DNA of 35,262 nucleotides from Acidobacteriota bacterium (GTDB lineage: Bacteria; Acidobacteriota; Terriglobia; Acidiferrales; UBA7541). The notes beneath the pieces were generated by a model. That model saw only the letters and a list, made by a program, of their open reading frames with translations. It was not told where the DNA came from and ran no database searches. The stretch lies in the NCBI GenBank assembly GCA_003224525.1, contig QHZB01000215.1, positions 1 to 35,262 of the forward strand, read 5' to 3'. Every line of letters begins with the position of its first letter. Within the stretch, counting starts at the first letter, position 1. Positions 1 through 35,262 of the stretch are shown here, one piece after another. A program made the position numbers and the translations under genes.

Positions 1-90
1 GATGGCCTCACGTGATCATGTCTCGGCTCAAGTAATCCTCGAACGGGCACGGACGGTGCCTTCAAGCGCCAACGTAGGTGCGGTAATGCC
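1..90. other. Left edge, no assignable gene
   Basis: No gene can be named here. Two forward frames are open at the left edge: one stops at TAA 33-35, the other at TGA 101-103. Either could be the tail of a gene that starts outside the window. The visible residues are too few to recognise, and no pqqC-like ending is evident although pqqD follows. Confidence 0.4.
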
Positions 91-408
91 ATGCGTAGCT
101 TGAGAAGCCCTTCCCCTTTAGGGAGGGGAGTATGTCACCTTAACAGCTTTCCGCGCCTAGCTCCCGGCTGCCGCTTGAACGAAAAAACTCAGCAGCCGCG
201 TACGCTGCTCATGCCGGAGCGCGCCCTGCGCCTGAATGGCCCTAGTCTCGAAATTGTCGAGCGCTGCGACGGCAAACACACCGTCGAGCAAATCATCGTG
301 GATTTGCAGAAGATCTATTCCAAAGCCGAGCCGCACAAGGTCGAGCAGGACATCCTTGGCTATCTCAACCTTCTGCAAAAAGAGCGCGCTCTCGACTTTC
401 AGCTGTAA
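91..408 (+). CDS. pqqD: PqqD-family peptide chaperone
   Basis: Small PqqD-type protein that binds the PQQ precursor peptide (or a related RiPP precursor) and presents it to the radical SAM enzyme PqqE, encoded 38 nt downstream. Family hallmarks are clear: PRLAPGCRLN near residue 21, MPERALRLNGPS around 41-52, then ERCDGKHTVEQII, and a C-terminal winged-helix-like part ending in LLQKERALDFQL. The start is uncertain. ATG 91 has no ribosome-binding site, and residues 1-20 do not resemble the family. ATG 132 has an excellent GGGAGG five bases upstream, but its frame stops after three codons. Removing one T from the TT at 140-141 would join it to the PqqD frame and give a 91-residue protein of normal length (MSPNSFPRLAPG...). 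Either the start is unusual or a one-base indel is present. The family call is firm; the start is not. Confidence 0.85.
   Translation: MRSLRSPSPLGRGVCHLNSFPRLAPGCRLNEKTQQPRTLLMPERALRLNGPSLEIVERCDGKHTVEQIIVDLQKIYSKAEPHKVEQDILGYLNLLQKERALDFQL
108..128 (+). promoter_or_regulatory. Stem-loop over the pqqD ribosome-binding site
   Basis: Positions 108-115 (CCCTTCCC) pair with 121-128 (GGGAGGGG) over eight base pairs, one of them G-U, with a five-base loop (116-120). The right arm is itself the best Shine-Dalgarno sequence in the region, four bases before ATG 132. In mRNA this hairpin would hide the ribosome-binding site. Whether it regulates translation or is simply a repeat is unknown. Confidence 0.5.
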
Positions 409-446
409 CCGCTCCGGCTTCGGCCCCGGGCCCATTTTTTCTGAAC

Positions 447-1553
447 ATGACATCCACCATACCCAATCCGCTGGCGCTCATCGCTGAACTCACCCACCGT
501 TGCCCGCTGCATTGCGTCTATTGCTCGAACCCGCTGGAATTGCAATCTCGCACGACAGAACTCACTACCGAGGTCTGGTCTCGCGTTTTCAAGGAAGCCG
601 CCGAAGCCGGTGTCCTTCAAGCCGATTTCACCGGCGGCGAACCGCTCGCGCGCCCCGACATCGTCGAACTCGTCTGCGCCGCGCGCTCCCCCGGCCGCTA
701 CGTCAATCTCATCACCTCCGGCCTGCCCCTCGATGAAGCAAAACTCGCGGCTCTTGTGGATGCCGGGCTCGACCACATTCAGTTGAGCTTCCAGGGCGCG
801 CGTGAAGATACCGCCAACGAAATCTCCGGCACGAAGTCCCATGCGCAAAAGCTCCGCGTGCTCGAATGGCTGAGGCAGCATGGCATTGCCGTTACGCTCA
901 ACTTCGTCATCCACCGTCGCAACATCGACCAACTCGAACAAATGCTGGCCATCGCCGAATCTTCCTGCGCGACGCGGATCGAATTCGCCAACGTCCAGTA
1001 TTACGGCTGGGCCTTTGCTAATCGTGAAAATCTGCTGCCCACCCGCGAACAGTTAAATCGTTCCGTTGAATTTCTGAAACGCGAACAGGAAAGATTGCAG
1101 GGCAAAATCCGCATCGAATTTGTCGTTCCGGACTATTACGCGAAGTACCCCAAGCCCTGCATGGGCGGCTGGGGCCGCAAGCTGATGCTGATCACGCCAA
1201 GCGGCGATGCTCTTCCCTGCCACGCCGCGCAAGTCATTCCCGGCCTCGCATTCGAAAACGTGAGGGACCGCAGCCTGCACGAAATCTGGGAGCAATCCGC
1301 CGCGTTTCAGAAATTTCGCGGCGAAGCCTGGATGCAGGAGCCTTGCAAAACCTGCGACCGCCGCGAGCTGGATTTCGGGGGCTGCCGCTGCCAGGCATGG
1401 CTCCTCGCGGGGCATGCCGCTGCCACCGATCCCGTCTGTTCGCTCTCGCCGATACGCCCCAAAGTCGATGCCATCCTCACAGGAATAAACGCCGCGCCCC
1501 CGGCTCAGCTCTTTGTGAAGCCCGCCTGGCTCTACCGCCCAAATCCTGCCTAA
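447..1553 (+). CDS. pqqE: PqqE-type radical SAM/SPASM enzyme
   Basis: Radical SAM protein of 368 residues. PqqE forms the Glu-Tyr carbon-carbon cross-link in the PqqA precursor during pyrroloquinoline quinone synthesis. The [4Fe-4S]-binding CxxxCxxC is at C19, C23, C26 (RCPLHCVYC), followed by the FTGGEPLARPD motif that contacts SAM. The C-terminal SPASM domain has its extra cysteines in PKPCMGGWG, LPCHAA, EPCKTCDRR and GGCRCQAW, then DPVCSLSP. The length is normal. It lies 38 nt after pqqD in the same direction, and PqqD-PqqE form a complex in known systems. No pqqA, pqqB or pqqC is visible in this window, so a PQQ-like RiPP pathway is the alternative. The stop codon overlaps the end of the convergent MFS gene by 4 nt. 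Confidence 0.9.
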   Translation: MTSTIPNPLALIAELTHRCPLHCVYCSNPLELQSRTTELTTEVWSRVFKEAAEAGVLQADFTGGEPLARPDIVELVCAARSPGRYVNLITSGLPLDEAKLAALVDAGLDHIQLSFQGAREDTANEISGTKSHAQKLRVLEWLRQHGIAVTLNFVIHRRNIDQLEQMLAIAESSCATRIEFANVQYYGWAFANRENLLPTREQLNRSVEFLKREQERLQGKIRIEFVVPDYYAKYPKPCMGGWGRKLMLITPSGDALPCHAAQVIPGLAFENVRDRSLHEIWEQSAAFQKFRGEAWMQEPCKTCDRRELDFGGCRCQAWLLAGHAAATDPVCSLSPIRPKVDAILTGINAAPPAQLFVKPAWLYRPNPA

Positions 1554-2830
1554 TCCGCCTCTGCAGTTTGCGTTTTTCCCAGCCTCATTATCACTCGAGC
1601 GATGAAAATCAGGCTGCCCAGCAACACCAGCGAACCGAATACTGTCAGCGTATTCTGCGGGCCGATGTGCTTCGCCGCCGCGCCTGCAATCAACGCCCCC
1701 ATCGGCTGGACTCCCATGAACATCGTCGCGTACACCGCCATCACCCGGCTGCGCAGCTCATCGGGCACGCGATTTTGAATCAAGGTGTTCGTGGCCGCCA
1801 TCTGCGAGGTGGCCGCAAATCCCACGACGAAGAGCACCGCAACACACAGCCCGAAGTTCTTCGCCTGCGAGAAAATAATCAGGCATATCGCGCAAGTCGT
1901 CGACGTCGCCGCGATCCACCGCGCCAGCCCCTTGTAATGCGTTCGCGCGGCAAAGTGCAGCGCGCCGATCACCGCTCCCACTCCCGCCGAGCTCATAAGC
2001 AATCCCAGCGTCCGCGCATCTCCCTTCAAAATGTCCTGCGCGTAAATCGGCATGAACACTGCATACTGCAATCCAAAGAGGCTCAGCGTGCTGAGCAGCA
2101 GCAACGTCGACCGCACGGGCAGATCGCTCATCGCAAACCGGAAACCCTGCACAAAACTCCTCAGCGGCGAATCCGTGCTCGGTTTGATTTCCCTCGGCTC
2201 AATCCGCATCATCAGTAGCGCCACAATCACGGCGACGAAACTCAACCCATTCAGAAAGAAACACCCGCCCGCTCCCACCAGCGCGATCGCAAACCCCGCA
2301 ATCGCCGGCCCCACCGCCCGCGCTGCATTGAAAATCGAGGAGTTCAGCGCAATCGCGTTCGGCAGATCTTCTTTCCCCACCATCTGCACGAAAAACGCCT
2401 GCCGGATCGGCACGTCAAACGCATTGACGATGCCAACCAGAAACGCGATCACGATCAAATTCCATTTGCCAATCAAATGGGCCCACGTCAATCCCGCCAG
2501 CACAAACGCCAGAAGCATGGTAATCGTCTGCGTGACAATCACCCCGCGATGCCGGTCGAAGCGGTCTCCCACATACCCGCCCAATGACGAAAGAAAAAGC
2601 ATCGGCACCTGGCTCGCAAATCCAAACACTCCCAGCAACGCCGCAGAGTGCGTCAGCTGATAAACCAGCCAAAGCTGCGCCATATTCTGCATCCACGTCC
2701 CAATAAGCGATATGAGTTGTCCCGCGATGAACAACTGAAAATTGCGGTGCTGCATCGCGCGGAAGCGCGTGGAAGACGACGGGAAGCGCGTGGACACGGC
2801 CGGGTTGACCGCTCTGCGGTCACTCTTCAA
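1550..2830 (-). CDS. MFS transporter, EntS/MFS_3-like
   Basis: Polytopic membrane protein of 426 residues of the major facilitator superfamily. It resembles the EntS/multidrug efflux branch: FRAMQHRNFQLFIAGQLISL near residue 23, a loop 2-3 signature GGYVGDRFDRHRG around 88-100, and later hydrophobic stretches consistent with 12 helices. The substrate cannot be inferred. The start is TTG 2830, preceded by GGAGGA eight or nine bases upstream; the next in-frame ATG (2755) has no ribosome-binding site, so TTG is preferred. It converges on pqqE with a 4-nt overlap of the coding ends, so neither gene has a separate terminator there. Confidence 0.85.
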   Translation of the reverse strand: MKSDRRAVNPAVSTRFPSSSTRFRAMQHRNFQLFIAGQLISLIGTWMQNMAQLWLVYQLTHSAALLGVFGFASQVPMLFLSSLGGYVGDRFDRHRGVIVTQTITMLLAFVLAGLTWAHLIGKWNLIVIAFLVGIVNAFDVPIRQAFFVQMVGKEDLPNAIALNSSIFNAARAVGPAIAGFAIALVGAGGCFFLNGLSFVAVIVALLMMRIEPREIKPSTDSPLRSFVQGFRFAMSDLPVRSTLLLLSTLSLFGLQYAVFMPIYAQDILKGDARTLGLLMSSAGVGAVIGALHFAARTHYKGLARWIAATSTTCAICLIIFSQAKNFGLCVAVLFVVGFAATSQMAATNTLIQNRVPDELRSRVMAVYATMFMGVQPMGALIAGAAAKHIGPQNTLTVFGSLVLLGSLIFIARVIMRLGKTQTAEAD

Positions 2831-3146
2831 AATGATCTTCCTCCACTCGTTGGATGCTCAGATTCTGGACTAGTCACGATGCCGTGGGAACTGCACTATT
2901 GTCAATGTGGCTTCGATGAAGCATCGATTCGGGAGCTGCCAATTTGCGCTAGTGCGGCCGCAGCGGATTGCTCTCGCTCGTTGCAAATGCGATCTGAGTA
3001 AGAATGGATTAAAGGTCCGTCGGTCGAGGGTTGCCGAAATTAGAGAAAGAGTAAAGAAAGACGGAGTATGCCCCAGGCGCCGGTTGCCAAGCCGCGTCTT
3101 GAACTAATAACTTAAAACTGAAAATGACTTATAACTGACAACCGTC
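2831..3146. other. Intergenic stretch, 316 nt
   Basis: No open frame here looks like a protein. The left part would hold the promoter of the minus-strand MFS gene, but no convincing -35/-10 pair stands out. The right end (3101-3144) is AT-rich and holds a 17-nt tandem duplication described separately, immediately after the DUF3106 stop codon. Confidence 0.6.
3105..3138. repeat. 17-nt tandem duplication
   Basis: Two directly adjacent 17-nt units, 3105-3121 (TAATAACTTAAAACTGA) and 3122-3138 (AAATGACTTATAACTGA), agree at 14 of 17 positions. They start nine bases beyond the stop codon of the minus-strand DUF3106 gene in an otherwise GC-rich region. No hairpin with a T-run is formed, so this is not a standard terminator. 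Confidence 0.7.
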
Positions 3147-3857
3147 TTATTCGTTCGGCGGGTCCGGCGACCCACCCACATGCAGATGGCTCAGGTCACG
3201 AAGCGTGGCCTGATCTTCCTGGCTCATTCCCCGCGTGAAATTCGGATCGTTCAGATGCTGATTGCGCGCTGACTCTGGCATGTTTTTCAGCACGCCCAAT
3301 CGTTGCTGGATTGCGCGCTTGCGGTCCGGCGGCATCTGCTGCCACTTCGGCAGGATATCACTACGGATGTGCTGGCGCTGTTCCGGCGTCAGCTTGTTCC
3401 ACACCTGCGCGCGGTCCTGCAATTCCTGCCGCTGCGCAGGCGGCAGGTTTTGCAGCCGCCGGTGGTTCTCCAGGACCTTCTGCCTTTCCTGTGGACTCAA
3501 ACTGTTAAATTCCTTTTTTGGCGGCGGCGTGTACGCCGATAGAGGCCGGTTCGGATTATTGTTCGGCCGCTTCGCCGTCTCCGCTCGATTCATGTTCGGG
3601 TTCGGTGGGCGGTTCGCGCCGGAGTTCGGCCGCGCGTTTTGCGCTCTCCTGGTTTCCTGCTGCTGTCGGTGCTCCCGCCTTTGTTCCTGTCTCTGCTGCT
3701 GCTGTCTCGGCGGCTGGTTCTGCTGCTTTGGCGGCCTATTCTCCTGTCGATTCTGCGCCCCATTCGCGCGCGGTCCCTGCGCAAAGCACGGCACAGCCAG
3801 CGGCGCGCTCATTCCCAGGGCCATCAACCATCCCGCGAATTGGAGTTTCCGTTTCAT
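3147..3857 (-). CDS. Secreted DUF3106-family protein
   Basis: Protein of 236 residues with an N-terminal signal peptide (KRKLQFAGWLMALGMSAPLAVPCFAQ, cleavage expected after about residue 26, written here only for its K/R start and hydrophobic core). A long low-complexity region rich in Gln, Arg, Asn and Pro follows (about 30-110). The conserved DUF3106 part is about 115-215, with repeated LSPQERQKVLENHRRLQNLP, LTPEQRQHIRSDILPKWQQMP and similar helices. It is probably periplasmic. DUF3106 has no established biochemical role; similar proteins sit next to ECF sigma factors and are thought to be envelope-stress related. It is third in the operon, 6 nt after the anti-sigma gene, with AAGGGG two bases before ATG. 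Confidence 0.8.
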   Translation of the reverse strand: MKRKLQFAGWLMALGMSAPLAVPCFAQGPRANGAQNRQENRPPKQQNQPPRQQQQRQEQRREHRQQQETRRAQNARPNSGANRPPNPNMNRAETAKRPNNNPNRPLSAYTPPPKKEFNSLSPQERQKVLENHRRLQNLPPAQRQELQDRAQVWNKLTPEQRQHIRSDILPKWQQMPPDRKRAIQQRLGVLKNMPESARNQHLNDPNFTRGMSQEDQATLRDLSHLHVGGSPDPPNE

Positions 3858-3863
3858 TTCCCC

Positions 3864-4346
3864 TTACATCTGCTGATTCTGATTTGTGTCGCTTCCTTCA
3901 TCGGCCTGCACCGGCTGCGGCAGATCCGTTAGCGGCGCGAAATTCGACAAAACATCAAAATTCTCCAGCACTGGCATGTTCTGGTTTATCGTCTCGACTT
4001 CACTCGCATTTAGCGGAGGCTCCGCCGGACGCGAGCCCAGCCACATCATCGCCAGTACCAGCATCGACGCCGCAAACGCCACCCTCGGCGACGGCGCAAA
4101 CCATGCCCACCAGCTCTGCTTGCCCGGCTCCGCGGCCACTCGCGCCCACACCCGCACATCAAACGCCGCCGACGGCTCGATCATCGGCACCTCGTCCAGC
4201 AACACATCCACCGCGCGAAATTCATTCACGCGCAACTGGCACAGCGCACAGGTCGAGAGATGCTTCTCCATCTCCAGCCGTTCGCCTTCCTTCAGGCGCC
4301 CGTCCACATATCCCATAATCTTCTTTTCCATCCGGCCACAACCCAT
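3864..4346 (-). CDS. Zinc-finger-type anti-sigma factor
   Basis: Membrane-anchored anti-sigma factor expected to hold the ECF sigma factor encoded just upstream. The 160-residue form starts at ATG 4346, chosen because GGAAGG lies five bases before it; a TTG at 4370 would add eight residues. The anti-sigma domain has the HxxxCxxC signature HLSTCALC (H29, C33, C36) after a helix MEKKIMGYVDGRLKEGERLE. One membrane segment lies around residues 88-104 (RVAFAASMLVLAMMWLG), and the last 55 residues, acidic and Asn/Gln rich, would be periplasmic. The gap to the sigma gene is 27 nt. How it would be released (proteolysis or redox at the cysteines) cannot be told. Confidence 0.82.
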   Translation of the reverse strand: MGCGRMEKKIMGYVDGRLKEGERLEMEKHLSTCALCQLRVNEFRAVDVLLDEVPMIEPSAAFDVRVWARVAAEPGKQSWWAWFAPSPRVAFAASMLVLAMMWLGSRPAEPPLNASEVETINQNMPVLENFDVLSNFAPLTDLPQPVQADEGSDTNQNQQM

Positions 4347-4373
4347 GATGTCCTTCCCTTCCTGGTCCAACCT

Positions 4374-4973
4374 CTACGGCCTTGCCTGCTGCGCCACGAG
4401 GGGGGCTAATTCCACTCGCAGCGTTTCGTACGCCCGGAAGAGCAGCGATTTCAGCGCGCTTTCCGAACATTGCAAAATCTTCGCAATCTCTCCGTAGTCC
4501 AGCTCTTGATACTTGTGCAGGAGCACCGCCGCACGCTGCTTCTCCGGTAACTTTTCGATCGCAAGCCGGATCATCTTGCGCCGCGCCTCCTCGATCAAGT
4601 GCTGCTCGATGTTGGGGTGCTTCTCGGCGACATCCATCGTCTTTTCGTCGCCGTCCTCGGCATCCGTCGTCACCGGCGCGTCCAGTGAGATTTCCATGCG
4701 CTGGTAACGGTTGTCCCGCACCGAATTCAACGCCAGGTTTGTCGCGATCCGGAAGAGCCAGGTGGTGAACTTCGCGCTCGGTATGTAATCTTCCCGCGCG
4801 CGGTACACTCGCAAAAAAACTTCTTGCGCCAGGTCTTCCGCCTGTTCCCGGTTCCGCACCATGCGGTACAGGAAATTGACCAGCGGACTCCGATAACGAT
4901 GGAGTAGAAGCGCGAACGACTGTTCGTCGCCCGCCTTCACGTCCAGCATCAGTTGGACGTCCGACCTGGCCAT
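4374..4973 (-). CDS. ECF RNA polymerase sigma factor, RpoE-like
   Basis: Group 4 sigma-70 factor of about 199 residues. Region 2 includes NREQAEDLAQEVFLRVYRAR and FTTWLFRIATNLALNSVRD; region 4 includes LPEKQRAAVLLHKYQELDYG, EIAKILQCSESALKSLLFRA and the recognition helix. An acidic linker of about 35 residues (VTTDAEDGDEKTMDVAEKHP) separates them. The usual partner, a ZAS-type anti-sigma factor, follows in the same operon. ATG 4973 is used; an in-frame GTG at 4982 is the alternative and neither has a strong ribosome-binding site. A candidate ECF promoter ends just upstream, which suggests autoregulation and a very short leader. Confidence 0.92.
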   Translation of the reverse strand: MARSDVQLMLDVKAGDEQSFALLLHRYRSPLVNFLYRMVRNREQAEDLAQEVFLRVYRAREDYIPSAKFTTWLFRIATNLALNSVRDNRYQRMEISLDAPVTTDAEDGDEKTMDVAEKHPNIEQHLIEEARRKMIRLAIEKLPEKQRAAVLLHKYQELDYGEIAKILQCSESALKSLLFRAYETLRVELAPLVAQQARP

Positions 4974-4987
4974 AGCCGCCACACTGT

Positions 4988-5016
4988 ATCAAACCCATGT
5001 AGTCTCAGAAAGTTGC
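4988..5016 (-). promoter_or_regulatory. Candidate ECF-type autoregulatory promoter
   Basis: Read on the minus strand, GCAACTTT (5016-5009) is followed after 14 bases by GTTTGAT (4994-4988). This resembles RpoE-type promoters, with an AAC-containing -35 and a TCTGA-like -10. The predicted transcription start, near 4981, falls at the GTG and eight bases before the ATG of the sigma gene. This rests on resemblance only. Confidence 0.4.
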
Positions 5017-5054
5017 AATTGGTAGGAGTACTCGCAGGCGAAGATACAGCGAAG

Positions 5055-5828
5055 CTAAACGTGAAATAAATGCCGCATTATCAACAAACTGACAACTCCC
5101 ACAAATACCAGCAGCGCCATCCGCCAATTCGGCTCACGGTTCACTTCCGGCAGCAAATCCGTCGCCGCCACGTACAACGTGACCCCTCCAGAAAGCGGCA
5201 GCGCGTACTTCAACTGCCCCCGCAACGAACTCGTCAGCAACACTCCCGCCAGCGTCGCCACTCCCAATAACCCCGCCGCCAGAATCGCGTTGCGCTTTCC
5301 CTGCCCGCTCGCCAACACTACCGAAGCCACCGTAAATCCCTCCGGCAGCTTGTGCAGAAACACCGCGAAAAACATCACCGCCCCCAGCCATGTCGAAACC
5401 AGGAATCCCGCCGCGATCGCCACGCCATCAAAAAACGTATGAATCGTCATCCCCACCAGCACGCTCGCCTGCGCGTGCTGGTGGCTCATCTCCTCGAGAT
5501 GCGTCTCCTCACCAAAATGAAAATGTGGCGCCAGCGTATGTTCAAACAGGTGCACCAGGAAGTAGCCAATCAAGACATACAGCAGCGCGCTCTCGCCTGA
5601 CAGCTGCACCGACTCCGGAATTACCTCGACGAACGCCACCGCCAGCATGTACCCGGCGCCCAGCGCCAGAAAATATTGCAGAAATTTCCGCGGCCACTCC
5701 TTGTGAACAACAAAATATCCCCCCACCAAATTCCCTGCCGCCGCAATGAGCCCAAGCCCTGCCGCCAAAGTCGTCCGAAATGCTAGATCATGTCCCATTG
5801 GGAGTGCCGCGGCTTGCCTTCCGTCCAC
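5055..5828 (-). CDS. ZIP-family divalent metal transporter
   Basis: Polytopic ZIP protein (257 residues, about eight helices), probably importing Zn2+, Fe2+ or similar ions across the inner membrane. The metal-site motifs are present: HTFFDGVAIAAG in helix IV and FLHKLPEGFTVASV in helix V, preceded by a histidine-rich loop (HLFEHTLAPHFHFGEETHLE, then HQHAQ) at about residues 93-120 that may bind metal. Helix II has VAFVEVIPES. The start is either GTG 5828 or ATG 5798, and neither has a well-placed ribosome-binding site. The gene ends 72 nt before the sigma factor gene. Its leader contains a dispersed repeat (see 5870-5966). Confidence 0.88.
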   Translation of the reverse strand: MDGRQAAALPMGHDLAFRTTLAAGLGLIAAAGNLVGGYFVVHKEWPRKFLQYFLALGAGYMLAVAFVEVIPESVQLSGESALLYVLIGYFLVHLFEHTLAPHFHFGEETHLEEMSHQHAQASVLVGMTIHTFFDGVAIAAGFLVSTWLGAVMFFAVFLHKLPEGFTVASVVLASGQGKRNAILAAGLLGVATLAGVLLTSSLRGQLKYALPLSGGVTLYVAATDLLPEVNREPNWRMALLVFVGVVSLLIMRHLFHV

Positions 5829-5869
5829 CTCTCTCGACGACTTCGAGCTAGGAGCGCTTTCGCCGCTGT

Positions 5870-5966
5870 CCTGCTTTTCTTCTCTGTGCCCTCTAGGTTC
5901 TCTCTGAACTCGGTGTTAATTCTTAGTCTTTATCCTTACTTCGTTAGTTGATTACTTCTTTATTTC
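5870..5966 (-). repeat. Composite dispersed repeat in the ZIP leader
   Basis: Read on the minus strand, two repeat types follow each other. First comes B (5966-5934), rich in GAAGTAA units. Then comes A, with TTAACACCGAG, CAGAGAGAACC and GGCACAGAGAAGAAAA, ending about 45 nt before the ZIP start. Type A recurs before mobA (32110-32178) and before yacG (17177-17210); type B recurs at 33740-33772, where 27 of 33 positions agree. B starts at the ychF stop codon. Confidence 0.6.
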
Positions 5967-7035
5967 ATCCGCTGTGCCTAAATAAAATCACATCCCCCTC
6001 TTGCACCACGTACTCTTTCCCCTCCAACCTCACCTGCGCCTTCTCCCGCGCCGCCGGCAAACTCCCCGCCGCCAGCAGATCATTCCACCGCACCACTTCC
6101 GCCCGTATAAAACCCTTCTCGATGTCGCTATGGATGGCCCCCGCCGCCTTCACCGCCGTTGCTCCCTTTCGAATCGTCCAAGCCCGCACCTCGGGCTCCC
6201 CCGCCGTGAAAAACTGGATCAACCCCAGCAAATCATACGTCGCGCGAATCATCCGGTTCAGCCCTGGTTCCTTCAATCCATACGACGCCAGCAGCTCGGC
6301 CGCTTCTTTCTCATTCATTTCGGAGAGTTCCGCCTCCAGCCGCCCGCAAATCGCCACTACCGCCGCATTCGGCCGCCCCTGCAAGGCACTCAATTTGTGC
6401 CGCACTACTGCCGTCTCCAGCTTATCCGCCTCGTCGTCCCCCAGGTTCAGCACATACAGCACTGGCCGCGCAGACAAAAACAAAAATCCGCCAATCGACT
6501 TTCTCTCCTCCGGCGTCAACTCCAATTCCCGCAGCGCCTTCTCCGCCTCCACATGCGCCTTGCATTTTTCCAGTGCGCCCTTCTCCATCTCCAGGATCGG
6601 ATCGCGCTTTTTCTTCAAATCCTTATCCACCCGCTCCAGCCGCCGCGTAATTTGATCGTGATCCGAAAGCATCAGCTCCAGATCTAGATTCGTCGCGTCG
6701 CGCAAGGGATCGATGCTCCCCTCCGAATGCGGCACCGAAGGGTCCTCAAAAACGCGAATCACGTGCGCAATCACGTCCACTTCGCGCAATTGCGCCAGCG
6801 CATCGCGCATGCGCTCCTTTTGCATCCCACCCAAATCCACGTAATTCACGGTCGCATACGTGATTTTCTTCGGGTTATACAGTTTCGCCAGTTCTACCAG
6901 TCGCGGCTCCGGCACCTTCGCCACCCCCACGTGCGTAGCCGACGCCCCTCCCTTCCCCTCGACATGCGCCTTCGTCAAGATTCGAAACAGCGTGGTCTTC
7001 CCCACCTGTGGTAGTCCAATAATTCCGGTTTGCAT
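5965..7035 (-). CDS. ychF: YchF/OLA1-type P-loop ATPase
   Basis: Universally conserved Obg-related NTPase of 356 residues that binds ATP and associates with ribosomes; it is linked to stress and redox responses. It has an N-terminal G domain, a coiled-coil insertion around residues 125-170 (RRLERVDKDLKKKRDP...), and a C-terminal TGS/DUF933 domain (FTAGEPEVRAWTIRKGATAVKAAG; HSDIEKGFIRAEVV). The P-loop reads GLPQVGKTTLF, where the usual form is GLPNVGKST. The NKxD-like position reads NLGDDE, consistent with ATP rather than GTP preference. The start ATG 7035 has almost no leader behind an extended -10 element. The downstream end carries a dispersed repeat. Confidence 0.93.
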   Translation of the reverse strand: MQTGIIGLPQVGKTTLFRILTKAHVEGKGGASATHVGVAKVPEPRLVELAKLYNPKKITYATVNYVDLGGMQKERMRDALAQLREVDVIAHVIRVFEDPSVPHSEGSIDPLRDATNLDLELMLSDHDQITRRLERVDKDLKKKRDPILEMEKGALEKCKAHVEAEKALRELELTPEERKSIGGFLFLSARPVLYVLNLGDDEADKLETAVVRHKLSALQGRPNAAVVAICGRLEAELSEMNEKEAAELLASYGLKEPGLNRMIRATYDLLGLIQFFTAGEPEVRAWTIRKGATAVKAAGAIHSDIEKGFIRAEVVRWNDLLAAGSLPAAREKAQVRLEGKEYVVQEGDVILFRHSG

Positions 7036-7044
7036 AAACCGGTA

Positions 7045-7053
7045 ATCCTAGCA
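7045..7053 (-). promoter_or_regulatory. Extended -10 promoter of ychF
   Basis: Minus-strand TGCTAGGAT: an extended -10 (TG, one base, TAGGAT at 7050-7045) with no recognisable -35. The expected start of transcription is about three bases before ATG 7035, so the transcript would be nearly leaderless. Confidence 0.5.
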
Positions 7054-7211
7054 CACCCGTCCGTGCGAGCCGCCTTCTGCGGCGCTAACTGAGCCGCGCT
7101 CGACTGCACGGCCAATCCCTCAATTGCTGCCGAATTCACATTCTTGTAAACGAAGTGACCTACCCTCACGTCAAATTGGTGGACTTGCGCGAAGGAGAGA
7201 GTCTCTAATTC

Positions 7212-7835
7212 ATGCTGCCAATGGGCCTCACCGTCTTGGACCTTTCTGCCTACATCGGCCTCGCGGCCGTCGGCGCCATCACCCTCAACATGCTCCTCGG
7301 ACTGCTCATGGCCTTCCGCTACAGCCCCTACCGCTCTTGGCCGCATCATCGATTCAACTATTTCCGCTTTCACAACTGGACCGGCTACCTTGCGCTAGCT
7401 GTTTCAATTCTCCATCCAGTAATTTTGCTCTTTAACGAAAATCCGCACTTTCGCATCCTCGACCTCGTCTATCCCGTCCATTCACCCTCCCAGCCCCTCG
7501 ACAACACCATCGGCGCCATAGCTCTTTATCTGCTCGCGTTTGTAGCCATCACTTCCTATATGCGTATCCGCCTCGGCCGCCATCTTTGGAAGTCCTTCCA
7601 CTTCTCCATTTATTTCGCCGCCGCCGCGCTCTTTTGGCACAGTCTCTTCACTGATCCGGCCCTAAAGAATGCCCCTGTGGATTGGTCCGACGGCGGCAAA
7701 CTCTTCGTCGAATCCTGGTTCCTCGTGATCGTCGCCATCGGCCTCCTCCGCCTCCGCTTTGCCCGCAGAAAAGCCCTCCACGCCCGCCACAAATTGCTCG
7801 GCAGACAGCCAGCGCCACGTCTCAATAACTGGTAA
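7212..7835 (+). CDS. Ferric-reductase-like di-heme membrane protein
   Basis: Integral membrane protein of 207 residues with the ferric reductase transmembrane fold (PF01794-like), as in MsrQ/YedZ and the membrane half of NADPH oxidases. About six helices are visible. Two histidine pairs have the spacing expected for two b-type hemes: H54 with H68 (FHNWTGYLALAVSILH) and H130 with H143 (FHFSIYFAAAALFWH). There is no FAD/NAD domain, so electrons would come from a separate partner that is not encoded next door. The start ATG 7212 has AAGGAG fourteen bases upstream; ATG 7221 is an alternative. The substrate is unknown; methionine-sulfoxide repair (MsrQ-like) is possible, but no msrP is visible. 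Confidence 0.75.
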   Translation: MLPMGLTVLDLSAYIGLAAVGAITLNMLLGLLMAFRYSPYRSWPHHRFNYFRFHNWTGYLALAVSILHPVILLFNENPHFRILDLVYPVHSPSQPLDNTIGAIALYLLAFVAITSYMRIRLGRHLWKSFHFSIYFAAAALFWHSLFTDPALKNAPVDWSDGGKLFVESWFLVIVAIGLLRLRFARRKALHARHKLLGRQPAPRLNNW

Positions 7836-7861
7836 AAAAACGTTGCCTCCGGGATAAGGCT

Positions 7862-7870
7862 TGTTAATCT
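7862..7870 (+). promoter_or_regulatory. Extended -10 promoter of the AlkA-like gene
   Basis: TGTTAATCT: TG, one base, then TAATCT (7865-7870). The start of transcription would be near 7877, about 22 bases before GTG 7899. No clear -35. Confidence 0.4.
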
Positions 7871-7898
7871 ATTTCCCCGTTTCCAGAATGGAGCCCGT

Positions 7899-8633
7899 GT
7901 GACCAAGGAATTTCGACTGCCGCCGTTCGACCTGCGCCTCGCAATGGACACTCTCGCAGCAAAAGATCCGCAGCTCGCCCCGCTGATCAAAGAGACCGAA
8001 GAATTCAGAATTGAGGCACATGGCTCGGATAGCCCCTACGAAATCCTCCTCGAATGCATTGCCTACCAATCCATCTCCGGCAAAGCGGCCGCCACCATCT
8101 TCGGCCGCATCAAGGCCCTCGGCTCTGACGGCCGCCCTCCTTCGCCAGAACAAATGCTAAAGCTAGGAAAGCCCGTCCTCCGCAAAGCCGGTCTGTCCGG
8201 CGCGAAGGTCCTGGCCATGAAAGACCTCGCGCAAAAAACCATCGACGGCGTCGTCCCTACCCTCGAGCAAGCCGAAAGACTCTCCGACGAAGAACTCGTC
8301 GAGCGCCTCGTCTCCGTCCGCGGTATCGGCGCCTGGACCGTCGAAATGTTCTTGATCTTCCGCCTCGGCCGCCCCGACGTCCTCCCCATCCACGACCTCG
8401 GCGTCAAGAAAGGGTGGTCCATCACCTACGGCAAAAAGCACATGCCCAAGCCCAAGGAGCTCCTCGCCTTCGGCGAACGCTGGCGTCCCTACCGCACCCT
8501 CGCCAGTTGGTACATGTGGCGCGCCTGTCAGCGCGCGGGCAACGCCGCCATGCGCAAAATCCGCCCCGCCAAACTCCGCAAGCGCAAGCACAAGTCCGCC
8601 AAGCCCAAACGCCCCACCCGCAAGCACGTCTAA
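7899..8633 (+). CDS. AlkA-like DNA-3-methyladenine glycosylase
   Basis: HhH-GPD base-excision glycosylase of 244 residues, expected to remove alkylated bases from DNA. The helix-hairpin-helix is LVSVRGIGAWTVEMFLIF (about 137-154), and the catalytic aspartate is D166 in VLPIHDLGVKKG. The upstream helix IAYQSISGKAA (54-64) matches the GQQ-S-AA region of the family. There are no iron-sulfur cysteines, so it is not the MutY/Nth type. The C-terminus (about 222-244) is a Lys/Arg-rich tail that may bind DNA. It lacks the N-terminal Ada-like part. The start is GTG 7899. Two hairpins follow the stop codon. Confidence 0.88.
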   Translation: MTKEFRLPPFDLRLAMDTLAAKDPQLAPLIKETEEFRIEAHGSDSPYEILLECIAYQSISGKAAATIFGRIKALGSDGRPPSPEQMLKLGKPVLRKAGLSGAKVLAMKDLAQKTIDGVVPTLEQAERLSDEELVERLVSVRGIGAWTVEMFLIFRLGRPDVLPIHDLGVKKGWSITYGKKHMPKPKELLAFGERWRPYRTLASWYMWRACQRAGNAAMRKIRPAKLRKRKHKSAKPKRPTRKHV

Positions 8634-8636
8634 AGG

Positions 8637-8686
8637 CGGGCTTCAGCCCGGTTCTTCCATCTCTCCCACGGGAAGCACCTTCCCGT
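8637..8686 (+). terminator. Two consecutive hairpins after the AlkA-like gene
   Basis: The first hairpin starts four bases after the stop codon: CGGGC (8637-8641), loop TTCA, GCCCG (8646-8650). The second is perfect: ACGGGAAG (8668-8675), loop CAC, CTTCCCGT (8679-8686). Neither is followed by a real T-run, so they may act as weak or factor-dependent terminators, or protect the 3' end. Confidence 0.45.
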
Positions 8687-8879
8687 ACCTCATTTGGTAC
8701 TCTATTCTCGGTAAGAGTGCGGTTTTTCTCCGATTGCGGCAGCTTTTCTGCCACTTTTTTCATTTCCAGCGCCGCAAATTCTGGTCAAGCCCTTGCTTCC
8801 ATTCCCTTACGTTCTACTTACAAAAATACTGGGAAAAACATAGGGAGGTGGGGCTGTTATGGTTAACTAGCCGCCTTTT

Positions 8880-9359
8880 TCATTGAGCAATCGCTAAATC
8901 TCTCACCGTCAGATACATAGCTACCAATCCAGCCAGTAATACGCCACTCTCGAGCGAAACCGAAATCCGATGCAACCGGCTGAATTCCGCCAGCAACGGG
9001 CTGTCCGCCGCCGTTGCCTGGATCGACCCCATCTGCACCCGCAGCGCGGCCATCTTCGGACTAACCGCATGTTGCGACACGACTGTGAGCCCAATCATGA
9101 GCACAACAAACAGCGCCGCCGGCGTTGCCAAACTCGCAAACGTCCGCGTTCGCAACAATCGCGCCAGCAGCATGGTAATCCCGCACACCACTCCAATCAT
9201 GTGCATCCACCACAATGCGAACCCCACCACGGCCCCCGCCTGGTCGCGGCTCGCCAAAATCCGAAACGCTCCCGGCGCCACCACAAAGCTCAGGAACACA
9301 TCGCTCCCCAGCCACACGCTCAAACCTAGAAACTCGATCGTACGAAGGAAGGTTGACAT
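8880..9359 (-). CDS. DUF4149 (TMEM205-like) membrane protein
   Basis: Four-helix membrane protein of 159 residues. The DUF4149 pattern is visible: EFLGLSVWLGSDVFLSFVVAP near the start, a second helix with WWMHMIGVVCG, a third with LFVVLMIGLTVVSQHAVSPKM and a last helix LESGVLLAGLVAMYL after the conserved FSRLHRISVSLE. The function of the family is not established. It has no close partner in the window: an intergenic stretch separates it from the AlkA-like gene and tRNA-Val lies upstream. A TAAAAT element at 9371-9366 is exactly six bases before ATG, which suggests a leaderless transcript. Confidence 0.82.
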   Translation of the reverse strand: MSTFLRTIEFLGLSVWLGSDVFLSFVVAPGAFRILASRDQAGAVVGFALWWMHMIGVVCGITMLLARLLRTRTFASLATPAALFVVLMIGLTVVSQHAVSPKMAALRVQMGSIQATAADSPLLAEFSRLHRISVSLESGVLLAGLVAMYLTVRDLAIAQ

Positions 9360-9365
9360 GGAGAG

Positions 9366-9371
9366 ATTTTA
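9366..9371 (-). promoter_or_regulatory. Possible -10 of the DUF4149 gene
   Basis: Minus-strand TAAAAT, followed by CTCTCC and then the ATG at 9359. With usual spacing, transcription would start on the A of ATG. No good -35 and no ribosome-binding site are seen. Confidence 0.35.
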
Positions 9372-9403
9372 GCTAGAATGGCTCTTGGCGTGGAAGCAAA
9401 AGA

Positions 9404-9480
9404 TGGTGGGCGACAAAGGACTTGAACCTTTGACCTCTCCCGTGTGAGGGGAGCGCTCTAACCAACTGAGCTAGTCGCCC
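9404..9480 (-). tRNA. tRNA-Val (anticodon CAC)
   Basis: The minus strand folds as a complete tRNA: acceptor GGGCGAC paired with GTCGCCC, D arm with AGCTCAGTTGGTTAGAGC, anticodon stem CTCCC/GGGAG around loop CTCACAC (anticodon CAC, reading GUG), T arm AAAGG TTCAAGT CCTTT, discriminator A, and an encoded CCA at 9406-9404. It lies between the DUF4149 gene and moxR and has its own promoter. Confidence 0.97.
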
Positions 9481-9516
9481 GTCTTGCGCGGCCGCGACGC
9501 TTTGAACCGCCATCTA

Positions 9517-9545
9517 TTTGTAACAGGAAGGACGCAGGTTTTCAA
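9517..9545 (-). promoter_or_regulatory. Promoter of tRNA-Val
   Basis: On the minus strand, -35 TTGAAA (9545-9540), a 17-base spacer, and -10 TACAAA (9522-9517) with an extended TG one base upstream. The start of transcription is expected near 9510, about 30 bases before the mature tRNA end. The element lies in the 68-bp gap shared with the divergent moxR gene. Confidence 0.6.
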
Positions 9546-9548
9546 CCA

Positions 9549-10496
9549 ATGCCCGCCGCCACCTCCCACGTCGTCTCGCAGCTCCAACGCTCCATCGCGC
9601 GCGCCATCTACGGCAAGGAAGACGCCATCCAGCTCGCGCTCATCACCCTGCTCGCGCGCGGCCATTTGCTCATCGAAGACGTTCCCGGCGTCGGCAAAAC
9701 GACTCTCGCGCAGGCGCTCGCAAAATCCTTTCACTGCAGCTTTCAGCGCATCCAGTTCACGTCGGACCTGCTCCCCAGCGATGTTCTCGGCGTCAGCGTC
9801 TATAATCCTGAATCGCGCGATTTTGAATTTCGTTCCGGCCCTATTTTCGCCAACGTGGTCCTCGCCGACGAAATCAATCGCACCACCCCGCGCACGCAAT
9901 CCGCGCTTCTCGAAGCCATGAACGAAGCGCAGGTCACCGTCGACGGCAAAACGCTCCCGCTGCCGCAGCCGTTTCTCGTGATCGCCACGCAAAATCCTGT
10001 CGAGCATCACGGTACTTATCCCCTGCCGGAATCGCAGCTTGACCGTTTTTTGATGCGCATCAAAATGGGCTATCCCTCGCACGAAACGGAAAAGGAAATT
10101 CTGCGCAAGCGTGTTGGCGATAATCCTCTCGACTCGCTCGATTCGATCGCGGATGTCAGCGATGTGCTGGCCATGCAGAACGCCGTTGCCCACATCAAAG
10201 TCGATTCCAGCCTGCACGACTACGCTCTCGAGATCGTCAATCTCACGCGCAAGAGCGAGCAGCTTGCCCTCGGCGTCAGCCCGCGCGGCACGCTCATGCT
10301 CCAGCGCGCCGCGCAAGCACGCGCCTACCTCGATGGCCGCGACTATTGCCTCCCCGACGACTTCAAACAGCTCGCCGTTTCCGTTTTCTCTCATCGCGTT
10401 GTCGCCAGCTCGCGCCACGCCTCGCTCCAGAAAAAATCGGAAACCACCGATTCCGTTCTTCGCGATATCGTTGAATCTGTCCCGGTTCCTTTGTAG
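9549..10496 (+). CDS. MoxR-family AAA+ ATPase
   Basis: ATPase of 315 residues of the MoxR/RavA class, thought to act as a chaperone assembling complexes together with von Willebrand-like or DUF58 proteins. The Walker A motif is PGVGKTT (46-52) and Walker B is VVLADEIN (103-110), followed by RTTPRTQSALLEAMNE; sensor 1 is VIATQNPVEHHGTYPLPE and the lid region has ALGVSPRGTLMLQRAAQA. The length is typical. The next gene, 94 nt downstream, is the usual DUF58 partner, and a TgpA-type transglutaminase completes the module after mutY. Confidence 0.93.
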   Translation: MPAATSHVVSQLQRSIARAIYGKEDAIQLALITLLARGHLLIEDVPGVGKTTLAQALAKSFHCSFQRIQFTSDLLPSDVLGVSVYNPESRDFEFRSGPIFANVVLADEINRTTPRTQSALLEAMNEAQVTVDGKTLPLPQPFLVIATQNPVEHHGTYPLPESQLDRFLMRIKMGYPSHETEKEILRKRVGDNPLDSLDSIADVSDVLAMQNAVAHIKVDSSLHDYALEIVNLTRKSEQLALGVSPRGTLMLQRAAQARAYLDGRDYCLPDDFKQLAVSVFSHRVVASSRHASLQKKSETTDSVLRDIVESVPVPL

Positions 10497-10538
10497 GTCT
10501 GAGCAATTCGGTGGAATTCATTCTTAGTCTCAAGCGAA

Positions 10539-10567
10539 TGTCATTCCGAGCGAAGCGAGGAACCTGC
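10539..10567 (+). repeat. Dispersed CGAGCGAAGCGAGG-type repeat
   Basis: TCATTCCGAGCGAAGCGAGG followed by AACCTGC lies in the gap between moxR and the DUF58 gene. This sequence type recurs in intergenic spaces of many environmental bacterial genomes (from memory). A degenerate second copy is at 12006-12029. Confidence 0.5.
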
Positions 10568-10590
10568 TTTTTCCTTCTTCTGCTGCCAAA

Positions 10591-11943
10591 ATGAGCGCCG
10601 TCAAATCCACTATCGCGCAATTCTGGGCCAAGGCCGACCGCCCTGCCGTGCGTGCGTTCCTCCTCTCGATAACCGCGCTCACCGCGGCTCTCCTTCTGGC
10701 GCTGTATTCCGGCGCCGCCGCGGAAATAGGCCAGCTCGCGCTCGCTAGCACTTCGGCGCTTGCCGCACTCGCCATCGCCGGCTGGGTGGGCGTGACGCTC
10801 GTTCCGGTTCTCGCGAAGCGCACGCCGCTTCGCTGGATCGGTTACAAAATGGAGTACCGCATCACCCTTGAGGGTTGGATTTATCTAGGCGGGATTCTTC
10901 TTGTCGCGCTCGCGGCGCTCAACACTGGCAACAATCTCCTCTTCCTGATTCTCGCCAGCCTCATCGCCCTCGTTTTGATGTCCGGGATTCTCTCTTCCAT
11001 CACGCTCTCGGGCATCGGAATGCGGCTCGTTTTGCCCGAACATATTTTCGCCGGCCAGCCGGTTCGCGCCATGGTCGAGCTTGAAAATGAAAAGCTGACG
11101 CTGCCTTCGTTTTCGTTGCGCGTCGAGGCTGCCAAAACAAACCAAGCCCAGGCCGCTGCCATGCTCGAAACGCCGGTCTATTTTCCTTACCTCCCAAAAC
11201 ATGACCGCGTGCAGCAAACCATTCCCGTGACGTTTGCGCGGCGCGGCATCTATCGCCAGGATGCTTTCCGAATCGTCACCCGTTTCCCCTTTGGCTTCCT
11301 GCGGAAAGCGCGCCGGCTGAGCTTGCAGACGGAAGCGCTCGTCTATCCCTCCGTGGAACCGACCGCTGACTACCTCGAAATCCTGCCCGGCCTGCAGGGA
11401 GCGCTGGAAAGCGTCACCAAAGGCCGCGGTCAGGATCTCTACGCGCTGCGGGATTACCTCCCTACGGACAGTGCGCGCCACGTGCACTGGAAAGCTTCCG
11501 CGCGCTCCGGTTCATTGATGGTCCGCGAATTTACCCGCGAAGACGACTGCCGCATCCTGCTCGTTCTCGATCCTCATCTGTCCGCGGAAGAATCCTCCAG
11601 TCTGAAATCGGGGGTGTCTCGGATGAGCGAGCGCTTCGAGCGTGCCGTCACGATCTGCGCCAGCCTGGCCTGGCACTTTTACGAAAGCAATTCGCTGTTA
11701 CAATTCCGGAGCGCCGGTGTGGAAACTCCTCTTGCTCCCGCCGATGAGATCATTTTCGCAATTCTCCAGCACCTGGCGATCGCGCAACCTCTGCCACGCG
11801 ACCCGGGGCAATCGCTCATGGCCGATCTCGCGGCTTCGCCCGAACTTTTCAAAATCATCGTCACCAGCCAGCCCCACGGCTCCGTCCCGGCCTCCGTGTG
11901 GAGTTCGTCTTACGTCGTCTTCCTCGACGATCCGGCCGGCTGA
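10591..11943 (+). CDS. DUF58 domain membrane protein
   Basis: Protein of 450 residues. It has two N-terminal hydrophobic helices (about 22-45 and 50-73), a second pair around 93-140 (LEGWIYLGGILLVALAALNT and the following hydrophobic run), then a cytoplasmic or periplasmic region. The DUF58 signature is RGQDLYALRDYLPTDSARHV followed by HWKASARSGSLMVREF (about 279-315). After it comes a von Willebrand-like stretch beginning RILLVLDPHLSAEESS. The family partners MoxR ATPases; a scaffold or assembly role is inferred, not shown. The gene follows moxR at 94 nt with a dispersed repeat between. A 32-bp palindrome lies just after the stop. Confidence 0.88.
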   Translation: MSAVKSTIAQFWAKADRPAVRAFLLSITALTAALLLALYSGAAAEIGQLALASTSALAALAIAGWVGVTLVPVLAKRTPLRWIGYKMEYRITLEGWIYLGGILLVALAALNTGNNLLFLILASLIALVLMSGILSSITLSGIGMRLVLPEHIFAGQPVRAMVELENEKLTLPSFSLRVEAAKTNQAQAAAMLETPVYFPYLPKHDRVQQTIPVTFARRGIYRQDAFRIVTRFPFGFLRKARRLSLQTEALVYPSVEPTADYLEILPGLQGALESVTKGRGQDLYALRDYLPTDSARHVHWKASARSGSLMVREFTREDDCRILLVLDPHLSAEESSSLKSGVSRMSERFERAVTICASLAWHFYESNSLLQFRSAGVETPLAPADEIIFAILQHLAIAQPLPRDPGQSLMADLAASPELFKIIVTSQPHGSVPASVWSSSYVVFLDDPAG

Positions 11944-11958
11944 ATTCTGCGGCCATCT

Positions 11959-11990
11959 TTGTAGTGGCGCAGCATGCTGCGCCACTACAA
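11959..11990. repeat. 32-bp perfect palindrome
   Basis: A perfect dyad centred between 11974 and 11975: it starts TTGTAGTGGCGCAGCA and continues as its exact reverse complement. It begins 16 nt after the DUF58 stop. A half-site-like word, TTGCGCCCCTACAA, occurs again before rimO (about 15548-15561) and matches one arm at 12 of 14 positions. It looks like a mobile or REP-like palindromic unit rather than a protein operator, and no T-run follows. Confidence 0.75.
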
Positions 11991-12005
11991 CTCCGGACTC
12001 CACCG

Positions 12006-12054
12006 TTCCAAGCGAAGTCAGGGATTTAGCTTCACTCCGCACCCGCCGGAGTGA
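12006..12054 (+). repeat. Degenerate dispersed repeat plus hairpin before mutY
   Basis: TTCCAAGCGAAGTCAGGG (from 12006) is a decayed copy of the repeat at 10539-10567. It is followed by a perfect hairpin, TCACTCCG (12032-12039), a seven-base loop and CGGAGTGA (12047-12054), ending 24 bases before the mutY ATG. Confidence 0.5.
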
Positions 12055-12078
12055 GCTGTGCGAGAATGTGCCAGCACC

Positions 12079-13206
12079 ATGCTGAACGGCCGCAAACTCG
12101 CCACATTTCGCAGACAACTGCTCGGCTGGTTCCGCGAATTCCAGCGTGACCTGCCGTGGCGCCGCACTACGGATCCCTATCGCATCTGGCTTTCCGAAAT
12201 CATGCTCCAGCAAACTCGCGTTGCGGCCGCGATTCCCTACTACGAACGATTTCTGCAGCGCTTCCCGGACGTTCACGCGCTCGCCGCTGCGCCGCAGGAA
12301 GAAGTGTTGCGCTTGTGGTCCGGCCTCGGGTACTACGGCCGCGCGCGCAACCTGCAAAAAGCCGCGCAGCAAATCGTCGCGAAACACCAAGGAACGTTTC
12401 CATCCAGCGAGGCAGACCTCCTTCGATTGCCGGGCATCGGAAACTACACCGCCGCGGCGATTCTGAGCATGGCCTTCGGCGAAAAATTCGCCGTGCTCGA
12501 CGGCAACGTCGCCCGCGTCCTTGCGCGTCTCGGCGCAATCCGCGGCGACCTCCGCGAGTCGCAGCATTGGCAAGAGTTGCAAGAAACCGCGGATCTCTTG
12601 CTCGAACCGAAATCCCCGGGCGATGGGAACCAAGCCATGATGGAACTTGGCGCGACGCTGTGTACTCCAAAATCGCCGCAGTGTCTGCTCTGCCCCGTCG
12701 CGCAATTCTGCGAAGGGCGCAGGCTTGGCATCGCCGAATCCCTGCCCGAAAAACGGAAGAAACGCGCCACCGTGGAAGTCACGCTGGCCGCTGCGGTATT
12801 CGCGGATGGAAAAAGGCAGACACTACTGTTTCCACCGCCGAAAAATACAAAGGAGAAAGCCTCGGCCGATCACGTGCCGACGTTGGTTTCGAGAATGTGG
12901 CATTTCCCGACACTCTCGCTGGCCGGGGAACCAGCCGGGAAACTAAGCGCGTTCCTCAGAAAACTCATGCCGGGCGCTGCTAGCCGCAATTGGCGACTCG
13001 TCCCGGCCGGCAAGGTTCGTCACGCGGTGACGTACCGCGCCATCACCCTCTTGCCCTTCCTTATCAAGGTGCAAAGACTCCCGCGCGTCCCCGGCGCGAG
13101 ACAGGTTCCTCTCGGTGACATCTCCAGCCTCCCTGTTTCCAACCTCACCAGGAAAGTCGCCCGCGCCGCTCTGGCAGCGGCAGCTTCCGTTCCAGCCAAG
13201 TATTGA
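12079..13206 (+). CDS. mutY: A/G-specific adenine glycosylase
   Basis: MutY removes adenine mispaired with 8-oxoguanine. In the 375-residue form starting at ATG 12079, the catalytic glutamate is E40 in SEIMLQQTRV, the HhH is LLRLPGIGNYTAAAILS (about 114-130), the catalytic aspartate is D141 in VLDGNVARVLAR, and the [4Fe-4S] cluster has C195, C202, C205 and C211 with the canonical 6-2-5 spacing. The C-terminal NUDIX-like domain that recognises 8-oxoG follows (about 225-360, with SRMWHFPTLSL and HAVTYRAITL). An upstream GTG at 12058 would add seven residues without family support. It sits inside the MoxR/DUF58/TgpA cluster, an unusual place. Confidence 0.95.
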   Translation: MLNGRKLATFRRQLLGWFREFQRDLPWRRTTDPYRIWLSEIMLQQTRVAAAIPYYERFLQRFPDVHALAAAPQEEVLRLWSGLGYYGRARNLQKAAQQIVAKHQGTFPSSEADLLRLPGIGNYTAAAILSMAFGEKFAVLDGNVARVLARLGAIRGDLRESQHWQELQETADLLLEPKSPGDGNQAMMELGATLCTPKSPQCLLCPVAQFCEGRRLGIAESLPEKRKKRATVEVTLAAAVFADGKRQTLLFPPPKNTKEKASADHVPTLVSRMWHFPTLSLAGEPAGKLSAFLRKLMPGAASRNWRLVPAGKVRHAVTYRAITLLPFLIKVQRLPRVPGARQVPLGDISSLPVSNLTRKVARAALAAAASVPAKY

Positions 13207-13250
13207 GGGTTATCCTTTCGTCTACCCTCGTTTTCACCCCGCCCCGCAGG

Positions 13251-13259
13251 TGCTACGAT
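13251..13259 (+). promoter_or_regulatory. Extended -10 promoter of the transglutaminase gene
   Basis: TGCTACGAT in the 65-nt gap after mutY: TG, one base, TACGAT (13254-13259). Transcription would start near 13266, six bases before ATG 13272. It belongs to the extended -10 series seen across the window. Confidence 0.4.
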
Positions 13260-13271
13260 AAAAAGTCCGCC

Positions 13272-15509
13272 ATGGCCACATCCATCGCCACCGCGAGTGA
13301 CCCCGCGCTGCCTGCCGAGCGTTTCTTCCGCGCCTCGCTTTCACTGCTCATCCTCACTTCGACCGTCACGCTCGTGAGCACCGGCAAACTCGACGTCCTT
13401 ACCAGTTTTGCTGCTCCACTCATCGTGCTGTACAAGGGCTTCCGCTCGTGGCATGGACGCCCGGCCGAACTTTCGCCGCGCTCCGCAACCTGGTGGGTGC
13501 TCGCTTACCTGGCATTCTTCCCGGTGGACGCCCTGTTTCTCTCGCGTTTCTCTGTTGGAAATTCATCCAATCCGCCGCTATTCGCCGCCCTTCTGGGAGT
13601 GGTGCATTTTCTGATTTTCGTCACCATCGCCCGCTTCTATAGCGCTGTCACGGACCGCGACGCGCTCTTTCTCTCGATGCTCTCTTTTGCCGGTATTCTC
13701 GCCGCAGCCGTTCTTACCGTCGATACCACCTTTCTGATTCTCTTTTTCATCTTTCTCCTGTTTGGTGTTTCCACTTTCGTGGGGATGGAATTGCGTCACG
13801 GAGCCGTCGGCGCGGTTTCGCCGGCACTCCATGTGCACCCCGAGCGCGATCGAAGATTGAATCGCGCGCTGAGTCTTTCCGCTCTCACTGTGGCCACGGG
13901 ATCCATCGTCTTAGGTAGCGTGCTGTTTTTCTTTTTTCCGCGTTTCAGCGCCGGGTATCTCGGCCGCGCCAGCTTCAACACCTCGCTCATGTCCGGTTTC
14001 ACGGAAAACGTCGAGCTCGGTCAAATCGGCGAGATCAAAAAGGATTCCGCAGTGGTCATGCGCGTACAAACAGGAAAACCGATTGGTTACGACCGGCTGC
14101 GCTGGAGGGGCATCGCGCTTACGACTTTCGATGGCAGGCGGTGGACCTCCTCGGAGCACAACCCTCAAAGATTGCAGCCGGGTGAGGATGGCTGGATTTA
14201 TACCACGGATTCGACACCCAATCCGCATGAGCCGGGCATGTTTTACACCGTGTACCTTGAGCCACTGGCCACCGATGCTATTTTCGTTCCCGGCAAAGTC
14301 ACCCGTCTTCGCGGCAATTTTGCCGGCGAAGGCGGAAACTCGTATGCCGGGATGCACCGGACTTCGATCCTTCGGGATTCCACCGGCACCCTTTTGAATC
14401 CCTCGCACAATTACACGGCCGTACGGTACGCCGGTATCTCAAGGTTGCCTCCGCTGGATGCGGCCAAACTCCGCGCGGCTTCAGCGGACTATTCGCCGGA
14501 TATCACGGAAACGTACCTGCAGCTCCCCCAGCTTGATCCGCGTATCCCGGAGCTTGCCAAGCAGATCACGAAAAACGCCCGGACTCCTTTTGACAAGGCG
14601 CTGGCGATCGAAAGCTACCTGCTCAACGGTTTCACGTACACCTTGAATCTGGCTGGGAAACCCGGAGACGATCCGCTCGCTCATTTTCTTTTCGAGACTC
14701 GCGCGGGCCACTGCGAATACTTTGCTTCGGCAATGACCATCATGCTGCGCACGCTTGGCATTCCTTCGCGCGAAGTCAATGGCTTCCTACCGGGCGAGTA
14801 CAACGACCTGGGCGGAGATTACATTGTCCGCGCAAGCGACGCGCACAGCTGGGTGGAGGTCTACTTTCCCGGCATGGACTGGCAAACATTCGATCCCACG
14901 CCGGCGGCTCCCGAAAACGAGACCGGCTTCCTCTCGCGCCTAGGAAAGTACGCCGACTGGATGGAGATTACCTGGAGCGAATGGGTAATCGGCTACGACT
15001 TCGCCCACCAATTAGTCCTGGCGCAGAATCTGCAGCGGGACTCGCGAAATTGGAGCGAATCTGCGCGCAATTGGTTCGAACGAAAGCAGCGCGCCGGTAA
15101 GAAATGGATGAAGTCGCTGCAGCCTCAGCGTGGCGTGCTGGGCTATATGCTGCCGATCGCGCTGGTGCTATTTCTGGCGGCATTGCGTTTCAATGTTCTC
15201 GCTGAACTGAGCCGCCGCGTCCGCCTGTTCTTTCAATTGCGGGGATCCAAAGTGGTCCGCGCCGATCCCCAGCTTGCATCGCGGCTCTACGCGGAACTGC
15301 TTCGAATACTCGCGCGCCGGGGACTGATGCGAAGTGTGTCGCAGACACCGTTCGAATTCGCGGCCGCCGTGGACTCACCGAATCTCGCACCCGCCGTGCG
15401 GGAATTCACGCAGCTCTACGGCCAAGCGCGCTTCGGCGGCGCGCCTTGCGATACCACGCGCTTGCGCCAGCTCCTCGACCAGATTCGAACGGCATTGCGC
15501 GGGCGCTAA
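13272..15509 (+). CDS. TgpA-type transglutaminase membrane protein
   Basis: Protein of 745 residues with the DUF3488/TgpA layout: a block of N-terminal helices (about 20-225), a large extracytoplasmic part, the transglutaminase core, then one more helix (about 620-640) and a cytoplasmic DUF4129-like end. The catalytic triad is visible: C481 in RAGHCEYFASAM, H525 in SDAHSWVEVYFPG and D541 in TFDPTP. Pseudomonas TgpA is essential and periplasmic, but the substrate is unknown. It belongs with moxR and the DUF58 gene upstream. An in-frame TTG at 13203 overlaps the mutY stop, but ATG 13272 fits the family better. N-terminal helices and all catalytic residues are intact. Confidence 0.9.
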   Translation: MATSIATASDPALPAERFFRASLSLLILTSTVTLVSTGKLDVLTSFAAPLIVLYKGFRSWHGRPAELSPRSATWWVLAYLAFFPVDALFLSRFSVGNSSNPPLFAALLGVVHFLIFVTIARFYSAVTDRDALFLSMLSFAGILAAAVLTVDTTFLILFFIFLLFGVSTFVGMELRHGAVGAVSPALHVHPERDRRLNRALSLSALTVATGSIVLGSVLFFFFPRFSAGYLGRASFNTSLMSGFTENVELGQIGEIKKDSAVVMRVQTGKPIGYDRLRWRGIALTTFDGRRWTSSEHNPQRLQPGEDGWIYTTDSTPNPHEPGMFYTVYLEPLATDAIFVPGKVTRLRGNFAGEGGNSYAGMHRTSILRDSTGTLLNPSHNYTAVRYAGISRLPPLDAAKLRAASADYSPDITETYLQLPQLDPRIPELAKQITKNARTPFDKALAIESYLLNGFTYTLNLAGKPGDDPLAHFLFETRAGHCEYFASAMTIMLRTLGIPSREVNGFLPGEYNDLGGDYIVRASDAHSWVEVYFPGMDWQTFDPTPAAPENETGFLSRLGKYADWMEITWSEWVIGYDFAHQLVLAQNLQRDSRNWSESARNWFERKQRAGKKWMKSLQPQRGVLGYMLPIALVLFLAALRFNVLAELSRRVRLFFQLRGSKVVRADPQLASRLYAELLRILARRGLMRSVSQTPFEFAAAVDSPNLAPAVREFTQLYGQARFGGAPCDTTRLRQLLDQIRTALRGR

Positions 15510-15582
15510 AGACAATTTCCATCCTGCCAAGAAGGGACAGAGCGGTGTTGCGCCCCTACAAAATACGCGGATGAACGGCGCG

Positions 15583-15591
15583 TGTTACAAT
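15583..15591 (+). promoter_or_regulatory. Extended -10 promoter of rimO
   Basis: TGTTACAAT, with TACAAT at 15586-15591 and no good -35. It continues as TAAAGATTGCGCA and is almost the same as the ftsY promoter (19 of 22 positions from the TG on). Transcription would start near 15598 and give a leader of about 27 bases containing AAAGGTG. Confidence 0.55.
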
Positions 15592-15624
15592 TAAAGATTG
15601 CGCAAAGGTGCAAATTTACAGCCT

Positions 15625-17103
15625 ATGACCAAGGTCGGATTCGTCAGCCTGGGATGCCCCAAGAACCTCGTAGACAGCGAGGTAATGATGGGTATTCTTG
15701 CGCGCGAAGGCTACGAACTGACGCCGCGCGCCGATGAAGCGGAAATTCTGGTCGTCAATACGTGCAGCTTTATTGAAGCGGCGCAAAAAGAGTCCGTGGA
15801 CGCCATTCTTGAGATGGCGGAGCACAAGAAATTCGGCGCGGCAAAAAAACTGATCGTGGCGGGCTGCCTGGTCGAACGTTATCGCGCGCAGATTCTGGAG
15901 CAGGTGCCGGAAGTGGACGCGGTCATCGGCACCGGCGAAGTCGCACGCATTATGGAAGCGGTGGAAGGCGAGCTTCGCGTGCTCCCCGCGCAGCCGCCCG
16001 CGTTTCTCTATCACCACCTGACTCCGCGCATCGTCACCACGCCGAAATACGCGGCGTACATCAAAATCGCGGAAGGATGCGATCATCCCTGCACGTTCTG
16101 CATCATTCCGCAGCTTCGCGGCGCTTTTCGCAGCCGGCGATTCGAATCGGTGATGCGCGAGGCGGAGAATCTAGCGAGGGCCGGAGCGCGGGAAATCACG
16201 CTGATCGGGCAGGACACGACTTCTTACGGCGAAGATCTCGGCCGGCGTGACGGCCTCGCGCAACTCCTGGAAAAACTTGCCGAAACCGACGACTTGCTGT
16301 GGGTACGATTCTTGTACGCCTATCCGAATCGCGTCACGCAGAAATTGCTGGACACCATCGCGGCGCACCCGCGCCTCGCCAAGTACATGGACATGCCGCT
16401 GCAGCACGCCAGCCGCAAGGTACTGGCGCGGATGAAGCGCGGTTCGAACGGCGAAGCGTTCTTGAAATTGCTGGAGCGCATTCGAACGACAATTCCCGGA
16501 GTTTCGCTGCGCACATCGTTCATCGTGGGCTTCCCGGGCGAGACCGAAGCCGATTTCGAGGAGCTGTGCGATTTCGTGAGGACCGCGAATCTCGACTGGA
16601 TGGGGGTCTTCGAATATTCCGACGTGGACAATGCGGGAAGCTACTCGTTTGATGAAAAGGTAGACGCAGAAACGATCAACGATCGCCGCAACCGCTTGAT
16701 GGCCATTCAGAAGAAAATCTCGCGGGAGAATCTGCGAGGGAAGTATTTGCGCGCAAAGCCGCGCGCGTCGAAGGACCGCACTTTCACCGCGCTGATCGAA
16801 GGCCCTTCGAAAGACAATCCTCTCATATGGGAAGCGCGCCTCGAAGGCATGGCTCCGGAGATCGACGGGAAGCTGTACCTCACTGACATTGAATTGCCCG
16901 GCGGAGAAGTCGCCGAAGCCGGCGACATCGCCCGCGTTGAAATTACCAAGACGGACGCCTACGACCTGGTCGGACGCGTCACCGAAATTCTGCCCCGGTC
17001 TGCCGAAGGGGCCGGCGCGGGCGCTGCGCCAATGCCGCCAATTGCGGCCGCCGAGAAACTTCATCGCATCGCCACTGGGGCACCCCTCCGCGTCCTGGGC
17101 TGA
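15625..17103 (+). CDS. rimO: Ribosomal protein S12 methylthiotransferase
   Basis: RimO adds a methylthio group to Asp89 (E. coli numbering) of ribosomal protein S12. The 492-residue form starts at ATG 15625; a TTG at 15598 coincides with the predicted transcription start and is unlikely. The N-terminal UPF0004 domain carries cluster cysteines C11 (SLGCPKNLVDSE), C47 (VVNTCSFIEAA) and C81 (IVAGCLVER). The radical SAM cluster is C152, C156, C159 in GCDHPCTFCIIPQLRG. A TRAM domain follows around 375-445. About 45 residues, Ala/Pro/Gly rich, extend beyond it. The motif SLGCPKNLVDSE separates RimO from MiaB. It heads the rimO-gpsA gene run. Confidence 0.96.
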   Translation: MTKVGFVSLGCPKNLVDSEVMMGILAREGYELTPRADEAEILVVNTCSFIEAAQKESVDAILEMAEHKKFGAAKKLIVAGCLVERYRAQILEQVPEVDAVIGTGEVARIMEAVEGELRVLPAQPPAFLYHHLTPRIVTTPKYAAYIKIAEGCDHPCTFCIIPQLRGAFRSRRFESVMREAENLARAGAREITLIGQDTTSYGEDLGRRDGLAQLLEKLAETDDLLWVRFLYAYPNRVTQKLLDTIAAHPRLAKYMDMPLQHASRKVLARMKRGSNGEAFLKLLERIRTTIPGVSLRTSFIVGFPGETEADFEELCDFVRTANLDWMGVFEYSDVDNAGSYSFDEKVDAETINDRRNRLMAIQKKISRENLRGKYLRAKPRASKDRTFTALIEGPSKDNPLIWEARLEGMAPEIDGKLYLTDIELPGGEVAEAGDIARVEITKTDAYDLVGRVTEILPRSAEGAGAGAAPMPPIAAAEKLHRIATGAPLRVLG

Positions 17104-17138
17104 GCTATACTTTCCTTTCGAAGATACCGTTACGTTGG

Positions 17139-17205
17139 CTTCTGCGATTTCTGTGACCTTCGTGTAAAATCTTTGAACACAGAGCGCACAGAGTTCGCAG
17201 AGAAG
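17139..17205 (+). repeat. Long imperfect inverted repeat in the yacG leader
   Basis: The left arm (17139-17165) begins CTTCTGCGA and contains TTTCTGTGACC and CGTGT. The right arm (17177-17205) contains ACACAGAGCGCACAGAG and ends CGCAGAGAAG. Over 22 aligned positions, 16 pair, and the ends CTTCT/AGAAG also match; the loop is 11 bases. It lies 14 bases before the yacG ATG, so its 3' arm may hold the AGAGAAG that could serve as the ribosome-binding site. The right arm is a copy of the type A leader repeat. Confidence 0.6.
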
Positions 17206-17219
17206 AAACGAATCGCGCG

Positions 17220-17450
17220 ATGAAGCACAAATGCCCGATCTGCAAGACGGAGACCGACTCTGCGGTCCACGCGGACTTCCCTTTTTGCTGCGAGCGCTGC
17301 CGGGAACGGGACCTGGGCAATTGGGCCAGCGAGAAATACGTGGTGTCCGAACCGGTCTTCAATGAAGAAGACACCGGTGAAGGCGAGGGGAATACCGTCA
17401 TCCTTCCTTTAGACAACGATGTGGATAACCCGAATGACGCCGACCATTGA
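17220..17450 (+). CDS. yacG: YacG-family zinc protein (DNA gyrase inhibitor)
   Basis: Small protein of 76 residues. In E. coli YacG binds GyrB and blocks DNA binding by gyrase. The zinc ribbon is C5, C8, C23 and C27 (CPICK ... FCCERC), followed by the conserved RDLGNWASEKYVV. The first 45 residues match the family. The tail is acidic (NEEDTGEGEG, then DNDVDNPNDADH) and overlaps the start of pgpA by 17 nt. The leader has a long imperfect hairpin. The family call is firm from the zinc pattern and DLGxW motif; gyrase inhibition here is inferred. Confidence 0.88.
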   Translation: MKHKCPICKTETDSAVHADFPFCCERCRERDLGNWASEKYVVSEPVFNEEDTGEGEGNTVILPLDNDVDNPNDADH

Positions 17451-18126
17451 AGCCACGGCAGCGCCCGAGACACGGCGCAAGAAACCGAGGCTGGCGCTGG
17501 CGATCGCCACTGTTTTCGGCGTGGGATACCTTCCCAAGGCGGCGGGGACACTCGGCTCACTGGTTGGAATTGCTGTTGCGATTCTTACGCATCCCGTTAG
17601 TCTGCTCACGATCATTGGGCTGCTCTTCTTTAGTCGCGTCGGCCTGGGCTTTGATGTGCCGATGTTCAGGGGGCATACGGTACCGGTGCTCGTTCTCATT
17701 CCCTCTTTGCTAGCCCTCTTAATTATTGGCCTCCTGGGAGTGTGGAGCAGCTCCCGCGCCGCCACTTATGCGGACCTCAAAGACCCGCAACACGTCGTGA
17801 TAGACGAAGTCTCCGGCATGCACTTAACTCTTGTGCTGGCGATCATGCCGCTGGGGTTGCCGACGGGACTCTTGCCAGCCGACGAGGCTACGGACTTCGG
17901 CCTCTACTCCGCGTTGAGTTTGCTCAATTGGAAATATCTTTTGCTCGGTTTTATACTTTTTCGCGTGTTTGACATCTGGAAGCCATGGCCGATCCGCCGG
18001 CTGGAAAAACTGCCCGGGGGCTGGGGAATCATGGCCGATGACTGGATGGCCGGGATCTACGCTGCAATCCTGCTGCGCGTCGCGTTACACTTTGGTCTGT
18101 TCGCGTTTCACATTGGTCTGGTATGA
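17434..18126 (+). CDS. pgpA: Phosphatidylglycerophosphatase A
   Basis: PgpA dephosphorylates phosphatidylglycerophosphate to phosphatidylglycerol in the inner membrane. About 230 residues; family blocks are GVGYLPKAAGTLGSLVG near the start, VVIDEVSGMHLTL (the catalytic Asp/Glu region), FRVFDIWKPWPIRRLEKLPGG and GIMADDWMAGIYAAILLR. Several hydrophobic helices are present. The loop between the first and second block (about 55-110) is longer than in E. coli PgpA. ATG 17434 is used; GTG 17419 would add five residues. It overlaps yacG by 17 nt and its TGA overlaps the next start as ATGA, which indicates coupling. Confidence 0.92.
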   Translation: MTPTIEATAAPETRRKKPRLALAIATVFGVGYLPKAAGTLGSLVGIAVAILTHPVSLLTIIGLLFFSRVGLGFDVPMFRGHTVPVLVLIPSLLALLIIGLLGVWSSSRAATYADLKDPQHVVIDEVSGMHLTLVLAIMPLGLPTGLLPADEATDFGLYSALSLLNWKYLLLGFILFRVFDIWKPWPIRRLEKLPGGWGIMADDWMAGIYAAILLRVALHFGLFAFHIGLV

Positions 18127-19172
18127 AATTCGGCTTCGGCTCGTCGGCAGAAAAAAACGGCATTCCGCAGATTGAGAGAGTTGCGCCCACGGCGGCTATT
18201 CCTGGCGGAGAGATCACCATTCACGGGCGCGGCTTCGTCTCGGGCGCACAGCCGCGCCCGGTGGTGCGCTTTGGCGAAGCCGAAGCCAGCATCGCGCTCG
18301 CCAGTGAGAATCGCCTGGTGGCGCGCGTTCCGGAAGGCGCGAACGGCGGAGTGGTGCGCGTCGCCACGGCCGGCCACGAAAGCCAGCCGCACCCCGTACA
18401 CATCGGCCTGCAAATCGCGGACAACCTTCATCCCGTGGCAAATCCCGCGGTCGATCTTGACGGCAACATTTACGTCACGTTTTCCGGTCCGCGGGGCCAG
18501 CGTGTTCCCGTTTCGCTTTACAAAATCACCGCGAATTACAGCGTGAAGCCGTTCATCACTTCGCTGATGAATCCCAGCGGTCTAGCGCTCGATCGCATGG
18601 GCAATCTGTTCGTCTCCTGCCGCAACGACGGAACGATTCATCGCATCACGCCCGAGGGCCGCGCCGAGCAGTGGATCGAAGGCATGGGCGTCGCCACCGG
18701 CATCGCGTTCGATCACAAGGGCAACCTGTACGTTGGCGACCGCAGCGGCACGGTTTTCAAGATCAGCCCGAGCCGCGAGATTTTTGTCTTCGCCACACTC
18801 GAGCCCTCCATCGCCGCGTATCACCTAGCGTTTCATCCCAGCGGCGATCTGTACGTTTCGGGACCGACGACGTCCAGCTTTGACCGCATCCACAAAATCA
18901 CGCAGGGCGGCGATGTAAGCGTTTTCTTCCGTGGCCTCGGGCGGCCGCAGGGCCTGGCTTTGGATCGCGACGGAAATCTCTATGTGGCGGCCTCTTACGC
19001 CGGGCGCCGCGGCATCGTGAGGATCACGCCGCAAGCTCAGGCCGATGTCGTGCTCAGCGGCTCCGGCATTGTGGGTATGGCGCTCCAGCCATCGGGCCGC
19101 GCGATTCTCGCCACCACCGACGCCCTCTTCACGCTCGATTGGGACGTGCGCGGCTTGCCATTGACCGGATAA
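18123..19172 (+). CDS. IPT/TIG plus NHL-type beta-propeller protein
   Basis: Protein of 349 residues without a recognised enzyme signature. Residues 14-95 look like an IPT/TIG immunoglobulin-like domain (IPQIERVAPTAAIPGGEITI, GRGF, VRFGEAEAS, VRVATAGHESQP). From about 105 to 345 there are six or so NHL/SMP-30-like blades with the repeated pattern of Asp-x-x-Gly-Asn-hydrophobic-Tyr-Val: DLDGNIYVTF, DRMGNLFVSC, DHKGNLYVGD, HPSGDLYVSG, DRDGNLYVAA. No signal peptide is apparent, so it may be cytoplasmic, although such folds are usually secreted. It is coupled to pgpA by an ATGA overlap and lies 8 nt before cinA. The function is unknown; lactonase activity is not supported by visible residues. Confidence 0.8.
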   Translation: MKFGFGSSAEKNGIPQIERVAPTAAIPGGEITIHGRGFVSGAQPRPVVRFGEAEASIALASENRLVARVPEGANGGVVRVATAGHESQPHPVHIGLQIADNLHPVANPAVDLDGNIYVTFSGPRGQRVPVSLYKITANYSVKPFITSLMNPSGLALDRMGNLFVSCRNDGTIHRITPEGRAEQWIEGMGVATGIAFDHKGNLYVGDRSGTVFKISPSREIFVFATLEPSIAAYHLAFHPSGDLYVSGPTTSSFDRIHKITQGGDVSVFFRGLGRPQGLALDRDGNLYVAASYAGRRGIVRITPQAQADVVLSGSGIVGMALQPSGRAILATTDALFTLDWDVRGLPLTG

Positions 19173-19180
19173 TTGAACAG

Positions 19181-20455
19181 ATGAAAGCGGAAATCATCGC
19201 GGTTGGTTCGGAACTTCTGACTCCGGACCGCGTGGACACCAACTCGCTCTTCCTGACCGAAGAGCTGAACAAGCTTGGCATCGAGGTGGTGCGCAAATCG
19301 ATCGTCGGGGACAATCGCGACTATTTGAGCGCCGCATTCAAGGAAGCGCTGGAGCGCGTCGAGCTGGTCATCGCGTCGGGCGGACTGGGTCCTACGGAAG
19401 ACGACCTGACACGTGAAACCGTCGCGGAGCTTCTGGGCCGCAAGCTGCACCTTAACAACGAGATTCTCCGATACATCGAAGGCCGATTCCGGCAGCTCGG
19501 CCGAGAGATGCCCGCGGTGAATGTGCGGCAGGCGATGGTGCCGGAAGGCGCGGAAGTGCTCGAGAATCCGCGCGGCTCGGCGCCGGGGCTATGGCTCGAA
19601 GACGCGGGGCGCTGCATCGCGCTGCTACCCGGTCCTCCACGCGAATTGAAGCCCATGTACCAAGAGCAGGTTTTGCCGCGGCTGCAGCGGCGCAGCTCGA
19701 ACATGCGGATGTTTCACCGGGAATTGCGCGTCGCGGGCATGGGTGAATCGAGCGTCGAGCAGCGCATCAGGCCCATTTACACGCGGTATGCCGGCCTGAA
19801 CACCACGATTCTGGCCGCGCCGGGCGAGATTCAGATCCATTTGCGGGTGTGGACCGACGACGCGGCGCACGCGCAAAAAACGCTGGACGAAATCGTGCAG
19901 GGATTCGAGATCGCGCTGGCCGACCGCATTTTCTCGCAGGACGGTTCTTCGATGGAAGAAGTGGTGGCGGGTCTTCTGACGAGGAACAACTCCACCATCT
20001 CCGCCGCGGAAAGCTGCACGGGCGGCTTGCTCGCGCAGCGGCTGACGAGCATCGCCGGCAGCTCATCGTATTTCCTGGGTGGAGTGGTGAGTTACAGTAA
20101 CGAGCGGAAGACGGCGTGGGCGGATGTTCCGCCGGAACTGATCCAGTCCAAAGGCGCGGTCAGCGGTGAAGTGGCGATCGCCCTTGCCGACGGTATCCGC
20201 CGCCACGTCGGCAGCACGCTGGGCGTGGGGATTACCGGCATTGCGGGCCCGGGTGGCGGCAGCGATGAAAAGCCCGTGGGCACCGTGCATATCGCGCTGG
20301 CGCATGCCGGTGGCGTGAAAGAGCGCGGCGTGCTCTTTCCCGGAGATCGCGAAGCTATCCGCTGGCATGCGTCGCAACTGGCGCTCGATCTGGTGCGCAT
20401 CCATTTCCTTTACAACGCCGGGGAGCCGCCGGCACGCAGTGCCAAAAGGTCTTGA
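19181..20455 (+). CDS. cinA: CinA-family protein with NMN deamidase domain
   Basis: Two-domain protein of 424 residues. The N-terminal molybdopterin-binding-like (COG1058, ADP-ribose/CoA pyrophosphatase-like) part has AEIIAVGSELLTPDRVDTNS and ASGGLGPTEDDLTRETVAE, then GRCIALLPGPPRELKPMY. The C-terminal PncC domain has AESCTGGLLAQRLTSIAGSS, SYFLGGVVSYSNERK and GITGIAGPGGGSDEKPVG, which in known enzymes hydrolyses NMN to NaMN for NAD recycling. ATG 19181 is used because MKAEIIAVGSELL is the family start; an upstream start at 19139 would lie in the end of the previous gene. It is followed by thpR at 6 nt. Confidence 0.95.
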   Translation: MKAEIIAVGSELLTPDRVDTNSLFLTEELNKLGIEVVRKSIVGDNRDYLSAAFKEALERVELVIASGGLGPTEDDLTRETVAELLGRKLHLNNEILRYIEGRFRQLGREMPAVNVRQAMVPEGAEVLENPRGSAPGLWLEDAGRCIALLPGPPRELKPMYQEQVLPRLQRRSSNMRMFHRELRVAGMGESSVEQRIRPIYTRYAGLNTTILAAPGEIQIHLRVWTDDAAHAQKTLDEIVQGFEIALADRIFSQDGSSMEEVVAGLLTRNNSTISAAESCTGGLLAQRLTSIAGSSSYFLGGVVSYSNERKTAWADVPPELIQSKGAVSGEVAIALADGIRRHVGSTLGVGITGIAGPGGGSDEKPVGTVHIALAHAGGVKERGVLFPGDREAIRWHASQLALDLVRIHFLYNAGEPPARSAKRS

Positions 20456-20461
20456 CCCCCA

Positions 20462-21025
20462 ATGCGTCTGTTCGTCGCGCTGGAGCTTCCGGCCGCAGTG
20501 CGAGAAAATCTCGGGGCCTTGCTCAAGGCCCTTCGCGCGGTTTCGCCGCAAACTCGCTGGGTGCGTCCGGAGAATCTTCACCTGACGCTCAAGTTCATTG
20601 GTGAAGTGCCGGAAACAGAATTCGCAGTGATTCGAAACGCTCTCGCCGCCGCGCGCTCCGACCAACCTGTTGCACTCGAGTTTCGCGGGCTCGGCTTTTT
20701 CCCCAACGAAAAACGCCCTCGCGTTTTCTGGGCGGGTATCGAGGCTTCGCCGAATTTGAAAACTCTGGCGGCCGAAATCGACCGCGCGATGGAAAAACTT
20801 GGCATCCCGTGTGAACAGCGGCCTTTTTCGCCGCACCTGACGCTCGCGCGGTTCGAGCCTCCCGAGCTGCCGGAAAAACTTCGCTCCGCGATCGAGGAAA
20901 ATGCGGCACGAGAGTTTGGTTCGTTCCGCACCAACCAATACCAACTGATCGAAAGCAAGCTGAAACCGTCCGGCGCGGAGTACACTACCCTCGAAAGTTT
21001 CCCGTTTGCGGCGGCGGAGGCCTAA
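20462..21025 (+). CDS. thpR: RNA 2',3'-cyclic phosphodiesterase
   Basis: 2H phosphoesterase of 187 residues (formerly 2'-5' RNA ligase LigT). The two HxTx catalytic motifs are H40-L-T-L and H125-L-T-L (SPHLTLARF), and the start MRLFVALELP is typical. It hydrolyses 2',3'-cyclic phosphate RNA ends. It sits between cinA (6 nt upstream) and plsY (6 nt downstream), the order I associate with Acidobacteriota. There is no separate promoter in these short gaps. Confidence 0.95.
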   Translation: MRLFVALELPAAVRENLGALLKALRAVSPQTRWVRPENLHLTLKFIGEVPETEFAVIRNALAAARSDQPVALEFRGLGFFPNEKRPRVFWAGIEASPNLKTLAAEIDRAMEKLGIPCEQRPFSPHLTLARFEPPELPEKLRSAIEENAAREFGSFRTNQYQLIESKLKPSGAEYTTLESFPFAAAEA

Positions 21026-21031
21026 CGGAGC

Positions 21032-21670
21032 ATGCTGGAGATCTCGATCACAGTCTTTCTGATCCCTTTTGCCGCGTATCTTCTTGGCTCGATTCCTTTC
21101 GGGCTGCTCCTCGCGAAATTATTCGGCGGCGCGGACTTGCGCAAATCCGGCAGCGGCAACATTGGCGCAACCAACGTCGCTCGCGTCGTGGGGCCGCTGG
21201 CCGGATTTCTCACGCTGGCCTTCGACACCGGGAAGGGCGCGGCAGCCGTCTGGCTCGCCGGCCAGGTCACCAACGAAAGCGCCACCTTGATGATGATTGC
21301 CGCTTTCGCCGTATTGCTCGGACATTGCTTTCCGGTATGGCTCAAGTTCAAAGGTGGTAAAGGCGTGGCCACTGCACTTGGCGTGTTTCTTGCCCTCTGC
21401 CCGCTAGCAGCCGTCAGCGCCCTGCTGCTGTTCCTACTTTGTGTAGCCTATTGGCGCTACGTTTCGCTCGGTTCCATCGCGGCGGCCGCGGCCATGCCGC
21501 TGCTTATCTATTTTCTGTGGGCGCCGCGTCATGCGCCGCCGATCATCGTTAACGTGGGAACGCTGGCCATCGCGCTGCTGGTGATTTACAAGCATGACGG
21601 CAACCTTCAGCGCCTCGTGGAAGGCACCGAGCCGCGCTTTTCCTTTAGCAAGAACAAGGAAACGGAATGA
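21032..21670 (+). CDS. plsY: Acyl-phosphate:glycerol-3-phosphate acyltransferase
   Basis: PlsY transfers acyl groups from acyl-phosphate to glycerol-3-phosphate, the first committed step of phospholipid synthesis. 212 residues, about five helices. Motif 1 is SGSGNIGATNVARVVG, preceded by LLGSIPFGLLLAKLFGGADLR; motif 2 is GHCFPVWLKFKGGKGVATALG; motif 3 lies around YVSLGSIAAAAAMPLL. GGAG directly precedes ATG. It overlaps gpsA by 4 nt (ATGA), so the producer of glycerol-3-phosphate and its acyltransferase are translated together. The last 20 residues are charged. Confidence 0.95.
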   Translation: MLEISITVFLIPFAAYLLGSIPFGLLLAKLFGGADLRKSGSGNIGATNVARVVGPLAGFLTLAFDTGKGAAAVWLAGQVTNESATLMMIAAFAVLLGHCFPVWLKFKGGKGVATALGVFLALCPLAAVSALLLFLLCVAYWRYVSLGSIAAAAAMPLLIYFLWAPRHAPPIIVNVGTLAIALLVIYKHDGNLQRLVEGTEPRFSFSKNKETE

Positions 21671-22671
21671 CGAAGATCGCGATTCTCGGCGGCGGCGGCT
21701 GGGGTACGGCGTTGGCAATCGTTCTTTCGCGCAGCCGCAAGCTCCACGAAATCTCGCTTTGGGTGCACAACGCTGGACTCGCCGAAGCGATCCGCCGCGA
21801 CCGTGAAAATAAAACGTATCTTCCCGGGTCGAAATTGCCTGAGAAGGTTCGCGTTCATCCTCACTTGGAAGCCGCGCTCTCTGGCGCGCAGGTCATCCTC
21901 GGTGCCATGCCCTCCGGCCGTGCTCGCGCCGTTTACGCTTCTGCGCTGCCCTTTGCCCTTGCCGGCGCAAGTTTCGTCAGCGCCAGCAAGGGCCTCGAGC
22001 CATCAACGCACCTGCGGATGAGCGAAGTGATCGCGCAGATCGTCCTGCCGAAATTTACGCCGCGCATCGCGGTGCTTTCCGGACCATCGTTCGCCGCGGA
22101 GGCCGCTCGCGGCGAACCTACGGCCGTCGTTCTGGCCTCGCGGGATGCCGCGCTCGCCGCCGAGCTGCAGGAAGAGTTTGCCGGGCCAGCGTTCCGTCTC
22201 TATACCAACGACGACGTTCTGGGCGTGGAGCTCGCCGGCGCGATGAAAAATGTGATGGCAATTGCCGCGGGCGCGTGCCATGGGCTCGGTCTTGGCACGA
22301 ATGCTCTGGCGGCGCTGATCACCCGCGGCCTGGCCGAGATGGCCCGTTTGGCGGTGGCGCTGGGGGCGCGGCCCGAGACGCTTAGTGGTCTGGCAGGATT
22401 GGGCGATTTGGTTCTCACTTGCACGGGCTCGCTCAGCCGCAATCGATTCGTTGGAATCGAACTGGGCAAAGGACGTACTCTGAGTGAAATCCTCGCGAAT
22501 ATGCGCATGGTTGCCGAAGGCGTGAATACCGCCGCGCCGTTGCTGGCGCTGGCCCGCGAGCATCGGTTCGATATGCCCATCACGGAACAAGTTGACGCTA
22601 TTCTGCATGCGGGCAAGTCTCCCAAGGACGCTATTCGCGACATCATGGAGCGGCCTTTGAAGCGGGAATAA
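21667..22671 (+). CDS. gpsA: Glycerol-3-phosphate dehydrogenase [NAD(P)+]
   Basis: GpsA reduces dihydroxyacetone phosphate to sn-glycerol-3-phosphate for phospholipid synthesis. 334 residues, normal length. The nucleotide-binding loop is ILGGGGWGTALA; then FVSASKGLEPST, LSGPSFAAEAARGEPTAVV, the catalytic lysine in ELAGAMKNVMAIAAG and LITRGLAEMARLAVALGARP with GLAGLGDLVLTCTG. AAGGAAACGG precedes ATG by one or two bases. It is the last gene of the rimO-gpsA run; 310 nt of non-coding sequence follow. Confidence 0.96.
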   Translation: MTKIAILGGGGWGTALAIVLSRSRKLHEISLWVHNAGLAEAIRRDRENKTYLPGSKLPEKVRVHPHLEAALSGAQVILGAMPSGRARAVYASALPFALAGASFVSASKGLEPSTHLRMSEVIAQIVLPKFTPRIAVLSGPSFAAEAARGEPTAVVLASRDAALAAELQEEFAGPAFRLYTNDDVLGVELAGAMKNVMAIAAGACHGLGLGTNALAALITRGLAEMARLAVALGARPETLSGLAGLGDLVLTCTGSLSRNRFVGIELGKGRTLSEILANMRMVAEGVNTAAPLLALAREHRFDMPITEQVDAILHAGKSPKDAIRDIMERPLKRE

Positions 22672-22981
22672 GCGCGGGGCGCGGCTTTCAGTCCTAAATT
22701 GTTAGTGCGAAGTGGAGGAATGGGGTTTGACGGTGGCTATGAACACGGTCTGCTGGATCGTCTCTGCTGCCGGGCGGTCCTCGAAAGTCGGCAATACGTT
22801 TTCAGGTCTTGGTTGTCAGCTGGCAATGAACTCCAGACTGTGGTACGCGATTTCAACCACTGAATTCTGACAACTGTCACTTTTTTGGCCGCTAGTACCA
22901 AAGTTCCAGTTGCACATGCGCAACTCGGAGCGCTGCCGGACCGCCTAAGTACCTCAAGTTCTCCTAGAATGAATAGTAGAG
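22672..22981. other. Intergenic stretch, 310 nt, before the HD-GYP gene
   Basis: No protein-like open frame is seen. It holds two dyads, described separately (22868-22925). A TAGAAT element (22965-22970) lies 11 bases before the HD-GYP ATG and could be a -10, which would leave about five bases of leader. No recognisable terminator for gpsA is visible. Confidence 0.5.
22868..22925. promoter_or_regulatory. Two dyads upstream of the HD-GYP gene
   Basis: The first dyad is TGACA-AC-TGTCA (22868-22879). The second is AGTTGC-N6-GCAACT (22908-22925), with 16 of 18 positions symmetric. They are 28 bases apart and 57 bases from the HD-GYP start. They have the form of dimeric repressor or activator sites, but no known consensus is recognised. 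Confidence 0.4.
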
Positions 22982-24778
22982 ATGTCGCTGGATACCAAAT
23001 CTCGTTGGGGACGTGTGCGCGCCGGGCGCGTGCGAATCCTTTGGCTCTTTCTGGGCGCATTTTTGCTGGTCAGCACGCTTCCCATCGGCCTCTACCACCG
23101 CCAGGTATTGCAGCTTAGCCAGGACAAGCTGGTGGATACGGAGCTCGTGCAGCAAACCGATCTGACCCGGTCACTGGCGCAGGAAATCGAGTTATTCGAA
23201 TCCAACCTGACGCAACAGCTCCTGAGCGAACGCCAGATTCTCGCGCTGACGGGTCTGATCGATAACGTCGAAGATCCGGCGGTAGAACCCAAGGTCACTA
23301 CCTTGCTGGAAAATTTTGTCGACAGCAATCGCAATACGTTCATTTACTTGACGGCGGTCGGGAAGTCCGGAAAAGGCACGAGCGCGTCGCAGGGAAATTT
23401 CCGGGCCGAGCAGGATCCGTTCGTGGCGAGGGCGCTGCAGCGGGCCTTCATCACCTGCCTGCAGTCGAAGCAACTGCAGGTGGTCAAGTTTCGCAGCGAT
23501 CCTCTGGCATTGGCTCCGGAAAACCGGCCGGCCTTCGTCGTGGCCGTGCCCTTGAAAGACGTGAACGACAACTTTACGGGAATGCTGGCCGCGGTCGTTT
23601 CCCTGGAACCCATCCTTCATCGTTTGCAGGAAGCCAGTGTGAGGGGACGCACCGTTTTTCTAGTGGATCACAACGGCCGCCTCGTGGCCCACCCGGAGAC
23701 GAAAAACTTCGTTCCTGGCGCGGACGTCAGCAGCAATTCACTTGTGGCAAAAGTGAAGGCGCTGCCGCAGGAGCTCCGCAACACGGAAACGGTGCGCTTT
23801 ACCGAAACGGACAAGAAACACCCGGTCGAGATGATCGGAACGTACAGTACTTTTCCTGAGGTAAATTGGGCGGTCATTGCGCAGCGGAGCCTCGATCAGG
23901 CGCAGAGCGACACCGGCGTCACCGAACTGAACCGGCAGGCGCTGGCGTTCGTCAGCGTGGTCACTCTGTCCGCCATTCTCGTCGGTTATTTCTTCGCGGT
24001 GGGCATCAGCGGGCCCATCCGCGGGCTGGCGGCCTCCACGCGGGCGATCAGCCGCGGCGAATTTCACCAACGCTCACCCGTACGGGGGGCCTCGGAGATC
24101 AGCGAACTCGCTGAAAACTTCAACAAGATGGCCGGCGACATCGAGGAATACATCGAGCGGCTGAAGGAAGCCGCCGAGGAAAACCGCGAGCTGTTCATCG
24201 GGTCAATCCGCATGCTTGCGGCGGCCATCGACGAAAAGGATCCGTACACGCGCGGTCACTCCGGCCGCGTGGCGAAGTATTCGACGCTGATCGGCCAGGA
24301 GTTGGGACTAACCACCGAAGAGTTGGACAAGCTTCGCATTGCTGCGCTGCTGCACGACGTCGGAAAAATCGGCGTCGAAGACCGCGTGCTAAAAAAGCCC
24401 GGCTCGCTCACGCCCGAAGAATTCGGGTTGATGAAGCAGCACACCGTGAAGGGCGCGAACATCATGCGCCCGGTTTCACAGTTGAAGGAAATGCTTCCGG
24501 GCATCGAGCTTCACCATGAGCATATGGACGGCCGCGGTTATCCTTACGGCCTGCAGGGCCAGCAGATCCCGCTGATGGCGCGCATCATCGGCGTGGCCGA
24601 TACTCTCGATGCCATGACCACCAACCGCCCTTACCAGACGGCGATGGAACTGGACTACGCAATGAACCGCATCCGGGCCCTGACCGGCTCAAAATTCGAT
24701 GATGTGGTGGTGACTGCTCTCGAATCCGCCGTCAACGCCGGCAAGCTCCGCCTCAGCGCCGTCGAAGTTCACGTCTAA
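22982..24778 (+). CDS. Membrane receptor with HAMP and HD-GYP c-di-GMP phosphodiesterase
   Basis: Sensor protein of 598 residues. One helix near 18-38, a large extracytoplasmic Cache-like domain (about 40-315, with VFLVDHNGRLVAHPETKNFV as a typical segment), a second helix near 320-343, then HAMP (about 344-397, with ISGPIRGLAASTRAISRGEF). The HD-GYP domain covers about 405-590: H458-D459 in LLHDVGKIG, then DRVLKKPGSLTPEEF and HHEHMDGRGYP (from H511). All expected metal and GYP residues are present, so c-di-GMP hydrolysis is likely. The ligand of the Cache part is unknown. A weak ribosome-binding site precedes ATG. The following ExbD-like gene is close. Confidence 0.92.
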   Translation: MSLDTKSRWGRVRAGRVRILWLFLGAFLLVSTLPIGLYHRQVLQLSQDKLVDTELVQQTDLTRSLAQEIELFESNLTQQLLSERQILALTGLIDNVEDPAVEPKVTTLLENFVDSNRNTFIYLTAVGKSGKGTSASQGNFRAEQDPFVARALQRAFITCLQSKQLQVVKFRSDPLALAPENRPAFVVAVPLKDVNDNFTGMLAAVVSLEPILHRLQEASVRGRTVFLVDHNGRLVAHPETKNFVPGADVSSNSLVAKVKALPQELRNTETVRFTETDKKHPVEMIGTYSTFPEVNWAVIAQRSLDQAQSDTGVTELNRQALAFVSVVTLSAILVGYFFAVGISGPIRGLAASTRAISRGEFHQRSPVRGASEISELAENFNKMAGDIEEYIERLKEAAEENRELFIGSIRMLAAAIDEKDPYTRGHSGRVAKYSTLIGQELGLTTEELDKLRIAALLHDVGKIGVEDRVLKKPGSLTPEEFGLMKQHTVKGANIMRPVSQLKEMLPGIELHHEHMDGRGYPYGLQGQQIPLMARIIGVADTLDAMTTNRPYQTAMELDYAMNRIRALTGSKFDDVVVTALESAVNAGKLRLSAVEVHV

Positions 24779-24825
24779 TCTGTTTGCCGATCCATTTCAT
24801 GGAGGCACAGGCGAAGGGCTTCCCA

Positions 24826-25263
24826 ATGCGGTCGGAACAAGCCCGATTCAAGTTAGCCGCTTTGCGACGAAGAAATGAACTTCTTTGCAGGATAGCCATG
24901 TGGGGATTCCTGATTATCATGCTTGCACTGCTTTTCATGTTCTTGCCTATCACAACGGACACTCACCGTTCGGTGCCTGTAGATCGGCCCCAGGCTTACC
25001 ACTCTGATTCCATGCCTGGCGCTCTGAGCGAAGACGCTATACAGATCAGCGTAACGCGTGATGGTCAGGTTTACTTCGGTAAAGATCGGATTATGCTCCA
25101 GCACTTACCGGAAGAAATCCGCCAGGGAGTGCGAAATGGCGCAGCGAACAGGATTTACCTGAACGTGGACGCACGCGCAAAGTATGGCGAAATCATCGCG
25201 GTTTTGGTCCAGATCCGGCTAGCAGGGATAGAAAACGTCAGCTTCCTCACCGAAAAACCGTAA
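24826..25263 (+). CDS. ExbD/TolR-like protein, orphan
   Basis: Small bitopic protein, 145 residues from ATG 24826 (GAAGGG seven bases upstream decides this start; ATG 24799 and TTG 24784 are alternatives). It has a single N-terminal membrane helix (about 24-43) after a basic stretch and a C-terminal ExbD domain: ISVTRDGQVYFGKDRIMLQH, then RIYLNVDARAKYGEIIAVLV and GIENVSFLTEKP. In known systems ExbD/TolR works with an ExbB/TolQ proton channel. No such partner is encoded nearby, and the membrane helix has no aspartate in the position where ExbD usually carries its proton-relay Asp (the helix reads RIAMWGFLIIMLALLFMFLP). It is not certain that it functions as ExbD. Confidence 0.75.
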   Translation: MRSEQARFKLAALRRRNELLCRIAMWGFLIIMLALLFMFLPITTDTHRSVPVDRPQAYHSDSMPGALSEDAIQISVTRDGQVYFGKDRIMLQHLPEEIRQGVRNGAANRIYLNVDARAKYGEIIAVLVQIRLAGIENVSFLTEKP

Positions 25264-25313
25264 CGCTGGAACCCGCACTCCACAAGACGTACGCGGCCCG
25301 CAAAAGGGGCTTC

Positions 25314-25322
25314 TGCTACAAT
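25314..25322 (+). promoter_or_regulatory. Extended -10 promoter of ftsY
   Basis: TGCTACAAT, with TACAAT at 25317-25322, then TTAAGATTGTGCA. No good -35. Transcription would start near 25329, with a leader of about 28 bases. It is nearly the same sequence as the rimO promoter at 15583. Confidence 0.55.
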
Positions 25323-25356
25323 TTAAGATTGTGCATCGATTGAAGCACCCAACCGT

Positions 25357-26328
25357 ATGATTTCTCTCTTTGGCAAGAATGAACCGGAGCCGACACTTCT
25401 TGAGCGGCTGAAGAAATCCGTCAGCAAGACCAAGGTGGCGCTCTCCGAGACCGTCGATACGATTTTTCTCGGCGAGCGGAAGATCGATTCTTCGATCCTC
25501 AAGGATTTGGAGACTGCACTTCTCTCCGCTGACTTGGGTGTGAAGCCGACGCGCGAAATTCTGGATGCAGTGCGTGAAAAAATAGACCGCAACGCGCTCG
25601 CGGACGCCGCGCAGCTCAAGCGCGAGATCAAGTCGCACATCATTCGAATTCTGAACGCGCCCGTCCGGCCGGACCTGGCGGCTGGAAGCGGCATTTCCAC
25701 GTCGCAGAATGGCAGCGGCACGCGCGTGATTTTCATCGTTGGCGTCAATGGCGCGGGCAAGACCACCAGCATCGGGAAGCTCGCAAACAGGCTTCGCCAG
25801 GAAGGACAGAGCGTCGTGCTTTGCGCCGCGGACACGTTTCGCGCCGCCGCGGTCGAGCAACTGGAAATCTGGGCGCAGCGCATCGGCATCGAGGTCATCA
25901 AGCAGAAATCCGGCGCCGATCCGGCGGCGGTAGTCTACGATGCGGTTGCCGCCGCCAAGGCGCGCTCGGATGATGTCGTCATCGTCGATACAGCGGGGCG
26001 CCTGCATACCAAATCAAACCTCATGGCCGAGCTTGAAAAAATGAAGCGCACCGCGGCCAAAGTGATTCCCGGCGCGCCGCACGATGTTTTGCTGGTTCTC
26101 GACGCCACCACCGGGCAGAACGGGCTTGCTCAGGCCCGTGAATTCACTTCCACCGTCGCTGTCACCGGCATCATCCTGACGAAACTTGATGGCACCGCCA
26201 AGGGCGGCATCGTTGTCGCGATCTCCCGCGAGCTTGGCCTGCCCATCCGCTTCGTTGGCATCGGCGAGCAGATCAACGACATGATCCCGTTCGACGCGGA
26301 AACCTACGCCAATTCCCTCTTCGACTGA
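25357..26328 (+). CDS. ftsY: Signal recognition particle receptor FtsY
   Basis: GTPase of 323 residues that docks SRP-bound ribosomes at the membrane. It contains the N domain (about 10-95) and the G domain: GVNGAGKTTSIGKLA (G1), DTFRAAAVEQL (G2), DTAGRLHTKSNLMAEL (G3), TKLDGTAKGG (G4) and GIGEQINDMIPFDAETYANSLF at the end. The acidic A domain of E. coli FtsY is absent, as in many bacteria; the first residues MISLFGKNEP carry a short amphipathic start that may contact lipid. It is followed by ribD after 3 nt. The close relative Ffh would have an M domain and is excluded. Confidence 0.97.
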   Translation: MISLFGKNEPEPTLLERLKKSVSKTKVALSETVDTIFLGERKIDSSILKDLETALLSADLGVKPTREILDAVREKIDRNALADAAQLKREIKSHIIRILNAPVRPDLAAGSGISTSQNGSGTRVIFIVGVNGAGKTTSIGKLANRLRQEGQSVVLCAADTFRAAAVEQLEIWAQRIGIEVIKQKSGADPAAVVYDAVAAAKARSDDVVIVDTAGRLHTKSNLMAELEKMKRTAAKVIPGAPHDVLLVLDATTGQNGLAQAREFTSTVAVTGIILTKLDGTAKGGIVVAISRELGLPIRFVGIGEQINDMIPFDAETYANSLFD

Positions 26329-26331
26329 ACC

Positions 26332-27459
26332 GTGGACGCACACGCCATTCGCTTCATGGATCACGCGCTGGCGCTGGCCCGCAAAGGCACCGGCCTCGCC
26401 AGCCCCAATCCCATGGTGGGTTGCGTCATCGTGCGCGAAGGCCAGATCGTCGGCGAAGGTTTTCATCAGTACGAATGGCGCGACCACGCGGAAATCGTCG
26501 CGCTGAAGTCCGCCGGCGATAAGACGCGTGGCGCCACGCTGTACGTCACGCTCGAACCTTGCAATCACACCGGGCGCACTGGCCCTTGCACGGAAGCAAT
26601 CATTGCCGCGGGCGTTCAACGCGTCGTCGCGGCCATGGATGATCCGAATCCCGCCAATTCCGGCCGTGGCTTTGAGCGTCTCCGCGCTGCAAGCATCGAT
26701 GTCTTCACGGGTGTTTGCGAAGAAGAGGCGCGCCGTCTCAACGAAACGTTCGCGTGCTGGATTCGAACGAAGAAGCCCTTCGTTACGCTGAAGTCGGCAA
26801 TGACCCTTGATGGGCAGCTCGCGCTGCCGCAATCCGGAAAAAAGAAGGGTAAGGACTCCGGAAAGCGTGATAACTGGATCACCTCGGAAGAGTCCCGCGC
26901 CCAAGTCCACCGCATGCGCCATGCTTCGGATGCGCTGCTCACGGGAATCGGAACGATCCTGACGGACGATCCGCTGCTGACCGATCGCAGCGGTCTCCCG
27001 CGCCGCAAACGTCTCCTCCGTACTGTTCTCGATTCGAAGCTGGGCCTTTCGCCAAGATCCCGCATCGTGAAAACCTCGGACGACGATCTCTTGGTATTCA
27101 CCACTCTCCCAGTGAATTCACCGAAAGCGCGCAAATTGCAAGACGCGGGCGTTGAAGTTATCCACGCAAGAACGAAAAATGGCCGCATGGATCTGTCTTC
27201 CGTGCTCGCTGATCTCGGCCGCCGCGAAATTCTCAGTGTTTTACTAGAAGCCGGCCCGCTCTTAAATGGCGCGGCGCTCGCTGCGGGTATCGTTCACAAA
27301 CTTTTTCTCTTCTACGCGCCGAAGATCGCCGGCGCAAATCGCGTCCCCTTCGCACTCGCTCCGAATCTCAGTCTTCCGCGGCTAACCATCGTTCGCACGC
27401 AGCAGTTCGGCCCCGATTTCGCTACTGAAGCTTATTTCGAAGACGTAGACAAGAAATAG
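26332..27459 (+). CDS. ribD: Bifunctional riboflavin deaminase/reductase
   Basis: RibD carries out the second and third steps of riboflavin synthesis from GTP. 375 residues from GTG 26332, 3 nt after ftsY. The deaminase domain has H52-A-E54 and PCNHTGRTGPCTEAI with zinc ligands C77 and C86. The reductase domain (about 148-370) contains TLKSAMTLDGQLALP, DNWITSEESRAQVHRMRH and LLTGIGTILTDDPLLTDR, with LLEAGPLLNGAALAAGIVHK near the end. No FMN riboswitch precedes it; it appears to be transcribed with ftsY. ribE lies 1.1 kb downstream with an unrelated gene between. Confidence 0.96.
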   Translation: MDAHAIRFMDHALALARKGTGLASPNPMVGCVIVREGQIVGEGFHQYEWRDHAEIVALKSAGDKTRGATLYVTLEPCNHTGRTGPCTEAIIAAGVQRVVAAMDDPNPANSGRGFERLRAASIDVFTGVCEEEARRLNETFACWIRTKKPFVTLKSAMTLDGQLALPQSGKKKGKDSGKRDNWITSEESRAQVHRMRHASDALLTGIGTILTDDPLLTDRSGLPRRKRLLRTVLDSKLGLSPRSRIVKTSDDDLLVFTTLPVNSPKARKLQDAGVEVIHARTKNGRMDLSSVLADLGRREILSVLLEAGPLLNGAALAAGIVHKLFLFYAPKIAGANRVPFALAPNLSLPRLTIVRTQQFGPDFATEAYFEDVDKK

Positions 27460-27465
27460 ACCGGG

Positions 27466-28467
27466 CTACGCGCCAATGCGAAGGACCGCGGCGCCGGGGA
27501 TGGCATCGTTCTTAAGGGCATTGAGTGCACGGTTGGCATCCGCGAGAGGAAAGATTTGTACGTGTGTTCGAATCGGAATTTCAGCGGCAACGCGTAGGAA
27601 GTCCTCGCCGTCTTGCCGCGTATTGTTCGCCACGCTGCGAATCATGCGCTCCTGATACAACAGGTCGTAACTGAACGAGGGAATGGGGCTCATATGGATT
27701 CCGCCGAGAATGAGCGCGCCGCCTTTCTTGAGCGCCTTCAGCGCCGCCGGAACGATTTCTCCCGCCGGTGCGAATACGATCGCGGCGTCCAGCTTCTTCG
27801 GAGGTTCATCATAGGTGCCTCCGGCCCACGCCGCGCCCAACTCCAGCGCGAGTTTTTGGTGACGAACGTCACGCGTAGAAGCAAACACTTCCACGTTCCA
27901 GTGCCGTGCCGCCTGAATCGCCACGTGCGCCGCTGCGCCGAAGCCGTAAAAGCCCAGACGTCCGCCCGCTTTGATCCCGGAGAGCCGCAGCGACCGGAAC
28001 CCGATGATTCCCGCGCAGAGCAGCGGTGCGGCCTGCTCATCGGGGAATCCTGCTGGAATGGGGTAGATGAAATCTTCCGGCGCAACGATGTATTCCGCAT
28101 AACCGCCGTCCACGCTGTAGCCCGTGAATGTCGGGTGGTCGCAAAGATTTTCCGCGTTTGCCCGGCAATATTCGCAGGTTCCATCCGTGCGATGAAGCCA
28201 GGCGATGCCGGCGCGGTCGCCGATTCTGAAGCGCCGTGTGTTCTCCCCTTGCCTCTCGACGATACCCACGGCCTGGTGGCCCGGAATCACCGGTGATTTG
28301 CGCGGCGGCAATTCTCCTTCGATCACATGCAAGTCGGTTCTGCACACGCCGCAGGCGCGCACACGCATGAGCACCTCACCGCTCTTCGGCTGCGGCGCCG
28401 CGACTTCCCCGTATTCCAGCGGATTCGTTTCCATCGCAGCCGGCGCGCGCAACAAGCATGCTTTCAT
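27466..28467 (-). CDS. Zinc-dependent alcohol dehydrogenase, AdhA-like
   Basis: MDR-superfamily dehydrogenase of 333 residues, of the AdhA/TIGR02822-like branch. The catalytic zinc ligands are C42 (CGVCRTDLH), H64 (PGHQAVGIV) and a cysteine in [11 protein letters not shown]. The nucleotide-binding loop is [16 protein letters not shown]. Two positions are unusual: the first structural-zinc cysteine is Asp95 (DGTCEYC ... NLC, so D95, C98, C101, C109), and the usual GHE is GHQ at 63-65. Asp can bind zinc, so the site may still be occupied. The substrate is not predictable. It converges on ribD with a 6-nt gap. It stands alone on its strand between ribD and ribE. Confidence 0.88.
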
Positions 28468-28575
28468 CGTGAGACCTCGGCGTTATTTCTGCCCTTCCGA
28501 TGCGGACCAGTCTAGTGCTTTCTGCCTTGGACGCGAAATACTGTACACTCGGATTCGAGAGCGATCGGAATCACT

Positions 28576-29238
28576 ATGTTCACCGGAATTATTGAGCACA
28601 CCGGCGCGATTGAAGCGCTCGACCTCGAAGACGACGGAGGACGCGTCACGATTCATGCGCCGTCCGTCGCGCCGTCGCTCGCTGTTTCGAACAGCATCGC
28701 CGTGAACGGTTGCTGCCTGACCATAGTCGCTCTTCACGACTATCGGCTCTCCGCGGATCTATCCACGGAAACGATCCACAAGACTTCGTTCGGCGCAAAG
28801 GGTGGCGAGCTGAAAAAGGGTGCACGCGTCAATCTCGAGCAGCCGCTCACCGCGGGCAAGGAATTCGGCGGGCACTTTGTCCTCGGCCACGTGGACACCA
28901 TCGGCCGCGTAACGCATCTCACCCCCGAAGGAGAAAATTGGTGGCTCGGAGTGCAGGTCCCGGCGGAATTCGCCCGCTACGTCGTGCCGAAGGGCTCGAT
29001 CACCATCGACGGCATCAGCCTCACCGTAGCCCGCTGGCGGAACAACCTCGCGGAAGTCGCCGTGATTCCCTACACCTACGAACACACCAACATTCGCGAC
29101 CGCAAACCGGGCGACGCGGTCAACCTCGAAGGCGATGTGCTGGGAAAATACGTGGAGCACCATTTGGAACAGGGCAACTTTGCTTCACGGGTGGATTCGC
29201 AACTCACCGTCGCGCGCCTCCTCGATGAAGGTTTCTGA
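28576..29238 (+). CDS. ribE: Riboflavin synthase alpha chain
   Basis: Riboflavin synthase of 220 residues converts two 6,7-dimethyl-8-ribityllumazine molecules to riboflavin. The typical start MFTGIIEHTGAIEAL and the internal duplication are clear: the first lumazine-binding half has VTIHAPSVA, IAVNGCCLTIVAL; the second has GHFVLGHVDTIGRVTHL and ITIDGISLTVARW. Several conserved glycine and histidine positions (VLGHVD) are present. It is transcribed on its own, divergent from the alcohol dehydrogenase gene; no FMN riboswitch motif is seen in the 108-nt gap upstream. Its stop is 16 nt from the end of the APC permease gene on the other strand. Confidence 0.96.
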   Translation: MFTGIIEHTGAIEALDLEDDGGRVTIHAPSVAPSLAVSNSIAVNGCCLTIVALHDYRLSADLSTETIHKTSFGAKGGELKKGARVNLEQPLTAGKEFGGHFVLGHVDTIGRVTHLTPEGENWWLGVQVPAEFARYVVPKGSITIDGISLTVARWRNNLAEVAVIPYTYEHTNIRDRKPGDAVNLEGDVLGKYVEHHLEQGNFASRVDSQLTVARLLDEGF

Positions 29239-29254
29239 AAGCGCTCCTCGATGC

Positions 29255-30691
29255 TCAAGCCGCTTCGCGGGCCTTCGCGCGGGCGCCGCGCCAATACAGC
29301 GTCAATCCCAGCACAATTGCGGCCACGGTTCCGCCAACTAGCTTCAATTCGAATCCCAACTTATCCGCCGAATCCCCTGGCGGCACCAGCGAAACCAGAA
29401 TGCCAATCAATACGATCATCAAGCCCGTTCCGGAGACAATCCATACGCCTGCTTTGCCTCCCGGGATAAGCACAGCATCTTTGTTTGCGCGCCGGTCCGG
29501 TCGCGGATACAGCTTGATCGCCGCCGCAAACATATAGATGAAGGGGATGAAGTACAGAATGATGGTGGCATCCACGAGAAACTGATATGCACCACGCGTT
29601 GTCTCATTGACCTGGCTGATCAGCAGGATCGCGCACGATACGGTCGCTTGCACCAGGATCGATACGTAGGGCGTCTTCCAACGCGGATGAATTTTCCCGA
29701 ACGCTGCCGGCAAGTAGCGGTCGATGCCAACCACGAAAGGCACGCGCGCAATCCCCGCCACCGTGCTGCCGACGCCGCCCGCGTTGCCGACGGTCACCAC
29801 CACTGCGGCAAGAATTCCCAGCGCGCCGATTTTCAGCGCCATCGACCCCGCGGTAATTGCATGGAACACGCCGCTGGTGGTGGATACCTCGGCCGCGGGC
29901 ACCAACGCCAGCACCGCAACCGTCGCCACGATGTACATCCCGGCAATCAGCACGCCTGATGCATACACCGCCCGCGGCAGCGTTTTCTGCGGATCGCGCA
30001 CTTCCTGGCTCATCGCTGAAACAAGCTCGAGCCCGCTGAACGCAAACGCAATTTGCGACCAGAAGTTCACGGTGTCCCAATTCCAGACCGGCAACATGTT
30101 GGACCACGTGAAATGGGTCAGCGCTCCGTGCTTCGCCCACAGAATCGCCGCGATACCCAGCAGTGCCAGCAGCGGCAAATAAGTAGACACGCCCCCCGCA
30201 TTCTGTAGCCATTTGCCGATGTTCAATCCGATGATATTCAGTCCGACGGCCACCACCAGCATGCCCACAGAGACGGAAAGCAAGAACATCCGGTTTTGCG
30301 AAAGCACCGCGCCATTTTCTCCGATGATGTACGCGCTCATCGCCGCGCTGGCCAGCAACAACCCCGGGAAATAAAACACCGTGTAAATCCAGTAGTTCCA
30401 GCCAGCCACGAAGCCGTGAAAATCTCCGAACGCCTCTTTGGCCCAGACGTAGAGTCCGCCCTCTTCCGGAAATCGCGATGACAATTCATTGATCACCAGC
30501 GCCGAAGGCACGAAAAACAACAGCGCCGCAAGAATCCACAAACTGATCGACGAAGTTCCATTGTGCGCTGCCGCCGCCACCCATCGAGGACCTAGAACCG
30601 TCGCGATGTTGAACAGCAGGACGTCCCAGAAGCCCATTTCCCTGCGAAGCTGTTTGATTGCATCTGGAGGACCGTCCCCTGTCTGACTCAC
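29255..30691 (-). CDS. APC-superfamily amino acid permease
   Basis: Membrane protein of 478 residues with about 12 helices. It starts MSQTGDGPPDAIKQLRRE and reads GFWDVLLFNIATVLGPRWV, a helix I of APC permeases. ELSSRFPEEGGLYVWAKEAFGDF and FAFSGLELVSAMSQEVRDPQK are strong APC signatures; the latter resembles the region seen in glutamate/GABA and polyamine antiporters. The substrate is not predictable. It starts at GTG 30691, which overlaps the stop of the ABC ATPase as GTGA, so translation is probably coupled. It is the last gene of a mobA-ABC-APC run. Confidence 0.9.
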   Translation of the reverse strand: MSQTGDGPPDAIKQLRREMGFWDVLLFNIATVLGPRWVAAAAHNGTSSISLWILAALLFFVPSALVINELSSRFPEEGGLYVWAKEAFGDFHGFVAGWNYWIYTVFYFPGLLLASAAMSAYIIGENGAVLSQNRMFLLSVSVGMLVVAVGLNIIGLNIGKWLQNAGGVSTYLPLLALLGIAAILWAKHGALTHFTWSNMLPVWNWDTVNFWSQIAFAFSGLELVSAMSQEVRDPQKTLPRAVYASGVLIAGMYIVATVAVLALVPAAEVSTTSGVFHAITAGSMALKIGALGILAAVVVTVGNAGGVGSTVAGIARVPFVVGIDRYLPAAFGKIHPRWKTPYVSILVQATVSCAILLISQVNETTRGAYQFLVDATIILYFIPFIYMFAAAIKLYPRPDRRANKDAVLIPGGKAGVWIVSGTGLMIVLIGILVSLVPPGDSADKLGFELKLVGGTVAAIVLGLTLYWRGARAKAREAA

Positions 30692-31464
30692 AGAGTCACG
30701 TCCAGCGCGGGAATCAATTCATCCAGCAGGCGGAAATTCTTGAGGAAGGGATCGCTTGAATTCTCAAAATCGGCCCAGGGTCCGAAGAAGGTTACGCGGC
30801 CTTCCTGGAGAAAGACGACCACGTCGGCGAGCCTTTTTGCCAGATGCGTGTCGTGCGTCACGACGATCGATGTCTTTTGAAACGCCTTCTTAAGACGCAG
30901 GATCAATTCGCCCATGTGCCCCACCATGATCGGGTCGACCATGGTCGTCGGCTCGTCGAACAAGATCGCCTCGGGATTCTGCGCCAGCGCGCGCCCGATG
31001 GCCACCGCGCGCTTCATCCCGGTGGAAAGTTCGCTCGGTAATTTGTCGAGGACGTCGTCCACTTCCAGCATCTGCGCGATTTTCATTACGTATTCTTCGA
31101 CATCCTCATCGGTCATACCAGGCTGCCCTTCGAGCGGGAATGCCATGTTATCGCCAACCGTGAGCGAGTCGAAGAGCGCGCCGGATTGAAAGACCATGGT
31201 CACCTTGCGCCGCACTTCTGCGAAGTCCGCTTCCTTGAATTCGGTGACGTCCTCTCCATCGATGAAAATCTGTCCCGCGTCCGCTTTCAGGAAACCCATG
31301 ATGTGCTTCAGCGAAACGGACTTACCCACGCCGCTGCGGCCCATGATCACGCAGGTCTCTCCGCGCTTTACCGCGAAGCTGACGTGATCGAGCACCAGGC
31401 GCTCGTCGAAGCTCTTGCACACGTCGCGGAACTCGAAGTAGTTGACCGGCTTCTCTTCGCTCAC
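30688..31464 (-). CDS. MlaF-like ABC transporter ATPase
   Basis: ATP-binding protein of 258 residues, closest in pattern to the MlaF/Ttg2A lipid-transport ATPases. Walker A is GRSGVGKS (42-49), Q-loop Q93, signature LSTGM (146-150), Walker B ILFDE (167-171), followed by PTTMVDPIMVGHM, H-loop H204. The ABC signature is unusual, with Thr for the second Gly of LSGGM. There is no MlaE permease or MlaD binding protein adjacent; instead an APC permease follows. It starts at GTG 31464, overlapping the mobA stop as GTGA. ATP hydrolysis looks possible, but the partner is not visible. Confidence 0.85.
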   Translation of the reverse strand: MSEEKPVNYFEFRDVCKSFDERLVLDHVSFAVKRGETCVIMGRSGVGKSVSLKHIMGFLKADAGQIFIDGEDVTEFKEADFAEVRRKVTMVFQSGALFDSLTVGDNMAFPLEGQPGMTDEDVEEYVMKIAQMLEVDDVLDKLPSELSTGMKRAVAIGRALAQNPEAILFDEPTTMVDPIMVGHMGELILRLKKAFQKTSIVVTHDTHLAKRLADVVVFLQEGRVTFFGPWADFENSSDPFLKNFRLLDELIPALDVTL

Positions 31465-32096
31465 GGGCGCTCCGCTTCCAGAATCCGCCGCGCTTCCTCG
31501 TAATCCGCCGCCGTATTCATATTCCAGAACAATCGCCCCGCGCTATCAAATCGTTTCCAGTCCACCTCGTCAAGAACTTCCGCGTGGAGCAGTGCGATTC
31601 CTTCGGTCACTTTGCGCACGCCGCGTTCGAACCCGGAACGCAGCTTCGCCGCCGCGCTCGTTTGCCAGCAAGCGCAGAGCGGTTCGGGCCCAGACGCCGA
31701 GTGCGGAAAAACAACTTGCGCATTGCTTTTTGCCGCGCGCGCGCTAAGAAATACCAGCCACTCGGGCGTCAAGAACGGCATGTCGCAGCTTACGATCAGA
31801 TTCCATCCCCTATCCGCAGGCCTCTTGGCCGCATTTTCGAGCGCAGTGATGATTCCACCCAGCGGTCCCTGCCCGGGCCAACCGTCCGCTACAAGCTGCG
31901 CTCCAAATTCCACATATTTATCGGGCGTCGCAACTAATCTCAGGTCTTTCGTCACGCTGCGCATCAGTTTCACCATTCGTGCCAGCATCGGCTGACCATC
32001 AAACTCCACCAGAGCCTTGTCCCGCCCAAATCGCGTGCTCCCGCCTCCCGCCAAAATGTATCCGGCGACTCTCGCTTCGCTTTTCCCAGCAGTCAT
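31461..32096 (-). CDS. mobA: Molybdenum cofactor guanylyltransferase
   Basis: MobA attaches GMP to molybdopterin to form the bis-MGD cofactor. 211 residues with the nucleotidyltransferase signature LAGGGSTRFGRDKA (15-28), GPLGGI (77-82) and SCDMPFLT (D105 binds Mg2+). WNMNTAADYE near the end is also family-typical. The length is close to E. coli MobA. It could also act as a MobA-like cytidylyltransferase, but the pattern favours MobA. It opens a three-gene run: its TGA overlaps the ABC gene as GTGA. A dispersed repeat lies in its leader. Confidence 0.9.
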   Translation of the reverse strand: MTAGKSEARVAGYILAGGGSTRFGRDKALVEFDGQPMLARMVKLMRSVTKDLRLVATPDKYVEFGAQLVADGWPGQGPLGGIITALENAAKRPADRGWNLIVSCDMPFLTPEWLVFLSARAAKSNAQVVFPHSASGPEPLCACWQTSAAAKLRSGFERGVRKVTEGIALLHAEVLDEVDWKRFDSAGRLFWNMNTAADYEEARRILEAERP

Positions 32097-32109
32097 TTTC
32101 CCGCTTTCT

Positions 32110-32178
32110 GCTCCATTTCTCCTCTTTCTACCCTCGCTTGCTCTCTCTGTTCTCGCGGTGTTAGTTTCTTACTTAGCC
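32110..32178 (-). repeat. Type A dispersed repeat in the mobA leader
   Basis: Read on the minus strand: TAAGAAACTAACACCGCGAG, then AACAGAGAGAGC and GTAGAAAGAGGAGAAATGG, ending about 15 bases before ATG 32096. It aligns with the ZIP leader copy (5870-5926) through AACACCG, CAGAGAGA and the purine-rich end, in the same orientation relative to the gene. Confidence 0.5.
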
Positions 32179-32285
32179 CACCGCAGGACTGACCTTTTCA
32201 AGCCGTCCGCGCCCTTCTGTTTCTTTTACGAGAGCTGGTTGCAATACCCATCTCAGTTCCTTTAGAATCAGCAGCTTATGGGAAC

Positions 32286-32300
32286 CAAAACGAAGTTTTG
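32286..32300 (-). terminator. Weak hairpin after the response regulator gene
   Basis: CAAAAC (32286-32291), loop GAA, GTTTTG (32295-32300). The stem is six base pairs, four of them A-T, without a clear T-run. It lies 27 bases past the response regulator stop and may be a weak terminator. Confidence 0.3.
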
Positions 32301-32327
32301 AAATGACTTCTAGCAACCGAATACTGA

Positions 32328-33728
32328 CTACTCCTCCTCCAGCGGTTCTCTGCCCGGCCGCCGGATCCCCAGCTCGCGCAATTTCTCCTGCAGACTCTGC
32401 CGGTGCAGCCCGATCGTCGCCGCGGTTCGCGAGACGTTCCAGCGATGCTCCGCCAGTTGCCTGGTCAGGTAGGCCACTTCGAATTTTCGCTTGGCCTTGC
32501 GAAAATCTCGTTCGCCAATTCCGCTGTAGTGCTCGTCGCCGCGATGCTTCAGCGAGGTCGACTCGCCGTGCACCACCTCGCCGGGCAAATCTTCGACGCC
32601 GATCTCGTCGCCGCGGGAAAGCACCAGGCTTCGTTCCAGCGCATTCTTCAACTCGCGCACATTGCCCGGCCAGTCATATTTCTCAATTGTGGTCATGGCG
32701 TCGCGCTTGAGCCCCGCGGTCCGCCCCAGCCGCGCACCATGCATTTGCAAAAAAGTCTCCGTCAGCAACGCAATATCTTCTTTGTGAGCCCGCAGCGGCG
32801 GCAGGTCAATGGTCACCACGCGGAGCCGGTAGAACAAATCCTCGCGAAACTTTCCACCACGAATCTCCGCCTGCAAATTGCGGTGCGTCGCGCTGATCAC
32901 CCGGACGTCCACCGGAATCGACTGCGTGCCGCCGAGCCTTTCGATGGTGCGATTTTCCAGCACGCGCAACACTTTGGCCTGCGTCACCGGATTCATGTCG
33001 CCGATCTCATCCAGGAAAATCGTTCCGCCCGAGGCCAGTTCGAATTTCCCTTTTTTCTGCTGCGCTGCGCCGGTAAACGCGCCGCGCTCGAAACCAAATA
33101 ATTCCGATTCGATCAGCGTTTCCGGCAGCGCCGCGCAATTCACCGCAACATAGGCTTTGCCGCTTCGCGGCGAGCGCGCATGAATCTCCTGCGCCAGCAA
33201 ATCCTTTCCCGTGCCACTCTCTCCCAAAATCAGCACCGTCGAATCCGTCGCCGCCACGCGGTCCGCCATTTCGAACGCCCGCCGCATCTCCGCCGAGCGG
33301 CCGATCATCTGGCCGAATTGTCCTTCGGTCGTCAAACGCCGCCGCAGAGCGTCATTTTCTTTTTCAAGTGTCACCAGCTTCAGCAGGTTCGACACGCGCT
33401 GCCGCAGCTCTTCCAGCTCGAAACCCTTCACTAAGTAGTCCGCAGCGCCAAGCTGCAGCGCTTCGACTGCCGTCTTGGCGGTGTCCAGCGCAGAAACCAT
33501 TAGCACCGGCACTTCGCCCCCTTGCTCGCGCATCCAGCGCAGAAACGATAGCCCGTTCTGGCCTGGCAACACCACATCCAACAACACCAGGTCCGGTCGC
33601 TCGCGAGCAAGTGCTTCTCGCGCCGCTTCGGCCGAATCCGCCTCCGCGATCCGGTACTTGGCCTCCAGCGCTCTGCGCAGCCCGTATCTTGCCGCGGGTT
33701 CGTCATCCACGATCAAAATGGTCTTCAT
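32328..33728 (-). CDS. Sigma-54-dependent NtrC-family response regulator
   Basis: Enhancer-binding protein of 466 residues. The receiver domain (1-120) has DD at 8-9, phosphoacceptor D51 in LLDVVLPG and K101. The AAA+ domain has GESGTGKD (169-176), the sigma-54-contacting GAFTGA loop (216-221) and Walker B GGTIFLDEIG (234-243). The C-terminal Fis-type HTH (about 415-460) has WNVSRTAATIGLHRQSLQEK. It is a complete NtrC-like protein. Its ATG overlaps the kinase stop as ATGA, so it is co-translated with its likely partner. Targets are unknown. Confidence 0.95.
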   Translation of the reverse strand: MKTILIVDDEPAARYGLRRALEAKYRIAEADSAEAAREALARERPDLVLLDVVLPGQNGLSFLRWMREQGGEVPVLMVSALDTAKTAVEALQLGAADYLVKGFELEELRQRVSNLLKLVTLEKENDALRRRLTTEGQFGQMIGRSAEMRRAFEMADRVAATDSTVLILGESGTGKDLLAQEIHARSPRSGKAYVAVNCAALPETLIESELFGFERGAFTGAAQQKKGKFELASGGTIFLDEIGDMNPVTQAKVLRVLENRTIERLGGTQSIPVDVRVISATHRNLQAEIRGGKFREDLFYRLRVVTIDLPPLRAHKEDIALLTETFLQMHGARLGRTAGLKRDAMTTIEKYDWPGNVRELKNALERSLVLSRGDEIGVEDLPGEVVHGESTSLKHRGDEHYSGIGERDFRKAKRKFEVAYLTRQLAEHRWNVSRTAATIGLHRQSLQEKLRELGIRRPGREPLEEE

Positions 33729-35262
33729 GATTCTCTTTTCCTTACTTCGTTACTTCGTTGCTTCTTGGTTTCTTCCATCGGTAGCGTCACGTGGAATCGC
33801 GTGCCGCGCCCGTTTCGCACGGGGCTCTCCCAATCCACCTTGCCACCGAACTCGGCCACGCGTCGTGCCACAATCGCCAGACCCAGTCCTGTTCCTTGCG
33901 ACTTTGTGGTAAAGAAAGGCTGGAGAATTTTTTCTCGCAGCGCTGCCGGAATTCCCGGCCCATTATCTTCCACCGCGAGCGTACAAACTCCATCGTTCGA
34001 AGCAGCAGACACCATGACGTGCCCCCCGCGCGGCGTTGCCTCCAAAGCATTCACCACCAGGTTGGACACAATGTCGTTCACCGCTTCCGCACTAGCCGCC
34101 ACCGATGCGCTCCCGCCGGAAACTTTTATTTGCATCTGCAGGCCTCGCCGTTCCGCCTCGTGCGACAAGAGGCCCGCCACCTCTTCCACGACCACTCGGG
34201 CATCGCAACTGCCAATGGCGCTTCCTCCCCGCACCGCTGGCCGGCTAAATTGCAGCAACTGATTCAGCTTCGTTGAGAGTCGGCCCACTTCTTCCAGCAC
34301 CATCTTCGTTTCGGCACGCATGGAGTCGGGAAGCTCCGGATTCTCCAGTTGCACCTGCAATATGGTCTTCATGGATCCCAACGGATTCTTCAGGTTGTGC
34401 GAAATGCTCGCCGCCATCTGTCCCACCAGCGCCAGCCGTTCGCGCTCCGCCAATTCCCTTTCCAATCGCAGTTTCTCTTCAATCAGCCGGCACAAATCCA
34501 GTGCCCCTGGCAACTGTTCACACAAGAACTCTAGCGCCGCCCTCGTCTCGCCCGAAAGCGCAGCGCCGTGCGGCTCCGCTTCGAGCGCGGCCATCAGTTG
34601 GGACCCTTGCCGTAAAACAAAAACTCGGTCCCTCAGTGCTGCGGAGGCTGCCCGTTCCTCCGGCGTTCTCGACGACGGCCGCAATTCTGCTTTGCTCTGA
34701 TCGACGAGCGTCAGGTTTACTGCTGCCAGCTCAAACACTTCCTTCACGCGCCCCTCGATGAAACGCACGAGTCCTCGCAGATTTCCCTGTCGCGCTTCCT
34801 GCTGAATCTCCGCCGTCAGCCGCTGGACGCGGTCCATTTCTCGGTGAGCCGTCTCCTGCAACCTGCGTCCGAGTGCGCGCTGGAGCGGTTCGATAAAAAT
34901 CACCAACACGAATAGCAATACGGATGCCGAGGCTTCCGGCGGAAGAAGCGGTTCCAGCCAGGTGCCGACACGACGGACAAGGCTCAGGTACAGCAAGGCA
35001 AGGAAAGTGGCCGAAATGGCGTAGAGAAGATTCTTCTGCCGGCCGATCTGCAAAAAGTTATGCCGAAATACAAGATAGACAAGCACGCTGAAAGGCAGGA
35101 TCGGGAGCAGCGAAAAAGCCGTAGCCAGCACCTCTGTGGTCCGCGGCTGCATAGGAAACGGTCCCAAATGCAAGCCATCGACCGCCAGAAAGGACGCCGC
35201 GAAAAATACCAACAGCGCGCAGTGAAAATAGCGCTGTGGCTTATCCGGGGCGGCCGTTGCGA
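33725..35262 (-). CDS. Sensor histidine kinase, 5' end outside window
   Basis: Kinase partner of the adjacent response regulator. The reading frame is open to the right edge (no stop from 35262), so the gene is cut; the TTG at 35212 is not its real start. The visible N-terminal part has several membrane helices (about five), then a GAF-like or coiled linker and a HisKA-like domain: SISHNLKNPLGSMKTILQ (the phosphorylated His), then N-box NDIVSNLVVNALEATPRGG, G1 VEDNGPGIP, F-box ILQPFFTTK and G2 GTGLGLAI. The last residues KKQRSNEVRKRES are encoded by a dispersed repeat (33740-33772), so the tail is not conserved-looking. Confidence 0.92.
   Translation of the reverse strand, partial: ATAAPDKPQRYFHCALLVFFAASFLAVDGLHLGPFPMQPRTTEVLATAFSLLPILPFSVLVYLVFRHNFLQIGRQKNLLYAISATFLALLYLSLVRRVGTWLEPLLPPEASASVLLFVLVIFIEPLQRALGRRLQETAHREMDRVQRLTAEIQQEARQGNLRGLVRFIEGRVKEVFELAAVNLTLVDQSKAELRPSSRTPEERAASAALRDRVFVLRQGSQLMAALEAEPHGAALSGETRAALEFLCEQLPGALDLCRLIEEKLRLERELAERERLALVGQMAASISHNLKNPLGSMKTILQVQLENPELPDSMRAETKMVLEEVGRLSTKLNQLLQFSRPAVRGGSAIGSCDARVVVEEVAGLLSHEAERRGLQMQIKVSGGSASVAASAEAVNDIVSNLVVNALEATPRGGHVMVSAASNDGVCTLAVEDNGPGIPAALREKILQPFFTTKSQGTGLGLAIVARRVAEFGGKVDWESPVRNGRGTRFHVTLPMEETKKQRSNEVRKRES
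33740..33772 (-). repeat. Type B dispersed repeat at the end of the kinase gene
   Basis: Agrees with 5934-5966 at 27 of 33 positions, with a 13-base identical run (CCTTACTTCGTTA on the plus strand). In the kinase it is translated into the last codons; in ychF it follows the stop codon. Both copies lie at the 3' end of minus-strand genes. Confidence 0.6.

Follow-up and report, generated by a model that had tools for sequence, protein, structure and literature searches.

What does a lipid-transport-type ABC ATPase do when its gene lies between those for a MobA-like nucleotidyltransferase and an amino-acid-type carrier, with no permease of its own? The question arises from a three-gene run in the genome of an Acidobacteriota bacterium (6.47 Mb in 516 contigs, 98.15% complete), on a stretch of 35,262 nucleotides (contig C363) that is referred to here as the window. 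The first-pass annotation had described the run as held together by two successive GTGA overlaps, and the ORFs bear this out, with a 4-nt GTGA at both joints (Table 1). Such 4-nt overlaps are frequent in the window: the gene caller places them at 4 of 25 same-strand neighbour pairs, or 5 of 25 when the carrier is started at the GTG at 30691. The ATPase is called FX below and the carrier APC.

Table 1. Genes of the run and sequence motifs of FX (positions in the window)
Feature	Positions	Strand	Remark
MobA-like nucleotidyltransferase, 211 aa	31461..32096	-	ORF and profile matches
FX, permease-less MlaF-family ABC ATPase, 258 aa, GTG start	30688..31464	-	
APC-family amino-acid-type carrier, 478 aa, GTG start	29255..30691	-	neighbour at genus level
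FX Walker A GRSGVGKS, residues 42-49	31318..31341	-	intact
FX GALFDS after Q-loop, residues 95-100	31165..31182	-	common to MlaE-linked MlaF ATPases
FX signature LSTGM, residues 146-150	31015..31029	-	LSGGM in MlaE-linked ATPases
FX Walker B ILFDEP, residues 167-172	30949..30966	-	catalytic Glu present
FX D-loop TMVDP, residues 174-178	30931..30945	-	xGLDP in MlaE-linked ATPases
FX H-loop VTHD, residues 202-205	30850..30861	-	intact

The two outer proteins belong to familiar families. The carrier passes the Pfam model AA_permease_2 (189.8 vs 27 bits), and the MobA-like protein passes NTP_transf_3 at 121 bits; it stays below the cut-off of NCBIfam TIGR02665 (103.2 vs 151.85 bits), though MobA-type models are still its best matches. 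Between the genes for the response regulator and MobA, a regex for sigma-54-type sites matched once in 23 regions, and then inside the gene, so that no regulatory link is claimed. FX itself passes Pfam ABC_tran (109.6 vs 25 bits), and its best NCBIfam names, proV (164.6 bits, cut-off 326.6) and the MlaF equivalog NF008809 (163.7 bits, cut-off 441), are both sub-threshold. The solved structures most like it are MlaF/MceG-type ATPases. Within its own genome the best matches are two MlaE-linked ATPases (37% and 41% identity, E 3e-48 and 8e-45), followed by an ABC protein at E 5e-26, so that FX is a third MlaF-type member, without a permease. A contig scan returned four close relatives, all from Acidobacteria MAGs (two labelled gp2), and one distant ABC protein.

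FX is not peculiar to this genome. A match at E<=1e-60 is present in 55 of 61 genomes (its own and 60 relatives), one per genome, and the other 54 loci were fetched, 33 from the same genus and 21 from outside it. In an IQ-TREE phylogeny of 101 MlaF-type ATPases, FX sequences form a clade of 74 rows (support 99/93) that extends to other families of the phylum; within the class, FX of families f5 and f10 (f1, f2 and so on are anonymous family labels) branches first, the position of f5 being weakly supported (94/38). All 27 rows outside the clade adjoin an MlaE, 17 of them coming from loci picked for their MlaE and 10 not, and in a larger set of 143 non-FX rows MlaE lies in the flank of 129 and is absent from the flank of 14. 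Near FX, the HMM detected no MlaE in the 54 loci or in eight longer ones, and neither MlaE nor mlaD lies beside any of the 74 FX rows, in short or long flanks; these absences refer to Pfam PF02405 (compared by eye) and an HMM built from 17 MlaE rows. The earlier description of FX as a lipid-transport-type ATPase without its permease is thus confirmed, as an MlaF-family protein with no MlaE in the fetched flanks.

Is the carrier, then, the partner of FX? Whether the three-gene order is conserved has a different answer inside and outside the genus. APC is present in all 33 same-genus FX loci and adjoins FX in 31, where its start codon lies exactly at -4 in every case (28 GTGA, 2 TTGA, 1 ATGA); in the remaining two, a 487-aa FAD_binding_4 gene (Pfam run for one) separates FX from APC. 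The overlap between MobA and FX is less constant (14 of 31 genus loci). Outside the genus, by contrast, APC follows FX in only 2 of 21 loci (f12 and f4), whereas a MobA-like gene, the commonest upstream neighbour there, precedes FX in 12 of 21. In the APC tree the f4/f12 pair falls outside both the genus clade and the f5-like copies, on long branches, and its position behind FX may be either ancestral or acquired independently. Homologues of APC in f5 do not adjoin FX, and an APC from the distant genome G050 (family f11), 74% identical, nests within the genus clade (support 100/98) with no MobA or FX in the 13.5 kb fetched around it; it is, judging by its place in the tree, a transferred copy. 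The carrier gene is mobile and is coupled to FX mainly in one genus. The coupling looks recent, FX being by far the older of the two neighbours.

The first-pass annotation had raised the prospect of an ATPase energising or regulating an APC carrier, for which ArsA-ArsB, a soluble ATPase driving a carrier, would be a precedent. The invariable 4-nt overlap at the 31 adjacent genus loci speaks for such a link, as does the recurrence of carriers behind FX (APC in f4 and f12, an OPT carrier in the sister genus and in f2). However, the rarity of APC behind FX outside the genus, the solitary copy in G050, the f5 homologues away from FX and the intervening gene in two genus genomes all count against it, and 14 of 17 MlaE rows have an E-E/Q-x-D-A motif that is missing from all 54 APC rows. 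Because FX is far older, APC is found away from it and this motif is missing from the APC rows, the idea that FX drives APC is not supported; we regard it as very improbable, the age of FX and the distribution of APC ruling against it. ArsA, moreover, belongs to another ATPase fold family than FX. A literature search in which subscription papers were mostly beyond reach turned up nothing on ArsA/ArsB or on an ABC ATPase acting with an amino acid permease. APC is probably an operon neighbour of FX and not a subunit, the link being most likely one of co-expression: a conserved operon at genus level, in which the function of the middle gene most likely lies with another system. The annotation had also named an arrangement in relatives that would speak against its proposal, the ATPase next to mlaE/mlaD and the APC gene elsewhere; the second half of this is what we find, APC being elsewhere or absent, but FX is never beside mlaE (0 of 54 loci).

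Other genes found behind FX include, besides the OPT carrier, an LPG-synthase-type membrane protein, an acyl-reductase-type gene (f3), a HAD hydrolase, a cupin, a PilZ protein and others. FX is the last gene of an acyltransferase - SDR - ketosynthase - ETF - ETF-alpha run in f27 and f45, and in f3 it is followed by the acyl-reductase-type gene, an acyl carrier protein and a ketosynthase. These neighbourhoods in f27, f45 and f3 are a lipid context, though one that is not general across FX: in f48 the neighbours are a carbamoyltransferase and a lipoyl-synthase-like radical SAM gene, and in f47 a protein kinase.

The ordinary explanation offered at first, a distant MlaE/D partner, is the better reading. 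MlaE (PF02405) is present in 61 of 61 genomes, and the host genome has two mlaE, on contigs C92 and C264, and two mlaD; FX is thus encoded apart from permeases that are present in the genome. This reading meets one complication: each mlaE already has an ATPase alongside, which makes FX an extra, permease-less paralogue. The same holds more widely. Among 29 MlaE loci read (the host's two included, and part of more than 100 MlaE matches), 28 include an MlaF-type ATPase within the sequence fetched; the exception is L197 (G004), with none within about 4 kb of MlaE. FX as the missing motor of ATPase-less MlaE permeases was therefore rejected.

A different relation emerges when the motifs of FX are set beside those of its relatives. 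All 74 FX rows retain the Walker-B DE and the H-loop His, and of 50 positions conserved in the first set of MlaE-linked ATPases, 35 are retained in at least 90% of FX rows. GALFDS, a candidate stretch of the permease-docking cleft, follows the Q-loop in 70 of 72 FX rows and 23 of 27 MlaE-linked rows. The clearest differences lie in the signature and the D-loop. The third residue of the signature, a Gly elsewhere, is altered in 72 of 74 FX rows (T 66, L 4, G 2, M 1, S 1), the two with ISGG both being from f45, and the D-loop reads MV in 62 of 74. The other MlaF-type rows have SGG in 143 of 143 and GL in 142, with GI in one. Among the readable ABC ATPases of the host genome (pattern read at 15 of 30 loci), STG or MVDP occurs in FX only. 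Signature changes like these may be found in catalytically active ABC proteins as well.

The ATPase beside MlaE and MlaD on contig C264, here called F264, is changed in the opposite way, a complementarity of decay that is not visible from the window alone. The host's F264 retains the signature LSGGM and the D-loop AGLDP, and has DS for DE in Walker B and ATQR at the H-loop. Across lineages LSGG and GLDP are kept while the Walker-B Glu, the H-loop His or both are lost. Written as Walker B/H-loop residue, the 101 F264 counted are DS/H 47, DE/H 35, DS/Q 11, DE/N 2 and DD/H 2, with one each of DE/Q, DE/S, DS/P and DD/N; in contrast, Glu and His are both present in every one of the 39 'other' MlaE-linked ATPases. 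Within the class, DS is found in families f1 (both genera), f2, f3, f4, f6, f7, f8, f11 and f12 and not in f5, f9 and f10. F264 is intact in f5 and f10, where FX is present. It also keeps Glu and His in the two f9 genomes, which have no FX: matches there at E<=1e-30 are limited to the MlaE-linked ATPase and a 34% ABC protein. Outside the class, losses in genomes with FX are of other kinds: E to D (f45, f48), H to Q (f53), H to S (G075) and H to N (f30, f48). Five out-of-class genomes with FX have no such loss (G088, G101, G120, G067, G162).

Degenerate F264 and FX go together. Over all 101 genomes F264 is degenerate in 64 of 74 with FX vs 2 of 27 without, and among genomes at least 90% complete in 51 of 61 vs 0 of 25 (Fisher p 6e-14, a test that ignores ancestry, as do those below). 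Since DS within the class is probably one event common to many rows, the figures by family (15 of 20 vs 0 of 12, p 3e-5) and outside the class (7 of 12 genomes vs 0 of 23, p 1e-4; 5 of 8 families vs 0 of 11, p 0.005) are fairer; they leave out the two genomes with a degenerate F264 and no FX found, G026 (84% complete) and G041 (59%). Two further genomes, G082 and G108, had a damaged F264 and at first no known FX, and were flagged beforehand for checking; their second MlaF-like genes proved to belong to the FX clade. Both have the signature LSLGS, and neither is flanked by an MlaE. Beyond these two, the 20 stretches fetched held one further FX, in G067, with an intact F264, and a search with FX of G108 found another in G162 (signature LGVGA), again with an intact F264. 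One of the searches on which FX absence rests did not pick up FX of G082 and G162, and further divergent FX may have escaped in the same way.

Ten genomes have FX and an intact F264 (f5, f10, f19, f47, f63 and two of f27), which shows that FX can be present without a decayed twin. Five FX-negative genomes (G073, G165, G133, G109, G153) have, in addition to an intact MlaE-linked copy, a second F264-like copy lacking Glu or His; these extra copies (L314, L307, L316, L333, L336), with no MlaE in the short flank, were excluded from the count and may be a mirror-image solution or unrelated decay. For 8 of the 101 F264 counted, the flank that was fetched contains no MlaE, and in G053 and G060 the only MlaE found sits on another contig. 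Four loci (L301, L304, L310, L311) were added to the F264 set by hand and lie outside its FastTree group (support 0.03). The genome table excludes G025, G029, G042, G126 and genomes whose F264 was not read; completeness values and the family and out-of-class tables were entered by hand.

In ABC dimers each ATP is held between the Walker A/B and H-loop of one subunit and the signature and D-loop of the other. The changes of FX being in the signature and D-loop and the losses of F264 in Walker B and the H-loop, a heterodimer would collect all the damage in one site, whereas neither an FX nor an F264 homodimer would have an undamaged one. We consider it probable that an Mla/MCE-type lipid transporter has a heterodimeric ATPase in which FX, encoded in trans, is the catalytic half and F264 the decayed partner, a pairing predicted from complementarity and co-occurrence. 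The MlaE, MlaD and second ATPase of this transporter would be those encoded on contig C264, and FX would dock on that MlaE. Head to tail, Walker A/B and the H-loop of FX would face the intact signature and D-loop of F264 in a canonical ATP site, while the damaged Walker B and H-loop of F264 would face the altered signature and D-loop of FX in a degenerate one. Hydrolysis of ATP would then take place at one site, as it does in TM287/288 and other asymmetric exporters. The gene order, the clades, the motif changes and the co-occurrence are observed; the binding of FX to F264 or MlaE, the lipid nature of the substrate and the restriction of hydrolysis to one site we infer. APC would be co-translated with FX in the host genus, but as a later neighbour.

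Known systems share parts of this arrangement. In MlaFEDB the likeness lies in the best-matching solved chains (MlaF/MceG) and, in most rows, in GALF(D)S and the signature-final Met; unlike MlaF, FX has no MlaE next to it, and its signature and D-loop are altered. In E. coli the MlaF signature is 145-LSGGM-149 (PMC7367683), and MlaE contacts MlaF through its coupling helix, which occupies a cleft of the ATPase (PMC7790496, PMC7367683). MceG is an MlaF-type ATPase common to mycobacterial Mce1 and Mce4 and, like FX, encoded apart from the permeases (PMC9947336, PMC9882608); it is a homodimer in the Mce1 structure and shared by Mce operons, whereas here each MlaE locus has its own ATPase, one of them decayed. 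A parallel for the proposed pair is offered by asymmetric exporters with one degenerate site, TM287/288 and BmrCD, where that site combines a non-canonical Walker-B residue (Asp in TM287/288) with a signature that deviates and D-loops that are asymmetric (PMC5216877). These are exporter heterodimers, however, while the predicted pair of FX and F264 would serve an MCE-type system as separate ATPase subunits with their genes at two loci. The same literature search, with subscription papers mostly out of reach, found no description of such an ATPase pair.

Two other readings of FX have to be weighed. FX might serve one or more MlaE in trans as a homodimer, F264 being a non-catalytic accessory or on its way out. 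The MceG precedent of a single ATPase encoded apart from its permeases and the retention of GALFDS speak for this, but both sites of such a homodimer would contain the altered signature and D-loop, and an F264 that keeps LSGG and GLDP and still lies beside MlaE in most genomes, despite the loss of Glu or His, fits a conserved dimer partner better; we hold the homodimer to be unlikely. Quite unlikely, too, is a non-transport or regulatory ATPase with another partner, whose co-occurrence with decayed F264 would reflect shared ancestry. The very varied neighbours of FX, from OPT carrier, acyl-reductase and HAD hydrolase to fatty-acid synthesis and ETF genes, agree with it, as does the blindness of the Fisher tests to ancestry. 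Yet the independent out-of-class losses all fall in genomes with FX, and the changes in FX and F264 are complementary in position.

The asymmetric pair of FX and F264 thus remains our preferred reading, and on balance we lean towards its extension, that many Acidobacteriota run a two-locus asymmetric Mla/MCE ATPase in which the orphan provides the only competent site and the operon twin has decayed several times independently. As early-branching lineages combine a changed FX signature with an intact twin, the signature change may have come first. If this is true, the phylum would offer a natural series for how one-site ABC transporters arise: with a changed orphan and intact twin, a changed orphan and decayed twin, and no orphan and an intact twin all represented, the path would be testable in a lipid transporter. 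It would also call for a correction of annotation, since many Mla operons that look catalytically dead here may be driven from another locus.

Upstream of the MobA-like gene, which itself precedes FX, the permease-less MlaF-family ATPase of the window, lie two further genes, one for a response regulator of the NtrC type and one for a histidine kinase. The regulator recurs in 30 of the 33 loci from the same genus and the kinase in 29, the missing cases being on short contigs. At the other end of the run, FX and the APC carrier are separated in two genomes of the genus by a gene of 487 aa, which in one of them (L099) is FAD_binding_4. In the sister genus and in family f2, the APC gene is replaced by an OPT-family carrier that sits between FX and convergent riboflavin genes. 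At some other loci the neighbours of FX are of lipid type: genes of fatty-acid-synthesis type and ETF genes at L207 and L209 (f27, f45), and genes for an acyl-reductase, an acyl carrier protein and a ketosynthase at L072 and L076 (f3).

Coordinates of the features discussed
Feature	Location	Remark
Response regulator and histidine kinase	window 32328-35212	4-nt overlap
F264 of the window's genome	L118:5621-6457	insertion of a few tens of residues between damaged H-loop and C-terminal part (read by eye)
MlaE	L197:3974-4786	G004, contig C111
APC outside the genus	L128:6005-7438	G050, contig C84
OPT carrier	L064:4687-6711	
OPT carrier	L066:7865-9892	
487-aa gene	L099:7788-9251	
487-aa gene	L104:5518-6981	

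The APC carrier is also found in a genome of a different family, G050, where it shares 74% identity with that of the window and groups inside the genus clade. Neither MobA nor FX lies near it, and the carrier alone was apparently acquired by horizontal transfer.

Second copies of ATPases resembling F264, the decayed MlaF-type protein, occur in five genomes that lack FX (L314 in G073, L307 in G165, L316 in G133, L333 in G109 and L336 in G153). They carry a canonical LSGG but have lost the Walker-B Glu or the H-loop His, and their short flanks are devoid of MlaE; the MlaE-linked F264 copy is intact in each of these genomes.

One MlaE of G004 (L197) has no MlaF-type ATPase inside about 4 kb. Since the sole MlaE found in G053 and G060 is on a different contig from F264 (L288, L284), the decayed ATPase may itself be apart from its permease in these two genomes.
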